Assembly (NCBI RefSeq): GCF_021228125.1
Contig: NZ_JAJQQS010000014.1
Location: 62,001-126,000, forward strand
Direction of reading: 5' to 3'
Length of the DNA: 64,000 bases
Source: Streptomyces albireticuli
GTDB taxonomy: Bacteria; Actinomycetota; Actinomycetes; Streptomycetales; Streptomycetaceae
Shown: in pieces, positions 1 through 64,000 of the stretch
Layout: every line of letters starts with the position of its first letter
How positions within the stretch are numbered: the first letter of the stretch is position 1
Position numbers and translations under genes: made by a program
The notes under the pieces: model-generated
Databases searched by the model: none
Told to the model about the DNA's origin: nothing
Seen by the model: only the letters and a program-made list of their open reading frames with translations

Positions 1-509
1 TTCGCCAGGGAGTTGGGAACGAGGATCGCGGAAGTCCAGTGGCCCGGAAGGCCGCCCATCTTCGCCGAGATCCTGTCGAGCCACGGACCGAGGACGGCCA
101 TGTCGCCGTCGTGCCGCCTGTCGCCGCCGGAGGCGTTCTCCTCACCGTCCGTCACCACGATCTGGAGGAAGCTGTGCTCACCGTATTCCTCCCAAATGTG
201 CCCGAGGTCGTCCAGGGACTTCAGGGATGCCTCGATGAGAGCCGTGGCGCCGTTGTTGACGCGGTACAGGCCCCGCATGGACGGCAGATGCTTCACGTCC
301 ATGTCCCACACCAGGTTCTCCACCTTGTGGTCGAACGAATAGAGGCTGATCCGGGTCTCGTGGCCGAGGCTGTCCGACTCGGCCTTCAGTCCCGAAACGA
401 ACTCGTCGACCACACGCACGAGTTGACTCTGGTGCGGACGCATGGAACCCGAACAGTCCACGACCAGCGCGACGTGATTCACCTTGTGCTGGATCTTGTT
501 TGCGGACAT
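1..509 (-). CDS. VWA-domain protein (3' end off left edge)
   Basis: The reverse strand reads from an ATG at 509 through the left edge without a stop, so only the N-terminal 169 residues are present. Near residues 18-27 is a metal-ion-dependent adhesion site, DCSGSMRPHQ (DxSxS), preceded by a hydrophobic beta strand (HVALVVD), which is the start of a von Willebrand A fold. Later segments (TDGEENASGGD) resemble the conserved TDG loop. A GGAG ribosome-binding site precedes the ATG. The protein is probably cytoplasmic, with a Mg-dependent protein-binding role; cytosolic bacterial VWA proteins often occur in tellurium-resistance-like or AAA-ATPase modules, but no such partner is visible here. Its exact job is unknown. 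Confidence 0.8.
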   Translation of the reverse strand, partial: MSANKIQHKVNHVALVVDCSGSMRPHQSQLVRVVDEFVSGLKAESDSLGHETRISLYSFDHKVENLVWDMDVKHLPSMRGLYRVNNGATALIEASLKSLDDLGHIWEEYGEHSFLQIVVTDGEENASGGDRRHDGDMAVLGPWLDRISAKMGGLPGHWTSAILVPNSLA

Positions 510-729
510 GCTTCTGCTCCTTCTCCGAGGCTTGCCGAGGTGTTTTCACTCTATGAGGAGGCACTGACAACGGCCCTGGACGCACGGCGCCCGCTCACCG
601 CATCAGCACGCCCCCCGACGCCGTGTCGCCGGAACAGCGTCCGCGTCACCGGGGCAGGCGTTCACGGCCGTTCGGCGTGCCGTACGGTTGCTCAGGCCCA
701 CAGTCGCTCTACAAGGACGTCAGCACCTC

Positions 730-1773
730 ATGCGCGCCACCACTCTGCACGGCCCCTACGACATCCGCGTCGAGGAGGTACCCGACGCCCGCGTACAGGC
801 GCCTCACGACGCCGTGGTCCAGGTGTTGCGCGCCTGTGTCTGCGGCAGCGACCTGTGGGCCTACCGGGGGGAGAGCGCCCGTCAGCCGGGGCAGCGCATC
901 GGCCACGAGTTCCTCGGCACGGTCGTGGAGACGGGCTCCGAGGTGGGTACGGTACGCCCCGGTGACCTGGTCGTCGCTCCGTTCACCTGGGCGGACGGGG
1001 TCTGCGGGTTCTGCGCCGAGGGCTTGCCCACCTCGTGTGCCAATGGAGGGTTCTGGGGGTCCGTCGGCTCCGACGGAGGGCAGGGAGAAGCGGTCCGGGT
1101 CCCCTACGCCGACGGCACACTGGTGAGGCTGCCCGGTGAGGCCGCGTCCGACGACCGGTTGCTGACCGCCCTGCTCGCCCTGTCCGACGTCATGGGCACC
1201 GGCCACCACGCGGCCGTGAGCGCCGGCGTCCGGCCCGGCGCCACCGTCGCCGTGGTGGGTGACGGCGCGGTGGGGCTCTGTGCGGTACTGGCCGCCCGCC
1301 GCCTGGGGGCGGAGCGTGTCGTCATGCTCGGCAGGCACACCGCGCGGACCCGGGTGGCACGGTCCTTCGGTGCCACCGATGTCGTCGCCGAGCGCGGTGA
1401 GGCCGCGGTGGCGGCCGTACGCGAGCTGACCGGCGGCCATGGCGCGCACGCGGTCGTGGAGGCGGTCGGTACCGAGCAGTCGATGAAGACCGCGGTCGGC
1501 ATCGCCCGGCCGGGCGGGGCCGTCGGATGGGTGGGGGTTCCGCACGGCAGCGGCGCGGGGCTGGACATGGGGCTGCTGTTCAAGCACAACATCGCCCTGC
1601 GCGGCGGGATCGCCCCCGTACGCACGTATCTCCCGCAGCTGCTGCCTGACGTACTGTCCGGCGCGCTGGACCCTTCCCCGGTCTTCGACCTGTCCGTCGG
1701 CCTCGCGGAGGTCGCCGACGGGTACCGGGCCATGGACGAGCGCACCGCCCTCAAGGCGCTCGTCACCTTCTGA
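730..1773 (+). CDS. Zinc-dependent alcohol dehydrogenase (MDR family)
   Basis: A 347-residue medium-chain dehydrogenase/reductase. Catalytic zinc ligands are visible as C38 (CGSD motif) and H59-E60 (GHE motif), and a Rossmann nucleotide-binding segment VVGDGAVGL lies near residue 175. The structural-zinc lobe is incomplete: C92, C95 and C103 remain but one of the usual four cysteines is missing. The start at 730 was chosen because AAGGACG lies just upstream and the protein then begins like its family (MRATTLHGP). The closest type is the threonine/sorbitol dehydrogenase-like group. It sits next to the Dpg locus and converges on the P450 gene; whether it belongs to that pathway is not shown by the sequence. 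Confidence 0.85.
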   Translation: MRATTLHGPYDIRVEEVPDARVQAPHDAVVQVLRACVCGSDLWAYRGESARQPGQRIGHEFLGTVVETGSEVGTVRPGDLVVAPFTWADGVCGFCAEGLPTSCANGGFWGSVGSDGGQGEAVRVPYADGTLVRLPGEAASDDRLLTALLALSDVMGTGHHAAVSAGVRPGATVAVVGDGAVGLCAVLAARRLGAERVVMLGRHTARTRVARSFGATDVVAERGEAAVAAVRELTGGHGAHAVVEAVGTEQSMKTAVGIARPGGAVGWVGVPHGSGAGLDMGLLFKHNIALRGGIAPVRTYLPQLLPDVLSGALDPSPVFDLSVGLAEVADGYRAMDERTALKALVTF

Positions 1774-1802
1774 CCCGTGCCCCCTGACCCGGCTTCAGGT
1801 CT

Positions 1803-1851
1803 GGTCCTGACTCCTGTTCAGGACCGGACGACCCCTGTTCAGGACCGGACG
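1803..1851. terminator. Hairpin plus 18-bp direct repeat between convergent genes
   Basis: GGTCCTGA (1803-1810) pairs perfectly with TCAGGACC (1818-1825) in the gap between the convergent dehydrogenase and P450 genes. The 18-bp segment at 1813-1830 recurs exactly at 1834-1851 (21-bp period), so the right half of the hairpin is duplicated. There is no T-run, as is usual for Streptomyces terminators. The position between two converging stops supports a bidirectional termination role. Confidence 0.5.
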
Positions 1852-1868
1852 CGGCCCGCTCCGCGGAG

Positions 1869-3110
1869 CTACCAGGACACGGGCAGGGCGTGCACGCCGT
1901 AGAAGCCCGAGTCGGCGGCCAGCGGCACGTCCTCGACGGGAACGGCCAGCTCCAGGCCGGGGAACCCCGAGACGAGGGCGCCGAGGCCGATCTCGAGCTC
2001 GGCCCGGGCGAGGTTCTGGCCGACGCACTGGTGCATGCCGTAGCCGAAGGCGACATGGCCACGGGCCCGGCGGGTGACGTCGAGGACGTCGGGGTCGTCG
2101 AACGCCTCCGGGTCACGATTGGCGGCCGGCAGGGAGAGCGTGACGGACTCGCCCGCGCGGATCAGCCGCCCTTCGAGCTCGACGTCCTCCAGCGGCGTCC
2201 TGGGGACGCCGAAGTGGAAGATGGTGAGGTAGCGCAGCAACTCCTCGACGGCTCCGGGCAGGAGGCCGGGGTCCGCGCGCAGTGCCGCGAGCTGTCCCGG
2301 GTGGGTCAGCAGGGCCAGTGTCCCGAGGCCGAGCATGCCGGCCGTGGTCTCGTGCCCCGCGGTCAGCAGCAGGACGCCGAGGCCGGCGATCTCCTGGTCG
2401 CCGAGCCCCCCGTCCGCGACGAGCTTGCCCAGCAGGTCGTCGCTGGGGTGACGGTGCCGGTGGCGCACGAGGTCCAGGAGCAGGGCGTCGAGTTCGGCCA
2501 TCGCCTCGGCCGCCTGCTCGGCGGTGACCTCCAGGCTGAAGAGCACGGCGCTGGCCCGCTGGAACCCGGCGCGGCTCCCGTAGGGCACGCCGAGGAGTTC
2601 ACAGATCGTCAGGGAGGGGACGGGCAGGGCGAAGGAGGCCACGAGGTCGGCGGGCGGACCGGTCTCGCGCATCGCCCGGAGGTGGTCGTCGACGATCTCC
2701 TGGACGCGTGGCCGCAGCCGGTCGACCGCCCTCATCGTGAAACGGCCGCTGAGGGGGCGCCGGATGCGGGTGTGCTCGGGGCGGTCCATGTCGACGAGCC
2801 AGCCGGGCAGGGCGGGCTCGCCGATGAAGGGGTCCGCGCCCGGCCGGGGAGCCGGTACCCGCTTCAGCTCGGAGCGGGCGCTGAAGCGCGGGTCGGCCAG
2901 TACGGAGCGCACCAGGGAGTGCCGGGTGATCAGCCATCCCACATGGCCGTCGGGGTACCGCAGCCGGTGCAGAGGGGCCGTTCCGTTCAGCCGGGTCAGG
3001 CTCCCGGGAGGGTCGAGCGGCCGCTCCCGCCGGGTGGGGAGGGTGAGGGGGCACCCCGCGGCGGGCGGGGAGGGGTGGAGGTGGCCGGCCGACGGCCCGT
3101 GTTCACTCAT
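1869..3110 (-). CDS. Cytochrome P450 (Dpg-locus hydroxylase candidate)
   Basis: A 413-residue soluble bacterial P450 of normal length. The I-helix oxygen-binding motif AGHETT, the K-helix ExxR (EELLRY) and the heme loop FGYGMHQCVG with axial Cys362 are all intact. GGAGGG lies upstream of the ATG at 3110. The gene faces the amidinotransferase across a 427-bp divergent region and begins the Dpg locus. In pheganomycin the 4-position of the dihydroxyphenyl ring carries a hydroxymethyl group, so an oxidation of a methylated ring is one attractive role here, but this is inference. No ferredoxin gene is adjacent, so electrons must come from a partner encoded elsewhere. Confidence 0.93.
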   Translation of the reverse strand: MSEHGPSAGHLHPSPPAAGCPLTLPTRRERPLDPPGSLTRLNGTAPLHRLRYPDGHVGWLITRHSLVRSVLADPRFSARSELKRVPAPRPGADPFIGEPALPGWLVDMDRPEHTRIRRPLSGRFTMRAVDRLRPRVQEIVDDHLRAMRETGPPADLVASFALPVPSLTICELLGVPYGSRAGFQRASAVLFSLEVTAEQAAEAMAELDALLLDLVRHRHRHPSDDLLGKLVADGGLGDQEIAGLGVLLLTAGHETTAGMLGLGTLALLTHPGQLAALRADPGLLPGAVEELLRYLTIFHFGVPRTPLEDVELEGRLIRAGESVTLSLPAANRDPEAFDDPDVLDVTRRARGHVAFGYGMHQCVGQNLARAELEIGLGALVSGFPGLELAVPVEDVPLAADSGFYGVHALPVSW

Positions 3111-3537
3111 ACGGTTTCCCTCCGGGGCGGCCGGTGTCCGGCGCTTCCCCCCGCGGCATTTTCAGCGGACAACCATGCAGAGGCCACGGACCGTGCGCGA
3201 ACGAGGCGAGGAGCCGGGGCCGGATGGCGGCAACACGGCTTACTCCGGAGCCGCATCGAATACTTCGCGATCTTAACAGTTTGCCGAATGATGACCAAAC
3301 GATGGCTGTTGCACCGACCTTTGGCAGCACCTCCGAGAGAGCGCCCGTCCGACACGGGACGGAGGTTGACGGTTCCTCGGAAGTTCTGTAAAGCTGACCC
3401 CGGTCGATCGCGACCACACCGCGCTGACCTGCACAGATCAGAGCCAGCGCCTCACCCTTCGCGTATATTGCCGAGCTTTGGCCCCGCATATTCCGCAGGG
3501 AATTCTATTTGCCATTATGACAATGGGGGCCATGGTC
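3111..3537. promoter_or_regulatory. Divergent promoter region, P450 / amidinotransferase
   Basis: This 427-bp gap separates two divergent starts and holds no convincing gene: the reading frames crossing it have poor codon bias. A relatively A/T-rich patch around 3260-3300 and another around 3460-3515 are the likely promoter segments for the leftward P450 and the rightward amidinotransferase. I could not recognise a known operator or an iron box in it. Confidence 0.45.
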
Positions 3538-4677
3538 ATGAAATTGAGCAGCTTTGACGAGTGGTCACCTCTCCGTGAAGTGATCGTCGGCTCCGCCCGC
3601 AATTATGTATCGCATGAGCGGGAGCTTTCCTTCGACCTCTTCTTCCACGACAATCTCGTGCGTACGGAGTGGTACTACCCCCGCCTCTCGGCCGTCGGCG
3701 GGAACGCGAAGGCCGGCCCCGGGCAGAAGCCGATCAAGCAGCGCTACGTCGAGGAACTCACCGAGGACATCGAAGGCTTGGTCGCCACGCTCGAGTCCCT
3801 CTCGGTGAAGGTGCACCGGCCGCTGGACCTCGACGCGGCCACGTCCGGCGTGCAGACCCCCGCGTGGTCGGCCTCCGTGGTCCCCCCGCTGAACGTCCGT
3901 GACAACACGCTCATCCTGGGCGACGAGATCATCGAGACTTCGCCGATGATCCGGTCCCGGTATTTCGAGACCCAATTCCTCAAGCCGGTCTTCGCGGACT
4001 ACTTCCGCAAGGGCGCCCGGTGGACGGTCATGCCCCGCCCGCTGATGACCGACGCCTCCTTCGACCCCTCGTACGCCGACAGCGACGCCGGCGGCCCGAC
4101 CGAGCCGATCACCGACCCGCAGGCCCACCCGTACGACGTCGGGCACGAGATGATGTTCGACGGCGCGCAGTGCCTGCGCCTCGGCCGCGACATCGTCGCC
4201 AACATCTCCACGGCCAACCACGCCCTGGCCGTGGACTGGCTCGAGCGCCACGTCGAGGGCCGCTTCCGCGTCCACCGGGTGCACCGCCTGAGTGACAGTC
4301 ACATCGACAGCATGGTCCTCGCCCTGCGGCCGGGGCTCCTGCTCGTGCGCTCCAAGGAGGTCCTGGACTTCCTGCCGGAGCCGCTGCGCAAGTGGGACAT
4401 CGTCGTTCCCCCGCCGCCGAGCGAGAACAACTTCCCGCGGTACGAGGACGACGACCTGATCCTCACCAGCCCGTACATCGACCTCAACGTGCTGTCCGTC
4501 GGCCCCGACACTGTGCTGGTCAACGAGGCCTGCCCGGACCTGGCCCGCACGCTGGAGCGGCGGGGATTCACCGTGGTCCCCGTACGGCACCGGCACCGGC
4601 GGCTGTTCGGCGGCGGCTTCCACTGCTTCACCCTGGACACCGTGCGCGACGGCGGGCCCGAGGACTACTTCTCCTGA
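3538..4677 (+). CDS. Amidinotransferase (glycine/inosamine amidinotransferase family)
   Basis: About 379 residues. The family transfers the amidino group of arginine to an amine through a covalent amidino-cysteine, giving a guanidine plus ornithine. The nucleophile is Cys363 in GGGFHCFTLD, matching the AGAT/StrB1 pattern. The assisting His and Asp lie in SHIDSMVLALRPG and FDGAQCLRLGRDI. The N-terminus FDEWSPLREVIVGSA is typical of the family. The start at 3538 follows GGGGG by 8 nt; in-frame ATGs at 3517, 3523 and 3532 are alternatives. It lies beside the Dpg genes, as in pheganomycin and resorcinomycin, where a guanidino group is placed on a dihydroxyphenylglycine nitrogen. The acceptor here is inferred, not seen. 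Confidence 0.9.
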   Translation: MKLSSFDEWSPLREVIVGSARNYVSHERELSFDLFFHDNLVRTEWYYPRLSAVGGNAKAGPGQKPIKQRYVEELTEDIEGLVATLESLSVKVHRPLDLDAATSGVQTPAWSASVVPPLNVRDNTLILGDEIIETSPMIRSRYFETQFLKPVFADYFRKGARWTVMPRPLMTDASFDPSYADSDAGGPTEPITDPQAHPYDVGHEMMFDGAQCLRLGRDIVANISTANHALAVDWLERHVEGRFRVHRVHRLSDSHIDSMVLALRPGLLLVRSKEVLDFLPEPLRKWDIVVPPPPSENNFPRYEDDDLILTSPYIDLNVLSVGPDTVLVNEACPDLARTLERRGFTVVPVRHRHRRLFGGGFHCFTLDTVRDGGPEDYFS

Positions 4678-4702
4678 TCTCCCGTCACGGGGTGTCGCGG
4701 AG

Positions 4703-5545
4703 TCAGCGCCCGTTCCAGCGGGGCGGGCGCTTCTCCGCGAAGGCCCGGGGACCTTCCCGCGCGTCCAGGCTGTGCATACGTGCCTCCTCGCACGGGTAGG
4801 CGGTGGTGAAGGCGTCACTCAGCGGCAGATGCGCCGAGGCGGCGGCGGCTTCCTTGACCGCGCGCACGGCCAGCGGGGCGCAGGAGAGGATGTCTTCCAC
4901 CCAGCCGTCCACGCACGCGTCCAGGTCGGCGGCCGGCACCACCTCGTTGACCAGCCCGAGCTCCAGGGCCCGGGCGGCCGTGATACGGCGGCCGGTCATC
5001 AGGTAGCCCATGGCGGTCCGGTAGGGCAGCTGTCGGGTCAGCCGGAATACGCCGCCGGCGCCGGCCACCAGGCCGAGGCGCGCCTCGGGCAGGGCGAAGC
5101 GGGAGTCGTCCGATGCGATGATCAAGTCACAGGCCAAGGCGAGTTCGAAGCCGCCGCCGAAGGCGTACCCGCGCACCTTGGCGACGACCGGCTTGGTCAG
5201 CCCGAAACGCTCGGTGAGCCGGGGCCAGCCGGGCTTGCCGCGGCTGCCGAAGGTCGACACTCCCGCGGTGCCGGCGGCGTCACGGGCGGCGAGCTCCTTG
5301 AGGTCCTGCCCCACCGAGAACGCCCGGTCGCCCGCGCCCGTCAGGATCGCAACCCACAGGGATTCATCGGCCTCGAAATCGTCCCAGACAGCGGCCAGCT
5401 CCTCGTGCATGCGGATGTCCATCGCATTGAGGACCTCGGGCCTGTCGAGTGTGATGAAAGCCGCGTGCCCTTTCTTCTCGTACCGGACTCGCGGCCGGGC
5501 GCCGGATGTGCCGTCTATTTCCGAAGGTGTCATGTTGTCGAACAT
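4703..5545 (-). CDS. dpgD: DpgD-like enoyl-CoA hydratase (crotonase)
   Basis: A crotonase-fold protein of about 280 residues with [13 protein letters not shown], the oxyanion segment [19 protein letters not shown] and the catalytic-helix region [14 protein letters not shown]. In glycopeptide producers DpgD assists DpgB in dehydrating the DpgA polyketide product toward 3,5-dihydroxyphenylacetyl-CoA; linkage to dpgABC supports that assignment over a general fatty-acid role. The gene is reversed relative to dpgA, unlike the usual collinear dpgABCD order. ATGs at 5575, 5545 and 5533 are possible and none has a clear ribosome-binding site; 5545 was chosen. It therefore overlaps or abuts the dpgA start. 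Confidence 0.82.
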
Positions 5546-6665
5546 AGCAGCGCCGTCACGGCCGTTGCCACGCATCACCGCGGTGGGGACCGGGGTACCC
5601 CCGCACTCCTATTCGCAGGAAGAGCTGCTGGAAATCTTCCGGGTCGACGACCCGCGCATTCGGTCGCTCTACCTGAACAGCGCGATCGAGCGCCGTCACC
5701 TGACCCTTCCGCCGGTCGGGCCGGACGGCGCCCGGCGCCAGGAATCGCAGGGCGAACTGCTGCGCAAGCACGTCGACAGCGGCCTGGACATGGCCCGCAC
5801 CGCGATCGCGGAGTGTCTCGGGAAGATCGGCGCGGCACCGGAGGACGTCTCCTATCTCTGCTGCGTCTCCTCGACCGGATTCATCACCCCGGGTTTCAGT
5901 GCGAAAGTCATCAAGGAGCTGGGATTCGACACTTCCTGTTCCCGTCTGGACGTCGTGGGAATGGGCTGCAATGCCGGGCTGAACGCGCTGAACGCGGTTT
6001 CCGGCTGGGCGGGTGCGAATCCCGGGAAAATCGCTCTCATGGTGTGCATCGAGGCGTGCTCGGCGGCCTATGTGTTCGACGGGACGATGCGTACGTCCGT
6101 GGTGAACAGCCTTTTCGGTGACGGTGCCGCCGCCGTCGCGGTCACCGCCGACGCGGCCTCGCCGACCGAAGCGTCCGGGGAGCCCGGGGAGCCCGGCCCG
6201 GCCGCGACGGCCGCTCCGGCCGAGGGTCCCGTCGTCCTGAAGTTCGCCAGCCGCATCGTCCCCGAGGCGAGCGAGGCGATGCGCTACGAGTGGGACGACG
6301 ACCACGGCAAGTTCAGCTTCTTCCTCGACCGGGAGATCCCCTACGTCGTCGGTGCCCACGCCGAGGAGACGGTCGGCGCGCTGCTGGAGGGCACCGGCCT
6401 GCGCCGCTCGGACATCGCCCACTGGATCGTCCACTCGGGCGGCAAGAAGGTCATCGACTCCGTGCGGGTGAACCTGCGCCTGACCCGCCACGACCTGCGC
6501 CACACCACCGGCGTCCTGGCCGATCACGGCAACCTCTCCAGCGGCTCCTTCCTCTTCTCCTACCGGCGGCTGAGCGAGGAGGGCGTCACCGCCCCGGGCG
6601 ACCACGGGGTGCTGATGACCATGGGCCCGGGCTCGACCGTGGAGACGGCCCTGCTGCGCTGGTGA
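5532..6665 (+). CDS. dpgA: DpgA, 3,5-dihydroxyphenylacetyl-CoA synthase (type III PKS)
   Basis: A 377-residue chalcone/stilbene-synthase-type ketosynthase. The catalytic triad is visible: Cys146 in [12 protein letters not shown], His in HSGGKKVID and Asn in [10 protein letters not shown]. DpgA condenses four malonyl-CoA units and cyclises them. The start at 5532 follows GAAGGTGTC by 5 nt; the open frame upstream to 5118 is antisense to dpgD and not credible. A Gly/Pro/Ala-rich insert ([18 protein letters not shown]) lies near residues 217-235, just before the FASRIVPEA segment. It heads a forward operon with dpgB, dpgC, hpgT and a methyltransferase, which is the complete known Dpg pathway. 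Confidence 0.95.
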
Positions 6666-6763
6666 CCGAGCCACGGGTGCCGACGGCGCCCGTCCCCGGG
6701 GACGGTGACGCGTGCGTCACCCGGTGTCCCTGACGCATCCGACGACCCTGAAGGGAACCCCTT

Positions 6764-7498
6764 ATGGACACCCTCACGACACGGACCGAGCCCCTCGGCG
6801 GGCCCGGCCTCACGCTGCACATCGACAGCGGCCGCCCGCTGGCCGAGCTCACGAAGGCGGTCGACGACGCCTGTGACTGGGCCGCGAACCAGGAGGTCCC
6901 GCCCACCCTCGCCCTCCGGCTGGGCGCCACCCGGGCACCGGTCTCCGCCCGCAGCCCCTGGCCGGGCCGGGTCGGCGTGCAGGACGTCAACCGCTGGGAG
7001 CGCGCGGTGCGCCGCCTGGAGCGGCTGGAGGCCGTCTCCATCGCCGTCGCCGAAGGCGGCTGCCAGGGCGCCGCCCTGGACCTGCTGCTCGCCACCGACT
7101 ACCGCATCGCCACCCCGGACCTACGGCTCCTGCTGCCCGTCAACGAGGGTCATTTCTGGCCCGGCATGGCCGTCCACCGTCTGGTCAACCAGATCGGCGC
7201 GGCCCGCACCCGCCAGCTCGTCCTGTGGGGGCACGAGCTGTCCGCCGAGAGCGCCCACCGCATGGGGCTCGTCGACGAGCTGACCACCGAGGTCGACGAC
7301 ACCGTCCGCGCGGCCGCCCTCCTGCTGGGCCGCACGGCCGGCGCCGAGATGGCCGTACGCCGGCAGCTGCTGCTCGAAGCGGCCACCACCGAGCACGAGG
7401 AGGCCCTCGGCTCCCATCTGGCCGCCTGCGACCGCGAGCTGCGCCGCCTGGCACCCCGGGACGGCAGCGGGAGCACCGGCGGGAACGAGGCCCCGTGA
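6764..7498 (+). CDS. dpgB: DpgB-like enoyl-CoA hydratase
   Basis: A short crotonase-family protein (244 residues) with an atypical N-terminus and a weakened active-site region (VAEGGCQGAALDLLLATDYRIATPDLRLLLP), as in DpgB proteins, which stimulate DpgA and complete dehydration/aromatisation to 3,5-dihydroxyphenylacetyl-CoA. AAGGGAA precedes the ATG. The stop overlaps the GTG of dpgC (GTGA at 7495-7498), so the two are translationally coupled. On sequence alone it could be a generic hydratase; the assignment rests on its position between dpgA and dpgC. Confidence 0.9.
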   Translation: MDTLTTRTEPLGGPGLTLHIDSGRPLAELTKAVDDACDWAANQEVPPTLALRLGATRAPVSARSPWPGRVGVQDVNRWERAVRRLERLEAVSIAVAEGGCQGAALDLLLATDYRIATPDLRLLLPVNEGHFWPGMAVHRLVNQIGAARTRQLVLWGHELSAESAHRMGLVDELTTEVDDTVRAAALLLGRTAGAEMAVRRQLLLEAATTEHEEALGSHLAACDRELRRLAPRDGSGSTGGNEAP

Positions 7499-8814
7499 CC
7501 ACGACCCCGCCCACCCTCACCGGTGCGCTCGCCGAGGACACGGCGCTCCTGTCCGAGCACACCACGGCGACCGCCGCCCGCCTGGCAGGGCTGCCCGCCC
7601 CGCCCCTCCGCGACCCCGCGCAGCGGGCGCTCGCCGAGGAGCTGCACACCGCCTCGCGGTCCCTGCGGCAGCGCTTCCTCCACCGGCACGCCGACGCGGT
7701 CTACGACGCGCTCACCGACGGCCGCACGGTCCACCTCCGCCTGGACGGACTCGCCCGGGCCGCGGCCGACCGGTTCCCCGGCCTCGTCCCGGCCGAGGAG
7801 CGACTGGCCGCGGAGCGGGCCCTCCCGCAGGCGGCCAAGGAGGGCCTGGAGATCGACCAGGGCATCTTCTTCCGCGCCCTGCTGCGCTCCCCGTACGCCG
7901 GACCGCACCTCGCCGACGCCATGGCGCTGCCCTGCCCCCGGGCCCTGGAGCTGCGCGAGCGCTTCCGGACCGAGGGCAGCGTGCGCCTCGCGAGCGTGCG
8001 CCTCGAACGCCACGGCACCACCGCCCACCTGACCGTCGACAACGCCCACTGCCTCAACGCCGAGGACGAGCGGCTCATCGACGACATGGAGACGGCGGTC
8101 GACCTCGTCCTGCTCGACGAGGCCAGCCACGTCGGCGTCGTACGCGGCGGCACGATGACCCACCCGCGCTACGCGGGCAGACGGGTCTTCAGCGCGGGGA
8201 TCAACCTCAAGGAGCTCCACGCCGGAAGGATCTCCCTGACCGGGTTCCTGCTGCGCCGTGAGCTCGGCTACCTCACCAAGATCGCCCACGGCCTGCTCGT
8301 GGACCCCGCCCCCGACGCGTACCCGTACCGCACGCGGCACAAGCCGTGGATCGCCGCGGTCGACTCGTTCGCCATCGGCGGGGGCATGCAGCTGCTGATG
8401 GTCTTCGACCACGTGATCGCCGCGGACGACGCCCACTTCAGTCTGCCCGCCGCGAACGAGGGCATCGTGCCGGGCGCGGGCAACTTCCGGCTGGGCCGGA
8501 TGACCGGGGCGCGCCCGGCCCGCCAGGTGATCCTGGGCGGGCGCCGCATCCACGCCACCGATCCCGACGCCCTGCTGGTGTGCGACGAGGTCGTCCCGGG
8601 CGAGGAGATCACCGCGCGCGTGGACGCCGCGGCCGCGCGCCTCGACAACCCGGCCGTGACCGCCAACCGCCGGATGCTGGCTCTCGCCGAGGAACCGCGG
8701 GACCGCTTCCTCGCCTATCTCGCCGAATTCGCCTACGTCCAGGCCACCCGCCTCTACGCCACGGACGTCCTGGAAAAGGTCGCCCGGACGCCCGGCCGGC
8801 CGCGCGGGGAGTGA
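7495..8814 (+). CDS. dpgC: DpgC, 3,5-dihydroxyphenylacetyl-CoA 1,2-dioxygenase
   Basis: A 439-residue enzyme with a roughly 190-residue helical N-terminal domain followed by a crotonase domain; this architecture is specific to DpgC. DpgC uses oxygen without metal or cofactor to oxidise and hydrolyse 3,5-dihydroxyphenylacetyl-CoA to 3,5-dihydroxyphenylglyoxylate. The crotonase part contains RRVFSAGINLKELH, SFAIGGGMQLLMVFDHVIA and FSLPAANEGIVPGAGNFRLG, forming the oxyanion hole and substrate pocket. The GTG start overlaps the dpgB stop, and hpgT begins 6 nt after its stop. No truncation is seen. Confidence 0.95.
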   Translation: MTTTPPTLTGALAEDTALLSEHTTATAARLAGLPAPPLRDPAQRALAEELHTASRSLRQRFLHRHADAVYDALTDGRTVHLRLDGLARAAADRFPGLVPAEERLAAERALPQAAKEGLEIDQGIFFRALLRSPYAGPHLADAMALPCPRALELRERFRTEGSVRLASVRLERHGTTAHLTVDNAHCLNAEDERLIDDMETAVDLVLLDEASHVGVVRGGTMTHPRYAGRRVFSAGINLKELHAGRISLTGFLLRRELGYLTKIAHGLLVDPAPDAYPYRTRHKPWIAAVDSFAIGGGMQLLMVFDHVIAADDAHFSLPAANEGIVPGAGNFRLGRMTGARPARQVILGGRRIHATDPDALLVCDEVVPGEEITARVDAAAARLDNPAVTANRRMLALAEEPRDRFLAYLAEFAYVQATRLYATDVLEKVARTPGRPRGE

Positions 8815-8820
8815 CTTTCG

Positions 8821-10140
8821 ATGCCTCTGCTCGACGAATCCGCTCTGCACGGCTCCCTCCAGGATCCGGTGCTGGGCTCCATCAGCTTCCTCAACGAGGT
8901 CATGGGCCGCTATCCCGACGCGATCTCCTTCGCGCCGGGCGCACCGCGGCTGCTGCACCTGGAGAACACCGATCTCTCCCACTACACCGACGTCTACCTC
9001 GACCACCTGCGGACCTCGCGCGGCCTGACGGACGAGCGGGCCCGCCGCCTCCTGCACGAGTACGGACCGAGCCGCGGCCTGATCAACGACATCGTCGCCG
9101 AGGCCCTCGGCCGCGACCACGGGATGGCCACCCGGCCGGAGTCCGTGGTGATCACCGTCGGCGCGCAGGAGGCCATGTTCCTCACCCTGCGCGCGCTGTG
9201 CCCCTCCCCCGGTGACCTGCTGGCGGTGGCCACCCCCAGCTATGTGGGCATCGTGGGAGCGGCTCGGCTGCTGGACGTGGGCGTGGTCGGTGTGGCCGAC
9301 ACCGATCGGGGCCCCGATCTGGACGAGCTGCGCGCGGCCTGCCGTGCCGCCCGTGCCGAGGGACGTCGCGTCCGCGCCCTGTACGTGGCGCCGGACTACG
9401 CCAACCCCTCCGGCACCGTGATGGGCCTGGCCGACCGTCATGCCCTGCTGGCCGTGGCCGAGGAGGAGGACCTCCTCCTGCTGGAGGACGGCGCCTACGC
9501 CTTCACCGCGCCCCCGGGCGCGGAGGTGCCGCCGCTGAAGGCCCTCGACCGCGATACCCGCGTCATCTACCTGGGCACCTTCGCCAAGGTCTGCCTGCCC
9601 GGTGCCCGGGTCGGCTTCGTCGTCGCGGACCAGCCCGTGACCGGCTCCGGCAGGGATCGGCTGCTCGCCGACGAGCTGGCCGTGCTCAAGAGCATGGTCA
9701 CGGTCAACACGGCCCCGCTGAGCCAGGCCGTCATCGCCGGCATGCTCCTCGAGCACGGCGGTTCCCTGGCCGGTCTGGGCCGCGAACGCGCCCGGGTCTA
9801 CCGGGAGAACCTCACCTTCCTGCTGGACGCCCTGGACCGGCACGTCGGCTCCCGCCCGGAGCTGACCGGTGCCGTGACCTGGAACCGCCCCCGAGGGGGC
9901 TTCTTCGTCCGGATGCGGCTGCCCGTGCCCGCGGACACCGCGCTGCTGAAGCGCTGCGCGGCCGGGCACGGCGTGCTGTGGACGCCCATGGCGCCGTTCT
10001 GGATCGGCGACGCCGGTGACCACGAACTGCGCCTGTCCTGCAGCTACCTGGACACACCCGCGATCGAGGAGGGGGTGCGCCGCCTGGCGGGCTTCCTCCA
10101 GGAGATCGTCCCGACACACACAAGGATCCACACATCGTGA
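8821..10140 (+). CDS. hpgT: HpgT-like aminotransferase forming Dpg
   Basis: A 439-residue class I/II PLP aminotransferase of the MocR/2-aminoadipate type. The PLP lysine is K256 in GTFAKVCLPGARVGF; ALYVAPDYANPSG is the conserved pyridine-contact segment, and DELRLSCSYLD is the C-terminal substrate-Arg region. In glycopeptide pathways HpgT/Pgat converts the arylglyoxylates to Hpg and Dpg. Because it directly follows dpgC and no Hpg genes (HmaS, Hmo) are present, it should make 3,5-dihydroxyphenylglycine here. Its stop overlaps the GTG start of the methyltransferase. Confidence 0.9.
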   Translation: MPLLDESALHGSLQDPVLGSISFLNEVMGRYPDAISFAPGAPRLLHLENTDLSHYTDVYLDHLRTSRGLTDERARRLLHEYGPSRGLINDIVAEALGRDHGMATRPESVVITVGAQEAMFLTLRALCPSPGDLLAVATPSYVGIVGAARLLDVGVVGVADTDRGPDLDELRAACRAARAEGRRVRALYVAPDYANPSGTVMGLADRHALLAVAEEEDLLLLEDGAYAFTAPPGAEVPPLKALDRDTRVIYLGTFAKVCLPGARVGFVVADQPVTGSGRDRLLADELAVLKSMVTVNTAPLSQAVIAGMLLEHGGSLAGLGRERARVYRENLTFLLDALDRHVGSRPELTGAVTWNRPRGGFFVRMRLPVPADTALLKRCAAGHGVLWTPMAPFWIGDAGDHELRLSCSYLDTPAIEEGVRRLAGFLQEIVPTHTRIHTS

Positions 10141-11174
10141 ACGACGCCCCCGACACCAGCCGGCTCCTGGAGCGCTTCGGCCTGATCGTCAACGGACCGG
10201 CACTCTTCAACGCCCTCGTGGCCGGCATCGAGCTGGGTGTCTTCGACACGCTCGCCGAGGGGCCCGCCCCGTTCGAGACGGTGCGGGCCCGTACCCAGCT
10301 GCCGACGCACCAGCTGCGCGTCCTGATGCACGCCCTGTGCGCCACCGAGCTGGTGGACAAGGAGGACGGCCGGTACTCCAACACCGCGGTCGCCGCGGAG
10401 CTCCTCACCGGTGACGGTCCCGACAGCTGGAAGCACATCCTGCGCGGCTGGCAGGACATCTACTACCCGGCGTTCCCGCACGCCACGACCGCGCTGCGGG
10501 CCGGCACCAACACGGCCCTGGCCGGGTACCCGGGGGACGAGCCCACCCTGTACCAGCGGCTGTCCCACGTTCCCGAGCGGGAGGCGGTCCTGCACGCCTC
10601 CATGTCGGCGTTCACCCTGCAGAGCATGAGCGGCCTGCTGGACCACATCGGCCTGGCCCCCGGGGAGCGGCTGCTGGACATCGGCGGCGGCGACGGCACG
10701 ACGGCCCGTGAGCTGCTCGCGCGCTTCCCCGGGAACACGGTCACCATCTTCGACCTGCCGAGCGTCGTCGCGCTCGCCGAGGAGAGCGAAGGCACCGCCG
10801 CGGACGGCCGGATCACCTACCAGGGGGGCGACCTCTTCGAGGACGACTTCCCCGGGGGCGTGGACGCCGTACTGTTCAGCCACTGCCTGGAGGTGCTCTC
10901 GCCCGAGCGCATCCTCGTCCTGCTGCGCAAGGCGCACGCGGCGCTGCGTCCGGGCGGCCGCCTGTTCATCTACGGGTTCACGCTCAACGACCAGGAGCGC
11001 GGCGTCTACTCCGCCCGGCTCTCGCTGTACCTCACCGTGCTGGCCACCGGTCAGGGGCTGGCGTACCCGGTGGAGGAGTACGAGCGGCTGATGCGCGAGG
11101 CCGGTTTCCCCTCCGTCGAGGCGATCACCGGTCTGCCCTACGAGCACAGCCTGATGGTCGCCACCAAGGCATGA
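10137..11174 (+). CDS. SAM-dependent methyltransferase (O-methyltransferase family 2)
   Basis: A 345-residue methyltransferase with an N-terminal winged-helix dimerisation region (ALFNALVAGIELGVFDTLA) and a Rossmann SAM site, LLDIGGGDGTTARELL, near residues 178-193. The acidic loop after strand 2 is TIFDLPSVV. It is coupled to hpgT by a GTGA overlap, so the substrate is probably Dpg or a Dpg intermediate. Members of this family usually methylate oxygen, but close relatives acting on tyrosine-type rings (SfmM2, SacF) methylate carbon, so C- versus O-methylation is open. C-methylation followed by P450 oxidation would give a pheganomycin-like hydroxymethyl ring. Confidence 0.88.
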   Translation: MNDAPDTSRLLERFGLIVNGPALFNALVAGIELGVFDTLAEGPAPFETVRARTQLPTHQLRVLMHALCATELVDKEDGRYSNTAVAAELLTGDGPDSWKHILRGWQDIYYPAFPHATTALRAGTNTALAGYPGDEPTLYQRLSHVPEREAVLHASMSAFTLQSMSGLLDHIGLAPGERLLDIGGGDGTTARELLARFPGNTVTIFDLPSVVALAEESEGTAADGRITYQGGDLFEDDFPGGVDAVLFSHCLEVLSPERILVLLRKAHAALRPGGRLFIYGFTLNDQERGVYSARLSLYLTVLATGQGLAYPVEEYERLMREAGFPSVEAITGLPYEHSLMVATKA

Positions 11175-11223
11175 CCCGTGGCGGGGTGCCCGGCCCGGCC
11201 GGACGGGCACCCCGCGTACCCGG

Positions 11224-11284
11224 AACGCCCCTGGCCGGGCGCGGCACGAAGGAGATCTCCGTACCGCGCCCGGCCAGGGGCGTT
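11224..11284. terminator. Strong bidirectional terminator hairpin
   Basis: A perfect 21-bp inverted repeat has arms at 11224-11244 and 11264-11284 (beginning AACGCCCCTGG and ending CCAGGGGCGTT) around a 19-nt loop. It lies in the 130-bp gap between the converging methyltransferase and ABC-transporter genes, ending the dpgABC-hpgT transcript and the exporter transcript. Confidence 0.85.
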
Positions 11285-11304
11285 TCGCCGTGGGCGCCGG
11301 GGCG

Positions 11305-13044
11305 TCAGACGCCGGCTCCGTGCCAGGATCGCCACAGGGCGGCGTAGGCGCCGTCCTTGCGCAGCAGCTCGGTGTGGGAGCCGTCCTCGACGATCCGGCC
11401 GCCGTCCATCACCAGCACCCGGTCCGCGTCGTGCGCGGTGTGCAGGCGGTGCGCGACCGAGATGACCGTACGGCCGGCCGTCACGGCGGCCAGGGAGCGC
11501 TCCACGTCACGGGCCGAGCGCGGGCTGAGCAGGGAGGTCGCCTCGTCGAGCACGAGGGTGTGGGGGTCGCTCAGCAGCAGACGGGCCAGCGACAGCTGCT
11601 GGGCCCGGTCGGGGGCGAGCTCCGCGCCGGGGCCCTGGAGGGACGCGTCCAGACCCGTCTCACAGGCCCAGTCCCAGGCCCCCACGGCTTCCAGCGCGGC
11701 GCGCAGTTCCTTCTCGTCCGCCTCCGGCGCGGCCAGCAGGAGGTTGTCCCGGAGGGTGCCGCGGAAGATGTGGTGGTCCTGTGTGACCAGAGCGATCTCC
11801 GCGCGCAGCGTGGAGCGCGGGATGTCGGCCAGCGGCACGTCGCCGACCGTGACCGTGCCGGTGGAGGGCCGGTCGGTGCCGGTGAGCAGCCGGACCAGGG
11901 TCGTCTTGCCCGCTCCGGACGGCCCGACCACGGCCACCCGCTCACCCTGACGAATGGTCAGGTCGATGTCGCGCAGGACCTCCTGGCCGTCGGTGTAGGC
12001 GAAGCCGGCTCCGCTCAGCCGGAGGTCCCGGTGGGCCGCGGCGCGCTCGGGAGCGGCCGCGGCGTGCTCGGGGTCGGCTTCCTGACGGACACCCAGCAGG
12101 CGCGCCAGGGAGGCGCCGCCGACCTGGAGCTTGTCCTGCCAGAACAGCAGGATGTCGATCTGCCCGGTCAGCTGCTGGGTGTAGAGGGTGGCGGCGGTGA
12201 CTCCCGCCAGTGAGACCCACCCCTGGTCGTAGGCCAGACCGCCCAGGACGACGGTGAGCACGGTGGGCAGGGCGATGGCGGTGTCGGTGACGGGCAGGAA
12301 GACGGAGCGCAGCCACAGGGTGTGCCGCTGTGCTCCGTACGTCTTCTCCACGGCCCGGTCCATGCGCGCGGTGCGCTGCGGCACCCGGCTCAGGGCCTCG
12401 ACGGTGCGGGCGCCGGCGACGGTCTCGGCGAGGGTCTCCGCGGTCTGTGCGTAGGACGTCCGCTCGCGCAGGTAGCCCTCGCGGGCACGGCCGAGGTACC
12501 AGCGGGTGACGGGCCACAGCACGGGCACCAGGAGCAGGACGGGCACGACCATGAGCCAGCCGGTGAGCAGCAGCGCGCCGACCGTGGTGGCGATGGTGGT
12601 CAGGGCCACGAGGGTGCTCGGCAGGGCGTAGCGGGCGACGCGGGCGAGGGCGTCGACGTCGCGGGTGGAGCGGGTGAGGACGTCGCCGACGCCTGCCTCC
12701 TCCACGCGCGCCAGGGGGAGGCGCAGGAGGTCGTCGAGGAACTCCTCGCGCAGTTCGGCGACCACCTTCTCCGACAGCCGGGCCGTGCTGCTGACCGCCA
12801 GGCCGAGCAGGAGGGACTGGGCCAGGACGAAGGCGAGGATCAGGACGGCGGCCGTGGAGACCGAGTCGACCCCGGCCCGGACATCCTCCACCAGGTCGCC
12901 GAGCAGGCGCGGGGCGGTGAGTCCGCACGCGGTGCTCAGCCCGTGGAGGCCGAGGACCGTCGCCAGTTCCCCGGGGTGCTTCAGCACGAGGCGGCGGGCG
13001 TGGCGCCGTGCCTCCTGCGAGGAAACGACGGGCAGTACGGTCAC
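11305..13044 (-). CDS. ABC exporter half (intact Walker A/B, degenerate signature)
   Basis: A 579-residue half-transporter: six-helix export domain, then an ATPase domain. Walker A (VGPSGAGKTTLVRL) and Walker B (TLVLDEATSLL) are intact, and the switch is AHRLHTAHDADRVLVMDGG. The signature loop is abnormal: LAPDRAQQLSLARLLL replaces LSGGQxQ. The GTG start at 13044 overlaps the stop of the upstream half-transporter gene (GTGA); the open frame further upstream is a shadow of that gene. Together they form a heterodimeric exporter, probably for the product of this locus. Confidence 0.92.
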   Translation of the reverse strand: MTVLPVVSSQEARRHARRLVLKHPGELATVLGLHGLSTACGLTAPRLLGDLVEDVRAGVDSVSTAAVLILAFVLAQSLLLGLAVSSTARLSEKVVAELREEFLDDLLRLPLARVEEAGVGDVLTRSTRDVDALARVARYALPSTLVALTTIATTVGALLLTGWLMVVPVLLLVPVLWPVTRWYLGRAREGYLRERTSYAQTAETLAETVAGARTVEALSRVPQRTARMDRAVEKTYGAQRHTLWLRSVFLPVTDTAIALPTVLTVVLGGLAYDQGWVSLAGVTAATLYTQQLTGQIDILLFWQDKLQVGGASLARLLGVRQEADPEHAAAAPERAAAHRDLRLSGAGFAYTDGQEVLRDIDLTIRQGERVAVVGPSGAGKTTLVRLLTGTDRPSTGTVTVGDVPLADIPRSTLRAEIALVTQDHHIFRGTLRDNLLLAAPEADEKELRAALEAVGAWDWACETGLDASLQGPGAELAPDRAQQLSLARLLLSDPHTLVLDEATSLLSPRSARDVERSLAAVTAGRTVISVAHRLHTAHDADRVLVMDGGRIVEDGSHTELLRKDGAYAALWRSWHGAGV

Positions 13045-14765
13045 GTCGGGTCGCCTTCCCTGGTCACGAGTGAGTGGTAGCGGCCGTCGGCCAGCAGCTT
13101 GTGGTGCGGTCCGGTCGCGGCGACGGTGGTGGTGTCGTCCACGTAGGCCACATGGTCGGCCTGGCCGAGGACGACGGGGCTGGTGGTGAACACCACGGTG
13201 GTGCGCCCGTCGCGGTGCGCGCGCAGCCGCTGGACGAGCCGGGCCTCGGTGTGGGCGTCCAGGGCGCTGGTCGGTTCCACGAGCAGCAGGACCTCGGGGT
13301 CGGCCGCCAGGGCGCGGAGCAGCCGCAGGCGCTGGCGTTCGCCGCCGGAGAAGTTCCGGCCCGCGCTGCGCACCTCGCCGTCGAGGCCGCCGGGCAGGGC
13401 GTCGACGACCTCGCGTGCGACGACGGTCCCGGTGAGTTCGAGCAGGTCCTGGCGTGTGGTGCGGCCGAGGGGGTCGAGTTCGGCGTGCAGGGGGCCGGCG
13501 AAGAGGCGGTCGTCGTTGCGCAGGACCATGACGCGCGCACGGGTGTCGTCGAGGGGGCGTGCGCGCAGTGGCTCGTCCCCCCAGGTGACGTCGGATTCCG
13601 TGTAGCGGCCCAGGCGGTCGGCCAGGGTGGCGGCGTCGGCGGGGGAAGCGCAGGCGACGGCGGTGAACGAGCCGGGCCGGACGGTCAGCCGTGACAGCGG
13701 GTCGGTCAGCGGGCCCTCGGGGGCCGGTGTGCCGGTGTGCCGGTCGTCCGCCCCGTCGGCGTCGCCGGGGAGCAGGCGCTCGGCGCGCAGGAAGCGGCAG
13801 ACGCGTTCGGCGGAGATCTGGCCGCGGGTGAGCGCCTCGAAGGAGTCGGTCAGCCAGCGCAGCGGGGTCGCCAGGAAGACGGCGTAGCCGTAGAACGCGA
13901 CGAGTTGTCCGACGGTGAGGGTGCCGTCGAGGACGAGACGGGCGCCCAGCCAGACCACGACGGTGCCCAACGCGCCGGGCAGGAAGGTCTTGACGGCCGC
14001 CAGCGCTCCTTCGGAGCGGGCGGTCAGCGTCGCGAGCCGCCGGGTCCGCTGGGATTCCTCGCGGTACCGCTCGGCGAACCGTGCGGCGCCGCCGAAGCCG
14101 TGCAGGACGCCGAGTCCGGTGGTGGTGTCGACGGCGAAGGCCGCCAGTTCCCCCTGCTGTTTGCGCAGGGCTCCCTGACGGCGCCGCAGGGGGCGTACGG
14201 CCAGGGTCATCAGCCATACGATCAGCGGGACGCCCGTCAGGACGGTCAGGCCCAGTTGCCAGGCGCTGGAGAGCATGATCACGGCGATCAGGACGATCGC
14301 GACGACGGCGCCGGCGCCGCGGGACGTGGCCGCCAGGGCACGGCCGATGGGCTCGATGTCACCCGTGCCGATGTTGACGACCTCACCGGTGGACGCGTGC
14401 TTCCGCAGGTCCGCGCCGAGCACGGCGGCGTGCCGGTTGACGTATTGCATCGCGCGGAAGGACGGGCCGGAATTGACGGCGAAATCACAACGCTCCTGGA
14501 GCGTGGTGGTACCCGCCTGCATCACGACGAGGGCGAGCAGAATGCCGCTCCACAGCCACAGGGCACTGCGGTCGTGAGCCACGATGCCGCGGTCGATGGC
14601 TAGCCCAAGTACCACGGGGACCAGGGACTTGGCGACCATCGTCGCCACGCCGTAGACCATGCCGAGGAAGAGAGGTATTCGGAATTCCGAACCGAGCCGG
14701 AGGATAAAGCGGACCGGCGAGCGGCAGTCAGGGATACTTGAATCGGATATAAGAAAAGCGCGCAC
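13041..14765 (-). CDS. ABC exporter half (lost Walker A, intact signature)
   Basis: A 574-residue half-transporter with six predicted membrane helices (e.g. LFLGMVYGVATMVAKSLVPVV, VVAIVLIAVIML) and an ATPase domain that has lost nucleotide-binding residues. The Walker A position reads ACASPADAATLADRL, with no GKT/S. Walker B is LLLVEPTSALD, lacking the usual aspartate. The signature FSGGERQRLRLLRAL is perfect. It complements the following gene exactly, so the pair should have one hydrolytic site. The GTG at 14765 has no clear ribosome-binding site, so the true start may differ. Transcription probably begins in the A/T-rich gap upstream. Confidence 0.9.
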   Translation of the reverse strand: MRAFLISDSSIPDCRSPVRFILRLGSEFRIPLFLGMVYGVATMVAKSLVPVVLGLAIDRGIVAHDRSALWLWSGILLALVVMQAGTTTLQERCDFAVNSGPSFRAMQYVNRHAAVLGADLRKHASTGEVVNIGTGDIEPIGRALAATSRGAGAVVAIVLIAVIMLSSAWQLGLTVLTGVPLIVWLMTLAVRPLRRRQGALRKQQGELAAFAVDTTTGLGVLHGFGGAARFAERYREESQRTRRLATLTARSEGALAAVKTFLPGALGTVVVWLGARLVLDGTLTVGQLVAFYGYAVFLATPLRWLTDSFEALTRGQISAERVCRFLRAERLLPGDADGADDRHTGTPAPEGPLTDPLSRLTVRPGSFTAVACASPADAATLADRLGRYTESDVTWGDEPLRARPLDDTRARVMVLRNDDRLFAGPLHAELDPLGRTTRQDLLELTGTVVAREVVDALPGGLDGEVRSAGRNFSGGERQRLRLLRALAADPEVLLLVEPTSALDAHTEARLVQRLRAHRDGRTTVVFTTSPVVLGQADHVAYVDDTTTVAATGPHHKLLADGRYHSLVTREGDPT

Positions 14766-14958
14766 GGCGTAAAAATATCAGAAAGTGAATGCCTGTCAGT
14801 TGCATCGAATCTGCCGATTCCACATGCCGGGCCATCTGGCTCTTCAGCCCGACGCGGGACGTGATGGCTGGTCAACCGGGTGATGGGCGCGGTCGAGTAT
14901 CCCATGGAACTGCTGGTTCCGACCATCAACCAACACGTTGTAAGGTAAGGCGCTGGCA
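14766..14958. promoter_or_regulatory. Divergent promoter region with half iron-box-like site
   Basis: The gap between the leftward exporter genes and the rightward operon. It starts with an A/T-rich stretch (14766-14790). A short inverted repeat GGAAC-N5-GTTCC lies near 14906-14920. TAAGGTAAGGC at 14941-14951 matches 9 of 11 positions of the left half of the DmdR/IdeR iron box (TTAGGTTAGGC), but the right half matches at only two positions. Iron control is therefore a suggestion, not a call. No confident -10/-35 pair was identified. Confidence 0.35.
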
Positions 14959-15243
14959 ATGCGAGGGGGACTTCGGAAGCTCGTTCAAGTGCTTCCGGGG
15001 CCGTTTGCCCAGGGGCGGTGGACGCTCCCGTGGACCCGCCTCGTCACGCCATGGTGGAGTCGCCTTCGTTTCAGGTCCGCGAGTGGGACCGGATGCCCGC
15101 TGCGATCGCCCGGAATGCGGGGTGGAAACGGCCGGGAACCGCAGAGCGACTTCGACACCGGAATCCGGCCGCTGGGCTTCCAGAACGCGCCGGTGGTCGT
15201 CAAGGCCGCCGGAGCCCGACCGATGGGGAAGAAACACCCGTGA
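14959..15243 (+). CDS. Small ORF coupled to ATP-grasp gene; possible precursor/leader peptide
   Basis: A 94-codon frame beginning ATG at 14959 with TAAGG 9 nt upstream; its stop overlaps the GTG of the ATP-grasp gene (GTGA), the normal arrangement for a coupled real gene. The last ~40 codons (protein segments SDFDTGIRPLGFQNAP and VVVKAAGARPMGKKHP) look natural, but the first half is odd (four Trp, basic). A second frame from GTG 15018 or ATG 15051 reads naturally in that first half (VESPSFQVREWDRMPAAI, then ARNAG) and would join the C-terminal part by losing one base in the GGGG run near 15118-15121. PGM1-type ligases use a ribosomal precursor, so this is a candidate substrate peptide; it may also be non-coding leader. 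Confidence 0.35.
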   Translation: MRGGLRKLVQVLPGPFAQGRWTLPWTRLVTPWWSRLRFRSASGTGCPLRSPGMRGGNGREPQSDFDTGIRPLGFQNAPVVVKAAGARPMGKKHP

Positions 15244-16559
15244 CCCGTGTACTTGTCGGCAACGATTTCAGCGAGGACGTACGGACCGACCGGGGGTGGA
15301 CCGGGTGGTGGGTCCAGCGGCTGGCGTGGTTCGCCGCCGACGGAGACATCCTGGTACTGCCCGCGGCGATCGACGAGGACTTCCTCGCCTACGCCACCGC
15401 GCTGACCGGCGTCGACCGGAACACGCTCACCGTCGTCGTCCCCCCGAGCGACGAGGGCGGCGAGGGCACGCTCAGCCCCGGCCGGCTGGCCCGGCCCGAG
15501 TTCGTCGCGGCCCTGCGCGCGGCCCTCGGAGGCCGTGCGGTCACCGAGGTCTTCTCCCTGTGGCCGGACGCCGCCGTCGCCCGCCTGGCCCGCACCCTGG
15601 GCGCGCCCGCCGCCCTCCCCGGCTACGGCTTCGTCGACCAGGGCGGCGGACCGCTGACCAACAGCAAGTCCGTCTTCCGCACCCTCGCCGGCGGCGCCGG
15701 CGTGCCCGTCCCGGCGGGCGCGGTCGCCACCAGCAAGGACGTCGCGGAGACCACCATCGTCGAACTCCTCGCGAGCGGTGAGCCGGTGATGGTCAAGCAC
15801 GACTTCCTCTCCGGCGGCCACGGCAACGAGATCCTCAGCACCACCGGCGGCATCCGCCCCATCGGCGCCCGCCGCACCGTCACGGTCCCCGACCGCGCCG
15901 CCGTGCGCGCCTACCTCGACGAACGGTGGGAGTGGCTCACCGGCGGCGGCCGCAGCCGCCCCGTGGTCGAGCGGTACCACCGCGACAGCTCCGCCTACTT
16001 CACCGAGTACCTCATATCCGACGAGGGCGTGGAACTGGCCGGCGACGGCGAGCTGCTGTCCGCCCCGTACGCCGTGGGCCAGGTCATGCCGTGCGTGGGC
16101 CTGGAGCCCGAGGTCATGCGGGCGCTCGTCGACGGCGGGCGCGAGCTGTGCGAATCCCTGCACGCCATGGGATACCGCGGCAGGTGCGCCACCGACGCCA
16201 TCGTCACCCCCCGCCGCGAGGTCCTCTTCACCGAGTACAACGGCCGGATCACCGGCTCGACCCACATCTACGCGGTGCTGGGCGAGCAGGTGATCGGGGA
16301 CGGTTACGGCACGGACCGCCTCATCCTGGAACGCGTGTGGCCCGAGGGCTGGGCGGTCGGCTCCTTCGCCGACGCCCTGGAACGGCTCACCGCCTCGGGG
16401 CACGCCTACGACCCCGCCACCCGTACCGGTGTGCTGTTCACCAACGCCTTCGACGGCCGCAACGGCGTCATGTACTGCATCGCCGCCCCCGACCTGGACA
16501 CCGCCTGGTCCCTCGACCGGCAGCTCGGTTCGCTGTTCGCGCGGAAGTCCGCGCGCTGA
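15240..16559 (+). CDS. ATP-grasp amide/peptide ligase (pre-ATP-grasp, PGM1-like)
   Basis: A 439-residue ATP-grasp ligase, which activates a carboxylate as acyl phosphate and joins it to an amine. The N-terminus (GNDFSED; WFAADGDILVLPAAIDEDFL; LTGVDRNTLTVVVPP) matches my recollection of the pre-ATP-grasp domain of PGM1-related ligases. The nucleotide/metal site follows: VMVKHDFLSGGHGNEIL, PVVERYHRDSSAYFTEYL and FTEYNGRITGSTHIY (E-x-N metal ligands). GGGGAAG precedes the GTG at 15240. PGM1 links a guanidino-dihydroxyphenylglycine to peptides; PvsA of vibrioferrin is an ATP-grasp enzyme in an IucA/IucC pathway. Here it begins a siderophore-type operon next to Dpg genes, so both precedents apply. 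The substrates are unknown. Confidence 0.9.
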   Translation: MTRVLVGNDFSEDVRTDRGWTGWWVQRLAWFAADGDILVLPAAIDEDFLAYATALTGVDRNTLTVVVPPSDEGGEGTLSPGRLARPEFVAALRAALGGRAVTEVFSLWPDAAVARLARTLGAPAALPGYGFVDQGGGPLTNSKSVFRTLAGGAGVPVPAGAVATSKDVAETTIVELLASGEPVMVKHDFLSGGHGNEILSTTGGIRPIGARRTVTVPDRAAVRAYLDERWEWLTGGGRSRPVVERYHRDSSAYFTEYLISDEGVELAGDGELLSAPYAVGQVMPCVGLEPEVMRALVDGGRELCESLHAMGYRGRCATDAIVTPRREVLFTEYNGRITGSTHIYAVLGEQVIGDGYGTDRLILERVWPEGWAVGSFADALERLTASGHAYDPATRTGVLFTNAFDGRNGVMYCIAAPDLDTAWSLDRQLGSLFARKSAR

Positions 16560-16599
16560 CGCCCACCAGGCCCGCCACCGCCCCACCGCGAGGAGACCC

Positions 16600-18384
16600 A
16601 TGTCCCTGTTCGTACCCGCCACCCTCACCGGCCCCGCCTGGCGTGCCGCCAACCGCGAGCTGCTGGCGAAGACGCTCGCCGAGCTCTCCTTCGAGCAGCT
16701 GCTGACCCCCGCCGAGGTCGCTCCCGGCCGGTACCGCGTCGACCTGCCCGACGGCGTCGGGTACCTCTTCGAGGCCCGCCGCGGCGCCTTCGAGTCCTGG
16801 CACGTCGACCCGGCGTCGCTGCGCCGGCGCGACGCCGACGGGCAGGAGGCGGACGCCGACGACGCGGTGCGGTTCCTGCGCGAGGCCTACGCCGCGCTCG
16901 GCATCGCCGGGGACACGGCCGGCCACCTGGTGTGCGAACTGACGGCCACGCTCGTCGCCGACACCGGCCTCCTCACCGGCGACTCCCCCGGCGTCGGCGA
17001 ACTCGCCGACCTGCCCTACGCCGAGCTCGAAGGCCACCAGACCGGCCACCCGTGGCTGATCCCCAACAAGGGCCGCATGGGCTTCACCGCCTCCGACGTC
17101 GCCCGTTACGCCCCCGAGTCGCGCGAGCCGCTGCGGCTGCCGTGGATGGCCGTCCACCGCGACCTGGCCACCTATCAGGCCGTCAGCGGGCTCTCCCAGG
17201 AGCGGATCCTGGCCGAGGAGCTCGACGAGGCCACCCGCGCGGCCTTCACCGCCCGCCTCACGGAACGCGGCCTGGACCCCGGCGACTACCACTGGCTGCC
17301 GGTCCACCCCTGGCAGTGGGACCGCACGGTCGTGCCCGTCTTCGGCGGGGAGATCGCCGAAGGACGCGTCGTCCCCCTGGGGGACGGCCCCGACCGCTAT
17401 CTGCCGCAGCAGTCCATCCGCACCTTCACCAACATCGATACACCCGGGCGACGGCACGTCAAGCTGCCGCTGACCATCTTCAACACGCTGGTCTGGCGCG
17501 GCCTGCCCACGGCCCGCACCTGCGCCGCCCCCGCCCTGACCAGCTGGGTGCTCGGACTGCGCGACGCCGACCCCTTCCTGCGCGACGAGGCACGTGTGGT
17601 GCTGCTGGGCGAGGTCGCCTCCGTCGCCGTGCCGCACCCCGTCCTGGGCACCATGCCCGACGCGCCTTACCAGCACCGCGAGATGCTCGGCGTGATCTGG
17701 CGGCAGCCCCTCGCCTCCTTCCTGGACTCCGGCGAGCGGGCCCGCACCCTGGCAAGCCTCCTCTACACCGACCGCACCGGCCGCGCGATGGTCACCGAAC
17801 TCGTGACCCGCTCCGGGCTGTCGCCCCAGGACTGGCTGGCACGCCTGTTCGGCGCCCTGCTGCCGCCCCTGCTGCACTTCCTCTACCAGTACGGCGTCGC
17901 GTTCTCCCCGCACGGCGAGAACGCCATCGTGGTCTTCGACGAGCAGGACGTCCCCGTGCGCCTGGCCGTCAAGGACTTCGTCGACGACGTCAACGTCTCC
18001 GAAGTGCCCCTGCCGCAGGCCGCCGGCATGCCCGAGCCGGTGGCGCGGGCCCTGCGCTCGAAGTCGCCCGACATGCTCTGCCAGTACATCCAGGGCGCCC
18101 TCCTGGTCGGCCACTTCCGCTACCTCGCCGACCTCGTCGAGCAGCACCTCGGCGTCCCCCAGGAGACCTTCTGGACCCTGGTCCGCGAGGAGATCCTCAG
18201 CTACCAGGAGCGCTTCCCCGAACTCGCGGACCGCTACGCCCTGTTCGACCTCCTCGCCCCCGATCTGGACCGCCTCTGCCTCAACCGCCACCGCCTGCTC
18301 CAGGACGGCTACCGGGACATGGCCAAGCGCCCCAGCATCGTCTTCCACGGGCGCGTGGCCAACCCCCTGCACCGCGGCGCGTAA
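16600..18384 (+). CDS. IucA/IucC-family siderophore synthetase 1
   Basis: A 594-residue NRPS-independent siderophore (NIS) synthetase. These enzymes adenylate a carboxyl of citrate or a related acid and condense it with an amine or alcohol. The ATP-binding signature is EGHQTGHPWLIPNKGRMGF (about residues 144-162), followed by LPVHPWQWDRTVVP, KLPLTIFNTLVWRGLP and a FhuF-like C-terminal half ending VANPLHRGA. GAGGAGA precedes the ATG at 16600; the open frame upstream overlaps the ATP-grasp gene and is not used. It lies 40 bp after the ATP-grasp stop and 21 bp before the next synthetase. The A/B/C subtype was not assigned. Confidence 0.93.
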   Translation: MSLFVPATLTGPAWRAANRELLAKTLAELSFEQLLTPAEVAPGRYRVDLPDGVGYLFEARRGAFESWHVDPASLRRRDADGQEADADDAVRFLREAYAALGIAGDTAGHLVCELTATLVADTGLLTGDSPGVGELADLPYAELEGHQTGHPWLIPNKGRMGFTASDVARYAPESREPLRLPWMAVHRDLATYQAVSGLSQERILAEELDEATRAAFTARLTERGLDPGDYHWLPVHPWQWDRTVVPVFGGEIAEGRVVPLGDGPDRYLPQQSIRTFTNIDTPGRRHVKLPLTIFNTLVWRGLPTARTCAAPALTSWVLGLRDADPFLRDEARVVLLGEVASVAVPHPVLGTMPDAPYQHREMLGVIWRQPLASFLDSGERARTLASLLYTDRTGRAMVTELVTRSGLSPQDWLARLFGALLPPLLHFLYQYGVAFSPHGENAIVVFDEQDVPVRLAVKDFVDDVNVSEVPLPQAAGMPEPVARALRSKSPDMLCQYIQGALLVGHFRYLADLVEQHLGVPQETFWTLVREEILSYQERFPELADRYALFDLLAPDLDRLCLNRHRLLQDGYRDMAKRPSIVFHGRVANPLHRGA

Positions 18385-18405
18385 GCACGCACGAGAGGCC
18401 CTGCG

Positions 18406-20478
18406 TTGACCGTCACCACAACCAGCCCGGTGGCCGCCGTCCCCGTCACCGACGAAGAGCACCGGATGCTGGCCCACCTCGCGGCACACCACCCGGAGCG
18501 GGCCGCCGCCTACCCGGCCCGGCTACCCCGGGCCGCGCGCGGCACCATGACCCGGCTCCTCGCCGCGCTCCTGCGCGAGGAGGTCTGGCCCTCCGCCGGG
18601 GTCCGCACCCTGGCGGCGGACCCCTCCGGCGAGGCGGGCGCCCTCCTCGGCCGGGAGGCGCTGGACGTCCTCACCGAGGAGGGCGCCACCGGCGTCCTGC
18701 TCCTGCCCGTCACCGACGGGACCCTGCTGGCCGTCGGAGTCATCGACCGGTCGACCCTGCGCCGCACCCGCACCACCCCGACCGTCTGCCTGATCACCGC
18801 GAACGGCCGCGAACTCGTCGGCCACCCCGTCACCCTGCTCACGGCCCTGACCCCGCTCGCCGCGCCCGGACACCGCCGGGCCTGGCAGGAGTTCACGGCC
18901 GAGGTGGCCGACTCGGTCGCCAACCTGGCCCTCTCCCACACCAACGTCGACCTCCGCTCGGAGGCCCTCGCGGCCACCGCCCGCCGCCTCGGGGCCCGGG
19001 ACGCCGGAGAGCTCCTGGCGCTGCTCGGCCGGGACACCGACGCCGACGACATCAACCTCCTGGCCGACGGGCTGTGCGCCGAGGGGCACAACATCCACCC
19101 GTGCGGCCGGGTGCGCAAGGGCATGCTCCCGGAGGAGAACCACCTCTACGCGGCCGAGAACGCGGGCCGCACCGGCCTGCGCCTGGTGGCCGTCCGCACC
19201 GGTCACACCCTCGCCACCCCCGACCCGGAGGGCCGTGAGGCCGACGAGATCCTCGCCGGCCATTTCCCCGCGCTCTACCGCCACGCCCGCCGCGAACTGA
19301 CCGACCGCGGCCTGGACCCGGACGGCTTCCGCGTCTACCCCGTCCACCCCTGGCAGGCGGACCACACCATTCCCGCCTGCTACGCCGCCCAGATCGCCGA
19401 AGGGACCGTCGTCCTCCTGCCGGACGCCGTCCTGCCGGCCCGCCCGACCGCGTCCGTGCGCAGCGTGGTGACCGAGCCGGGAGCGGACGGACGCCGTCTG
19501 GTCGTCAAGACCTCCCTGGACGTCCTGCTCACCTCCACCCGGCGCAACATCTCCCCCGCCTCGACGCGCAACGGCCCCGCCGTGAGCCGGATCCTCACGG
19601 AGATCTTCGCCGCGGAGCCCGGCCTCGCCCGCCGGGCCCGGCCCGTACGCGAGCTGGCGGGCCTCTCCTTCGCCTCGGACTCCCCCGGCGGACCCGAGCT
19701 GGAGCCCGGCCGGGGCGACGCCCTCCGGCGCAACCTCTCCCTGCTGCTGCGCGAGGACCTCTCCTCCCACGTCGCCCCCGGCGAGAGCGCACTGAGCGGC
19801 TGCGCGCTGTTCGCGCGTTCGCCCGTCACGGGGCGCACGCTCCTCGCCGACCTCGTCGTCCAGTACGCCCGCGCCCGGGACATCGGGCACCTGGAGGCCG
19901 CCCGCGCCGTCCTGCGCGACTACCTCGGCCTGCTCCTGCCCGTCACCCTCACCCTGATGGTCGCCTACGGCATCGCCCTGGAGAGCCACCTCCAGAACAC
20001 CGTGGTCGTCTTCCGGGACGGCCGGCCCGTCCGGCTGCTGCTGCGCGACTTCGCCGGCATGCGCCTGCACGCGGGCCGCCTGCGGGAGGCCGGTGTCGCG
20101 TTCGACCCCCACCCGGGCTCCGTCACCGTCATCTCCGATCCCGCCAAGCTCCACGACCGGTTCTGCTACGCGGTCCTGCGGGCGAACGTCACCGAGTTCG
20201 TCGGCACGCTCGCCGAGGAGTTCGCCCTCCCCGAGGAGGAGAGCTGGCGGGCCACCTGGGAGGAGGCCGAACGCGCCTTCGCGGAGCTGGCCGGCCGCCC
20301 GGGTCTCGCCCTCCGCGCCGGAGCCGACCGGGCGGCGATCAGCGCGCCCGCCCTCCGCCAGAAGATGTTCGTCCGCATGCGGCTGGAGGGGGACGCGGCC
20401 GGCGAGCTGTACCAGCGGGTCGACAACCCCTTGCACCGAGCCGCGGGCGCGCCCTCCGTAGCGGCAACCGACCACTGA
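18406..20478 (+). CDS. IucA/IucC-family siderophore synthetase 2
   Basis: A 690-residue NIS synthetase, about 100 residues longer than synthetase 1, with an N-terminal extension. The core motifs are EGHNIHPCGRVRKGMLP (near residues 226-242), YPVHPWQADHTIP, VKTSLDVLLTSTRRNISP and the C-terminal RVDNPLHRAAG. It starts at TTG 18406 with GAGAGG upstream. The GHNIHP form of the substrate-loop motif differs from the GHPWLIP form of synthetase 1, suggesting a different carboxylic substrate or a second condensation step. Translation is probably coupled within the operon. Confidence 0.92.
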   Translation: MTVTTTSPVAAVPVTDEEHRMLAHLAAHHPERAAAYPARLPRAARGTMTRLLAALLREEVWPSAGVRTLAADPSGEAGALLGREALDVLTEEGATGVLLLPVTDGTLLAVGVIDRSTLRRTRTTPTVCLITANGRELVGHPVTLLTALTPLAAPGHRRAWQEFTAEVADSVANLALSHTNVDLRSEALAATARRLGARDAGELLALLGRDTDADDINLLADGLCAEGHNIHPCGRVRKGMLPEENHLYAAENAGRTGLRLVAVRTGHTLATPDPEGREADEILAGHFPALYRHARRELTDRGLDPDGFRVYPVHPWQADHTIPACYAAQIAEGTVVLLPDAVLPARPTASVRSVVTEPGADGRRLVVKTSLDVLLTSTRRNISPASTRNGPAVSRILTEIFAAEPGLARRARPVRELAGLSFASDSPGGPELEPGRGDALRRNLSLLLREDLSSHVAPGESALSGCALFARSPVTGRTLLADLVVQYARARDIGHLEAARAVLRDYLGLLLPVTLTLMVAYGIALESHLQNTVVVFRDGRPVRLLLRDFAGMRLHAGRLREAGVAFDPHPGSVTVISDPAKLHDRFCYAVLRANVTEFVGTLAEEFALPEEESWRATWEEAERAFAELAGRPGLALRAGADRAAISAPALRQKMFVRMRLEGDAAGELYQRVDNPLHRAAGAPSVAATDH

Positions 20479-20548
20479 CCCCCGTCCCTTGACTGTTCGT
20501 CACCACCGGCGCCCCGGACGGTGACCCCGCGCGGGAGAACCCACCACC

Positions 20549-21769
20549 ATGCAGACCCACCGCCACGAAGGTCACGCGCTGCCCGCGCACGTGGCCGAGC
20601 AGATCCGCACCGGCATCGCCGCCGCCCGCGAGCGCGCCGAGCCGTTCTGCGCCTACGTCCACGACACGACGGCCATCGCCGAGGGCGCCGGGCGCCTGCG
20701 CGCCGCCCTCCCGGACGCCTGCACCCTGCTGTACGCGATCAAGGCCAACTCGCGCCCCGAGGTGCTGCGCGCCCTGGCCCCCCGCGTCGACGGCTTCGAG
20801 ATCTCCTCCGTGGGAGAGCTGCGCAAGGCCCGCGCCGCCGACGCCGGTGCCCGGGTCGTCTTCAACGGCCCCGGCAAGACCTGGAAGGACATCGAGGAGG
20901 GACTGCGCGCGGGCGTCGACCTCTTCAACGTGGAGAGCACGGCCGACCTGGCCCGCCTCGACGCGGTCGCCGGCCGCCTCGGCACCCGGGCCCGCGTCCA
21001 GCTGCGCGTCAACACCCGCCGCCCGCTCGTCACCGGCACCCGTCAGATGGTCGGTGTCGCCACGCAGTTCGGCGTCGACGAGGAGCAGCTGCCCGAGGTG
21101 ATCGCCGCCGCGCTGGCCGCTCCCCACATCGAGGTCGAGGGGCTGCACCTGCACTCGGTGTCCAACAACACCGACGCCGCGTCCCATCTGGCGTTCGTCG
21201 ACAGCTGTCTGGCCCTCGCCGCCGAACTGCGCGCACGCCACGGCGTCCCCACCAAGGTGCTCGACATCGGCGGCGGCTTCGGCGTCGACTACACCGGTGC
21301 CGGACGGCACTTCGCCTGGGACGACTTCGCCGCCGGCCTGCACGAGCGGGCCGAGGCCCTCACCGGGACCGAGCTCGTCATCGAGCCCGGCCGCTCGCTC
21401 GTCGCCGATCACGGCTACTACTGCGCCGAGGTGCTCGACCTCAAGCACAACCACGGCCAGGCCTTCGCCGTCCTGCGCGGCGGCATCCACCAGTTCCGGC
21501 TGCCCGCCGTCCTCCGGGCGGACCACCCCTTCGCCGTGGTCGGCGTCGACGACTGGCCCTGGCCCCTCGACCGTCCCGAGATCCGGGATTCGGCCGTCGC
21601 CCTCTGCGGTGAGCTGGGCACCCCGGCCGACGTCCTCACCCGTGCCCCCCGCGTCGGTCTGCTGCGCGCCGGCGACGTCGTGGTCTTCCCGCTCGCCGGG
21701 GCGTACGGCTGGGAGATCTCCCACCGGGACTTCCTCAGCCATCCCCACCCGGACTTCCTCACCACCTGA
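20549..21769 (+). CDS. Type III PLP decarboxylase (SbnH/PvsE-like)
   Basis: A 406-residue fold-type III (alanine-racemase-like) decarboxylase. The PLP lysine lies in LLYAIKANSRPEVLRAL near residue 65, and the barrel continues with HLHSVSNNTDAA and DIGGGFGVDY; the C-terminal partner-site residues lie in YGWEISHRDFL. GGGAGAACC precedes the ATG. In staphyloferrin B (SbnH) and vibrioferrin (PvsE) such enzymes sit between IucA/IucC genes and decarboxylate an amino acid already joined to citrate, which fits the position right after two synthetases. A free ornithine/lysine/diaminopimelate decarboxylase is the alternative. Confidence 0.88.
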   Translation: MQTHRHEGHALPAHVAEQIRTGIAAARERAEPFCAYVHDTTAIAEGAGRLRAALPDACTLLYAIKANSRPEVLRALAPRVDGFEISSVGELRKARAADAGARVVFNGPGKTWKDIEEGLRAGVDLFNVESTADLARLDAVAGRLGTRARVQLRVNTRRPLVTGTRQMVGVATQFGVDEEQLPEVIAAALAAPHIEVEGLHLHSVSNNTDAASHLAFVDSCLALAAELRARHGVPTKVLDIGGGFGVDYTGAGRHFAWDDFAAGLHERAEALTGTELVIEPGRSLVADHGYYCAEVLDLKHNHGQAFAVLRGGIHQFRLPAVLRADHPFAVVGVDDWPWPLDRPEIRDSAVALCGELGTPADVLTRAPRVGLLRAGDVVVFPLAGAYGWEISHRDFLSHPHPDFLTT

Positions 21770-21825
21770 CCGGCCACCGCGCGCTCCGTCCGCCCGCGCC
21801 CCCGACCACCGACGAAAGAACACCC

Positions 21826-24414
21826 ATGCGACTGAACGGCATCGCCGGCGCGCCCCGGAGCGCGGCCTCGGGAGCCCCCGACGACCACGGACGCCACGCG
21901 CCCGACGACGCGACCCCGGTCGAGGTGCCGGCCGACCGGCCCCGCAGCGTCCCCCAGGCGTTCCGTCCCGCGACCGAGGAACTGCTCCTGGCGCCCGGTA
22001 CCGCCCCGCACGCGCGCTTCCGGCCGGAGGACGAGCGCTCCCCCGCGTTCGCCCTCGCCGCGCTGTGCGCCGTTCTGCACCGTCACACCGCCCGGACCGG
22101 CTTCGTCCTGACGGTCCGTCTCCCCGCCGGCGCGTACGTACCGGCGCCGCTGTACGCCCAGGTCGACCCGGAGGGGTCCTTCACCGCGCTGTGGGACCGC
22201 GTCCACCGGGACACCACCGACGAGGCCTCCGCCGCCCGGCTCCCGCGGCGGGAGACGGGATCCGACGAGCACGCCCCGCGGACGGCCGTGGCGTTCCACC
22301 ACCTCGCCACCGGCCACGGGACGGGCACCGGTACCGCCGGCGCACCCCCGCACGACATGGTCTTCACCCTTGACGCCACCGCCCTCTCCGTAGCCCTCCG
22401 CCTCACCTACAACACGGAGCTCTACGAGCGGGCGACCGCGGAACGTCTGCTCCGGCACCTGGCCACCCTCCTCGGCGCCGCCGAGGAGGAACCCGGCCGG
22501 CCCGTCGCCGAACTTCCGGTCGAGGACGCGCCCGTAGCCGCCCCCGCCCCCTGGCGGATCCCCGCGCCCGCGGGTCACCTCACGCCCCCGGCCCCCGGTA
22601 CGGCCGAGAGCCTCGTGGACCGCTTCCGGGCCACCGCCGCCGCCCACCCCGGCCGCCCCGCGCTGCGCGGCCCCTCGGGTCCGCTGGGCTACGCGGAGCT
22701 CGACCGGCTCACCGACGCCACGGCACGGCGTCTCCCCCGGCCCCCGGCCGGGGGAAGCGGCCGCGTGGCGCTGCTGTGCGGGCACGACACCGGCGCGGTG
22801 CTGGGCGTCTGGTCGGCGCTCAAGGCCGGCGCCGCCTATGTGCCCCTCGACCCCCGTCTGGACGACGCCCGGCTCGCCGCGATCCTCTCCGACGCGGGCG
22901 CCCACGCCGTCCTGTGCGACGCCGGCCTCGCCGACCGGGCCGCGGCCCTGGCCCCCGCCCTCCCGGTCCTGAGCCTGCCCGCCGTGGGGGAGGACGCCCG
23001 TACCGCGCCCCGCTCGGCCAGGGAGGCCACCGACGGCCCCGCCGCCCCCGGCTCGTCCTCACCCGTGGCGGACGACATGGCGTACGTGCTCTACACCTCC
23101 GGTACCACCGGCGCGCCCAAGGGCGTCGTGCAGACGCACGGCAACGTCCTGCGCCATGCCCTGACCTACGCCACGCGGCTGTGCCTGGGCCCGGGCGACC
23201 GCGTCCCGCTGCTGGCCCGGTACTCCTTCGACGCGGGCGTCATGGACCTGTTCGGCGCCCTCCTGACGGGCGCCTGCCTGGAGGTCGTCGACCCCACCAC
23301 GCACTCCCCCGCGTCCCTGCGCACCGCCCTGGCGGACGCGGGCGCGACCGTCGTGCACTGCACCCCCACGGTCTTCCGGCACCTGACGGGCCCCACGCGG
23401 GACGGCGACGTGCGGGGCCGGGGCACCGGCGGCACCGCGCTGGAGGCGGTACGCGTGGTCGTCCTGGGGGGCGAGGAGGCGACCGGCGCCGACGCGGCCT
23501 CCTTCCGTTCCGTCTTCCCCTCCCCCTGCGTGCTGGTCAACGGCCTCGGCCCGACGGAGTGCACCCTGGCGCTCCAGCACCTGGTGCGGCCGGGTGACGC
23601 CCTGCGCGCCTCGCTGCCCGTCGGCCTTCCGGTCGAAGGCGTCGACGCCCTGCTGACCGACGGAAGCGGCCGGCCCACCGAGGTCTTCGGCGAACTCGTC
23701 CTGCGCGGCACCGCCGTCGCACGCGGCTACTGGCAGGACCCCGGGCGCACCGCCGCGGCCTTCACGGCCGACACCGACGGAACGCCGCTGTACCGCACGG
23801 GAGACCTGGCCCGGCGGCTGCCCGACGGCAGCCTCGTCTTCTGCGGCCGTCGCGACCAGCGCGTCAAGATACGCGGCCAGTGGGCGGACCCCGCCGAGGT
23901 GGAGAAGCTCCTTCGCGTCCACCCGACGGTCGGTCAGGCCGCCGTCGTCACCGACCGGCAGCCGTCGCACGGGCCGCGCATGGTGGCCTACGTCACCTCC
24001 CCCACCTTCCTGCCGCCGGACGAGGACGAGCTGCTCGGTTACCTCGGCCGTCAGCTGCCCGACCACGCCGTGCCGGCCCGCGTCGTGGTGCTCGACAGCC
24101 TCCCGGTGGGCCTGACCGGCAAGCTCGACCGTTCCCGGCTGCCTGCCCCGCCCGAGGCGGGCCCCGGGCCGGAAGCTCCCCGTACCGGGACGGAGGAGGA
24201 GGTCGCCCGCATCTGGTGCGAGGTCCTCGGCCTCCAGGCGGTGGGCCTGCGCGAGCACTTCGTGGGCACCGGCGGCGACTCCATGCACCTGATGGAGATG
24301 CTGGCCCGCATCGAGGACGAGCTCGGTGCCGATGTCATGGTGGGTGACTTCCTGGCCTCGCCCACCGTCGAGTCGCTGGCGCGCCTGGTCGAGGACGACC
24401 TCGGCACGCGCTGA
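21826..24414 (+). CDS. NRPS: truncated C, adenylation, thiolation
   Basis: An 862-residue single-module NRPS. Residues ~1-240 match only the C-terminal half of a condensation domain (ending TLDATALSVALRLTYNTELYE); no HHxxxDG motif is present. The adenylation domain (~260-770) has YVLYTSGTTGAPKG, LGPTE and YRTGDLARRLPDG. The carrier domain has the phosphopantetheine Ser819 in GTGGDSMHLM. My hand alignment to PheA gives specificity residues D-A-M-H-V-G-G-L-A, sharing D, H, G and L with phenylglycine codes (Hpg DIFHLGLLCK, Dpg DPYHGGTLCK). There is no thioesterase. A free-standing C protein at the operon end may supply condensation. Confidence 0.93.
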   Translation: MRLNGIAGAPRSAASGAPDDHGRHAPDDATPVEVPADRPRSVPQAFRPATEELLLAPGTAPHARFRPEDERSPAFALAALCAVLHRHTARTGFVLTVRLPAGAYVPAPLYAQVDPEGSFTALWDRVHRDTTDEASAARLPRRETGSDEHAPRTAVAFHHLATGHGTGTGTAGAPPHDMVFTLDATALSVALRLTYNTELYERATAERLLRHLATLLGAAEEEPGRPVAELPVEDAPVAAPAPWRIPAPAGHLTPPAPGTAESLVDRFRATAAAHPGRPALRGPSGPLGYAELDRLTDATARRLPRPPAGGSGRVALLCGHDTGAVLGVWSALKAGAAYVPLDPRLDDARLAAILSDAGAHAVLCDAGLADRAAALAPALPVLSLPAVGEDARTAPRSAREATDGPAAPGSSSPVADDMAYVLYTSGTTGAPKGVVQTHGNVLRHALTYATRLCLGPGDRVPLLARYSFDAGVMDLFGALLTGACLEVVDPTTHSPASLRTALADAGATVVHCTPTVFRHLTGPTRDGDVRGRGTGGTALEAVRVVVLGGEEATGADAASFRSVFPSPCVLVNGLGPTECTLALQHLVRPGDALRASLPVGLPVEGVDALLTDGSGRPTEVFGELVLRGTAVARGYWQDPGRTAAAFTADTDGTPLYRTGDLARRLPDGSLVFCGRRDQRVKIRGQWADPAEVEKLLRVHPTVGQAAVVTDRQPSHGPRMVAYVTSPTFLPPDEDELLGYLGRQLPDHAVPARVVVLDSLPVGLTGKLDRSRLPAPPEAGPGPEAPRTGTEEEVARIWCEVLGLQAVGLREHFVGTGGDSMHLMEMLARIEDELGADVMVGDFLASPTVESLARLVEDDLGTR

Positions 24415-24415
24415 G

Positions 24416-24455
24416 GGAGGTGAGGGGAGGCGGCCGGCCGCCTCCCCTCACCTCC
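24416..24455. repeat. Perfect 40-bp palindrome inside operon
   Basis: Two 20-bp arms (24416-24435 and 24436-24455) are exact reverse complements with no spacer. It begins 1 nt after the NRPS stop codon and precedes the aminotransferase gene by 56 bp. With no T-run, it may act as a terminator, an mRNA-stabilising 3' hairpin that sets unequal expression of the two operon halves, or a protein-binding site. Confidence 0.8.
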
Positions 24456-24511
24456 GCGCCACCCCTACCTCCGTACGCCCCTTTCCCCACTGATCAGGAG
24501 TGCCCGCACCT

Positions 24512-25885
24512 ATGTCCTCGGCAGAGCCGACACCGGCAGCCACGGAACCGGAGATGGAGGGCATCCTGCGCCGTCAGGACGCCCGGGAGTCGTCCGCGCG
24601 CACCTACGCCCGCCACCTGAGGATCGTCCCCGTGCGGGCCTCGGGCATGACCGTGGAGGGCGCCGACGGCCGGACCTATCTGGACTGCCTCTCCGGCGCG
24701 GGCACCCTGGCCCTCGGGCACAACCACCCCGTGGCCGTCGAGGCGATGCGCAAGGTGATCGACAGCGGTCGCCCGATGCACACCCTCGACATCGCCACCC
24801 CCGAGAAGGACGCGTTCACCGAGGCCCTCTTCGCCACGCTTCCGCCCGCGCTCGCGCGTACCGCCCGTATCCAGTTCTGCAGCCCGGCCGGCACCGACGC
24901 GGTCGAGGCCGCGCTCAAGCTGGCCCGGTCCGCCACCGGGCGCCAGGGGCTGGCCGCCTTCACCGGCGCGTACCACGGGATGACCACCGGTGCCCTGGCG
25001 GTCTCGGGCGGTGTCGCGGCCAAGGCCCGCGTCGGGGGCTTCGCCGGGGACGTCACCCGCCTCCCCTACCCCTATCCCTACCGCTGTCCCCTCGGGCTCG
25101 GCGGCGACCTCGGGGCGTGTGCCGCCGCCGAGTACGCGCGCAGGCTCCTCGCCGACCCCAACGGCGGAGTCGTACCGCCCGCCGCGATGATCCTGGAACC
25201 GGTCCAGGGCGAAGGCGGTGTCGTCCCGGCCCCCGCCGACTGGCTGCGCGCGATGCGCGAGATCACCCGGCAGCACGGCATACCGCTGATCGCGGACGAG
25301 GTGCAGACCGGCATGGGACGCACCGGCACGCTGTGGGCGAGCGAGCACGCCGGGGTGGTCCCGGACGTCCTCGTCGCCTCCAAGGCCATCGGCGGCGGCC
25401 TTCCGCTCGCCGTCGTCGTCTACCGCGGGGACCTCGACGTGTGGGAGCCCGGCGCGCACGCGGGCACCTTCCGCGGCACCACCCTGGCCATGGCCACGGG
25501 CGCGGCGACCCTCGGGTACATCACCGAGAACCGGCTGGCCGAGCGCGCGGCCTCCCTCGGGACCCGCATGCTCGCCCGCCTGGAAGAGCTGCGCGCACGG
25601 TACGCGCACATCGGCGACGTACGCGGCCGGGGACTGATGCTCGGAGTGGAACTGGTCGACCCCGAGGGCGAGCCCGACATCCTGGGCAGCCTTCCGGCCG
25701 ATCCCGCGCTGGCCCGCGCCGTACGCGCGGCCTGCCTCGACCGCGGGCTCATCGTCGAGCTCGGCGGCCGGCACGACACGGTCGTCCGGTTGCTGCCACC
25801 GCTCATCATCAGTGACGACGAGGCCGAGACGGTCCTGGAACGCTTCACCGACGCCCTGGAGGCGAGCACCCGTGCAGCACGCTGA
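24512..25885 (+). CDS. Diaminobutyrate-2-oxoglutarate aminotransferase (class III)
   Basis: A 457-residue class III PLP aminotransferase with the PLP lysine K291 in ASKAIGGGLPL, the cofactor aspartate in LIADEVQTGMGRTG, and AYHGMTTGALAVSGG. It should convert aspartate semialdehyde plus glutamate to L-2,4-diaminobutyrate, like RhbA/Dat. Pairing with the following decarboxylase makes this assignment strong: the two together supply 1,3-diaminopropane in rhizobactin- and acinetoferrin-type pathways. The ATG at 24512 follows AGGAG by 11 nt; GTG at 24500 is an alternative. The end overlaps the next gene by 14 bp. Confidence 0.9.
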   Translation: MSSAEPTPAATEPEMEGILRRQDARESSARTYARHLRIVPVRASGMTVEGADGRTYLDCLSGAGTLALGHNHPVAVEAMRKVIDSGRPMHTLDIATPEKDAFTEALFATLPPALARTARIQFCSPAGTDAVEAALKLARSATGRQGLAAFTGAYHGMTTGALAVSGGVAAKARVGGFAGDVTRLPYPYPYRCPLGLGGDLGACAAAEYARRLLADPNGGVVPPAAMILEPVQGEGGVVPAPADWLRAMREITRQHGIPLIADEVQTGMGRTGTLWASEHAGVVPDVLVASKAIGGGLPLAVVVYRGDLDVWEPGAHAGTFRGTTLAMATGAATLGYITENRLAERAASLGTRMLARLEELRARYAHIGDVRGRGLMLGVELVDPEGEPDILGSLPADPALARAVRAACLDRGLIVELGGRHDTVVRLLPPLIISDDEAETVLERFTDALEASTRAAR

Positions 25886-27395
25886 GCCCCTTCTCCCGCC
25901 CGCCGTACCCGCGCACGCCCTGGCCCTGGGCCAGGAAGGCCCCGCGGTGCTGGGCGAGTTGCTGTCCACGGCCGTCGCGGCCCTGAGCGAGGGGGCCGCC
26001 GAGCGCGGCGGGCCCGTTCCGGCCGGCGCCCCCGGCGAGCTCGCGGGCCGGTGGGAGGCCCGGCTCGGTACGCCGCTCCCCGAACAGGGGGCAGGGGCGA
26101 CCGCCGCGCTGGCCCAGGTGACACGTCTGCTGGCCGCGGGCGCCGCCGACCCCGCGGACCCGGCCTGCGCCGGTCATCTGCACTGCCCGCCGCTGGCCGT
26201 CGCCGTCGCCGCGGACATGGCCGCGTCCGCCCTCAACCCGTCACTGGACTCCTGGGACCAGGCGCCCGCGGCCACGACCGTCGAGCGCTCGGTCATCGGC
26301 GCCCTCGCCGGCCTGGCCGGTTACGACCCCGCCACGGCCTCCGGCGTCGTCACCACCGGCGGGACCGAGTCCAACCTGATGGGGCTCCTCCTCGCACGCG
26401 ACCACGCCGTGACGCGCCACTTCGGCCTGTCCGCCGCCCGCACCGGCGTCCCCTCCGGTGCCCGCCCGCGCGTCCTGTGCTCCCGCGCCGCGCACTTCTC
26501 CGTCGCCCGCGCCGCCGGCTTCATCGGCCTCGGCGAGGACGCCGTGATCGCGGTCCCCACCGACTCCGGCCACCGCATGGACCCGTCGGCCCTGGACGAG
26601 GAACTGACCGCGCTCCGGCACCGCGGCGAGATCCCCGTCGCGATCGTCGCCACCGCGGGCACCACCGACCTCGGCGCCGTGGACCCGCTGCCGCGGATCG
26701 CCGCTCTCGCCGCCCGGCACGGCACCCGGCTGCACGTGGACGCCGCCTACGGCGGGGGAGCCCTCTTCTCCGAGCGGCTCCGCCCGCTGCTGGCCGGTCT
26801 CGCGGAGGCCGACACGATCACCCTCGACCTGCACAAGTTCGGCTGGCAGCCCGTGGCATCGGGGGTCTTCCTCACCCGCGACGCCGCCGACCTCGATCCG
26901 CTGGGCCGGCAGGTGGCCTACCTCAACCCCGAGGACGACGAGGAGGCCGGTTACACCAGCCTGCTCGGCCACTCCCTGCGCACCACGCGCCGCGCCGACG
27001 CCGCCAAGATCGCCGTCACCCTCAAGGCACTGGGCCGCACCGGTCTGGGCGCCATGGTCGACCGGTGCCACGACCTGGCGCTGCACGCCGCCCGCGCCGT
27101 CGCCGGCCACCCCCGCCTCGACCTCTACGCGCCCCCGACCCTGAGCACCGTCGTCTTCCGGTACCTCCCCGAGGGCGCCCCCGAGGACGTCACGGACGCC
27201 GTCAACGCCCGGCTGCGCCGGCGCCTGCTGGCCGAGGGCCGCGCGGTCGTGGGGCGTACGACCGCCCCGCACCCCGTCACCGGGCGTGAGGCCGTGTACG
27301 TCAAGCTCACGCTGCTCAACCCCGACACCACGCCCGGCACGGTCGACGCGCTTGTGGAGGCCGTGGCCCGGGCGGGCGCGGCAGAAGCTCCCTGA
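25872..27395 (+). CDS. L-2,4-diaminobutyrate decarboxylase
   Basis: A 507-residue group II (glutamate/aromatic-type) PLP decarboxylase with GVVTTGGTESNLMGLLLAR, VATAGTTDLGAVDPL and the PLP lysine K322 in LDLHKFGWQPVASG. It releases 1,3-diaminopropane from diaminobutyrate, like RhbB/Ddc. The GTG at 25872 lies inside the end of the aminotransferase gene (14-bp overlap), indicating tight coupling. The amine product is a normal linker for citrate in IucA/IucC siderophores. Confidence 0.9.
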   Translation: MQHAEPLLPPAVPAHALALGQEGPAVLGELLSTAVAALSEGAAERGGPVPAGAPGELAGRWEARLGTPLPEQGAGATAALAQVTRLLAAGAADPADPACAGHLHCPPLAVAVAADMAASALNPSLDSWDQAPAATTVERSVIGALAGLAGYDPATASGVVTTGGTESNLMGLLLARDHAVTRHFGLSAARTGVPSGARPRVLCSRAAHFSVARAAGFIGLGEDAVIAVPTDSGHRMDPSALDEELTALRHRGEIPVAIVATAGTTDLGAVDPLPRIAALAARHGTRLHVDAAYGGGALFSERLRPLLAGLAEADTITLDLHKFGWQPVASGVFLTRDAADLDPLGRQVAYLNPEDDEEAGYTSLLGHSLRTTRRADAAKIAVTLKALGRTGLGAMVDRCHDLALHAARAVAGHPRLDLYAPPTLSTVVFRYLPEGAPEDVTDAVNARLRRRLLAEGRAVVGRTTAPHPVTGREAVYVKLTLLNPDTTPGTVDALVEAVARAGAAEAP

Positions 27396-27467
27396 CACCC
27401 CTTCCGCGCACCGGCAGCCGGGCGCGGACACCGGGACGCCGACCGACAATGAAGTGAGAACGAGCGA

Positions 27468-29747
27468 ATGACCGACCTGTACCGTGCGGCCGGTGCCCCG
27501 CCACACCCCCGTACGGCCCTCCTGGACCCCTCGGGCACGACCGCGGACCCGGCCGTGCCCCCACCCGGCGGTGAGCCGGACGACCGGGGCGAGCGGGCGG
27601 CCGAGCTCGTGATGCGCGACCTCGTGGACACCCTGATCCAGGAGAACCTCTACGACGTCGCCCGGCGCCGCTCCGGAACCGTCCCGGACCGTCTCGCCGC
27701 CCAGGAACTCCGCTCCCACGAGAGCTGGTTCCGCGTCGACCTCGACGGAGGCTGGATCTGCTTCCGGGCCCGCCGGGTCACGGCCCTGCAGGCGTGGAGG
27801 TTCTCCCGGGGGCCGGTGTGGCACGGGGGTCCCGGCGCCCTCGCCCCGTCCGCCGGGGCCGTCCCGGGGCCGCGAGGGAACGGCACGGCACGGGCCGAGG
27901 GCGGAACGGCACCGGTGGCGGACGGCACGGCACCGGCCGAGGGCGACCCGGCCCGGGTCCAGGACGGGCCGACGGCACAGGACGGGACCTCACCGGTCCA
28001 CGACGGGACGGCGCCCGCACGACGCCGCGAGCCGTCGCCGGCCGTACGGGAAGACGTGTCGCCGCGGCCCGTGCAGACGCTCCACCCCGCCGCGCTCCTC
28101 GGCCTCCTCCAGGACGACTCGCTCTCCCGCCCGCCCGTCCCCGGTCACACCCCGGCCCGCTACACCGACCAGGTGCTGGAGGACCTGCGCACCGCGGTCG
28201 AGCACACCGCCGTGACACTGGCCGTCCGGCGCCGTCTCGTCACACCCCCGGAGCCCGCCGGCACGCCGCGTACGCCCGGCACGGCGACCGGCGGGCACGC
28301 GGGCACCGGGACGCCCTCACCCGGCGAACCGTCCGGCGTCACCTCCGGGCACCCCTTGCTGCCGCGTCCCCACTGCCTGGTGGCGGGTGAGCGCCTGGCC
28401 TCCTTGCGCAACCGCCCCTTCCACCCCACCGCGCGCGCCGCCACCGGCTGGTCCGCCGCCGACGCCACCTCCTACGGCCCCCTGCGCGACCAGGCCCTGT
28501 CGCCGGCCTGGGTCGCCGTACCCCGCCAGGACAGCCGGCACGGTTCGGCCGACGCCTCCGGCGCCCTCCACCACCTGCTGCTCACCGGCTCCGAGACCGA
28601 CGCCCTCCTTGAGCTGATGGCACGTCACCGGCTGGACGAGGCCACCCACCAGCCGCTCCCCGTCCACCCCTGGCAGTACCACCACCTCTTCGCCGACGGC
28701 CACCGGCGGACCGCGGACGGTCCGGTGCCGCTCACCGCCGCCCTCGGCGCGTTCCACCCCACCTCCTCCCTGCGCACCCTGGCCGGCGCCACCCGTCCGC
28801 ACGTCCACGTCAAACTGCCGCTGAACGTGACGACCCTCGGCGTGCCCCGCCTGCTCGTACCGGGCGACCTGGACAACGGTGAACTCGCCGAGGCCACCCT
28901 GCGCACCATCGCCGACCGCGACCCGCTCCTGCGCGACCTCGCCCTCGTCTGCGACGAGCGCACCTGGGCGGGCTGGAGCAGCCCCTCGACGGCGAAACCG
29001 CCGACCGCCGTCCTGCCGGGGCAGCTGGCGGCTCAGGTGCGTCTGTACCCGCGGGGGGTGTTCGACGCCCCACACCAGCTCGTCATGCCCATGGCCGCGC
29101 TGGCGGCCCACGAGTGGGACCTCCTCGGCCCCGCACTCGCCCGTGCCCGCTCGGCCGGGCCCTGGGGACCGGCCCGGGCCCTGGAGTTCTTCGGGGAACT
29201 CGCCGACTCCTTCCTCACCATGGCCGTGGGGTACCTGAGCCACGGCGTGCTGCCCGAGCTCCACGGGCAGAACGTGGTCGTCGTCCTCGAGAACGGCCTG
29301 CCCCGCCGGTTCGTCCTGCGCGACCACGACACCCTGCGGTTCACCCCCGGCTGGATGGCCGACGCCGGCCTCCCCCTCCCCGGGTACCGGATCAAGCCCG
29401 GCGACCCCGACTCCGTGTGCGTTCCCACCGGACGTGAGCTCGTCGGCTTCCTCCAGACCCTGGGCGTCCAGGTCAACCTCTACGGCGTCGCCGACGCCCT
29501 GGCCCGCGCGCACGGCATCGACGAGAGCCTGTTCTGGAAGCGTCTGCCGGAGGCCGTCGAGACCGCGCTGGCACGCACCGACCCCCCGTCCGCCGTGGCC
29601 GACACCGTCCGGCGGGAGCTGCTGCGGGCACCCGTCTGGCCCTCGCGGCTGGTCCTCGGCCCCTTGCTGCGCGAGGGCCGTTCACGGCAGGTGACCATGC
29701 CCGCCGGTGTGGGACAGGTCCCCAACCCGCTCCTCCCGCCGGCCTGA
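27468..29747 (+). CDS. IucA/IucC-family siderophore synthetase 3 with Pro/Gly-rich insert
   Basis: A 759-residue NIS synthetase, the longest of the three. The motifs are RPFHPTARAATGWS (near residue 315), LPVHPWQYHHLF, VHVKLPLNVTTLGVPRLL, HGQNVVVVLENGLPRRFVLRD and the end VPNPLLPPA. Between residues ~115 and 205 is a low-complexity insert with imperfect repeats of the GTAP(V/A)-x2-DGTAP type, rich in Ala, Pro, Gly and Asp; it probably forms a flexible loop. The ATG is preceded by GAAGTGAGAACGAG. Its RPFHP motif differs from those of synthetases 1 and 2, consistent with a distinct, later condensation. Confidence 0.92.
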   Translation: MTDLYRAAGAPPHPRTALLDPSGTTADPAVPPPGGEPDDRGERAAELVMRDLVDTLIQENLYDVARRRSGTVPDRLAAQELRSHESWFRVDLDGGWICFRARRVTALQAWRFSRGPVWHGGPGALAPSAGAVPGPRGNGTARAEGGTAPVADGTAPAEGDPARVQDGPTAQDGTSPVHDGTAPARRREPSPAVREDVSPRPVQTLHPAALLGLLQDDSLSRPPVPGHTPARYTDQVLEDLRTAVEHTAVTLAVRRRLVTPPEPAGTPRTPGTATGGHAGTGTPSPGEPSGVTSGHPLLPRPHCLVAGERLASLRNRPFHPTARAATGWSAADATSYGPLRDQALSPAWVAVPRQDSRHGSADASGALHHLLLTGSETDALLELMARHRLDEATHQPLPVHPWQYHHLFADGHRRTADGPVPLTAALGAFHPTSSLRTLAGATRPHVHVKLPLNVTTLGVPRLLVPGDLDNGELAEATLRTIADRDPLLRDLALVCDERTWAGWSSPSTAKPPTAVLPGQLAAQVRLYPRGVFDAPHQLVMPMAALAAHEWDLLGPALARARSAGPWGPARALEFFGELADSFLTMAVGYLSHGVLPELHGQNVVVVLENGLPRRFVLRDHDTLRFTPGWMADAGLPLPGYRIKPGDPDSVCVPTGRELVGFLQTLGVQVNLYGVADALARAHGIDESLFWKRLPEAVETALARTDPPSAVADTVRRELLRAPVWPSRLVLGPLLREGRSRQVTMPAGVGQVPNPLLPPA

Positions 29748-29764
29748 GAAGGAAGCACACGACC

Positions 29765-31117
29765 ATGCACGTCCCCGCGGACGGTACGACGTACCCGGCT
29801 TCGCCCGCCCAGGAACGCCTCTACCCGCCGATGCTGGCCGACCCCGAGGTCAGCCGGGCCTACAACATGTCCGAAGCCCATCGCTTCAGCGGCCCCCTGG
29901 ACACCCGGGCCCTCGGCGAGGCCGTCGCCGCCGTCACCGCCCGTCACCACGCCCTGCGCACCTCGCTGCGCCGGGACGCCGACGGCACCGTACGGCAGGT
30001 GCTCCACTCCCCCGCTCCGGACCCCCTGACGTTCGTCGACCTCACCACCGACCTGGAGCGGCTCCCGGAAGCCGGTCGCGAGGAGGCCCTCCGGCGCCGG
30101 GTGGCCGCCGACGCCGACGCCCTGTTCCCGCCCGCCGGCGCCCCGCTGTCGCGCTTCACGCTCTACCGCGCGGGCGAGCGCGACCACCTCCTCCTGGTGG
30201 TCGCCCATCACATCGTCTTCGACGGCTGGTCGATGGGCGTGCTGTGGCGCGAGGTGTCCGAGCTCTACCGTGCCGCCACCACCGGCGAGCCGCATTCCTT
30301 GCAGGACCCACCGCTGCAGTTCACGGAGTTCGCCGCCGAACAGCGCGCGTGGACCGGGACGCCCAGGGCGCGGAAGCTCCTCGGCCGCTGTCTCTCGGAG
30401 CTGGCGGGCTTCACCGACGCCACGACCTTCCCCTACGACAACCCCGCGCCCCCGAAGAAGACGTTCACGGGTGAACGCCGGGCCTTCCCGCTCCCCGAGG
30501 CGACGAGCGACGCCCTCACCGCACTCGCCCGCCGTGAGAACGTCACCCTCGCGGCCGTCAGCCTCTCCGCGCTGCACCTGCTGCTGCGCACACTGACGGG
30601 CAGTCAGGACATCACCGTCGGCGTCCCCATGGCCAACCGCACCCGGGCCCGGACGTTCGGAGCCGTCGGCTACTTCGCGAACGCCCATGTCCTGCGCGCC
30701 CGTCCGCCCGCCGAGCGGACCCTGCGCGACCTGCTCCACCTCTCCGCCGCGAAGCTCGGCGACGCGCTCGGCTGCCAGGCCGTGCCGTTCCCCGCCGTGG
30801 TGGCGGCGATGCGGGAGGAGGGCTCTCCGCCGCCCAGGCTGTTCCGCGTCCTGTTCACCTTCCACAACGAGCCCGCCCCGCCGCCGGCCCTGACCGGCGT
30901 CCGCGGCACCCCCTACGACCTGGGCGGCAGCGTCAGCACCACCGACGTCACCTTCCACGTGGGCAGCCGCGGCGGCCGGACGACCATCGAGTTCCAGTAC
31001 AACCCGGACCTCTACCGCGAGGAGTCCGTCGAGCGCTTCGCCGCTCGGTACGAGGAAGCCCTCGACCTCCTGCTGGGCGACCTCGACCGCACGATCGGCG
31101 AGGCGCCAAGGCCCTGA
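29765..31117 (+). CDS. Free-standing NRPS condensation protein
   Basis: A 450-residue complete condensation domain. The catalytic motif is H148-H149-IVFD-G154 (HHIVFDGWSMG), with an N-terminal PASPAQERLY (C1-like) and later GVPMANRTR and DVTFHVGS segments. No adenylation, carrier or thioesterase domain is attached. AGAAGGAAG precedes the ATG, 17 bp after synthetase 3. Because the operon's NRPS has only half a C domain without the HH motif, this protein probably provides amide- or ester-forming activity in trans, possibly transferring the carrier-bound residue to an amine made by the synthetases. Confidence 0.92.
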   Translation: MHVPADGTTYPASPAQERLYPPMLADPEVSRAYNMSEAHRFSGPLDTRALGEAVAAVTARHHALRTSLRRDADGTVRQVLHSPAPDPLTFVDLTTDLERLPEAGREEALRRRVAADADALFPPAGAPLSRFTLYRAGERDHLLLVVAHHIVFDGWSMGVLWREVSELYRAATTGEPHSLQDPPLQFTEFAAEQRAWTGTPRARKLLGRCLSELAGFTDATTFPYDNPAPPKKTFTGERRAFPLPEATSDALTALARRENVTLAAVSLSALHLLLRTLTGSQDITVGVPMANRTRARTFGAVGYFANAHVLRARPPAERTLRDLLHLSAAKLGDALGCQAVPFPAVVAAMREEGSPPPRLFRVLFTFHNEPAPPPALTGVRGTPYDLGGSVSTTDVTFHVGSRGGRTTIEFQYNPDLYREESVERFAARYEEALDLLLGDLDRTIGEAPRP

Positions 31118-31142
31118 CGCGCCCTGAGGCCGGAGCCGGGGC

Positions 31143-32270
31143 CTACCGCCACAGCTCGGGGAAGACCGCCGCCGCCCACCGCGGCGGCAGCGGCACCGGC
31201 TCCCGCTCCGGCGCCGGCTCCCGCTCCGGTTCCGGTTCCGGTTCCTGAGGCAACGCCGCCAACCCGCGCACCACGCGCGTCGGCTCGTGCACGACTCGCG
31301 TCGGCTCGTGCGCCATCCGCGTCGGTTCACGCACCACCCGTGTGGCCTCGTGCCCCGCGGGCGGACCCGAGGCCACCACGCCGCCCGCCGCCGTCCGGCG
31401 CAGCGCCGTCACGAACTGGAGGCAGCTGTCGTAGCGGTCGTCGGGGGACTTGGCCAGGGCCGTGGCGAGGACCTCGTCGGCCGCGGCGGGCAGGCCGGGG
31501 ATGTTGTCGGAGGCCCGGGGCGGAGGATCGTACTGGTGCGCCCAGAGCAGGGCCATGTCGTCGTCGCGCCGGAACGGCGGCGCCCCCGACAGCATTTCGT
31601 AGACGACGCAGGCGAGGCTGTAGACGTCGCAGCGGCCGTCCACGGGCTTGCCGGAGATCTGCTCGGGGGCGACGTAGTCCAGGGTGCCGACGAACTGTCC
31701 CACCCGGGTGTAGCCGGTCAGGGACAGCGACTTCTTCGTCAGCCCGAAGTCGGTGAGGTACACGTGCTCGGGGTGGTCGGCGTCGGTGCCCTCGGCGACG
31801 AGGATGTTGCCCGGTTTGACGTCGCGGTGCACGAGGTCGTGGGCGTGGGCGGCGTCGAGGGCCGAGGCCACCTGGACGGCGATGCGGCAGGCGACGGCCA
31901 GGGACAGCGGCCCGCTGCGGTCGAGCAGCGCGCGGAGGTCCTGGCCGGCCACGTAGCGCATGGCGATGTAGAGCACGCCGTCGGCCTCGCCGGCCTCGAA
32001 GACGGGGACGATGTGCGGGTGGTCGATGGCCGCCGCGACCTGGGACTCATGGCCGAATCGTTTGCGGAAGGTGTCGTTGCGGGCCAGCTCCGGGGCCAGC
32101 AGTTTGAGGGCGACGGTACGGCCCAGGCGCAGGTCGCGGGCGCGGTAGACGACGGCCATGCCGCCCCGGCCGATCTCGCTCTCCACGCGGTACGCGGCGA
32201 TCCGGCGGCCGATCAGCGCGGAGGGCCGTTCCACGGGGACGCCGGGCCGGAGCGGCTCGTCGCCCGCCAT
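31143..32270 (-). CDS. Serine/threonine protein kinase (PknB-type, soluble)
   Basis: A 375-residue Hanks-type kinase: the glycine loop GRGGMAVVYRARD, catalytic lysine in VALKLLAP, HRDVKPGN, DFG (LTDFGLTKKS) and APEQ are all present in the first ~280 residues. The tail has four tandem repeats of the type (H/R)E(P/A)TR(V/M)(V/A), then a Pro/Glu-rich run; the repeated Thr could be phosphorylation sites. No membrane helix or PASTA domain is seen, so it is cytoplasmic. It is the last gene of a three-gene operon, overlapping the preceding gene by 1 nt (TGATG). A membrane FHA-ABC protein in the same operon is a likely partner or substrate. Confidence 0.93.
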   Translation of the reverse strand: MAGDEPLRPGVPVERPSALIGRRIAAYRVESEIGRGGMAVVYRARDLRLGRTVALKLLAPELARNDTFRKRFGHESQVAAAIDHPHIVPVFEAGEADGVLYIAMRYVAGQDLRALLDRSGPLSLAVACRIAVQVASALDAAHAHDLVHRDVKPGNILVAEGTDADHPEHVYLTDFGLTKKSLSLTGYTRVGQFVGTLDYVAPEQISGKPVDGRCDVYSLACVVYEMLSGAPPFRRDDDMALLWAHQYDPPPRASDNIPGLPAAADEVLATALAKSPDDRYDSCLQFVTALRRTAAGGVVASGPPAGHEATRVVREPTRMAHEPTRVVHEPTRVVRGLAALPQEPEPEPEREPAPEREPVPLPPRWAAAVFPELWR

Positions 32271-32782
32271 CAGCCCTCGCTCCCGGACGGAGCGCCGGGT
32301 GCGGCGAACGCCGTCGCCGCCGTGCCGTCGTAGTAGAGCCAGCCGTCGCGTTCGGCGTCGTAGAGCCAGACGGACTCGCCGTCGACGACCACGCCGATGC
32401 GCAGGCCGTGGGTGGTCCGGCGGAAGGTCTCGCCGTCCACGCGGCCCGCCGCCAGTTCCTCCGCCGCGCGCCGGTAGCGGCCGAGCGTCTGCTCGACCCG
32501 GGTGAGGAGGCCGCGGGCCTCGGCCGTCCGGGCGAGCGGGGTGCTCGCGGCGGGCGGGCCCTGCGGGAGCGGTACGAGGAGCCGGCCGTCGACCCAGGCC
32601 GCCCAGCCGTTGGAGCAGAGCACCCGGCCCCAGTCGCCCAGCCGGTCCAGGAGCCGGACCGGGAGCAGCGGGTCGAGCGGCTCGGTGGGCACGGCGCCGT
32701 CGGGGGACGACCAGGTGGGCAGCCCGTCGGGCGGCACCACGTGGGTGGGCCGGAAGTCCGCGGCGGTGTTCGTGGCGTCCAT
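32270..32782 (-). CDS. Hypothetical protein between kinase and FHA-ABC gene
   Basis: A 170-residue protein without a signal peptide or membrane segment. Central repeats of an SH3-like or WW-like character are suggested by CSNGWAAWVDGRLLVPLPQ and VWLYDAERDGWLYYDG, with a helical segment between (LLTRVEQTLGRYRRAAEEL). I do not recognise the family. Codon bias is normal. It overlaps the kinase start by 1 nt and follows the FHA-ABC stop by 13 nt, so it is co-translated with them and probably acts in the same signalling unit. Confidence 0.8.
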   Translation of the reverse strand: MDATNTAADFRPTHVVPPDGLPTWSSPDGAVPTEPLDPLLPVRLLDRLGDWGRVLCSNGWAAWVDGRLLVPLPQGPPAASTPLARTAEARGLLTRVEQTLGRYRRAAEELAAGRVDGETFRRTTHGLRIGVVVDGESVWLYDAERDGWLYYDGTAATAFAAPGAPSGSEG

Positions 32783-32795
32783 GCGCGGCGGCCCC

Positions 32796-35138
32796 TCACT
32801 TCCGCATGACGGCGGGCTCCTGGCGGCGCAGCAGCCGCGCGACGACCAGAGCGATGACGACCGAGAGGACCACCATCATCGCCATGTCGAGCAGCCAGAC
32901 GCCCGCGCTGTGGTCGAAGAGCGGGTCGGCGGTCTGTTTGGTCGGGAGGATGCGCTCCAGCTCGATCGTGCCGGCCATCGCGCCCATCGCCCAGCGCGAG
33001 GGCACGAGCCAGGAGAACTGCTCCAGGCCGGGCACGCCGTGCAGCACGAGGAACGCGCCGCAGAAGACGACCTGGACGATCGCGAGGAGCACCAGCAGCG
33101 GCATGGTGACCTCCTCCTTGCTCACCAGCGCCGACACCAGCAGGCCGAGCATCATGGCGGTGAAGGACAGCAGCGCCACGGCCAGGGTGATCTCGGCGAG
33201 CGGTGGCAGGAGGACGCCTTTGCCGCCCGGGGCGGCGGTGTCGACGCCGAAGAGGCCGACGAGGGTCAGGACGACGGCCTGGCAGACGGTGATCAGGCCG
33301 AGGACGACGATCTTCGACATCAGATAGGCCGACCGGGACAGGCCGACGGCCCGTTCGCGGCGGTAGATGGCCCGTTCCTTGACCAGTTCGCGGACGGCGT
33401 TGGCCGCGCCGGTCAGGACGCCGCCGACGCACAGGATCATCAGGGCGTTCATCGCGGTGTCGCCGGTGAGCCGGCTGCCGGCGAGCGCCCGTGCCATGGC
33501 GCCCATGACGAACGGCAGGGCGATCATGATGGCGAGGAAGGTGCGGTCGGCCGTCAGCGCGGCGGTGTACCGGCGCACGAGGGTGCGCAGTTGGGCGCCC
33601 CAGCTCTGGGCCTTCAGCGGCGCGGGGGCGGGCGCGGGCGCGGGGACCTCGCCGAGGTGGGGCTGTTCGGTGGCGGTGCTGACGTACTGCCGGTACTGCG
33701 GCGAGGCGCGGTAGTCGCCCGCCCAGTCCCGGTCCTTGTCGTTCTCGAACGCCTCGAAGGCTTCGGGCCAGCGGGGCTGGCCGAAGAACGGGAGTGTCTC
33801 CTCCGGCGGGCCGTAGTAGGCGGTGCGGCCGCCGGGGGCGAGGACCAGCAGCCTGTCGCAGAGGTCGAGGCTGAGGACGCTGTGGGTGACGACGATGACG
33901 GTGCGGCCGTCGTCGGCGAGCTTGCGCAGCATGGTCATCACGGAGCGGTCCATGCCCGGGTCGAGGCCGGAGGTGGGCTCGTCGAGGAAGAGCAGGGAGG
34001 GCTTCGTCAGCAGTTCGAGCGCCACGCTGACGCGCTTGCGCTGGCCGCCGGAGAGGCTGTGGATGGGCTGGCCGACGCGCTGCTGGAGGCCGAGTTCGCC
34101 GATCACCTCGTCGACCCGGGCCTGGCGTTCGGCCTTCGCGGTGTCGCCGGGGAAGCGGAGCTCGGCGGCGTAGCCGAGGGCGCGGCGCACGCTGAGCTGG
34201 GTGTGCAGGATGTCGTCCTGCGGTACGAGGCCGATGCGCGCGCGGAGCTCGGCGTAGTCGCGGTAGAGGTCGCGGCCGTCGTAGAGCACGGTGCCGCGGT
34301 CGGCGGGGCGCAGCCCGGTGAGGGCGTTGAGGAGGGTGGACTTGCCGGCGCCGCTCGGTCCGACGACGGCGAGGAGGCACTTGGCGCCCACGGGGAAGGA
34401 GACGTCGTCGAGCAGCGTCCTGCGGCCCTTGTCCACCTGGACGGTGAGGTCCTGGACGTCGAGGGAGACCTCGCCGGTGTCGACGTACTCCTGGAGCTGA
34501 TCGCCGACGAGGCAGAAGGCGGAGTGTCCGATGCCGATGATGTCGCCGGGGCGCACCGGTGCCCGGTGCACGAGGCTGCCGTTGAGGTAGGTGCCGTTGT
34601 GACTGCCGAGGTCGACGATCTCATAACCGCCGTCCGGCAGGGCGCGCAGTTCGGCGTGCCTGCGGGAGACGACGAGGTCGTCGACGGTGAGGTCGTTGTC
34701 GGCGCCGCGGCCGATACGGACGGTGCGCGAGGGCAGCGGGCGTACGGAGGTGGGCTGCCGGAAGGTGCCGGTGGCGGCGGGCAGTGACACGGACGAGGGA
34801 CGGCGCGCCGGGGGCGGGGCCGCTCCTTTGAGTACGGCGGCGGGGCCGTCGGAGGGGTTGCCGAAGCGGATGACGCTGCCCGGGCCGACGTCCTCGGCGC
34901 GCACCCGGTGACCGTCGGTCCAGGTGCCGTTGGTGCTGCCGGTGTCCTCCACCCTCCAGTGGTCGCCCACGGGGCGCAGGACCGCGTGGTGCCACGAGAC
35001 CCGTGCGTCCCGCAGCACGATGTCGCTCAGGGGATCGCGCCCCACCTGATAGCTCCGGCCCGGGCTCATCGTCTTCGAGCCGCCATCGGCCTCGACGACG
35101 AGTTCGGGGGCGGAGGGCGCGACCGGCCGCTCTCCCAT
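32796..35138 (-). CDS. FHA-domain ABC transporter (ATPase plus ABC-2 permease)
   Basis: A 780-residue fusion: two FHA domains (VGRDPLSDIVL...GSTNGTW, residues ~25-90; IGRGADNDLTV...GSHNGTYLNG, ~155-220), an ABC ATPase (Walker A GPSGAGKSTLLNALTG, signature LSGGQRKRVSVALELL, Walker B LLFLDEPTSGLD) and a C-terminal ABC-2-type membrane domain with six hydrophobic helices. FHA domains bind phosphothreonine, so activity is probably controlled by the kinase encoded two genes downstream. The ATG at 35138 was chosen as the first residue of a conserved-looking N-terminus (MGERPVAPS); the longer open frame upstream is antisense to the next gene. The Mycobacterium homologue group includes Rv1747. Confidence 0.93.
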   Translation of the reverse strand: MGERPVAPSAPELVVEADGGSKTMSPGRSYQVGRDPLSDIVLRDARVSWHHAVLRPVGDHWRVEDTGSTNGTWTDGHRVRAEDVGPGSVIRFGNPSDGPAAVLKGAAPPPARRPSSVSLPAATGTFRQPTSVRPLPSRTVRIGRGADNDLTVDDLVVSRRHAELRALPDGGYEIVDLGSHNGTYLNGSLVHRAPVRPGDIIGIGHSAFCLVGDQLQEYVDTGEVSLDVQDLTVQVDKGRRTLLDDVSFPVGAKCLLAVVGPSGAGKSTLLNALTGLRPADRGTVLYDGRDLYRDYAELRARIGLVPQDDILHTQLSVRRALGYAAELRFPGDTAKAERQARVDEVIGELGLQQRVGQPIHSLSGGQRKRVSVALELLTKPSLLFLDEPTSGLDPGMDRSVMTMLRKLADDGRTVIVVTHSVLSLDLCDRLLVLAPGGRTAYYGPPEETLPFFGQPRWPEAFEAFENDKDRDWAGDYRASPQYRQYVSTATEQPHLGEVPAPAPAPAPLKAQSWGAQLRTLVRRYTAALTADRTFLAIMIALPFVMGAMARALAGSRLTGDTAMNALMILCVGGVLTGAANAVRELVKERAIYRRERAVGLSRSAYLMSKIVVLGLITVCQAVVLTLVGLFGVDTAAPGGKGVLLPPLAEITLAVALLSFTAMMLGLLVSALVSKEEVTMPLLVLLAIVQVVFCGAFLVLHGVPGLEQFSWLVPSRWAMGAMAGTIELERILPTKQTADPLFDHSAGVWLLDMAMMVVLSVVIALVVARLLRRQEPAVMRK

Positions 35139-35225
35139 ACCCGGTATTTTACGGCGGGCAGCGCGCCCCCGCCTTCCGGCGACCGTGACCTCGGCGCGCG
35201 CCGGGCCGGTGGAGGGAGATGCCTG

Positions 35226-35645
35226 GTGAGCGCGGATCGCGAGCGGCTGCCGGTGTTCGTCTACGGGACGCTGCGTCCCGGTCAGCGGAACCACACGGCC
35301 TTCCTGCGGGGGCGGACGGTCGCGGAGGAGCCGGCCCGGATGCGGGGCGCGGTGCTCTTCGAGGGTCCGGGCTATCCGTACGCGGTGCCGGACGCGACCG
35401 GCGAGATCTTCGGCGACCTGGTGTTCCTGGCGGCGGACCAGCACGACGGGGTGCTCGCCGCGCTGGACCGGCTGGAGGGGTGCCTGCCCGGCGGGCCGGG
35501 GCGGCACTACGTCCGGGTGGAGCGCCCGGTGCTACCGGAGGGCGGCGGGACCGCCCGTGCCTGGGTGTACCTGGCGGTGGACGAGGTGGCGCGGCGGCTG
35601 CGGGCGGTGGGGACGCGGATCCCGGGCGGTCGCTGGCCGGTGTGA
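35226..35645 (+). CDS. Gamma-glutamylcyclotransferase-like protein (AIG2 family)
   Basis: A 139-residue protein with the family entry motif VFVYGTLRPGQRNH near residues 10-23, EGPGYPYAVPD, a catalytic-type acid in LDRLEGC, and RHYVRVERPV. It belongs to the BtrG/gamma-glutamylcyclotransferase fold; small bacterial members release or cyclise gamma-glutamyl groups, but substrates are rarely known. GGAGGGAG lies 8 nt before the GTG at 35226. The gene diverges from the FHA-ABC gene with under 90 bp between starts. Its stop lies inside a short tandem repeat. Confidence 0.85.
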   Translation: MSADRERLPVFVYGTLRPGQRNHTAFLRGRTVAEEPARMRGAVLFEGPGYPYAVPDATGEIFGDLVFLAADQHDGVLAALDRLEGCLPGGPGRHYVRVERPVLPEGGGTARAWVYLAVDEVARRLRAVGTRIPGGRWPV

Positions 35646-35680
35646 CGGGTGCGGTGTGACGGGTGCGGTGTGACGGGTGC
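35639..35680. repeat. Three 14-bp tandem repeats
   Basis: GGTGTGACGGGTGC occurs three times head to tail (3 x 14 = 42 bp), with the cyclotransferase stop codon inside the first copy. Slippage here would change copy number without altering the protein beyond its last codon. Confidence 0.9.
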
Positions 35681-35694
35681 CGCTGTGCGGGGTC

Positions 35695-35849
35695 TTTTCC
35701 CCACCCCGCCCCTTCCCGAATGTCCTCAATCGCCGGACGGGCTGATTTTCAGCCCGTCCGGCGATTGAGGACCGGGGTCCGGGGCGGAGCCCCGCCACGC
35801 GGCGGAGCCGCACATCGGATGCTTCGGGAAGGGGCGGGGCTGGGGAAAA
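35695..35849. repeat. Nested inverted-repeat intergenic element
   Basis: An outer imperfect inverted repeat (35695-35720 against 35823-35849, one extra base on the right) encloses a perfect 23-bp stem (35723-35745 and 35749-35771) with a TTT loop. Such nested GC-rich elements recur between genes in many Streptomyces genomes; the inner stem is a strong terminator for the cyclotransferase gene. The whole is MITE-like in outline, but no target-site duplication was recognised. Confidence 0.7.
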
Positions 35850-35997
35850 AGCCCGCCGCAGGCGCGCCCTTAGGGAAATCCCCACTCCCCGTCTCACATC
35901 GTGAGCAGTTCCCGCGAGACGTCAACCTCCCCTGGAGTTGACACGTCTTCACCTGCGAGTCGACGGCACGTCACCGTTCCCTCACCGTCCGTTTGTT

Positions 35998-36031
35998 CAA
36001 TGTAAACAGTTGATCAACTGTACGGACATTG
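35998..36031. promoter_or_regulatory. Dyad operator candidate upstream of M4 protease
   Basis: A perfect 16-bp palindrome ACAGTTGATCAACTGT (36006-36021) is flanked by CAATGT (35998-36003) and ACATTG (36026-36031), which also pair. It lies about 146 bp before the protease GTG in the most A/T-rich part of a 531-bp non-coding gap (35646-36176), typical of a repressor or activator site. TTGACA at 35938 could be a -35 box, but no clear -10 follows. Confidence 0.55.
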
Positions 36032-36176
36032 TGAAATTTCCGCTTTTCGTGGGCATGCCAATCAGGGCAGAGTCCTCCGCGGGACCACAGGTTCCCGCGG
36101 TTCGCCGGAGACGGCACCGCGCGCATGCAGGCGGCGGGCCCGTCCCGGACCGCCCTCACGACAAGGGCGCTGAACA

Positions 36177-37991
36177 GTGCGTACATCCCCCACGAACCAC
36201 AGACGAATACTCACCGCCGCCGTCGCCGTGGTGGCCGCCGCCACCATGGCGGGCACCGCCGTCGCGGCCACGCCCGACGAGGTCAAGGAGTCGGCGCGCG
36301 CCTCCTCCATATCCGCCGCCCGGACCGCAGCCAACGCCTCGCTCATCAAGGCGGCGAGCGCCGCCGCCGTCTCGCACGCCACCGAGACCGGTGTCGGCAA
36401 GGACGACACCCTCAAGGTGAAGGACACGCTCGTCGACCCGGAGGGCAAGCGGCACGTCCGCTTCACCCGCGTCTACCGCGGCGTCCCCGTCGTCGGCGGC
36501 GACCTCGTCGTCCACCTCGACGCCAAGCAGAACTACCTGGGCGTCACCCGCGCCATCCAGCACAAGGTCTCCCTCTCCTCGGTCACCCCCAAGCTGACCG
36601 CGCCGCAGGCCGCCGCCAAGGCCGCCGGCGCCGCCAAGGGCTCCGCCGCGAAGACCGAACTGGTCGTCGACGTCCGGGGCGGCAAGTCCGTCCTGGCCTA
36701 CCGGGTGACCGTCACGGACAGCCGCACCCAGGAGACCGGCGGCCTCCACTCCGTGGTCGTGGACGCCACCTCCGGCACGGTGCTCAGCGACACCCCGCTG
36801 ACCGACGCCTTCATCTCCCCCAAGCTCAAGACCAAGCTGCGCGGCCTGGGCAAGCAGGCGGGCCCCAGCACCGGCCCGAAGGCCACCCCGCCGCGCAAGG
36901 CCCAGCCCGACGCGGGCTTCCCGGCCCGGGCCGACGGCAGCGGCGCCTCGTTCTTCGCCGGCACCGTCCCCCTCGTCACCACGCAGACCGCCAAGGACTC
37001 CTTCGTACTGAAGGACCCCAGCCGCGGTGGCGGCGAGACCCGTGACGCCGGCGGCAAGGAGCTCAACTACTTCTCCGAGGGCAAGGCGTTCACCGACGGC
37101 GACAACCGCTGGGGCAACGGCACGGGCACCGACTCCGCCACCGCCGCCGTGGACGCGCAGTACGGCATCACCAGCACCTTCGACTACTACAAGAGCACCT
37201 TCGGCCGCGACGGCATCAAGAACGACGGCGCCGGCCCGCACGCCCTGGTGCACTTCGGTGACAAGGTCGCCAACGCCTTCTGGTCCCCCGACTGCTCCTG
37301 CATGCTCTACGGCGACGGCGATGGAGAAACGTTCAAGCAGCCGCTGGTCGCCCTGGACGTCACCGGCCACGAGCTGAGCCACGGCGTGATCGAGGCGACG
37401 GCCGACTTCCAGCCGACCCGTGTCGACGCGCGGCAGAACCAGTTCGGCGAGGCCGGCTCCCTCAACGAGTCGCTCGCCGACATCTTCGGCACCGGAGTCG
37501 AGTTCCGCACCAACAACGCCGGCAACCCCCCGAACTACCTGCTCGGCGAGAAGCTCGGCCTGGACCAGAAGTTCCTGCGCCGCATGGACAAGCCCTCCCT
37601 GGACGTCCTCGAGGGCACCGTCGACTACTGGGACGCCGACTCCTTCGACCGCGAGGTGCACGCGGGCTCGGGCGTCTCCTCCCACGCCTTCTACCTGCTG
37701 GCCGAGGGCAGCGGCAAGAAGACCATCGGCGGCGTGGAGTACGACTCCGCCACGTACGACGGCAAGCCGGTCACCGGCATCGGCCGGGAGAAGGCCGAGC
37801 AGATCTTCTACCGCGCCCTGACCCGCTACATGGTCTCGACGACCGACTTCCACGAGGCCCGCACGGCCACCCTCCAGGCGGCGGCGGACATGTACGGCGC
37901 GAACAGCACCGAGCGCGCGGCGGTCGACCGGGCCTGGGCCGCGGTGAACGTCACGGCCGGGAACACCCCCAAGGAGTCGGTCAAGCGCTGA
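36177..37991 (+). CDS. Secreted M4 (thermolysin-type) metalloprotease
   Basis: A 604-residue preproenzyme: signal peptide (~residues 1-31, ending GTAVAATP), an FTP/PepSY propeptide (~35-215), then the catalytic domain. The zinc motif HELSH is at ~398-402, the third ligand lies in NESLADIFG, and the catalytic His in HAGSGVSSHAFYLL; all are intact. The C-terminus stops after the catalytic domain, without a binding module. It digests extracellular protein. AAGGG precedes the GTG start. The operator-like dyad upstream suggests regulated expression. Confidence 0.95.
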   Translation: MRTSPTNHRRILTAAVAVVAAATMAGTAVAATPDEVKESARASSISAARTAANASLIKAASAAAVSHATETGVGKDDTLKVKDTLVDPEGKRHVRFTRVYRGVPVVGGDLVVHLDAKQNYLGVTRAIQHKVSLSSVTPKLTAPQAAAKAAGAAKGSAAKTELVVDVRGGKSVLAYRVTVTDSRTQETGGLHSVVVDATSGTVLSDTPLTDAFISPKLKTKLRGLGKQAGPSTGPKATPPRKAQPDAGFPARADGSGASFFAGTVPLVTTQTAKDSFVLKDPSRGGGETRDAGGKELNYFSEGKAFTDGDNRWGNGTGTDSATAAVDAQYGITSTFDYYKSTFGRDGIKNDGAGPHALVHFGDKVANAFWSPDCSCMLYGDGDGETFKQPLVALDVTGHELSHGVIEATADFQPTRVDARQNQFGEAGSLNESLADIFGTGVEFRTNNAGNPPNYLLGEKLGLDQKFLRRMDKPSLDVLEGTVDYWDADSFDREVHAGSGVSSHAFYLLAEGSGKKTIGGVEYDSATYDGKPVTGIGREKAEQIFYRALTRYMVSTTDFHEARTATLQAAADMYGANSTERAAVDRAWAAVNVTAGNTPKESVKR

Positions 37992-38014
37992 CCTCGGCAG
38001 CGTCTCACCGACGT

Positions 38015-38048
38015 CCCCCGGGGCACCACATCGGCGGTGCCCCGGGGG
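38015..38048. terminator. Terminator hairpin after M4 protease
   Basis: A perfect 13-bp stem (CCCCCGGGGCACC at 38015-38027 with its complement at 38036-38048) and an 8-nt loop begin 24 nt after the protease stop. It lies between the converging protease and XRE regulator genes and can serve both. Confidence 0.8.
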
Positions 38049-38098
38049 CTTTCCGCGTCCGGGAGGCCGCGTACCGGGGGCTTCCGCGTGCCGGGGGG

Positions 38099-38974
38099 CT
38101 ACGTACCGGAGTGCGGCGACGGTTCCGTGCGCGCGGCCGGGTCCAGGGTCCAGCTGGCGAGCAGCCGCAGGGACTCGGCGGACGGGGAGCCGGGCTCGGC
38201 GTGATAGGTGATCAGCTGCTGACCGGAGTCGGCGGGCAGCACCAGGGACTCGCAGGAGAGGGTCAGCGGACCCACCACAGGGTGGTGCAGCCGCTTGATC
38301 CCGAAGCACTTGTCCCGCACGTCGTGGGCGGCCCACAGGCTCCGGAACTCCTCGCTCTTGACCGACAGCTCCCCCACCAGCGCGCACAGCCCCGGATCGT
38401 CGGGGTAGCAGCCGGCCTCCAGGCGCAGCAGGGCGACGATGTCGGCCGCCTTGCGCTCCCACTCCACGTACAGGTCGCGGGTGCCGGGGTCGAGGAAGAG
38501 CTGCCAGGCCATGTTGCGCTGCGGGGCGGGGACGGCGGAGAAGTCGCCGAGGAGCGCGCACGCCATGCGGTTCCAGCCGATGATGTCGAGCCGCCGCCCC
38601 ATGACGTAGGCCGGGACGCCCTCCATGGCGTCGATGAGGTGCTGCACGGCCGGGCGGACGCGCTGCGGGCGGCTGGGTGCCCGGCGGGTCCGGGTGACCG
38701 GGCGGGCCAGGTGCGTCAGGTGGTCCCGCTCGGCCCGGTCGAGCCGCAGGGCGCCCGCGATGGCGTCGAGCACCCCGGCCGAGACGTTCCGCCCCCTGCC
38801 CTGCTCCAGGCGCGTGTAGTAGGTGACGCTGACGCCGGCCAGCTGTGCCAGCTCTTCCCGCCGGAGTCCCGGCACCCGCCGCCGGCCGCCGTGCGGCGTC
38901 AGACCGACGTCCTCGGGGCTGAGCCGGGCTCGGCGGGAGCGGAGGAACTCGCTCAGTTCGGTGCGCTGGTCCAT
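38099..38974 (-). CDS. XRE-family regulator with MmyB-like sensor domain
   Basis: A 291-residue DNA-binding protein. The N-terminal helix-turn-helix (~residues 30-85) reads [17 protein letters not shown] followed by [14 protein letters not shown]. The C-terminal two-thirds (from [20 protein letters not shown]) is the MmyB-like PAS-related ligand-binding domain. This family is very common in Streptomyces, typically represses a divergent dehydrogenase/reductase gene and often senses fatty acids. Here it is divergent from an alcohol dehydrogenase (133 bp between starts), fitting that pattern. The ATG at 38974 begins the typical [15 protein letters not shown] sequence. Confidence 0.92.
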
Positions 38975-39107
38975 GACCCCAGTATGCGGGGCGTTTCCGC
39001 AGGCCAGGGTGGTACTGCCAGGGATAGTCACGGCAAGAGCAGGCACGCCCAGACCAGTCTCGGCCGGGTCCTGGCTAGCCTCGCCGGACGCCCGCATCCT
39101 TGATCCC

Positions 39108-40163
39108 ATGACCCACACCACTGTCCCCGCCTACGCCGCACCGTCCCCCAAGGCCCCGCTGGAGCGGATCACCGTTCCGCGCCGTGAGCCGGGTGAGCAC
39201 GACGTCCTCATCGAGATCAAGTACGCCGGCATCTGCCACTCCGACCTGCACACCGTGCGCGGTGAGTGGGGCGACGACGGCGTCTTCCCCCTCGTCCCGG
39301 GCCATGAGATCGCGGGTGTGGTGGCCGCGGTCGGCTCCGGTGTGACCCGCTACGCGGTGGGCGACCGCGTCGGCGTCGGCTGCTTCGTCGACTCCTGCCG
39401 CACCTGCGAGAACTGCCTGGCCGGCCTCCAGCAGTACTGCACCGGCGAGCTCGGCAGCGTCGGCACCTACGGGGCCACCGGCCGCGACGGCCAGGTCACC
39501 CACGGCGGCTACTCCACGCACATCGTCGTCGACGAGAACTACGTCCTGCGCATACCCGGGAGCATCCCGCTGGACGCGGCGGCCCCGCTGCTGTGCGCGG
39601 GCATCACGCTGTACTCGCCGCTCGCCCACTGGAAGGCGGGCCCGGGCAAGAAGGTCGCCGTCGTGGGCCTGGGCGGCCTCGGCCACATGGGAGTGAAGAT
39701 CGCGCACGCCATGGGCGCCGAGGTGACGGTGCTCAGCCAGTCCCTGCGCAAGAAGGACGACGGCCTGCGGCTGGGCGCGACCCACTTCCACGCGACGTCC
39801 GACCCGGCCACCTTCGAGGCCCTGGCCGGCACCTTCGACCTGATCGTCAACACCGTCTCCGCCGATGTCGACCTGGGCGCCTACCTCGGGCTGCTGAAGA
39901 CGGACGGCACGCTGGTCCAGGTCGGCGCCCCGGAGCAGCCGCTGCCGGTCGCCCCGTTCGCGCTGATCACCCAGCGCCGGTCGTTCGCCGGCTCGATGAT
40001 CGGCGGCATCCCGGAGACCCAGGAGATGCTGGACTTCTGCGGTGAGCACGGGCTCGGCGCCGACATCGAGCTGATCCGCGCCGACCAGATCAACGAGGCG
40101 TACGAGCGGGTGCTGGCCAGCGACGTGCGGTACCGCTTCGTCATCGACGCCGCGACGATCTGA
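39108..40163 (+). CDS. NAD(P)-dependent zinc alcohol dehydrogenase (YahK/CAD type)
   Basis: A 351-residue MDR alcohol dehydrogenase. The catalytic zinc site is formed by CHSD and GHE ([23 protein letters not shown]). The four structural cysteines are present in [17 protein letters not shown], and the cofactor site is [14 protein letters not shown]. The NADP-preferring cinnamyl-alcohol-dehydrogenase-type subgroup is the best fit; these reduce aldehydes. It is divergent from the XRE/MmyB regulator, its likely controller. The longer open frame upstream is antisense to that regulator and not used. Confidence 0.93.
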
Positions 40164-40417
40164 TCCGTTCCCCCGTTCCGTCACCCGTTCCGCACCGCGA
40201 ACACCACGAGTGACGGGAACACCGGGACGCCGGGAAACATGGCGGGCTCCGGCCCGCTCCCGGCCGCTCCCGCGCGACTCCACACGCGGGGGGCGTGCCG
40301 CGGGCGGGCCTCGCGCGGTCGCCGGTGCCCGGTGCCAGACTGGGAACCGGCCCGGGACACCGCACGCCGCGCCCGCGGGAACGGCCCCGGCGAGGACCGT
40401 CGAAGGAGCACTCCACC

Positions 40418-41200
40418 ATGCTCAGCACAGACTTCGTGACCGGCGCGCCCACCTGGCTCGACCTCGGCAGCCCCGACACGGCGGCCTCCGCCGGGTTCTA
40501 CGGCGCGGTGTTCGGCTGGGACCTCCGGTCCGCCGGACCGGACGCGGGCGGTTACGGCTTCTTCCAGCGGGACGGCAGGACCGTGGCGGCGCTCGGCCCG
40601 CTCACGGAGGAGGGCGCGAGCCCGGCCTGGACGGTGTATTTCCGGACGCCCGACGCCGATGCCACGGCCAAGGCCGTGGAGAAGGGCGGCGGCAGGGTCC
40701 GGGTGGAGCCGTTCGACGTGATGGACGCCGGGCGGATGTCCTGTCTCACCGACCCGGGCGGTGCCGAGTTCGCCGTCTGGCAGCCCGGCGCGGTCCAGGG
40801 GCTGGAGAGGACCACCGAGACCCACAGCCTGTGCTGGGCCGAGCTGCACTCCGCCGACCCCGAGGCCGCCTTCGCCTTCTACCGCTCGCTGTTCGGGTGG
40901 CGGAGCCAGGAGATGGAGATCCCCGGGATGACCTACCGCGTCCTGTCCACGGCCGAGGGCGACCCGCAGGAGGCCTCGTTCGGCGGCCTCGCCCCGACCC
41001 GGGGGGACGAGGAGGAGTCGCGCTGGATCCCGTACTTCACCGTGGAGGACGCCGACGCGATCGTCACCGCCGCCCAGGAGCACGGGGGGACGGTGCTGAT
41101 GCCCGCCGCCGACGTACCGGAAGTCGGCCGGATCGCCTGGCTCGCCGACCAGTTCGGCGCCCCGTTCGCCGTCATCAAGCCCGCCCCGTCGACGGCCTGA
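40418..41200 (+). CDS. VOC-family protein, two glyoxalase-like domains
   Basis: A 260-residue protein made of two vicinal-oxygen-chelate repeats: residues ~8-125 (PTWLDLGSPDTAASAGFYGAVFGW) and ~138-255 (WAELHSADPEAAFAFYRSLFGW). Both repeat the F-Y-x4-F-G-W pattern. Metal ligands are not clearly conserved, so it may bind antibiotics or small hydrophobic molecules rather than catalyse. GAAGGAG precedes the ATG. It is a widespread Streptomyces type, often annotated as a hydroxylase or bleomycin-resistance-like protein; no specific role is shown here. Confidence 0.88.
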   Translation: MLSTDFVTGAPTWLDLGSPDTAASAGFYGAVFGWDLRSAGPDAGGYGFFQRDGRTVAALGPLTEEGASPAWTVYFRTPDADATAKAVEKGGGRVRVEPFDVMDAGRMSCLTDPGGAEFAVWQPGAVQGLERTTETHSLCWAELHSADPEAAFAFYRSLFGWRSQEMEIPGMTYRVLSTAEGDPQEASFGGLAPTRGDEEESRWIPYFTVEDADAIVTAAQEHGGTVLMPAADVPEVGRIAWLADQFGAPFAVIKPAPSTA

Positions 41201-41281
41201 CGGGAGCCCCGCCGGCGACCTGACGACAGCCCGGGTGCGCGGCCCCCGGCCCCCGCGGGAGGCCGCGCGTCTCCCCCGTCC

Positions 41282-41911
41282 TCAGCTCTCCTGGGGAGCC
41301 TCCGGAGCCGCCTCGGCCTCGGCCACCGCCGGCTCGCCCTCCTCCTCGGCCTCCTCCTCGGTGGGCTCCTCGGCCTGCGCGGCCACCACCTGGAGGACGG
41401 CGGCGTCCTCGTCGACAGCCAGCGAGCAGCCGCGCGGCAGCTCGATGTCCCCGGCCCGGATGGTGTGCCCGGCCTCCAGCCCCTCGACGGACACGGTGAA
41501 GCCCTCCGGGATGTGGGTGGCCTCGGCCTCCACCGGCAGGGCGTTGAGGATGTGCTCCAGGAGGTTGCCGCCGGGGGCCAGCTCGCCCTCGGTGTGGACG
41601 GGCACTTCGACGGTGACCTTCTCGCCCTTCTTCACCGCCAGGAAGTCGACATGGACGAGGAAGCCGCGGAGCGCCTCTCTCTGGACCGCCTTGGGGATGA
41701 CGAGCTCGCCCTTGCCCTCGATGTCCAGCTTGATCAGCACGTTCGGGGTCTTGAGCGCCATCATCAGCGCGTGCCCGTCGAGGGACACGTGCTTGGGGTC
41801 CGCGCCGTGGCCGTAGATGACGGCCGGGACCTTGTTGGCGCGGCGGATGCGACGGGCATAGCCCTTGCCGAATTCGGTGCGCGGCTCGGCGGTCAGCTTT
41901 ACCTCGGCCAT
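41282..41911 (-). CDS. rplY: 50S ribosomal protein L25 / general stress protein Ctc
   Basis: A 209-residue long-form L25: an N-terminal 5S-rRNA-binding domain (EPRTEFGKGYARRIRRANKVP...IYGHG, residues ~9-95), then the Ctc/TL5 beta domain (EVPVHTEGELAPGGNLL, residues ~100-185), and an acidic Glu/Ala-rich tail typical of actinobacteria. GAGGAG precedes the ATG at 41911. Usually pth follows rplY; here it does not, and no other ribosomal gene is nearby. Confidence 0.95.
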   Translation of the reverse strand: MAEVKLTAEPRTEFGKGYARRIRRANKVPAVIYGHGADPKHVSLDGHALMMALKTPNVLIKLDIEGKGELVIPKAVQREALRGFLVHVDFLAVKKGEKVTVEVPVHTEGELAPGGNLLEHILNALPVEAEATHIPEGFTVSVEGLEAGHTIRAGDIELPRGCSLAVDEDAAVLQVVAAQAEEPTEEEAEEEGEPAVAEAEAAPEAPQES

Positions 41912-41961
41912 GACGGCACTCCTCGTGTCCAGATGTAGCTGTCTGTAAGGGCGCCGGGAGT

Positions 41962-42444
41962 TTATCCAGCTTGCGGGGGGTATGCGCCGACGCTGCTCCA
42001 TCCGGCCCAACAACCGCCCCGAAGGTGCGCACGGGGCGCCGCGCGGGTGTTGAGCGGCCGCAGGACGCGGGCGTCGGGTATCGAGGCCGCGCAGTGCTCG
42101 CAGACGTCGGCGAGCCGCCACAGCCGCCCCGTGTCGGTGTGCAGGATCACCTGGCGGACGGCCTCGCCCCGGCAGCCGGGGACGGTCCACGCGTGCCAGG
42201 CGCAGCCCTCCTTCCCGCAGCGGCAGCCGCTGCCCGGCGGCGGGGGCCCGGCCGCGTGGCCGTGGACGGCGAGGTGGCCGGCCGCCGCCGTGCGGGCCGC
42301 GGTGGGCGTGGGCAGGGGTACGGGGTCGGGCCGGCATCCGGGCACGGAGCACCGGAGCGTCATGGTCGTCCGGTCCGGGTCCCGGTCCGTGGTGATGTGC
42401 ACCGTCCAGAGCCGGCCGACGGCCGGTTCGGCGTGGTTCGCCAC
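41962..42444 (-). CDS. Cys-rich hypothetical protein (zinc-binding candidate)
   Basis: A 160-residue protein starting at GTG 42444 with GGGAG 7 nt upstream. Cysteine pairs occur in TLRCSVPGCRPD, GCRCGKEGCAWHAWTVPGC and ADVCEHCAAS, spaced like zinc-ribbon or zinc-finger ligands; there is no signal peptide. I recognise the type only as a conserved Streptomyces hypothetical. Codon bias supports it as real, and its stop lies 50 bp from the L25 start on the same strand. DNA- or protein-binding is plausible but not shown. Confidence 0.65.
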   Translation of the reverse strand: MANHAEPAVGRLWTVHITTDRDPDRTTMTLRCSVPGCRPDPVPLPTPTAARTAAAGHLAVHGHAAGPPPPGSGCRCGKEGCAWHAWTVPGCRGEAVRQVILHTDTGRLWRLADVCEHCAASIPDARVLRPLNTRAAPRAHLRGGCWAGWSSVGAYPPQAG

Positions 42445-42796
42445 AACTCGCTCCCGAGGTCGTGTGTTTCCGTTCGGTTCCGGTGGTGTCACCGTGATGC
42501 GCGGCGACAGGTTCCAGGGTGCGGTGGCCGGGCCCGCCGTGACATCCCCGGGCGCGGGGATTGTCCGGAGGGCGGCGTCCTCCCCCGGCCGGACGTGTTC
42601 CCGTCCCCCGGCCGGCGGACGGCCGGGGCGGCGGCGGCCGTGGGAGCGGGCGGGCGGCGCCGGGGGCCGGGCGGAGGGCACCCGGGGCCGGGCGGAGGGC
42701 TTCCCGCCGTATACGCGTTCGCCCGCCGGGAGGGGCGGGATCGGGCAGACTTTGCGGGCACCGTGCAGACACCGTCGCGAGGACGAGGGGAAGTCC
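42445..42796. promoter_or_regulatory. Divergent non-coding region with 17-bp direct repeats
   Basis: A 352-bp gap between the divergent Cys-rich protein gene and the glycosidase-like gene. It contains an exact 17-bp direct repeat, GGGGCCGGGCGGAGGGC at 42663-42679 and 42684-42700 (21-bp period). No gene with good codon bias was seen. Promoters for both genes must lie here. Confidence 0.45.
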
Positions 42797-44950
42797 ATGA
42801 GCGGAATGCGAAGATTCAGCCGTCGAGGGCTCTTACGGGCGGGCCTGGGAGCCGGCGGGGCGGCACTGGCGACGCGGCTGGCACCGGGGCTCCCGGGCCC
42901 GTACCACCTGCTGGACAGCCCGGCCTGGGCGGCGGCGCCGGACGCCCGGGCGGCCTTTCCCGAGTGGAGCCGCTTCGCCCGGCTGGCCGACGGCACCTTC
43001 GACGAGGACGCCGATCCGCAGCTCGACATGAAGCCGGTCATCACGGCGCTCAAGGCCCAGAACGTCAATGTGATCGAGGTCGACACGATCCTCTCGCACT
43101 GGCTGACCGAGGCGGAGTTCACCGAACACCTGGGGAAGATCAAGAGCTTTGTGGAGCTGGCGCACGCCGCCGGGATCCGTGTGGTGATGTACTACCCGTC
43201 GCTCGAAGTGATCAGCATCGGCGGCGAGAAGGGCAAGTCGTTCTACAAGGACGGCGACGGGAAGTCCTGGGTGCAGCGCTCCCTGGACGGCAAGCCGAAC
43301 GTCTTCTACGGCAGCCTGGTGGTCTGGGTGGACCCGGGCGACGAGAGCTGCTGGGTCAGCCCCGACTCCCCCTGGCGGGACTTCTACCTGGGCCGGATCA
43401 AGGCGCTGGCGCGGACCGGTCTGGACGCCGTGTGGCCGGATGTGCCGATCTACTTCGACGGTGCGCTGAGCTGGTGCGACGGCTCCACCTGGGCGGCCGA
43501 CGCCTTCCGGGCCGACACCGGGCTGGCGATGCCCGCGAAGGACGACTTCACCAGCCTGCCCTTCCGCCGCTACGTCGAGTGGCGGCACGCCAACCTCAAC
43601 CAGTGGCAGCTCGACATCGCCGCCGCCGGCCGGTCGGTCAACCCGGACCTGGTGACGTTCATCGAGACGGTCAGCATGGACTACCAGTACGCCACCTCGA
43701 TCGGTCTGGACGGCGCGTACCTGCGCAAGGCCGAGGGCGTGAGCCACGTCTGGGAGGTGGACATCCTCGGCAACTACGACGGGATGCGCCACGCGACGGC
43801 CACCGACTGGACCTGCCTGATCTCGATGTACAAATACGCGCGGGCGGCCAGCGGCACCAAGCCGGCGTGGGCGTTCTCCTACGGCTGGAAGGCCGACGAC
43901 GCCTCGCTGGTGATGGCCGAACTGCTGGCCGCGGGCTGCAATCCGTACGAGGTCAAGAGCCCGTTCAAGGACGTGACGACCGACAAGACGATGCGCACCA
44001 GGATGTACGCCTTCGTCGCCGCCAATCAGGAGAAGCTGTACAACGCCGCCTCGTCGGCCGAGGTCGGCGTCTACCACTCCTCGGCGTCGCGGGACTTCGT
44101 CAGCCATTCGATCGGCAGCGGCATGTACGCCAACGCCAAGCCGCCGACCGGGATCAAGGCCGGCGACTGGTGGAGCTCGGGCAGCGCGGAGGAGAGCTGC
44201 ACCACCCAGGCGTGGCTGGGTGAGTTCCGCGGCACGGTCAAGGCCCTGGTGTACGCGCACGTCCCGTTCACCACCGTGACCAGCCCCGGACTCACGGCCG
44301 ACGACCTGGCCCGCTACCGGGTGCTGATGCTGCCGAACCTCCAGGCGGTGTCGGACGAGGAGGCCGAGGTGCTGCGCGGCTTCGTCTCCGGCGGGGGCAC
44401 GGTCGTGATCACCGGCCCGGCGCCGACGGGCCTGGACCGGTTCGGTTCCGCCCGCGCCGAGTACGCGCTGGCGGACGTGCTCGGCTTCCGTAAGGCGGAC
44501 CCGCTGCCCGCGACCAAGGAGAATCGATACGGCGGAGGCGTCTGCCACTACGTCCGGAACCTGATCGGCAAGAGCTATCTGGCCTCGACGGACCAGCCGA
44601 GCGCCGATCAGCTCCTCGCGCCGGTCCGGGCGGCAGTCACCCCCGCGGTGACACTGACGGGCGACCGGAGGATCCATCTGGAGGTGAGCACCCTCGGCGA
44701 CGACACCGTCGTCCAGCTGGTCAACTTCACCCACTGCCAGGACACCCCGACCGCCTTCCGCACCACTCCGGCCGCCTGTACGGTCTCGGTCGCCGTCCCC
44801 GCGGGCAAGCGGGTGCTGGCCGCCACGGTCAGCACACCGGACGCGGCCTCCCCGGCCCCGCAGCCGGTCACCTGGCGGGCCGCCGGCTCCACGGCCGCGG
44901 TCGACCTGACGGTGGCGCAGTACTCCCTGCTGACCGTCACCACCGGCTGA
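42797..44950 (+). CDS. Tat-exported glycosidase-like protein with TTA codon
   Basis: A 717-residue protein beginning with a twin-arginine signal (FSRRGLLRAGLGAGGAAL, cleaved near AWA-APD). The ~400-residue catalytic part has TIM-barrel character (VNVIEVDTILSHW; IRVVMYYPSLEV; VWPDVPIYFDGALSWCDGS), then a beta-galactosidase-trimerisation-like domain (LARYRVLMLPNLQAVSDEEA, GGGTVVITG) and a beta-rich end. It resembles GH42/alpha-fucosidase-like secreted hydrolases; the substrate is unknown. Codon 13 is TTA (42833-42835), so translation may need the bldA tRNA and be delayed to the developmental stage. GAGGGGAAG precedes the ATG. Confidence 0.85.
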   Translation: MSGMRRFSRRGLLRAGLGAGGAALATRLAPGLPGPYHLLDSPAWAAAPDARAAFPEWSRFARLADGTFDEDADPQLDMKPVITALKAQNVNVIEVDTILSHWLTEAEFTEHLGKIKSFVELAHAAGIRVVMYYPSLEVISIGGEKGKSFYKDGDGKSWVQRSLDGKPNVFYGSLVVWVDPGDESCWVSPDSPWRDFYLGRIKALARTGLDAVWPDVPIYFDGALSWCDGSTWAADAFRADTGLAMPAKDDFTSLPFRRYVEWRHANLNQWQLDIAAAGRSVNPDLVTFIETVSMDYQYATSIGLDGAYLRKAEGVSHVWEVDILGNYDGMRHATATDWTCLISMYKYARAASGTKPAWAFSYGWKADDASLVMAELLAAGCNPYEVKSPFKDVTTDKTMRTRMYAFVAANQEKLYNAASSAEVGVYHSSASRDFVSHSIGSGMYANAKPPTGIKAGDWWSSGSAEESCTTQAWLGEFRGTVKALVYAHVPFTTVTSPGLTADDLARYRVLMLPNLQAVSDEEAEVLRGFVSGGGTVVITGPAPTGLDRFGSARAEYALADVLGFRKADPLPATKENRYGGGVCHYVRNLIGKSYLASTDQPSADQLLAPVRAAVTPAVTLTGDRRIHLEVSTLGDDTVVQLVNFTHCQDTPTAFRTTPAACTVSVAVPAGKRVLAATVSTPDAASPAPQPVTWRAAGSTAAVDLTVAQYSLLTVTTG

Positions 44951-44962
44951 CGCGCGCGGCCC

Positions 44963-46024
44963 TCACCGCGTGACCGCCCCGGGGGCGGGGATCCGCCACA
45001 GCGCCGTCGGCCGGTCCTCGTCCCCCGGGTGCGCCTCGAAGGCGATCCACCGGCCGTCCGGTGACCAGCTGGGCGCGCCGTCGTAGCCGCCGGGGTTCCG
45101 GGTCACCCTGACCGGGGCCCCGCCGGCCGCGGGGATCACGAAGATCTGGGGCACCTCCAGGCCCCCGGCGGTGGAGGAGAAGACCACCGACCGGCCGTCG
45201 GGCGACCAGCTCGGGTCGGTGTGCTCGCCGGATCCGTCGGTGAGCCTGCGCAGACCGGTGCCGTCCGCGTTCATCACGTACAGCGCCCAGCTGTCGCCGC
45301 CCCGCTCCCGCCGCTGGAAGACCAGCCGGTCCCCCTTCGGCGACCAGTTGGGCTGGCGGTTGTCCGTCCCGGTGGCGGGCCCGTCCAGCAGTCGCGTGGC
45401 CCCGCTGCCGTCGCGCCGCACCTTCCACAGGGAGCCGAGCGCGGCCCGCGACGGCCGGCGCTCCTCGTTCCCCGTCTCCTCCTCCACGCTCTCCTGGAAG
45501 ACGATCCACTCACCGTCGGGCGAGAAGCTGGGCTCCAGGTACCCCGATTCTCCCCGGTGTTCGGTGACCCGCACGGGCCGCCCGCCGCCCGGGGGCAGCA
45601 CCCACACCTCGTCGCGCCCGGCCCGGTCCGAGGCGAAGGCGACCCCGGCGGAGGGGTGCCAGCTGGCACCCGGGAGGTTCACGGCGGCCCGGTCCGGCTC
45701 GTCGAGCAGTGTGTCGGCCCGCGGCCCCTGCGGGGAGGCGGCGCGGCCGTCGAACGGGACCATGCGGAGGGCGGCGGCGCCCTCGTTGTAACCGCCGTGG
45801 AAGAGGGTGAACAGCATCCGGCGCCCGTCGGGCGAGAACGCGGGATTCTGCGCACTGGCCCGCCCCTCCCCCCGGTAGACGAGCCGGGCCCCGTCGGAGC
45901 GCGGACCGTCGGCACGGGTGCCGGTGGGGGCGGGCGGCTCGGGACCGGACTCCTGGGACGTACCGCACGCGGCGAGGAGGAGGGCGGCGAGGGTGACGGC
46001 GGGGACGAGCGGTCTGCTGCGCAC
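44963..46024 (-). CDS. TolB/WD40-like beta-propeller lipoprotein
   Basis: A 353-residue lipoprotein: signal peptide with lipobox LAAC (cleavage before Cys20), then five or six repeats of the PD40/TolB type (NPAFSPDGRRMLFT, EPSFSPDGEWIVFQ, QPNWSPKGDRLVFQ, DPSWSPDGRSVVFS, APSWSPDGRWIAFE). It should be anchored outside the membrane and act as a protein- or ligand-binding propeller. The gene converges on the glycosidase-like gene with only 12 bp between stops. No operon partner is evident. Confidence 0.9.
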   Translation of the reverse strand: MRSRPLVPAVTLAALLLAACGTSQESGPEPPAPTGTRADGPRSDGARLVYRGEGRASAQNPAFSPDGRRMLFTLFHGGYNEGAAALRMVPFDGRAASPQGPRADTLLDEPDRAAVNLPGASWHPSAGVAFASDRAGRDEVWVLPPGGGRPVRVTEHRGESGYLEPSFSPDGEWIVFQESVEEETGNEERRPSRAALGSLWKVRRDGSGATRLLDGPATGTDNRQPNWSPKGDRLVFQRRERGGDSWALYVMNADGTGLRRLTDGSGEHTDPSWSPDGRSVVFSSTAGGLEVPQIFVIPAAGGAPVRVTRNPGGYDGAPSWSPDGRWIAFEAHPGDEDRPTALWRIPAPGAVTR

Positions 46025-46148
46025 GTGTTGACGATAGGGGGTGGAGGGAAGTCACGGGGCCCGTAACGGCGTTCGGGCCCACGCGACCGCCGTTCGTCCG
46101 GTACGGGATCGCCCTCTGTCTCGCCGAGGGGGCGGGCGCGGGGGCGTG

Positions 46149-47642
46149 TCAGGACAGGCCCAGCCGCCCCAGATAGTCCATGAGCCCGCCGGGCCGGTCG
46201 CCCGCCCACCCCACGTACCCGTCCGGGCGCACCAGGAACAGCCCCCGCGCCGCGTACGCGCGGCACACGTCGCCGGACTCCGCCGGCACCCGGTGCGTCA
46301 CCACCAGGGACGACGCGACGAGCGGCAGTTCCACCTGGCCGAACGCCAGCAGCGTGAAGTGGGGGCCGCGGAAGAGGTCGAACAGCCGGCCGTCGCCGCA
46401 GGGGCCGTCGGGGGCGCGGTCGCCCGCCCGCAGGGCGTCCTCGGGCAGGCCCTGGCGGGTCTCGGCGGCGAGCGGTCCGCCGCGGTAGCCCACGGCCAGC
46501 TGGCGGGTGACGGTGCCGCGCCGCCGGGCCGGGATGCGGTCCGTGAGCCGGGCGGAGCGGTGCAGCCGTGTGCTGACGGCGAGGGCCTCGGCCGCGACCG
46601 GCCGCCGCTCGTGCTCGTACGTGTCGAGGAGGGCGGGGTCCGCGCCGTGCCGCAGGACGAGGCCGAGCTTCCAGCCGAGGTTGTACGCGTCCTGCACACC
46701 GGTGTTGAGGCCCTGGCCGCCCACCGGCGAGTGGACGTGCGCGGCGTCGCCCGCGAGGAAGACGCGGCCGGACCGGTAGGAGTCGGCGAGCGCGGCCTCG
46801 ACACGGAAGTGCGAGGCCCACAGGACCTCGCGGACGTCGTGCGCGGCCAGGTGCGTCCGCTCGGCGATCAGGCGGCGCACGCCCGCCTCGGAGATGTCGG
46901 GGCGGGCGTCCTCGTCGTCGAAGTGGGCCTGGAGCTGGAAGGAGTCGGTGCAGGCGAGCGGGCACAGGGCGAGGCCGCCGCCCTTCGGCTCGGGCCAGAC
47001 GTGCCAGCGGTCGCGGCCGAGGCCGTCGACCCGGACGTCGGCGACGATCGCGGGGCGGGCGTCGACCGTCTCGCCGGTCCGGCCGATGCCGAGGGCGGCG
47101 CGCACGGTGCTGCGGCCGCCGTCCGCGCCGACCACGTAGGCGGCGCGCCCGATCCACTCCCTGCCGTCCGGGCCGTGCGCGAGCCGGACCTCCACGCAGC
47201 CGTCCCGCCGGGTCAGCCCGGTCAGGGTGACCCCGAAGGCCACGTCCCCGCCGAGCTGCCGCAGCCGGGTGTGCAGGATCTCCTGCGTGCGCCACTGGGG
47301 CACGGCCCACACCTCGGGGTAGGGCACGTCCGGCGTGGGGGCGTAGCGCTGGAACATGTCCCAGTCGCCGCGCGGCTCGCCGTTCTCCCAGCGCCGCATG
47401 GTGGGGTGGGGGCCGCCGACGGCCCGGACGGTCTCGATGACGCCGAGGTCGTCGAACACCTCCTGGGTGCGCGGCTGGATGCCCTTGCCGCGCGAACCGG
47501 GGAAGAGCCTGCCGCCCTGCTCGACGAGCAGGGCGCGCACGCCGCGCCGGGCCAGGTCGCAGGCGAGGGTCAGGCCGGTCGGGCCCGCCCCGGCCACGAT
47601 CACCTCGAAGCCGCTGCCGTCCGTTTCGTAGCCGACGTCCAT
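46149..47642 (-). CDS. FAD-dependent aromatic monooxygenase (PheA/TfdB type)
   Basis: A 497-residue class A flavin monooxygenase with the FAD Rossmann motif VIVAGAGPTGLTLACDLARR at the N-terminus, the DG motif VVGADGGRSTVR and the GD motif FLAGDAAHVHSPVGGQGLN. The C-terminal thioredoxin-like domain is present. This group hydroxylates phenols, polyketides or rifamycin-type antibiotics using NAD(P)H. The ATG at 47642 is preferred over TTG at 47672. It is 16 kb from the Dpg/siderophore locus, so a link to it cannot be claimed. Confidence 0.92.
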   Translation of the reverse strand: MDVGYETDGSGFEVIVAGAGPTGLTLACDLARRGVRALLVEQGGRLFPGSRGKGIQPRTQEVFDDLGVIETVRAVGGPHPTMRRWENGEPRGDWDMFQRYAPTPDVPYPEVWAVPQWRTQEILHTRLRQLGGDVAFGVTLTGLTRRDGCVEVRLAHGPDGREWIGRAAYVVGADGGRSTVRAALGIGRTGETVDARPAIVADVRVDGLGRDRWHVWPEPKGGGLALCPLACTDSFQLQAHFDDEDARPDISEAGVRRLIAERTHLAAHDVREVLWASHFRVEAALADSYRSGRVFLAGDAAHVHSPVGGQGLNTGVQDAYNLGWKLGLVLRHGADPALLDTYEHERRPVAAEALAVSTRLHRSARLTDRIPARRRGTVTRQLAVGYRGGPLAAETRQGLPEDALRAGDRAPDGPCGDGRLFDLFRGPHFTLLAFGQVELPLVASSLVVTHRVPAESGDVCRAYAARGLFLVRPDGYVGWAGDRPGGLMDYLGRLGLS

Positions 47643-47950
47643 GTCCAGGCCCCCGCCCTGTTCGCCGTGCAACCCGAGATTTCCGGTTGGGCGGAGTATG
47701 CCGCACCCGTACGTCGCGTATCAGCTCATCACTCGTAACCCACCCGATGGGGGACACGGGATCCCTGGGGACGCCCGCGGACCAGCCGCTCGGGCGGGCC
47801 GGCCCCGGCCGGCGCCCGCTGCCGGAATCATCCGTTCCATGAGTTCGCCAAGGCCCAGCGTGCCGGATTGCCGAGGCGCCGCGGGACGCTGACCATAGGG
47901 GCGCGGGTGACGCTGCGTCAGCAGGATGCGCACGCCCGCTGGGAGAGCTG
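47643..47950. other. Non-coding gap between monooxygenase and P-loop gene
   Basis: A 308-bp divergent gap. Short open frames cross it, but none has convincing start signals or codon bias. It should contain the promoters of both neighbours; I saw no recognisable operator. Confidence 0.4.
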
Positions 47951-48982
47951 ATGAGGGATCTGTCCACGGCGAAGTGGAGCCATGTCACCCGGGGCGTCAC
48001 CGCGCCGGGCCGGTGCCGGCTCGGCGGGCTCGCCGCACCGCCCCGGCCGGGTGACCTGGTGGTGGCGGGCGTGAACCGGGTGGGTGGCGGCGGCCGGCTG
48101 GAGGACGCGTACGGCAGACCGGTCCGGCTGCGCGTCGGCGATCTGGTCGTGGGCGCCTGCGGCAACCGCTACGCGACGGATTCGTACGAGGGCTACCACC
48201 GCCCGGGCCCCCAGGCGCACCTGCTGACCTCCGGGGGCGTGATCGGCACCGCCGTCTCCTGGCACACCGGCTGCACGGCGCCGACGGAGCTGACGATCCT
48301 GGGCGCGCTGACCGGCGCGGACGACCGGCCGCTGTCCCTCGACCGGTTCGCCCGTCCCGCGCCTCCGCCGCCCGCCGTTCCGCCGCGCGCCCTGGCGGTC
48401 GTCGGATCCTCGATGAACGCCGGCAAGACCACCACCGCGGCCGGCCTGCTGACCGGCTGGGCCCGCGCGGGGCTGGTGCCCGGTGCCGCGAAGGTCACCG
48501 GGACCGGCAGCGGCAAGGACCGCTGGGCGTACCTGGACGCGGGGGCCCGGCACGTGACCGACTTCCTGGACTTCGGGATGCCGTCGACCTTCGGCTATCC
48601 CGTGGAACGGCTTCTCACGGCGATGACGGCGATGCGGGACGCGCTGGTCCACGACGGCGCCGACGCGGTCGTCCTGGAGCTCGCGGACGGGCTGCTCCAG
48701 GAGGAGACCCGCAGGCTCACGGCCGCGCTGCCGGAGGTCTGCGACGGCGTCGTGCTCGCCGTGGGCGACGCGCTGGCCGCGCGCGCGGGCGTCGACCTGC
48801 TGTCGGCGCGCGGGGTACGGGTGCTGGCCGTGAGCGGGCTGGTGACGGCCGGTCCGCTCGCGGCGCGGGAGGCCGCCGCGGCCACCGGGCTGCCGGTGCT
48901 GTCGCCCGCCCGGCTGGCCGACGGGGCCGCGGTGGACCTCCTCGCCGGCCCCCTGGCCACGGCCGCGGCGGGCGGCAGGTGA
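47951..48982 (+). CDS. P-loop NTPase, DUF1611/MobB-like
   Basis: A 343-residue protein with an N-terminal beta-rich domain (residues ~1-140) and a P-loop domain whose Walker A is VVGSSMNAGKTTTAAGLL (~148-165), followed by KVTGTGSGKD and the Walker B-like segment ADAVVLELADGLLQ. This resembles the DUF1611/dethiobiotin-synthetase-like GTP/ATPase fold. GGGAG precedes the ATG. The stop overlaps the GTG of the next gene (GTGA), so it is co-translated with the HExxH protein. Function is unknown. Confidence 0.8.
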   Translation: MRDLSTAKWSHVTRGVTAPGRCRLGGLAAPPRPGDLVVAGVNRVGGGGRLEDAYGRPVRLRVGDLVVGACGNRYATDSYEGYHRPGPQAHLLTSGGVIGTAVSWHTGCTAPTELTILGALTGADDRPLSLDRFARPAPPPPAVPPRALAVVGSSMNAGKTTTAAGLLTGWARAGLVPGAAKVTGTGSGKDRWAYLDAGARHVTDFLDFGMPSTFGYPVERLLTAMTAMRDALVHDGADAVVLELADGLLQEETRRLTAALPEVCDGVVLAVGDALAARAGVDLLSARGVRVLAVSGLVTAGPLAAREAAAATGLPVLSPARLADGAAVDLLAGPLATAAAGGR

Positions 48983-50115
48983 TCCGGGTCGGGGCCTACC
49001 ACGAGGACGGCACGCCCGGCCCGGGCACCCTGGCCGAGGTGGAGCTGGACGCGGAGGTGACCGGGCCCGCCGAGCTGTGGTCGCCGGAGGTGACCGTGCG
49101 CGACGAGCGCGGCGGCACGTTCTTCGACGACTCCGGCGGTACGGACCTGGCCGCCGAACCGGCGGCGGGCGGGGGCCCGCTGGCGGAGGCAGGGGCCGAG
49201 CGGCGGGCGCGCGCCTTCGGCGTCGGCAACACCGCCTACCGGGCGCAGCGGCTGCTGCGGTCGGCCGCGCGGCTGCTGGGCCGGCCGCTGCCGCACCTGA
49301 CCGTACGGATCGGCGCGCACGACACGCCCGTCCGCTGGGGCGGCGGGCACTACCGGCTGCCCGGTGAGACGGAACCGGCCGAGCCGTACCGGATCTCGTG
49401 GGCGGGCGAGGTCCACCTCGGCGGTGGCGACAGCTATCTTCCGGGGCCGTCGGGCGGTTCGTACTTCCACGCGCCGGCGCATGACGCCGCGGTCGTCTGC
49501 CATGAGGTGGGGCACCACATCTGCCGTCACACCGCCGACTTCAAGGTCAACAGGCTGCGGCCGCCGGACGGGCAGCACAGCGGGAAGAACGCGCTGGACG
49601 AGGGCACCGCGGACTTCCTGACAGCGACGCAGCTGGGCACCCCGGACATCCACGGCTGGCACCGCGGGCACGTACCGCCGTGGGACCAGCGCCGGCGCGG
49701 CCTCGACCGGTGCTGGACCATGGCCCATCTGCGGCCCGGGCGAGGCGGGCAGGCGCACGCCAACGGCACCGTCTGGGCGTCGGCCCTGTGGTCGGCGCAC
49801 CGGGCCGTGCTGGAGGGCGGCGGCGAGAGCGACCGGTTCGTCGGCATGCTGCTGCGCGGGCTGGTGCGCCTCGGCTCGGGTATGGGAGCGGAGGCGGCCG
49901 GGCAGGTCACGGCCGCCGCGCTGGCCGCCGAGCGGAAGCGGCGCAACCAGTTCTCGTCGCTGCTGCGGGAGATGACCGAGGCGGACCCCGCGCTCGCCCC
50001 GGTGGTACTGGCGGCCATGGCGCGGCACGGTATCCATCCGGAAGGGAGCAACCGGGCGCTGCGGGAACGGGCCGTGGCCGCCGCCCTGCCCGAGGTCGCG
50101 CCGCTGCCCGGATGA
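48979..50115 (+). CDS. HExxH zinc-metallopeptidase-like protein
   Basis: A 378-residue protein with an N-terminal beta domain and a gluzincin-type zinc site: HEVGHHICRH (~residues 175-184), then the downstream Glu in ALDEGTADFLTATQLG and a helical C-terminal half. There is no signal peptide, so it would act in the cytoplasm. It is coupled to the P-loop gene by a GTGA overlap. The pair lies just before a P450 and a lanthipeptide locus, so a maturation role (leader removal) is possible but speculative; a stand-alone peptide-modification pair is an alternative. Confidence 0.75.
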   Translation: MIRVGAYHEDGTPGPGTLAEVELDAEVTGPAELWSPEVTVRDERGGTFFDDSGGTDLAAEPAAGGGPLAEAGAERRARAFGVGNTAYRAQRLLRSAARLLGRPLPHLTVRIGAHDTPVRWGGGHYRLPGETEPAEPYRISWAGEVHLGGGDSYLPGPSGGSYFHAPAHDAAVVCHEVGHHICRHTADFKVNRLRPPDGQHSGKNALDEGTADFLTATQLGTPDIHGWHRGHVPPWDQRRRGLDRCWTMAHLRPGRGGQAHANGTVWASALWSAHRAVLEGGGESDRFVGMLLRGLVRLGSGMGAEAAGQVTAAALAAERKRRNQFSSLLREMTEADPALAPVVLAAMARHGIHPEGSNRALRERAVAAALPEVAPLPG

Positions 50116-50369
50116 GCGGAGGGCTCCGCGATCGGGGGCGCCCGTCTCGCGGATCCGCGAGACGGGCGCGGCCGTCGCCCTCTCGAAGTGCGACCCGAAC
50201 AGGTGTGGTCGCCGGTGACGGGGTGAACGAGGCGGGTGTGACAAGGCCGTCGGCACCCTCCCGACAGACCTCCGGTAGCGATGTGTAACCACTCGGACAC
50301 CCTGGGTAGGCTTGCGGGGCGCCGCGCCGCTGACGACCCGCCCTGCTCACTCGTTCGAGGAGGATCGCT

Positions 50370-51593
50370 GTGTCACCCGACCGGATCGTCGCACCACCGC
50401 CCGAGATCTTCACCCCGGCCTTCTTCCAGGACGCCCACCCCGTGCTCGACGCGCTGCGCGCCCAGGCGCCGGCCACTCTGGTCACGGGCGTGAGCGGCAG
50501 CCGCCTGTGGCTCGTCCCGCGCTACGAGGCGGCCCGTACGCTGCTGGCCTCACCCCATGTCCGCAAGGACGAGTGGAAGCGGCCCGACCGCCGCGAGCGA
50601 CATACCGGGCGCTCGGAACGGCGGCGCGAGACGAGCGCCCGGATCCGGGCCAACATGATCGGCGCGGACGCGCCGGATCCCCAGCGCCTGCGCCACAGCA
50701 CCCAGCAGGCGCTCAGCAGAGGCCCGGTGGAGGCGATGCGCCGGCGCGTCGAGGTCTTCGCGGACGACACGCTCGGCGCCCTCCGCGGCTCCGGGCCCGT
50801 GGAGTTCCGCGCGCGGATCGCCTATCCCTTCGCCATCGCCGTGATCGGCGAGCTGCTCGGCCTGCGCGACGACGAACAGGCGGCGTTCCCGGCCTGGTTC
50901 GAGCCCCTGATGTGCCGCCGGAGCTCGCCGGGCGACCAGAAGTCCTCCCAGTTCATCGCCGACTTCGGCGAACGGCTGGTGGAGCGGGGCCGCGCCCAGC
51001 CGGTCCGGGGCCTGCTGTCCACGCTGGGGTCGCGGCGCGCGGGCCGGCGGGCACTGAGCCGCCACGAGCTCGCCTCGGCCGCGTTCCTCCTGCTCATCGC
51101 GGGCGTGGAGACGGCCAACGCCCTCACCAACGGTGTGTACGCCCTCCTGCGCCACCCCGATCAGTACGACGCGCTGCTCGCGGACCGCGGCCTGCTGCGG
51201 GGCGCGGTCGAGGAATGCCTGCGCTACGAGGGCCCGTTCCGGGCGGTCGGCCCGCGCCACACCGCCGAACCGGTGGATCTGGGCGAGGGCGTCACCATCC
51301 CGGCCGGGGAGTTCCTGCTGATCTCCGTGGGCGCGGCCAACCGCGACCCGCGCCGCTTCCCCGACCCGCACCGCTTCGACATCACCCGCACCGACCACCA
51401 GCACCTGGCCATGGGCCACGGCACGCACCGCTGCATCGGATCGCTGCTCGCGTACGCGCAGATGGAGGTCCTCTTCGGGCGGATGCTGGACCGCTTCCCC
51501 AGGATGCGGCTGGCGGTGCCGGCGGAGAAGGTGCGGCGGCAGCAGAGCATGACGATGAACTGGCTGGAGGACCTGCCCGTTCTGCTGCGCTGA
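50370..51593 (+). CDS. Cytochrome P450 beside lanthipeptide genes
   Basis: A 407-residue P450. The I-helix is IAGVETAN (AGxET), the ExxR is EECLRYEGP, and the heme loop is MGHGTHRCIG with Cys355; the usual first Phe of the loop is Met. GAGGAGG lies before the GTG at 50370. It converges on lanA with a shared terminator between. Tailoring of the lanthipeptide is possible, since P450s do modify RiPPs, but being transcribed from the opposite strand makes the link uncertain. Confidence 0.92.
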   Translation: MSPDRIVAPPPEIFTPAFFQDAHPVLDALRAQAPATLVTGVSGSRLWLVPRYEAARTLLASPHVRKDEWKRPDRRERHTGRSERRRETSARIRANMIGADAPDPQRLRHSTQQALSRGPVEAMRRRVEVFADDTLGALRGSGPVEFRARIAYPFAIAVIGELLGLRDDEQAAFPAWFEPLMCRRSSPGDQKSSQFIADFGERLVERGRAQPVRGLLSTLGSRRAGRRALSRHELASAAFLLLIAGVETANALTNGVYALLRHPDQYDALLADRGLLRGAVEECLRYEGPFRAVGPRHTAEPVDLGEGVTIPAGEFLLISVGAANRDPRRFPDPHRFDITRTDHQHLAMGHGTHRCIGSLLAYAQMEVLFGRMLDRFPRMRLAVPAEKVRRQQSMTMNWLEDLPVLLR

Positions 51594-51651
51594 GGAAACG
51601 GTGCTCCCGGCCGGGAACGCACCGCCCGGGACAGCGGCGGCGCCCGGTCAC

Positions 51652-51689
51652 GGTTCCGTACGGCCCGGTCGCCGCGGCCGTACGGAACC
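51652..51689. terminator. Bidirectional terminator between P450 and lanA
   Basis: A perfect 14-bp inverted repeat, GGTTCCGTACGGCC at 51652-51665 and its complement at 51676-51689, with a 10-nt loop, sits between the converging P450 and lanA stops. Confidence 0.8.
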
Positions 51690-51715
51690 CTTCGGACGCC
51701 GTCAGGGCGACGGCG

Positions 51716-51850
51716 TCACGAGTCCTGGCACCGCGGTCCGACGTCCGTGCACTGACCGCTCGTCCAGTCGGTGTCACAGCACATCACCGGTTCGAGCGTC
51801 CGTTCGTCCGTCTCCGGCAGCTCTTGCAGCTCCAGAACCTCGCTCTCCAT
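51716..51850 (-). CDS. lanA: Class III/IV lanthipeptide precursor
   Basis: A 44-residue peptide encoded on the reverse strand, ATG at 51850, stop at 51716. AAAGGAGGTG lies 6 nt upstream of the ATG, one of the best ribosome-binding sites in the window. Third-base G/C bias is high in this frame and poor in the overlapping lanL frame. The leader (residues 1-23) contains EVLELQELPETDE, matching the LxLQ-type recognition helix of class III/IV leaders. The core has Cys24, Cys25, Cys34 and Cys41 with Thr27, Thr30, Ser31, Thr35 and Ser44 as dehydration sites (CCDTDWTSGQC, then VGPRC). Its start lies inside the 3' end of lanL, so the two are expressed together. Confidence 0.85.
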   Translation of the reverse strand: MESEVLELQELPETDERTLEPVMCCDTDWTSGQCTDVGPRCQDS

Positions 51851-54707
51851 GGTCCTCACCTCCTTTCAGGGTGTCGGAAGTACGCCCGGCGGTGTCGAGC
51901 AGCCAGGGCCGGTCGCCGCCGTGGGCGAGACGCAGGAGGAAGTCCAGGGCGCCCGCGAGACCCACGTGGTAACTCGCGTGGACCTCGCGGAGGGTCTCGT
52001 CCGGGACCAGCAGCCGGCCGTCGCGCCGGGCCGCCCGCAGATACAGGCAGTCGGCGGCCTCGGCCGCCCACGCGCGATAGCGCTCCCGGCCCGTCGCGCC
52101 GGCCAGGTCGAGCAGCAGGTGGGCGTTGCCCGCGACGCCGTGGCAGGTGCCGGGGCCGAGCCGCCAGCGGTCCCGGTGGACGGCGACGGCGGCGCGTTCG
52201 GCGTACTCGCGGAAGGCCGGCTCACCGGTCGCCCGCCACAGCCGGACCAGGAGCGTGCCGATGCCGGACGCGCCGTGGCACCAGAAGTCGAGACCCATGC
52301 GCTCGGTCCGGCCCGGCCCCTTGGGCCAGCGCGCCGCGTCCCCCTCCCGCTCGGCCACGGCGCACAGGGCGTGACCGCCGGCCGCCGCGATGTCGACGAG
52401 CTCGGGCCGTCCGAGGTCGCGGCCCACGGCGAGCAGGAAAGCGGCGTGACCGGCGACGCCGTGCCCGAAGCCGTACGAGGCGGAGCCCGCGAGTTCGGCG
52501 CGGTGGCCGGGGCCCAGCGGCCAGTCCACGCCGCGGACGCCGGGCCGGGTGGTGAGGCGCAGCACCCGGTCGGCGCACTCCGACGCGCGGTCGGCGAAGC
52601 GCGGGTCGCCCGTGGTGCGCCACAGGCGGAGCTGGGCGAGACCGGCCCCGGCCAGGCCGTGGCAGATGTCGGGGTCGTGCCAGTCGAGGGGGATCCGCAG
52701 GGCGTACTCCCGGGCGCGCCCGGCCAGCGCGCGGTCGCCGAGCGTGCGGGCGGCGTCGTGGAGCGCCCAAACGGCCCCGGAGCGCCCGAAGTAGAGGCCG
52801 GGCAGGATCCGGCTGGGCAGGGTGAGCCGCTCGTCCAGCCAGTGGGCGGCGGTCCGCAGCACGGGCGCCGCCTCGGGGTACGCGCCGGAGCGTACCGCCC
52901 GGTCGAGCACGGCCAGCACGCCGGCCGCGCCCAGTTGGACGTTGCAGGGGTCGCCGTACGGGAGGGAGCGGGGCGGCGGCCACAGGTATTCGCCGGAGGG
53001 GGTGAGGGTCGCGGCGAGGTGGGCGAGGCCGTCGTGGAGCAGACGGTGGAGCCGGTGGGAGGGGAAGGCGGGACCGCGGAGGGTGTCGTGGGCGGGTGGC
53101 GCCTCCGCGCCTGCGTCGCCTGCGTCCGGTTCGGCCCTCAGGAAAGCCGCCGCCTTCTCCAGTGGCCAGCGGGCCGGGCCGTCCGCGGTGAGGCCGAGGA
53201 CGAGGGGCGCGAGCGTGCGCAGGGCGGGACAGTCCCGCGCGGCGGCCTCGACGAGCGCGGCGAGCCGTTCGCCGGCCGGGCGGCCGGGGGGCGTGTCCGC
53301 GGCGAGGACCGGATTGATGCCGGAGGTGGCGTGGAGAAGGGTGGCTCCGAGGCTGAAGCAGTCGGCTTCGGGGCCGGGCGCGGGAGGTGGGGGACCGCTG
53401 TCGCGGCCGGGGGCGCGGAGGGGTGGTTCGGGCACGGGTGGGACGCCGGGGCGGCCGGCCGCCGTGATGCCGCCGAGGTCCTCGGACACGGCCGCACCGG
53501 CCGGATGCTCCGGCGCCGCACCGGCGTCGGGATCCCCGGGCACGACGACGTCCTGAAGGTGTTCCGGCGCCGTGAAGCCCGGGGTGCCCGCCGCGTGTGC
53601 CCGTCCGCCGAAGCGGACCGCGCATTCCAGGTCGACGAGTACGGGCGCGTCGTCGGGGGTCATCATCACGTTGCCCGGTTTGAGGTCGCGCACCACGAAG
53701 CCCGCCGCGTGCACCTCGCCGAGGAGGCGGGCGAGGTCGCGGGCCAGCCGCCGGGCCACGGGCACCGGCAGCCGGCCGCCGTGGCGGGCCGCCCGCCCGG
53801 CGGCCCAGGCGTGCAGGGGCGCGCCGTCGATCAGCTCCTCCACCAGGAAGACGTGCCCGGCCGACTCGAACACCCCGTGGACGGCCGGGGTGACGCCGAG
53901 CGGCGCGAGCCGGGCCATGACGTCCGCCTCGTGGCGCAGCGCGTCCCGGGCGTCGCCGCCCCGGCCCGCGGCGATGTGCGGGCGCGCCTCCTTGAGCAGG
54001 ACGTCGGTGGCGGTCAGCCGGTCGTGCGCCCGGTAGACGCCGCCGCGGTTGGAGTGCCGTACCGCCTCGCGGACGAGGTAGCGGCCGGCGAGGAGCACGG
54101 GGTCGCCGCGGCGCCGGGAAGGGGACGGGCGTACGGGCGGGGGGAAGGGCGGGGGCGCCCAGGCGGGCGGCGAGAACCAGGGGTTGCGCTCGTCGGTGAC
54201 GTACGTCCCGTCCGGGGCTCTCAGCCGGCCCGCGTAGAAGCCCTCGTCGTCGAGTTCGCGCGGCCGGGCGAAGCAGCCGTAGCGGTAGTGGACGAGGCTG
54301 TCCGGCCGGTAGCGCCGGTCGGAGAGGATGGCGGGGCCGGTGAGGCCCAGGGTGGCGCGGTGGAGGGTGGCGGCGAGCGCGCGCAGGGTGTCGTCGTCAT
54401 CGGGGTAGGCGGTGAGGAACTTCCCCGACTGGGCGCGTGGGGCGCGTACGGAGGTGAGTTCGGCGAGGACCCGGGGTGAGACGGCGAACTTGAACGCGCA
54501 GGCGTGGGCCACGAGGACGGGGACGGCGCGCTCCAGCACGTGAGGGGCGGAGTCGGGCGTCGCGGAGAGGTGGAGCTTCCAGCCCTGCTGCCGGCGCTCG
54601 TGGTGCGGCGGGGTGACCGCGCACCAGGTGTCACCGACCCGGAGCGTCCATGGCGGCTCCTCACCCTCGATGCTCCGCTGAGCGATCGACCGATAACTCG
54701 TTGCCAC
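51774..54707 (-). CDS. lanL: Class III/IV lanthionine synthetase (LanKC/LanL type)
   Basis: A 977-residue three-domain enzyme: N-terminal phosphothreonine lyase (~1-200; GWKLHLSATPDSAP, DERNPWFSPPAW), a kinase (~210-490; RDLKPGNVMMTPDDAPVLVDLE, with DLE replacing DFG, and TPGFTAPEH) and a LanC-like cyclase (~560-950). Cyclase zinc ligands are kept: Cys810 (DFWCHG), Cys855 and His856 (GTCHGVAG), plus Cys682 (DICHGLAG). Class III enzymes lack these ligands; class IV LanL keep them, so class IV is favoured. It phosphorylates and eliminates Ser/Thr, then forms thioether rings. The GTG at 54707 has no good ribosome-binding site, so the start is uncertain. Its last 77 bp overlap lanA. Confidence 0.9.
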   Translation of the reverse strand: MATSYRSIAQRSIEGEEPPWTLRVGDTWCAVTPPHHERRQQGWKLHLSATPDSAPHVLERAVPVLVAHACAFKFAVSPRVLAELTSVRAPRAQSGKFLTAYPDDDDTLRALAATLHRATLGLTGPAILSDRRYRPDSLVHYRYGCFARPRELDDEGFYAGRLRAPDGTYVTDERNPWFSPPAWAPPPFPPPVRPSPSRRRGDPVLLAGRYLVREAVRHSNRGGVYRAHDRLTATDVLLKEARPHIAAGRGGDARDALRHEADVMARLAPLGVTPAVHGVFESAGHVFLVEELIDGAPLHAWAAGRAARHGGRLPVPVARRLARDLARLLGEVHAAGFVVRDLKPGNVMMTPDDAPVLVDLECAVRFGGRAHAAGTPGFTAPEHLQDVVVPGDPDAGAAPEHPAGAAVSEDLGGITAAGRPGVPPVPEPPLRAPGRDSGPPPPAPGPEADCFSLGATLLHATSGINPVLAADTPPGRPAGERLAALVEAAARDCPALRTLAPLVLGLTADGPARWPLEKAAAFLRAEPDAGDAGAEAPPAHDTLRGPAFPSHRLHRLLHDGLAHLAATLTPSGEYLWPPPRSLPYGDPCNVQLGAAGVLAVLDRAVRSGAYPEAAPVLRTAAHWLDERLTLPSRILPGLYFGRSGAVWALHDAARTLGDRALAGRAREYALRIPLDWHDPDICHGLAGAGLAQLRLWRTTGDPRFADRASECADRVLRLTTRPGVRGVDWPLGPGHRAELAGSASYGFGHGVAGHAAFLLAVGRDLGRPELVDIAAAGGHALCAVAEREGDAARWPKGPGRTERMGLDFWCHGASGIGTLLVRLWRATGEPAFREYAERAAVAVHRDRWRLGPGTCHGVAGNAHLLLDLAGATGRERYRAWAAEAADCLYLRAARRDGRLLVPDETLREVHASYHVGLAGALDFLLRLAHGGDRPWLLDTAGRTSDTLKGGEDHGERGSGAARAAGDGRTDARTGDVL

Positions 54708-54786
54708 CGTTGCAGCATGGCACCGCCGCGCACCGGGCGGGAGGGCTGGTGTCGGACAGCCGCCGCCGTGGGGGCGTCCTCACGAA

Positions 54787-55499
54787 CTACGAGGGCTGAC
54801 GCCGCGTCCGGTGTGTGCGGAGGCGAACGAGATCCAGCGCACGTCCGGGGGAGACGTGTTCCACCCGGAGGCGACGGCGCGTCGCCCGCGCCGGTGCCGC
54901 AGCCCTCCACCGCCGCCTTCTCCAGGTGGTACCCCTCCGCGCGGTGAACCCGCTCCGGCAGTTCAGGTGGAGGAACCGCTGCTGGTAGAGGCCGTGCCGG
55001 GAGGCCGCGTCATTGGTCTCGACGGCGATGCCGGTGCCGATGAGCACCTTGCTGCGGGTGGCCCTGATCCGGCCGTGTTCCTTGATCTCCGCCGGTTGGG
55101 CGGCCTTCTCCCGGTTCTGGAAGGCGGCCATGTCGTGGACGGTGTCGAGCCGGACCAGACCGTGGGCGCGGTGGGCGCCGCCGGGCTCGCCGCAGATGCC
55201 GCGCTCGCGGACGCCCCATGCCTTGTGGTCGCCCTCGACGGCGGGGAGGCAGTCGATGGAGCGGATGGCCACGGTCTCGGGGTCGGTGGTGAAGCGCGAG
55301 CAGTCGACGCTGTGCTCGACGAGCTTCCTGAGGCCGGCGAGGCTGCCGGCGGAGGGCAGGCGAGGCTCGCGCCCGGCGCGCGGTCGGCCTTGGGCCGCGC
55401 CGACTCGCCGCGCTCGCCCTCGCACGCCGTGAGGGTGGCGAGCGCCGTAAGTACCGGCGCCCGGGCCACCGGTCGGCGGTTGTCAGTCCCACCTGCCAC
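54787..55499 (-). pseudogene. Frameshifted Streptomyces lipoprotein gene
   Basis: The N-terminus, from GTG 55499 or a later GTG, reads as a lipoprotein signal (APVLTALATLTACEG, lipobox LTAC). Near 55345-55380 the coding sense moves to another frame (GSLAGLRKLVEHSVDCSRFT, then WGVRERGICGEP and GLYQQRFLHLN). A second shift near 54965 leads to ERVHRAEGYHLEKAAVEGC. All parts fit one small extracytoplasmic lipoprotein with paired cysteines, so the gene is either broken or carries sequencing errors in G/C runs. Function unknown. It diverges from the BKACE gene with abutting starts. Confidence 0.55.
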
Positions 55500-55500
55500 C

Positions 55501-56319
55501 ATGATCATCATGTTGCAGGTTTGCCTGAACGGCTCCCGAAACCGGGTCGACCACCCGGCCCTCCCCGTCACGGCCGCCGAGCTCGCCACCGCGGCGCGCG
55601 CCGCGGTGGCCGCCGGCGCGGAGGACATCCATCTGCACCCCCGGTCGCCCGACGGCGCCGTGACCCTCGACCCCGGCGCCGTCGCCGAAGCGCTGACGGC
55701 CGTACGCGCCGCGGTGCCCGGCGTGCCCGTAGGGGTCACCACCTCCGCCCGGTCCGCGCCCGACGCCCGGCGGCGGGCCGAGCTGGTGCGCGCCTGGACG
55801 GTCCTGCCCGACCACGCGTCGGTCGACTGGCACGCGGACGGCGCCGATCTGGTGGCCCGCGCCCTGTGGGAGCGGGGCGTCGGCACCGAGGCCGTCATCC
55901 GCTCCGGCACGGACGCCGTGGACCGCTTCCGGACCTCCCTCTTCGCCGGCCGGGTGCCGCGCGTCCGGGCCGTGGTCGCCGACACCGAGCCGCTGACGGC
56001 CCTCGCGTCGGCCACCGCCCTGCTGCGCGCGCTCCGGCCGGGCCTCAAGGCGCCCGTGCTGCTGCACGGCGAGGACGGCGGCGCCTGGCCGGTGCTGCGC
56101 AGGGCGACCGCTCTCGGGCTCGCGCGGCGGATCGGCATGGAGGACGTCACACGCACGCCGGACGGCCGCCCCGCCCCGGACAACGCCGCGCTCGTCCGGG
56201 CCGCGCTCGCCGTTCCCGGTGCGACCAGGACCTACCCGCGGGCCGCCCGGCCGCCGGCGTGGTCCGCGCCGCAGGCCACGCGCTTCGCCTGGGACGCCGG
56301 ACGGAAGTGCGGCGTGTAG
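55501..56319 (+). CDS. BKACE-family beta-keto acid cleavage enzyme (DUF849)
   Basis: A 272-residue TIM-barrel enzyme. Family features are the N-terminal CLNGSR, the metal-binding AEDIHLHPRSPDG (His-x-His) and the C-terminal LLHGEDGGAWPVLRRA. BKACE enzymes condense a beta-keto acid with acetyl-CoA to give a CoA ester and acetoacetate; the founding member is the 3-keto-5-aminohexanoate cleavage enzyme. ATGs at 55501 and 55510 are both possible and the ribosome-binding site is poor. The hxlR gene follows 83 bp downstream on the same strand. Confidence 0.88.
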   Translation: MIIMLQVCLNGSRNRVDHPALPVTAAELATAARAAVAAGAEDIHLHPRSPDGAVTLDPGAVAEALTAVRAAVPGVPVGVTTSARSAPDARRRAELVRAWTVLPDHASVDWHADGADLVARALWERGVGTEAVIRSGTDAVDRFRTSLFAGRVPRVRAVVADTEPLTALASATALLRALRPGLKAPVLLHGEDGGAWPVLRRATALGLARRIGMEDVTRTPDGRPAPDNAALVRAALAVPGATRTYPRAARPPAWSAPQATRFAWDAGRKCGV

Positions 56320-56354
56320 CCGGAAGCCATCGGTTGGAATCCTGGATTCACCTT

Positions 56355-56373
56355 GTCCCCAAGGGTTGGGGAC
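56355..56373. promoter_or_regulatory. Palindromic operator upstream of hxlR-type gene
   Basis: GTCCCCAA (56355-56362) and TTGGGGAC (56366-56373) form a perfect 8-bp inverted repeat with a 3-bp spacer, 29 bp before the HxlR start. HxlR regulators bind short palindromes near their own promoter, so autoregulation is likely. Confidence 0.65.
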
Positions 56374-56402
56374 GCGAAACGGGCTGCCTTACGATGGGGG
56401 CC

Positions 56403-56852
56403 ATGACGACATCGCGCCCCTGTTCGATCGCCGACGCGCTCGGCGTGGTCGGCGAGAAGTACTCCCTGCTGGTGCTGCGCGAAGTCTTCTTCGGCGTCCG
56501 GCGCTTCGACGCCATCGCGCGGAACACCGGAGCCCCCCGCGACATCCTCGCCTCCCGGCTGCGCCGCCTGGTGGAGGCGGGCGTGCTGGAGAAGGTGCCG
56601 TACAACGAACGCCCGGCGCGCTTCGAGTACTGCCCGACGCCCTCCGGGTACGACCTGCGGCCGGTCCTCCTCATGCTGATGCGCTGGGGCGACCGTCATC
56701 TCGCGGAGCTGGCGCCGACCGTCTTCGAGCACTCCTGCGGCTCCGACCTCGACCCCGCCGTCGTCTGCCGGTGCTGCGGCGAGGAGATCGACAGCGCCTC
56801 CATCACGCCCCGCTTCCAGGTGCCGGGCTGGACGGTCGAGGGCGCGGCCTGA
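56403..56852 (+). CDS. HxlR-family winged-helix regulator
   Basis: A 149-residue regulator with the HxlR fold: CSIADALGVVGEKYSLLVLRE, then GVRRFDAIARNTGAPRDILASRLRRLVEAGVL as recognition helix and wing, residues ~8-75. The C-terminal extension has cysteines in HSCGSDLD and VCRCCGEEID, which could bind metal or sense redox. The start at 56403 (MTTSRPCS) is preferred; ATG 56394 is possible. The palindrome just upstream is its probable operator. The target beyond itself is unknown, perhaps the BKACE gene. Confidence 0.9.
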   Translation: MTTSRPCSIADALGVVGEKYSLLVLREVFFGVRRFDAIARNTGAPRDILASRLRRLVEAGVLEKVPYNERPARFEYCPTPSGYDLRPVLLMLMRWGDRHLAELAPTVFEHSCGSDLDPAVVCRCCGEEIDSASITPRFQVPGWTVEGAA

Positions 56853-57023
56853 GCCCCTCCCCCTGCCACCGCCCGACACCCCGTCACCAGCCGCCGCCAC
56901 GGCCACTCCGGCCCCGCCGCCCGGTGCGAACGGCGCGGAAGACGGGCCTCCCGGCCGGGGCCGACCGGCCGGATCTCCCCTAGACTTGAGGCATTCCGTG
57001 CGCCAGGTCATCCGGGGGCTGTC

Positions 57024-57230
57024 GTGAGCGTGTTCGCCGAGGCGATGCGGCAGCGGGTACGTGACGCGCGGGCCGCGCTGGCCCTGGCGCGCGCGGAGGG
57101 TGACGCCTACGGCACGGCCGTGGCGGCGGACGAGCTGGACGACGCCCTGCGGACGGCGCACCGGCACGGCGTGGACCCCGACGCCCCGGATCCTCCCGAC
57201 GGCGAGGAGCCTCCGGCCGGGCGCGCGTAG
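57024..57230 (+). CDS. Small conserved hypothetical protein
   Basis: A 68-residue, mostly helical, acidic protein (FAEAMRQRVRDARAALALAR) starting at GTG 57024 after GGGGGCT. Codon bias is good. It lacks signal or membrane segments and recognisable motifs. Its stop lies 14 bp from the converging hyfG stop. Confidence 0.65.
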   Translation: MSVFAEAMRQRVRDARAALALARAEGDAYGTAVAADELDDALRTAHRHGVDPDAPDPPDGEEPPAGRA

Positions 57231-57244
57231 CCCCGCGCGGCCGC

Positions 57245-58744
57245 TCAGAGGTCGTTGCCCGCGTAGGAGAGATTGAAGCTCTTGTTGGCCAGCGGGAAGT
57301 CGGGCACGATCGTGTCCGCCAGCGCCACCGGCAGGGCGGGCCAGTTGAAGAACGACGGATCGGCCACCTTCACCCGGGTCAGCCGCCCGTCGACGCCCAG
57401 CTCCACCCGGGTGGTGAGGGTGCCGCGCCACCCCTCCACGATGCCGGAGCCCGCCGTGGGGGCGTAGCAGGGCAGCGGGTCCACGGCGTTCCGGCCGGGC
57501 GCGAGGCCGTCCGCGAGCAGGTCGACGAGACCGAGCGAGACGTCGATCTCCTCCGCCCGTACGAGAAAGCGGGCCAGTACGTCCCCGGTGGTGTGGACGG
57601 GCACGGTGAGGGCGTCGCCGAGGTCGTGGAAGGGGTGGCCGGCCCGGGCGTCGGCGGGGATTCCGCTGGCCCGCGCCACATAGCCCAGGCAGCCCAGGTC
57701 GCGGGCGGCGGGCGTGCCGAGCCTGGCCGTCCCGGTGAAGCGGTCGCGGACGGTCGTGTGGCCGAGGGCGAGGGTGACGAGGTCGCGGATCTCCCCGCCG
57801 AGCGCGCGCATACGGGCCGGGCCGGGCACCTCGCGCAGCTCCGCGCCGCCGAGGAGGACGCCACCGCGCAGCAGCCGGTGCCCGGTGACCTCGTGGTTGA
57901 GGCGCAGCAGCTGTTCGCGGACGTGCTGGGCCCGCGCGTGGAGGACGCCGTGGCCGACGTCGTTGCAGAGGGCGCCGAGGTCGGCCACGTGGTTGTGGAG
58001 GCGCTCGAGTTCGAGGAGCAGCGCGCGGGCGCGGCGGGCGTCCTCGGGCACCGGTGTGCCGGTGGCCTCCTCGACCGCCAGGCAGTAGGCGAGGGCGTGG
58101 CCGACGGCGGTGTCGCCGCTGACGCGCTCGGCGAGCGGCAGTCCCCGCTCCGGGGCGCGGCCCTCGAAGAGCTTCTCGACGCCCTTGTGGACGAACCACA
58201 GCCGCGCCTTGAGCTTGATGATCGTCTCGCCGACGACGGAGAAGCGGAAGTGCCCGGGTTCGATGAGCCCGGCGTGCACCGGTCCGACGGGGATCTCGTA
58301 GACGCCCTCGCCCTCGACCTCCAGGAAGGGGTACGGGCCTTCGGGTTCGGCGAAGGGCGGTGGCGGCCCGGCGTCGGGGTGCATCGGATACCAGCCGCGC
58401 GGCCAGTGGAAGTGGCGGACGAGGCGGTGCGGCAGCGGGTGGTCGAGGGGGACGATGCCGTGCAGGTCGCGCATCTCGCGCTCGAAGCGGCCCGCGGGGA
58501 AGGAGAGGTGGGCGAGGGTGGGGATCCCGGGGGCCTTGGCGTCCAGGCGGACGTGCAGTTCGGCGCGGGTGTCGGGCGGCCCGGAGACGAAGAGGTAGAC
58601 CACCCGGACGGCGCGTCCGGCCGGGGTGCCGGCGCCGTCGTGGTGGGCGGCGACGAGCGCGAGCCGGTGGCCGGAGGCGAGCAGGTCGGCGGCCCTGCCG
58701 GGCAGTTCGCCGGGGTCGATGTCGTCGACGGTGCGGGTCCGCAT
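57245..58744 (-). CDS. hyfG: HyfG-like subunit without NiFe cysteines (NuoC-NuoD fusion)
   Basis: A 499-residue protein fusing a NuoC-like N-terminal domain (PTLAHLSFPAGRFEREMRDL, FHWPRGWYPMHPD) to a NuoD/[NiFe]-hydrogenase-large-subunit-like domain (GPVHAGLIEPGHFRFSVVGE, HKGVEKLFEGR). The four NiFe-binding cysteines are absent: the first site reads ADLGALCNDVGHG and the last reads DPSFFNWPALP instead of DPCxxC. It therefore cannot carry a NiFe centre and fits the Ehr (energy-converting hydrogenase-related) type. It is the last gene of the hyfBCEFG operon, 2 nt after hyfF. Confidence 0.88.
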   Translation of the reverse strand: MRTRTVDDIDPGELPGRAADLLASGHRLALVAAHHDGAGTPAGRAVRVVYLFVSGPPDTRAELHVRLDAKAPGIPTLAHLSFPAGRFEREMRDLHGIVPLDHPLPHRLVRHFHWPRGWYPMHPDAGPPPPFAEPEGPYPFLEVEGEGVYEIPVGPVHAGLIEPGHFRFSVVGETIIKLKARLWFVHKGVEKLFEGRAPERGLPLAERVSGDTAVGHALAYCLAVEEATGTPVPEDARRARALLLELERLHNHVADLGALCNDVGHGVLHARAQHVREQLLRLNHEVTGHRLLRGGVLLGGAELREVPGPARMRALGGEIRDLVTLALGHTTVRDRFTGTARLGTPAARDLGCLGYVARASGIPADARAGHPFHDLGDALTVPVHTTGDVLARFLVRAEEIDVSLGLVDLLADGLAPGRNAVDPLPCYAPTAGSGIVEGWRGTLTTRVELGVDGRLTRVKVADPSFFNWPALPVALADTIVPDFPLANKSFNLSYAGNDL

Positions 58745-58746
58745 GG

Positions 58747-60726
58747 TCAGCGGCCTCCCAGGAGCTCGCCGGCGGCGGTGAGCAGGCGGGTGAGCGGTCC
58801 GGCGGTGACGCCGAGCACCGCGCAGGCCAGCAGACCGGCGGCCAGCGGCAGGACGACGGCCGGGCCGAGGCGTACGGGCGTACCGGCGGGGTCTCCGTGC
58901 GGTGGCGGGGGCGGGGGTCCGAGCAGCATCCGGGCCGTGCGGGCGGCCAGGGCGGCGAACGCCATGAGCGTCAGGACCAGGGCGGCGGCCGCGTAGCCGC
59001 CCGCTCCGGCGGCGAAGGCGGCCCGGACGATGCCCAGTTCGGAGGCGAAGAGGCTGAACGGTGGCAGGCCCAGCAGGGCGAGGACGGCCAGGCCGAAGGC
59101 GGTGCCGAGGGCCGGGGCGCGGGCCAGCAGGCCCCGTACCCGTCCGACGCGGGTGGTGTGCAGCAGCCGCAGGACGTGGCCGGAGGCGCAGAAGGCCACG
59201 GCCTTGGCGAGGCCGTGGCCGGCCATGTGGAGCAGGGCGGCGGCGAGGGCGAGCGGGGTGCCGACGGCGGCGGCGAGCGCGATCAGGCTCATGTGCTCCA
59301 TGCTCGAATAGGCGAGCATCCGCTTGTAGTCGCGCTGGCCGAGCAGGAGTGCCGTGGCGAGGGCGAGGGTGAGCAGGGCGCACCCGGCCAGCAGGCCGCG
59401 GGTGTAGCCCGGGCCGAGCGCCGCGTCCGCGACGGTCTTGTAGCGGAGGAGGCCGGCGAAGGCGACGGAGAGCAGGACGCCGGACATCAGGGCGGAGACG
59501 GGGGCGGGCGCCTGGCTGTGGGCGTCGGGCAGCCAGGCGTGCAGCGGGGCGAGGCCGGCCTTGGCGCCGAAGCCGAGGACGACGAGGCCGACGGCGAGGC
59601 GGGTGACGTCCGGGTCGAGGCGGTCGGCGTGGGCGGCGAGGACCGTCCAGTCCAGGGCGGCCGCCTCGGGGACGCCGGCCTGGCGGGCGGCGTAGTAGAT
59701 CAGCACGGTGCCGAGGAGGGCCAGGGCGATGCCCGCGGAGCAGATGACCATGTACTTCCACGCCGCCTCGACGGAGGCGCGGGTCCGGCGGTGGCCGACG
59801 AGGAAGGCGGTGACGAGGGTGGTCGCCTCGACGGCCACCCACAGGACGCCGAGGTCGGCGGCCAGGACGGCGGCGCTCATGGCGGCGAGGAAGGCGTGCA
59901 CGAGGAGGTGGTAGCGGCGGGCGGCGGGCGCGTCGGGGCGCTCGTGGGCGAGGTGCGCGGGGGTGGCGGCACAGGCGACGGTGGCGACGGCGCCGACGAC
60001 GAGCAGCATCCACGCCGTCAGGGCGTCCGCCCTCAGCAGCCGCCCGCAGGCGGTCAGGGGCGCCGCCCCGGGGAGCTCCGCGGCGAGGACGGCTCCGCAG
60101 GCCAGGATCGCGAGCGGCGAGGCGAGGCCGAGCCAGGGGACGAGGGACGGGCGGCGGGGGGCGTCCTCCGCCGTACCGCCGGTGCGGGGGCCGGGGTCCG
60201 GCGCCGGGTCGTCGGCGGTGGGGGCGGGCGGGCCTGACGCCGGGTCGGTGGGTGGCGGTACGGGCGCGTCGGCGGCGTCGCGGCCGGTGCGAGGGGTCCC
60301 GCTGCGACCGCGCGCGCCGGGACTCCCGCCCGCTCCGTCAGCGTGGAGGGGGCGGCTCCGATCGCCCGCGCGAGCGAGCCCGTCCTCCCCTGCCGGGAGC
60401 CCGCCTCCACCGCGCGCGCCGGGGTCCCCGCCCGCGCCGACCGCGCGCGGGGGCCCTTTCTTCCCCGCGGCCGGAGCGCCGCCCCCGCCCTCGGCCCCTT
60501 CCCCCGGTGCCGCGGTGAGCAGCGCCCCTCCCCCGCCCGCCGTACGGCCGGGCGCGGGTGCGGGTGCCGGGGCGGCGGCCCGGGGCGCCGGCGGGCGGGG
60601 GCCATGGACACGGTCCGGGCGGAGGGCGGTACGTGGCCGCGCGCCCGCGACGGCGTGGGCGGCGCAGGCCGCCAGGGGTACCGCGACGGGAGCGGTCAGC
60701 AGGAGTGCGGTGGTGGCGTGCGTCAT
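58747..60726 (-). CDS. hyfF: HyfF-like proton-pumping membrane subunit
   Basis: A 659-residue NuoN/MrpD-type subunit with about 13 membrane helices. The proton-channel lysines and glutamate are visible in VLWVAVEATTLVTAFLVGHR, GFGAKAGLAPLHAWLPDAHS and LLHMAGHGLAKAVAFC. After the first helix there is an unusual ~165-residue Gly/Pro/Ala-rich insert (~residues 28-190) before the second helix at SLVPWLGLASPLAILACG. The ATG at 60726 overlaps the hyfE stop (ATGA). Confidence 0.9.
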   Translation of the reverse strand: MTHATTALLLTAPVAVPLAACAAHAVAGARPRTALRPDRVHGPRPPAPRAAAPAPAPAPGRTAGGGGALLTAAPGEGAEGGGGAPAAGKKGPPRAVGAGGDPGARGGGGLPAGEDGLARAGDRSRPLHADGAGGSPGARGRSGTPRTGRDAADAPVPPPTDPASGPPAPTADDPAPDPGPRTGGTAEDAPRRPSLVPWLGLASPLAILACGAVLAAELPGAAPLTACGRLLRADALTAWMLLVVGAVATVACAATPAHLAHERPDAPAARRYHLLVHAFLAAMSAAVLAADLGVLWVAVEATTLVTAFLVGHRRTRASVEAAWKYMVICSAGIALALLGTVLIYYAARQAGVPEAAALDWTVLAAHADRLDPDVTRLAVGLVVLGFGAKAGLAPLHAWLPDAHSQAPAPVSALMSGVLLSVAFAGLLRYKTVADAALGPGYTRGLLAGCALLTLALATALLLGQRDYKRMLAYSSMEHMSLIALAAAVGTPLALAAALLHMAGHGLAKAVAFCASGHVLRLLHTTRVGRVRGLLARAPALGTAFGLAVLALLGLPPFSLFASELGIVRAAFAAGAGGYAAAALVLTLMAFAALAARTARMLLGPPPPPPHGDPAGTPVRLGPAVVLPLAAGLLACAVLGVTAGPLTRLLTAAGELLGGR

Positions 60727-61421
60727 CGGTCGCGGAGCTCCCGCAGGTCGTCGATGCCGGTGCCGCCGAAGGCGGCCCGCATCCGGGTGGTGAGGATCCC
60801 CAGGACGAGGACGGCGAGCAGGACGTCGAAGGAGACGCCGAGTTCGACGATCGGCGGCACCCCGGAGGCGGCCAGGAAGGCCGTGGCCGTGATGCCGTTG
60901 TCCAGGAGCAGGAAGCCGACGATCTGGGCCAGGGCGCGGCGCCGGGTGACCAGGGTGAAGAAGCCGATCAGGACGACGGCGAGGGCGACCGGCAGGGCCC
61001 GGGTGACGGGGGTGGGGTCGAGGGCGACGAGGGGCCGGGCGACGGCGTAGGCGAGGAAGGTGAGGAGCGCGGCGCTCAGCAGGGAGGCCGCGACGTTGAC
61101 GAGGGGGCGGGTCTCGCGCGCCTCGCTGACGTCCTCCTGGTAGCGGCCGTCGCCGCCGGGGGCACCCGCGGCGAGGGCGCGCCGCATCAGGTGCGGCAGG
61201 GCGCCGGCGCGCAGCAGGCCGATCCCGGCGGCGACGGCGAGGAGCTCCCCGCGTCCCTCGCGCAGTCCGAGCAGGGCGGCGACGGCGGCCAGGGCCACGC
61301 CCTGGAGCGCGAAGGCCCGGACGATCGAGGTCAGCTGGCGCAGCCACAGGACCGCCACGGCGGCGAGGAGGAACGCGCCGCAGGCCAGGTCGAGGAGTTC
61401 GGTGAAGACGCCGTCGTTCAT
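60723..61421 (-). CDS. hyfE: HyfE-like membrane subunit
   Basis: A 232-residue integral membrane protein of six or seven helices (LACGAFLLAAVAVLWL, IVRAFALQGVALAAVAALL, LLSAALLTFLAYAVA, LAQIVGFLLLDNGI), related to NuoK but longer, as in HyfE. GTGAGGAC precedes the ATG at 61421. It overlaps hyfF by 4 nt and follows hyfC by 4 nt. Confidence 0.9.
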   Translation of the reverse strand: MNDGVFTELLDLACGAFLLAAVAVLWLRQLTSIVRAFALQGVALAAVAALLGLREGRGELLAVAAGIGLLRAGALPHLMRRALAAGAPGGDGRYQEDVSEARETRPLVNVAASLLSAALLTFLAYAVARPLVALDPTPVTRALPVALAVVLIGFFTLVTRRRALAQIVGFLLLDNGITATAFLAASGVPPIVELGVSFDVLLAVLVLGILTTRMRAAFGGTGIDDLRELRDR

Positions 61422-61425
61422 GTCC

Positions 61426-62379
61426 TCACGCTCCGGTGAGGAAGTACGAGGCGGTGACCGCGAGCACGGCGAGCAGGAAGGATCCGGCGAGCAGTTCGGG
61501 GACGCGGAACAGCCGGAGTTTGGCCCAGAACACCTCGGCCGCGGCGAGGGCGGTGCCCAGCAGGGCGACCTTGGCGGTGAGGACGGCCAGGGCGAGGGCG
61601 AGGGCCAGGGGGGTCGTGGTGGTGGCGATGCCCCAGGGCGCGGCCAGCGAGGCCAGCAGCCCCAGGAGCACGGTCAGCCGCATCTGGGTGCCGAGTTCGA
61701 CGAGCGCGAGGTCGGGGCCCGCGAACTCCAGGGCCGTCGCTTCGTGGACCATGGTCAGTTCCAGGTGGGTCGCGGGGTTGTCGACGGGCAGGCGGCCGGT
61801 CTCGGCGAGGACGGCCACGGCCAGCGCGGCGGTGGCGAGCAGGCCGGCCGGGGAGACGAGGCGGACGGGGTCGTGGAGGCCACCGGAGACGATCGCGGAC
61901 AGGTTGGTGGACCCGGCCGGCATCGAGAGGGCGAACACCGCGAGGAGGATGGTCGGTTCGACGAGGGCGGCGACGGTCATCTGACGGGAGGCGCCCATGC
62001 CGCCGAAGGCGGTTCCGGTGTCCAGACCGGCCAGGGCGACGGCGACGGTGCCGAGGCCGAGGAGGGCGACCACCAGGATGAGGTCGGCCCGGCGGCCGAC
62101 CGGGGTGGCGGTGGACACCAGGGGGACGAGCGCGGCGACGACGGCCGTGGTGGCCACGAGCAGCGGGGGCGCCGCACGGAAGGCCGGGCCGGTGCCGACG
62201 GGGGTGATGGCCTCCTTGCGGAGCAGTTTGCGCAGGTCGCGCCAGGGCTGGGTGACGGCCGCCCCGGCGCGGCCCTCCAGCCGGGCGCGCACCTTGCGCA
62301 TCACTCCGGTGAGCAGGGGGGCGCCGACGACGACCAGGGTGACCTGGGCGGCCACGGCCGCGGTGCCGATGCCGTTCAC
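61426..62379 (-). CDS. hyfC: HyfC-like (NuoH-type) membrane subunit
   Basis: A 317-residue NuoH/HycD-type subunit, which connects the peripheral electron-transfer arm to the membrane pumps. Family signatures are RLEGRAGAAVTQPWRDLRKL near the N-terminus and ETGRLPVDNPATHLELTMVH in the middle. About eight helices are visible. The GTG at 62379 follows GGGAAACC. Confidence 0.92.
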   Translation of the reverse strand: MNGIGTAAVAAQVTLVVVGAPLLTGVMRKVRARLEGRAGAAVTQPWRDLRKLLRKEAITPVGTGPAFRAAPPLLVATTAVVAALVPLVSTATPVGRRADLILVVALLGLGTVAVALAGLDTGTAFGGMGASRQMTVAALVEPTILLAVFALSMPAGSTNLSAIVSGGLHDPVRLVSPAGLLATAALAVAVLAETGRLPVDNPATHLELTMVHEATALEFAGPDLALVELGTQMRLTVLLGLLASLAAPWGIATTTTPLALALALAVLTAKVALLGTALAAAEVFWAKLRLFRVPELLAGSFLLAVLAVTASYFLTGA

Positions 62380-62400
62380 GGTTTCCCGGTGTCCTCTCGT

Positions 62401-62427
62401 ACTCGTCGTACTCGTCGTACTCGTCGC
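62401..62427. repeat. Three 9-bp repeats between hyfB and hyfC
   Basis: ACTCGTCGT occurs three times in tandem (the last copy ends in C) in the 70-bp gap before hyfC. Read from the operon strand it is ACGACGAGT repeated. It may affect spacing between the two genes. Confidence 0.85.
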
Positions 62428-62449
62428 GCCCGTCGCGCGTGGTGCCCGT

Positions 62450-64000
62450 TCACCGGCTCACCGCCAGGGTCAGCAGGAGGGCGACGAGGCCGCAGAAGCC
62501 GTAGCCGAGGTAGCGGTGCGCGCTGCCGGGGGCCAGCCCGCGCGCGGCCTCGCCGAGCCGGTCCACGGCGGCGATCAGGGGCCGGTAGAGGCGGTGTTCG
62601 ATCCGGTCGGGGACGCGCCGCCGGAAGCGCACCCGTTCGACGAGGTAGGTGGACGCGCGGACGGGCGTGACGTCGACGTCCTGCTCGGGGGCGAGGACGT
62701 CGTCGAAGACGCGCTGGAGGGGCTCGGCGAAGGAGGTCGCGGTGTACGACATCCGGGCCGTGGGGGCGCCGCCCCCGCAGTCCCACAGTTTGACGTGGGA
62801 GCGTCGGCCCCGGCGGGCGGTGACGCGGACGAGGGCGAGGGCCGCGAGGAGCCCCGCGGTGAGGGCTCCGGCCGCCCACAGCGGGGAGAGGGAGGCGGCG
62901 AGGTGTTCCAGCCGGAGTTCGAGGCCGTCGCCCGCGAGGGGCGGTCCGCCGCCGAACCCGGCCACGGCCACGGCCCGTGACAGCCCGTCGCCCAGCATGC
63001 CGGGCACCAGGGCCAGGCCCGTGCAGCCGAGGCCGAGCAGCCCCATGCCTGCCAGCATCCCGGGCGGGCTCTCGGTGGCCGCGGCGGCCCGCTCGCTGCG
63101 CGGCCGGGCGAAGAAGCCGACGCCGAGGGCCTTGACGAACACGGCGGCGGACAGCCCGGCGGACAGCGCGATCACGGCGACGGCGAGGGGCAGGACGACG
63201 GCGGTGGACAGGCCGGGCACGGTGAGGCCCTCGATGAGGGACTGGAGCAGCAGCCACTCGCTGATGAATCCGTTGCCGGGCGGCAGGGCGACGGCGCCGA
63301 GGGCGGCGACGGCGAAGAAGCCGGCGGTGGCGGGCATCCGGGCCCGCAGGCCGCCCATCCGGTCGAGGTCGCGCAGGCCGGTGGCGCGGGCCACCGAGCC
63401 GGCGGCGCAGAACAGCAGGGCCTTGAACACCGCGTGGTTGACCACGTGCAGGAACGCCGCGGCGAGGGCCAGGGCGGCCGGGAGGGGGTGCCCGGCGGAG
63501 GCGAAGAGGCCGGCCGCGCCGACGCCGACGAGGACCAGGCCGAGGTTCTCGGAGGTGGAGTGGGCGAGCAGCCGCTTGAGGTCCGAGGCCATGGCGGCCT
63601 GGAGGATGCCGTGGACGGCCGAGAGGGCGCCGGTGCCGAGGACGAGCAGCCAGCCCCAGCGCGGGCCGCCGCCCAGCAGGTCGAAGGCGACGCGGACGAT
63701 GCCGTAGGCCCCGAGGTTGACCATGGCGGCGCTCATCAGGGCCGAGACGTTGCTGGGGGCCTCGGGGTGGGCGCGCGGCAGCCAGGGGTGCAAGGGCACC
63801 ATGCCGGCCTTGGACGCGAACGCGGCGGCCATGAGGACGAAGACGGTGCCGCGGGCGGCGGGCGACAGGGCGGGGGCGCCGGCGCGCAGCGCGGTGAAGG
63901 TCTCGCCGCCCGCCCCGGCGGCGAAGAGCGCCAGCCCGGCGAGCAGCAGGACGAACCCCAGCTGGGTCATGACGGCGTACCAGACGCCGGCCTCGCGGAC
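62450..64000 (-). CDS. hyfB: HyfB-like proton-pumping subunit (5' end off right edge)
   Basis: The C-terminal 516 residues of a NuoL/HyfB-type antiporter-like subunit; the frame is open to the right edge, and MTQLGFVLLLAG at 63970 is internal (preceded by AGVWYAV). Channel motifs include FASKAGMVPLHPWLPRAHPE, HVVNHAVFKALLFCAAGS and LLAHSTSENLGL. The end (WDCGGGAPTARMSYTATSFA) is typical of HyfB/HycC. It is the first of five genes in the order B-C-E-F-G; in M. tuberculosis the NuoB-like hyfI counterpart (Rv0082) precedes it, so that gene is expected beyond the window. Confidence 0.9.
   Translation of the reverse strand, partial: VREAGVWYAVMTQLGFVLLLAGLALFAAGAGGETFTALRAGAPALSPAARGTVFVLMAAAFASKAGMVPLHPWLPRAHPEAPSNVSALMSAAMVNLGAYGIVRVAFDLLGGGPRWGWLLVLGTGALSAVHGILQAAMASDLKRLLAHSTSENLGLVLVGVGAAGLFASAGHPLPAALALAAAFLHVVNHAVFKALLFCAAGSVARATGLRDLDRMGGLRARMPATAGFFAVAALGAVALPPGNGFISEWLLLQSLIEGLTVPGLSTAVVLPLAVAVIALSAGLSAAVFVKALGVGFFARPRSERAAAATESPPGMLAGMGLLGLGCTGLALVPGMLGDGLSRAVAVAGFGGGPPLAGDGLELRLEHLAASLSPLWAAGALTAGLLAALALVRVTARRGRRSHVKLWDCGGGAPTARMSYTATSFAEPLQRVFDDVLAPEQDVDVTPVRASTYLVERVRFRRRVPDRIEHRLYRPLIAAVDRLGEAARGLAPGSAHRYLGYGFCGLVALLLTLAVSR

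Follow-up and report, generated by a model that had tools for sequence, protein, structure and literature searches.

The LanL enzymes of class IV lanthipeptide biosynthesis phosphorylate, eliminate and cyclise. Class IV has been described as the lanthipeptide class that has received least study, and few of its members have been identified (PMC10676316). The closest described system is that of venezuelin: in vitro, VenL phosphorylates, eliminates and cyclises VenA, and of the four rings proposed for the product three run Cys-first (Cys32-Dhb43, Cys34-Dhb39 and Cys45-Dha49) (PMC2843593). Genome mining in 2020 yielded 401 class IV precursors, and unannotated precursors are usual among mined lanthipeptide precursors (PMC7268733). 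In class III, a LELQL motif has been reported as critical for leader binding by the synthetase ThurKC (PMC10604976).

Here we analyse a class IV locus in a 64,000-nucleotide stretch of Streptomyces albireticuli DNA (the window). We conclude that a short ORF at the end of its lanL gene is very probably lanA, encoding the precursor of a distinct class IV lanthipeptide family, for which we infer the chemistry, export, leader removal and activity; on the best reading of its loci, the family is often organised as a lanL-lanA-lanC unit. A literature search with the precursor sequence motifs gave unrelated papers only, and literature searches on class IV or LanL systems with an additional or stand-alone LanC showed no title or abstract that reports such a unit. 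PMC7268733 may already list this family within its set of 401 class IV precursors.

Results

Table 1. Features of the lanL-lanA locus in the window
Feature	Coordinates	Strand	Basis
lanL, class IV lanthionine synthetase, 977 aa, GTG start position uncertain	51774..54707	(-)	NF038150, Pfam domains, zinc-ligand alignment
lanL 3' end / lanA leader overlap, 77 bp, other frame	51774..51850	(-)	ORF coordinates
lanA, 44-aa lanthipeptide precursor, stop included	51716..51850	(-)	translation, homologues, codon-position pattern
Ribosome-binding site AAAGGAGGTGA of lanA, within lanL	51856..51866	(-)	sequence
G+C-rich strong hairpin 3' of lanA	51652..51689	(-)	fold of 51640-51715 (-): -53 kcal/mol, z = -5.42

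By profile score and domain content, the larger gene of the pair encodes the class IV synthetase LanL: the protein scores 999.7 bits against NF038150 (cut-off 650) and 461.9 against the class III model, under the cut-off of 575; Pfam places RamC_N at residues 17-189, Pkinase at 222-386 and LANC_like at 617-934; and, in an alignment, its cyclase domain has the zinc-ligand Cys and Cys-His columns, together with His and Asp columns, in common with stand-alone LanC proteins.

The original prediction of a 44-residue reverse-strand peptide with a good ribosome-binding site, starting in the final 77 bp of lanL in another frame, agrees with the ORF coordinates (Table 1). The ORF has an ATG start and translates to MESEVLELQELPETDERTLEPVMCCDTDWTSGQCTDVGPRCQDS; the GGAGG of its ribosome-binding site lies 8 nt from the ATG, and many homologues are likewise preceded by purine-rich AGGAG-like stretches. 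The leader, at about residues 1-21/23, contains the predicted ELQELP as well as T14 and T18. The core is CCDTDWTSGQCTDVGPRCQDS, and counting in the translation returned the composition claimed for the last 21 residues, with four Cys (24, 25, 34 and 41) and five Ser/Thr (27, 30, 31, 35 and 44). The precursor has no match among Pfam models, and the NCBIfam search yielded, apart from the class III lanthipeptide model at E 8.4, no more than a lipoprotein model with E 0.0056 and 16.6 bits (cut-off 135). Beyond the hairpin behind lanA lies a convergent P450 gene, and the hairpin is a possible terminator between the two; a scan for T-run terminator patterns gave 0 sites, this hairpin not among them.

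Homologous precursors were sought in the genome contigs (genome_contigs) with one pattern, VL[EAR]LQELPE, so that only genes carrying it could be found. The 54 matches led to 22 loci confirmed as precursor homologues, in Streptomyces, Kitasatospora, Embleya, Nonomuraea and Solihabitans, and within the genus precursor matches occur in 6 of 392 genomes, the own genome counted. The frame, on whose conservation in related lanL loci the original prediction had depended, is kept, and lanL stands upstream at 21 of the 22 loci; at one locus (L029) the contig carries only the lanL tail, upstream of the precursor. The own genome (G000) has two LanLs above cut-off, each with a precursor at its 3' end, the second at C31:375521-375652 (locus L019). 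Pairwise differences across leader codons 2-21 at 24 loci fall as 663/729/2538 on codon positions 1/2/3, the loci being related and the counts not independent; the 60 nt upstream of the same precursors gave 3766/3600/3808, likewise descriptive counts from related loci. The window lanA and that of its nearest relative, S. eurocidicus, differ at 10 nucleotides, 8 of them in third codon positions. This conservation pattern marks lanA as a real conserved gene. At L045:5001, a MCCDTIFTTDRTDGC-type precursor has no LanL or LanC within 5 kb.

The overlap with the synthetase gene, noted in the original prediction, turned out to be variable: lanL and lanA overlap at 7 of the 17 measured loci. The overlap is incidental, because the lanL stop drifts from -53 to +138 bp around the first lanA start (measured at 17 of 24 loci). 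A regulatory role of the 77-bp overlap was rejected, since its length drifts between loci. At one locus (L029:11-442, Streptomyces sp. UNOC14_S4), on a contig that begins within lanL, lanL reads in frame into lanA with no stop, which is possibly a natural synthetase-substrate fusion.

The leader is nearly constant across the family (MExxVLELQELPETDExxLEP; consensus of the homologues, MExxVLELQELPETDE) and contains LELQ. The core varies by module (CCDTDHTSGQCTDPPRC, CCDTIFTTDRTDGCTEPPRC, CCDTGHHSYEWTDLC and CCDTAETSWDITDPPRC, with a divergent LHCQVSLTTSRCDTDCCTDTPRC) and is mostly of the MCCDT type. MCC occurs in 25 of the 27 precursors compared, and in 24 the first two Cys both precede all core Ser/Thr, the exceptions being the first copies at L021 and L032 and the precursor of L036. 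Cys and Ser/Thr counts are equal or nearly equal in many members; T27, T30, S31 and T35 recur within the window precursor's own subtype, while across the family a Ser at the C-terminus, like Ser44, is no general feature. Tandem precursors, some of them broken, number three at L021 and L032 and two at L031 and L037, the extra copies at L031, L032 and L037 lying between lanL and the matched precursor. In the tandem precursors L037:4832 and L037:5001, the CC pair provides the only Cys, with three Ser/Thr in each and a full-length lanL alongside. At L043:4992, a TGA replaces the codon for the second Cys of the pair, the remaining core is open and lanL has a frameshift; these defects may be decay or sequencing error. 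Given also a TAG in lanA and a lanL frameshift at L035, and a lanL frameshift at L030, these three loci (L030, L035 and L043) look decayed or badly assembled.

At 14 of the 22 loci, profile search found a stand-alone, zinc-type LanC just downstream of lanA and on the same strand. All ten downstream ORFs picked by position and size match PF05147, among them four with LanC-domain similarity (L027, L031, L033 and L038). The gene is truncated by the contig end at L032, follows an opposite-strand ORF behind lanA at L029, and is additionally present at L021 (genome G051) and at the Embleya plasmid locus L082; none was found in the available stretch of L030, L035, L036, L037, L040, L041, L044 and L045. 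The proteins align with the solved cyclases 8byk and NisC, and Asp144, His217, Cys288, Cys333 and His334 (L026 numbering) are kept in 12/12. Among 12 other flanking ORFs scanned by Pfam, no LanB was found and no exporter was recognised; hydrolase-type matches among flanking ORFs appeared at two individual loci (L019 and L037).

The 22 loci represent 20 genomes, of which 19 were examined for LanC, and clear members of the lanA-linked LanC clade are present in 14 of these 19. Four genomes (G401, G402, G405 and G408) gave only other LanCs among the 101 of 123-141 first-look candidates scored. A Nonomuraea LanC (G396, 409 bits) was considered as a clade member and left out as doubtful, the tree placing it beside LanB-linked LanCs. 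In the genus sample (n=392; best four LanC candidates per genome scored), six genomes have the precursor, eight a LanC at E <= 1e-50 and five both (Fisher p 4e-9, without kinship correction); G258 has the precursor without LanC, and in the LanC-only genomes (G039, G128 and G245) the LanC lies beside LanB. A quick tree unites the lanA-linked LanCs and a copy on contig C12 of the own genome in one group (SH-aLRT 88), which adjoins the class I LanCs of G039/G128/G245 and lies far from the LanL cyclase domains. Across 12 loci, the distances between LanLs correlate with those between LanCs (r 0.92; 0/10,000 permutations), as would also be expected from shared descent alone. Judged only by position, conservation and co-occurrence, the stand-alone LanC probably helps close rings in many relatives. 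An association between loss of the C-terminal Cys and loss of LanC is suggestive only: it is seen in both precursors of L037 and at L035, but the latter locus is decayed, and L041 and L044 keep a third Cys without a LanC of the lanA-linked clade.

In S. eurocidicus (L020/L026), lanL-lanA-lanC precedes genes for a FAD monooxygenase, a DUF1611-like protein, a protease-like protein and a P450. In the window, the block 46149-51593 (FAD monooxygenase, DUF1611-like, HExxH-containing and P450) is inverted relative to S. eurocidicus and lanC is missing at the junction; profile search found no LanC at the locus or elsewhere in the window beyond LanL. The P450 and FAD-monooxygenase genes match PF00067 and PF01494, respectively. 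The two other genes have no Pfam match: one we take to be DUF1611-like, and the other we label protease-like from an HExxH motif seen by eye. We considered these four flanking genes as tailoring enzymes and rejected them in that role because they are not kept at six other loci compared, where the DUF1611-like and protease-like genes have no match and the matches to the other two are distant: P450 at two loci (33-37%) and FAD at one (37%).

One LanC of the lanA-linked clade does occur in the own genome, on contig C12, and 19 kb of its surroundings revealed no LanL or precursor. It is probably not the relocated partner of the window locus, because it is 64% identical to the S. eurocidicus LanC, compared with 93% for LanA and 86% over 484 columns for LanL between the two loci; only this diverged copy could serve the window locus in place of the lost lanC. 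The reverse-strand lanL of the second locus of this genome (L019, G000:C31) has an in-frame TGA, at a Trp of the window LanL, between the kinase and cyclase domains, and a 424-aa cyclase ORF with a GTG start follows it; the gene may be a pseudogene or encode a LanL that is naturally split, or the TGA may be a sequencing error.

Discussion

Our analysis suggests the following course for the window precursor: the ribosome would start lanA at its own site within the lanL end; the VLELQEL stretch of the leader would dock on LanL; the kinase would phosphorylate core Ser/Thr and the lyase domain would take the phosphate off to give Dha/Dhb; and the zinc cyclase domain would add the Cys thiols to Dha/Dhb. 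From the four Cys and the four Ser/Thr of the subtype (T27, T30, S31 and T35), about four dehydrations (about -72 Da) and no free thiol would be predicted. No core Ser/Thr comes before either Cys of the CC pair, so both would be expected in Cys-first rings, as in venezuelin; a forward ring could form between T35 and C41. The original prediction considered the CC pair and the spacing of the core foreign to known class III/IV products. As regards the order this does not hold, since CC before Ser/Thr is compatible with class IV chemistry given the Cys-first rings of venezuelin; venezuelin does have another core sequence and another spacing, so that a new ring pattern is plausible.

The same features could be read otherwise. 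MCC is the most constant feature of the core and is rarely preceded by core Ser/Thr, as would suit a disulfide or metal site, with rings formed only at the C-terminal Cys; however, the class IV enzyme VenL makes Cys-first rings (PMC2843593), Cys and Ser/Thr are equal or almost equal in number in many members, and the two L037 precursors with CC as their only Cys still carry three Ser/Thr. We regard this alternative as quite improbable. That the frame itself arose by chance in a G+C-rich gene end is scarcely credible: the region does hold many spurious ORFs in the ORF list, but lanA is not one of them, because homologues occur at 22 loci and most of the differences between leaders affect the third base of a codon; sequence, start and position are kept across several genera, and a precursor is present again at the second LanL of the own genome.

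Decay of the window locus, whose LanL and LanA would give no finished product after the rearrangement that brought the P450 beside lanA and the loss of lanC, seems unlikely, though it has points in its favour: S. eurocidicus, with a LanA 93% identical, has the LanC that the window locus is without; the second LanL of the genome has a TGA for Trp; and at L035, where LanC is likewise missing, lanL is frameshifted and lanA contains a TAG. On the other hand, lanL and lanA of the window are intact, the differences from the S. eurocidicus lanA lie largely at third positions, and full-length lanL with open lanA occurs at L037, L041 and L044 without a LanC of the lanA-linked clade. Breakage is not tied to LanC loss, since L043 has a LanC yet a broken lanL; moreover, VenL alone dehydrates and cyclises VenA (PMC2843593).

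We retain lanA as the very probable precursor gene of a class IV pair, and for the relatives with a stand-alone LanC we tentatively put forward a hybrid class IV/class I system, a possibility that we rate slightly below even: LanL would dehydrate the CCDT-type core, and its cyclase domain and a recruited class-I-type LanC would split the rings, with the former forming Cys-first rings at the CCDT module and the latter those of the C-terminal xCTDxPRC module. The CC-only precursors of L037, in whose genome no LanC of the lanA-linked clade was found, would be a natural test case.

The family adds a coherent group of class IV precursors in which the leader is nearly fixed and the C-terminal core modules vary. 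Its most interesting part is the recurring lanL-lanA-lanC unit, in which a synthetase that has its own cyclase domain stands together with a second cyclase of the class I type; this makes the division of ring formation between two LanC domains testable, and the family supplies natural variants, with or without the second cyclase and with two, three or four Cys.

Known systems resemble different parts of this unit. The lyase-kinase half of the window LanL is related to solved class III synthetases, and the LELQ of the leader recalls the LELQL motif of the ThurKC system (PMC10604976), whereas the zinc-binding residues of the window LanL are, according to PMC7268733, ones that LanKC is without. 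The stand-alone LanC is of the class I (NisC) type by its PF05147 match, its alignment with 8byk and NisC and its fully kept catalytic residues, and the LanCs closest to its group in the tree are encoded next to LanB; unlike class I, it stands behind a class IV lanL-lanA pair with no LanB in the 12 other flanking ORFs scanned. With venezuelin, the window family shares a LanL with lyase, kinase and zinc cyclase, a small precursor directly behind lanL, LPETD in the leader, and Cys-first rings, described for venezuelin and proposed here. In contrast, the cores are unrelated, and alignment of the window LanL with those of four VenA-type loci gives 37-40% identity over 931-1002 positions. No stand-alone LanC was found at these four loci (15-16 kb each), and the window-family profile found no precursor there at E <= 0.01; a VenA query found nothing in the own genome. 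VenA-type precursors occur in 45 of the 392 genus genomes, a set that shares no member with the six that have a window-type precursor. By these comparisons, the window family is distinct from venezuelin.
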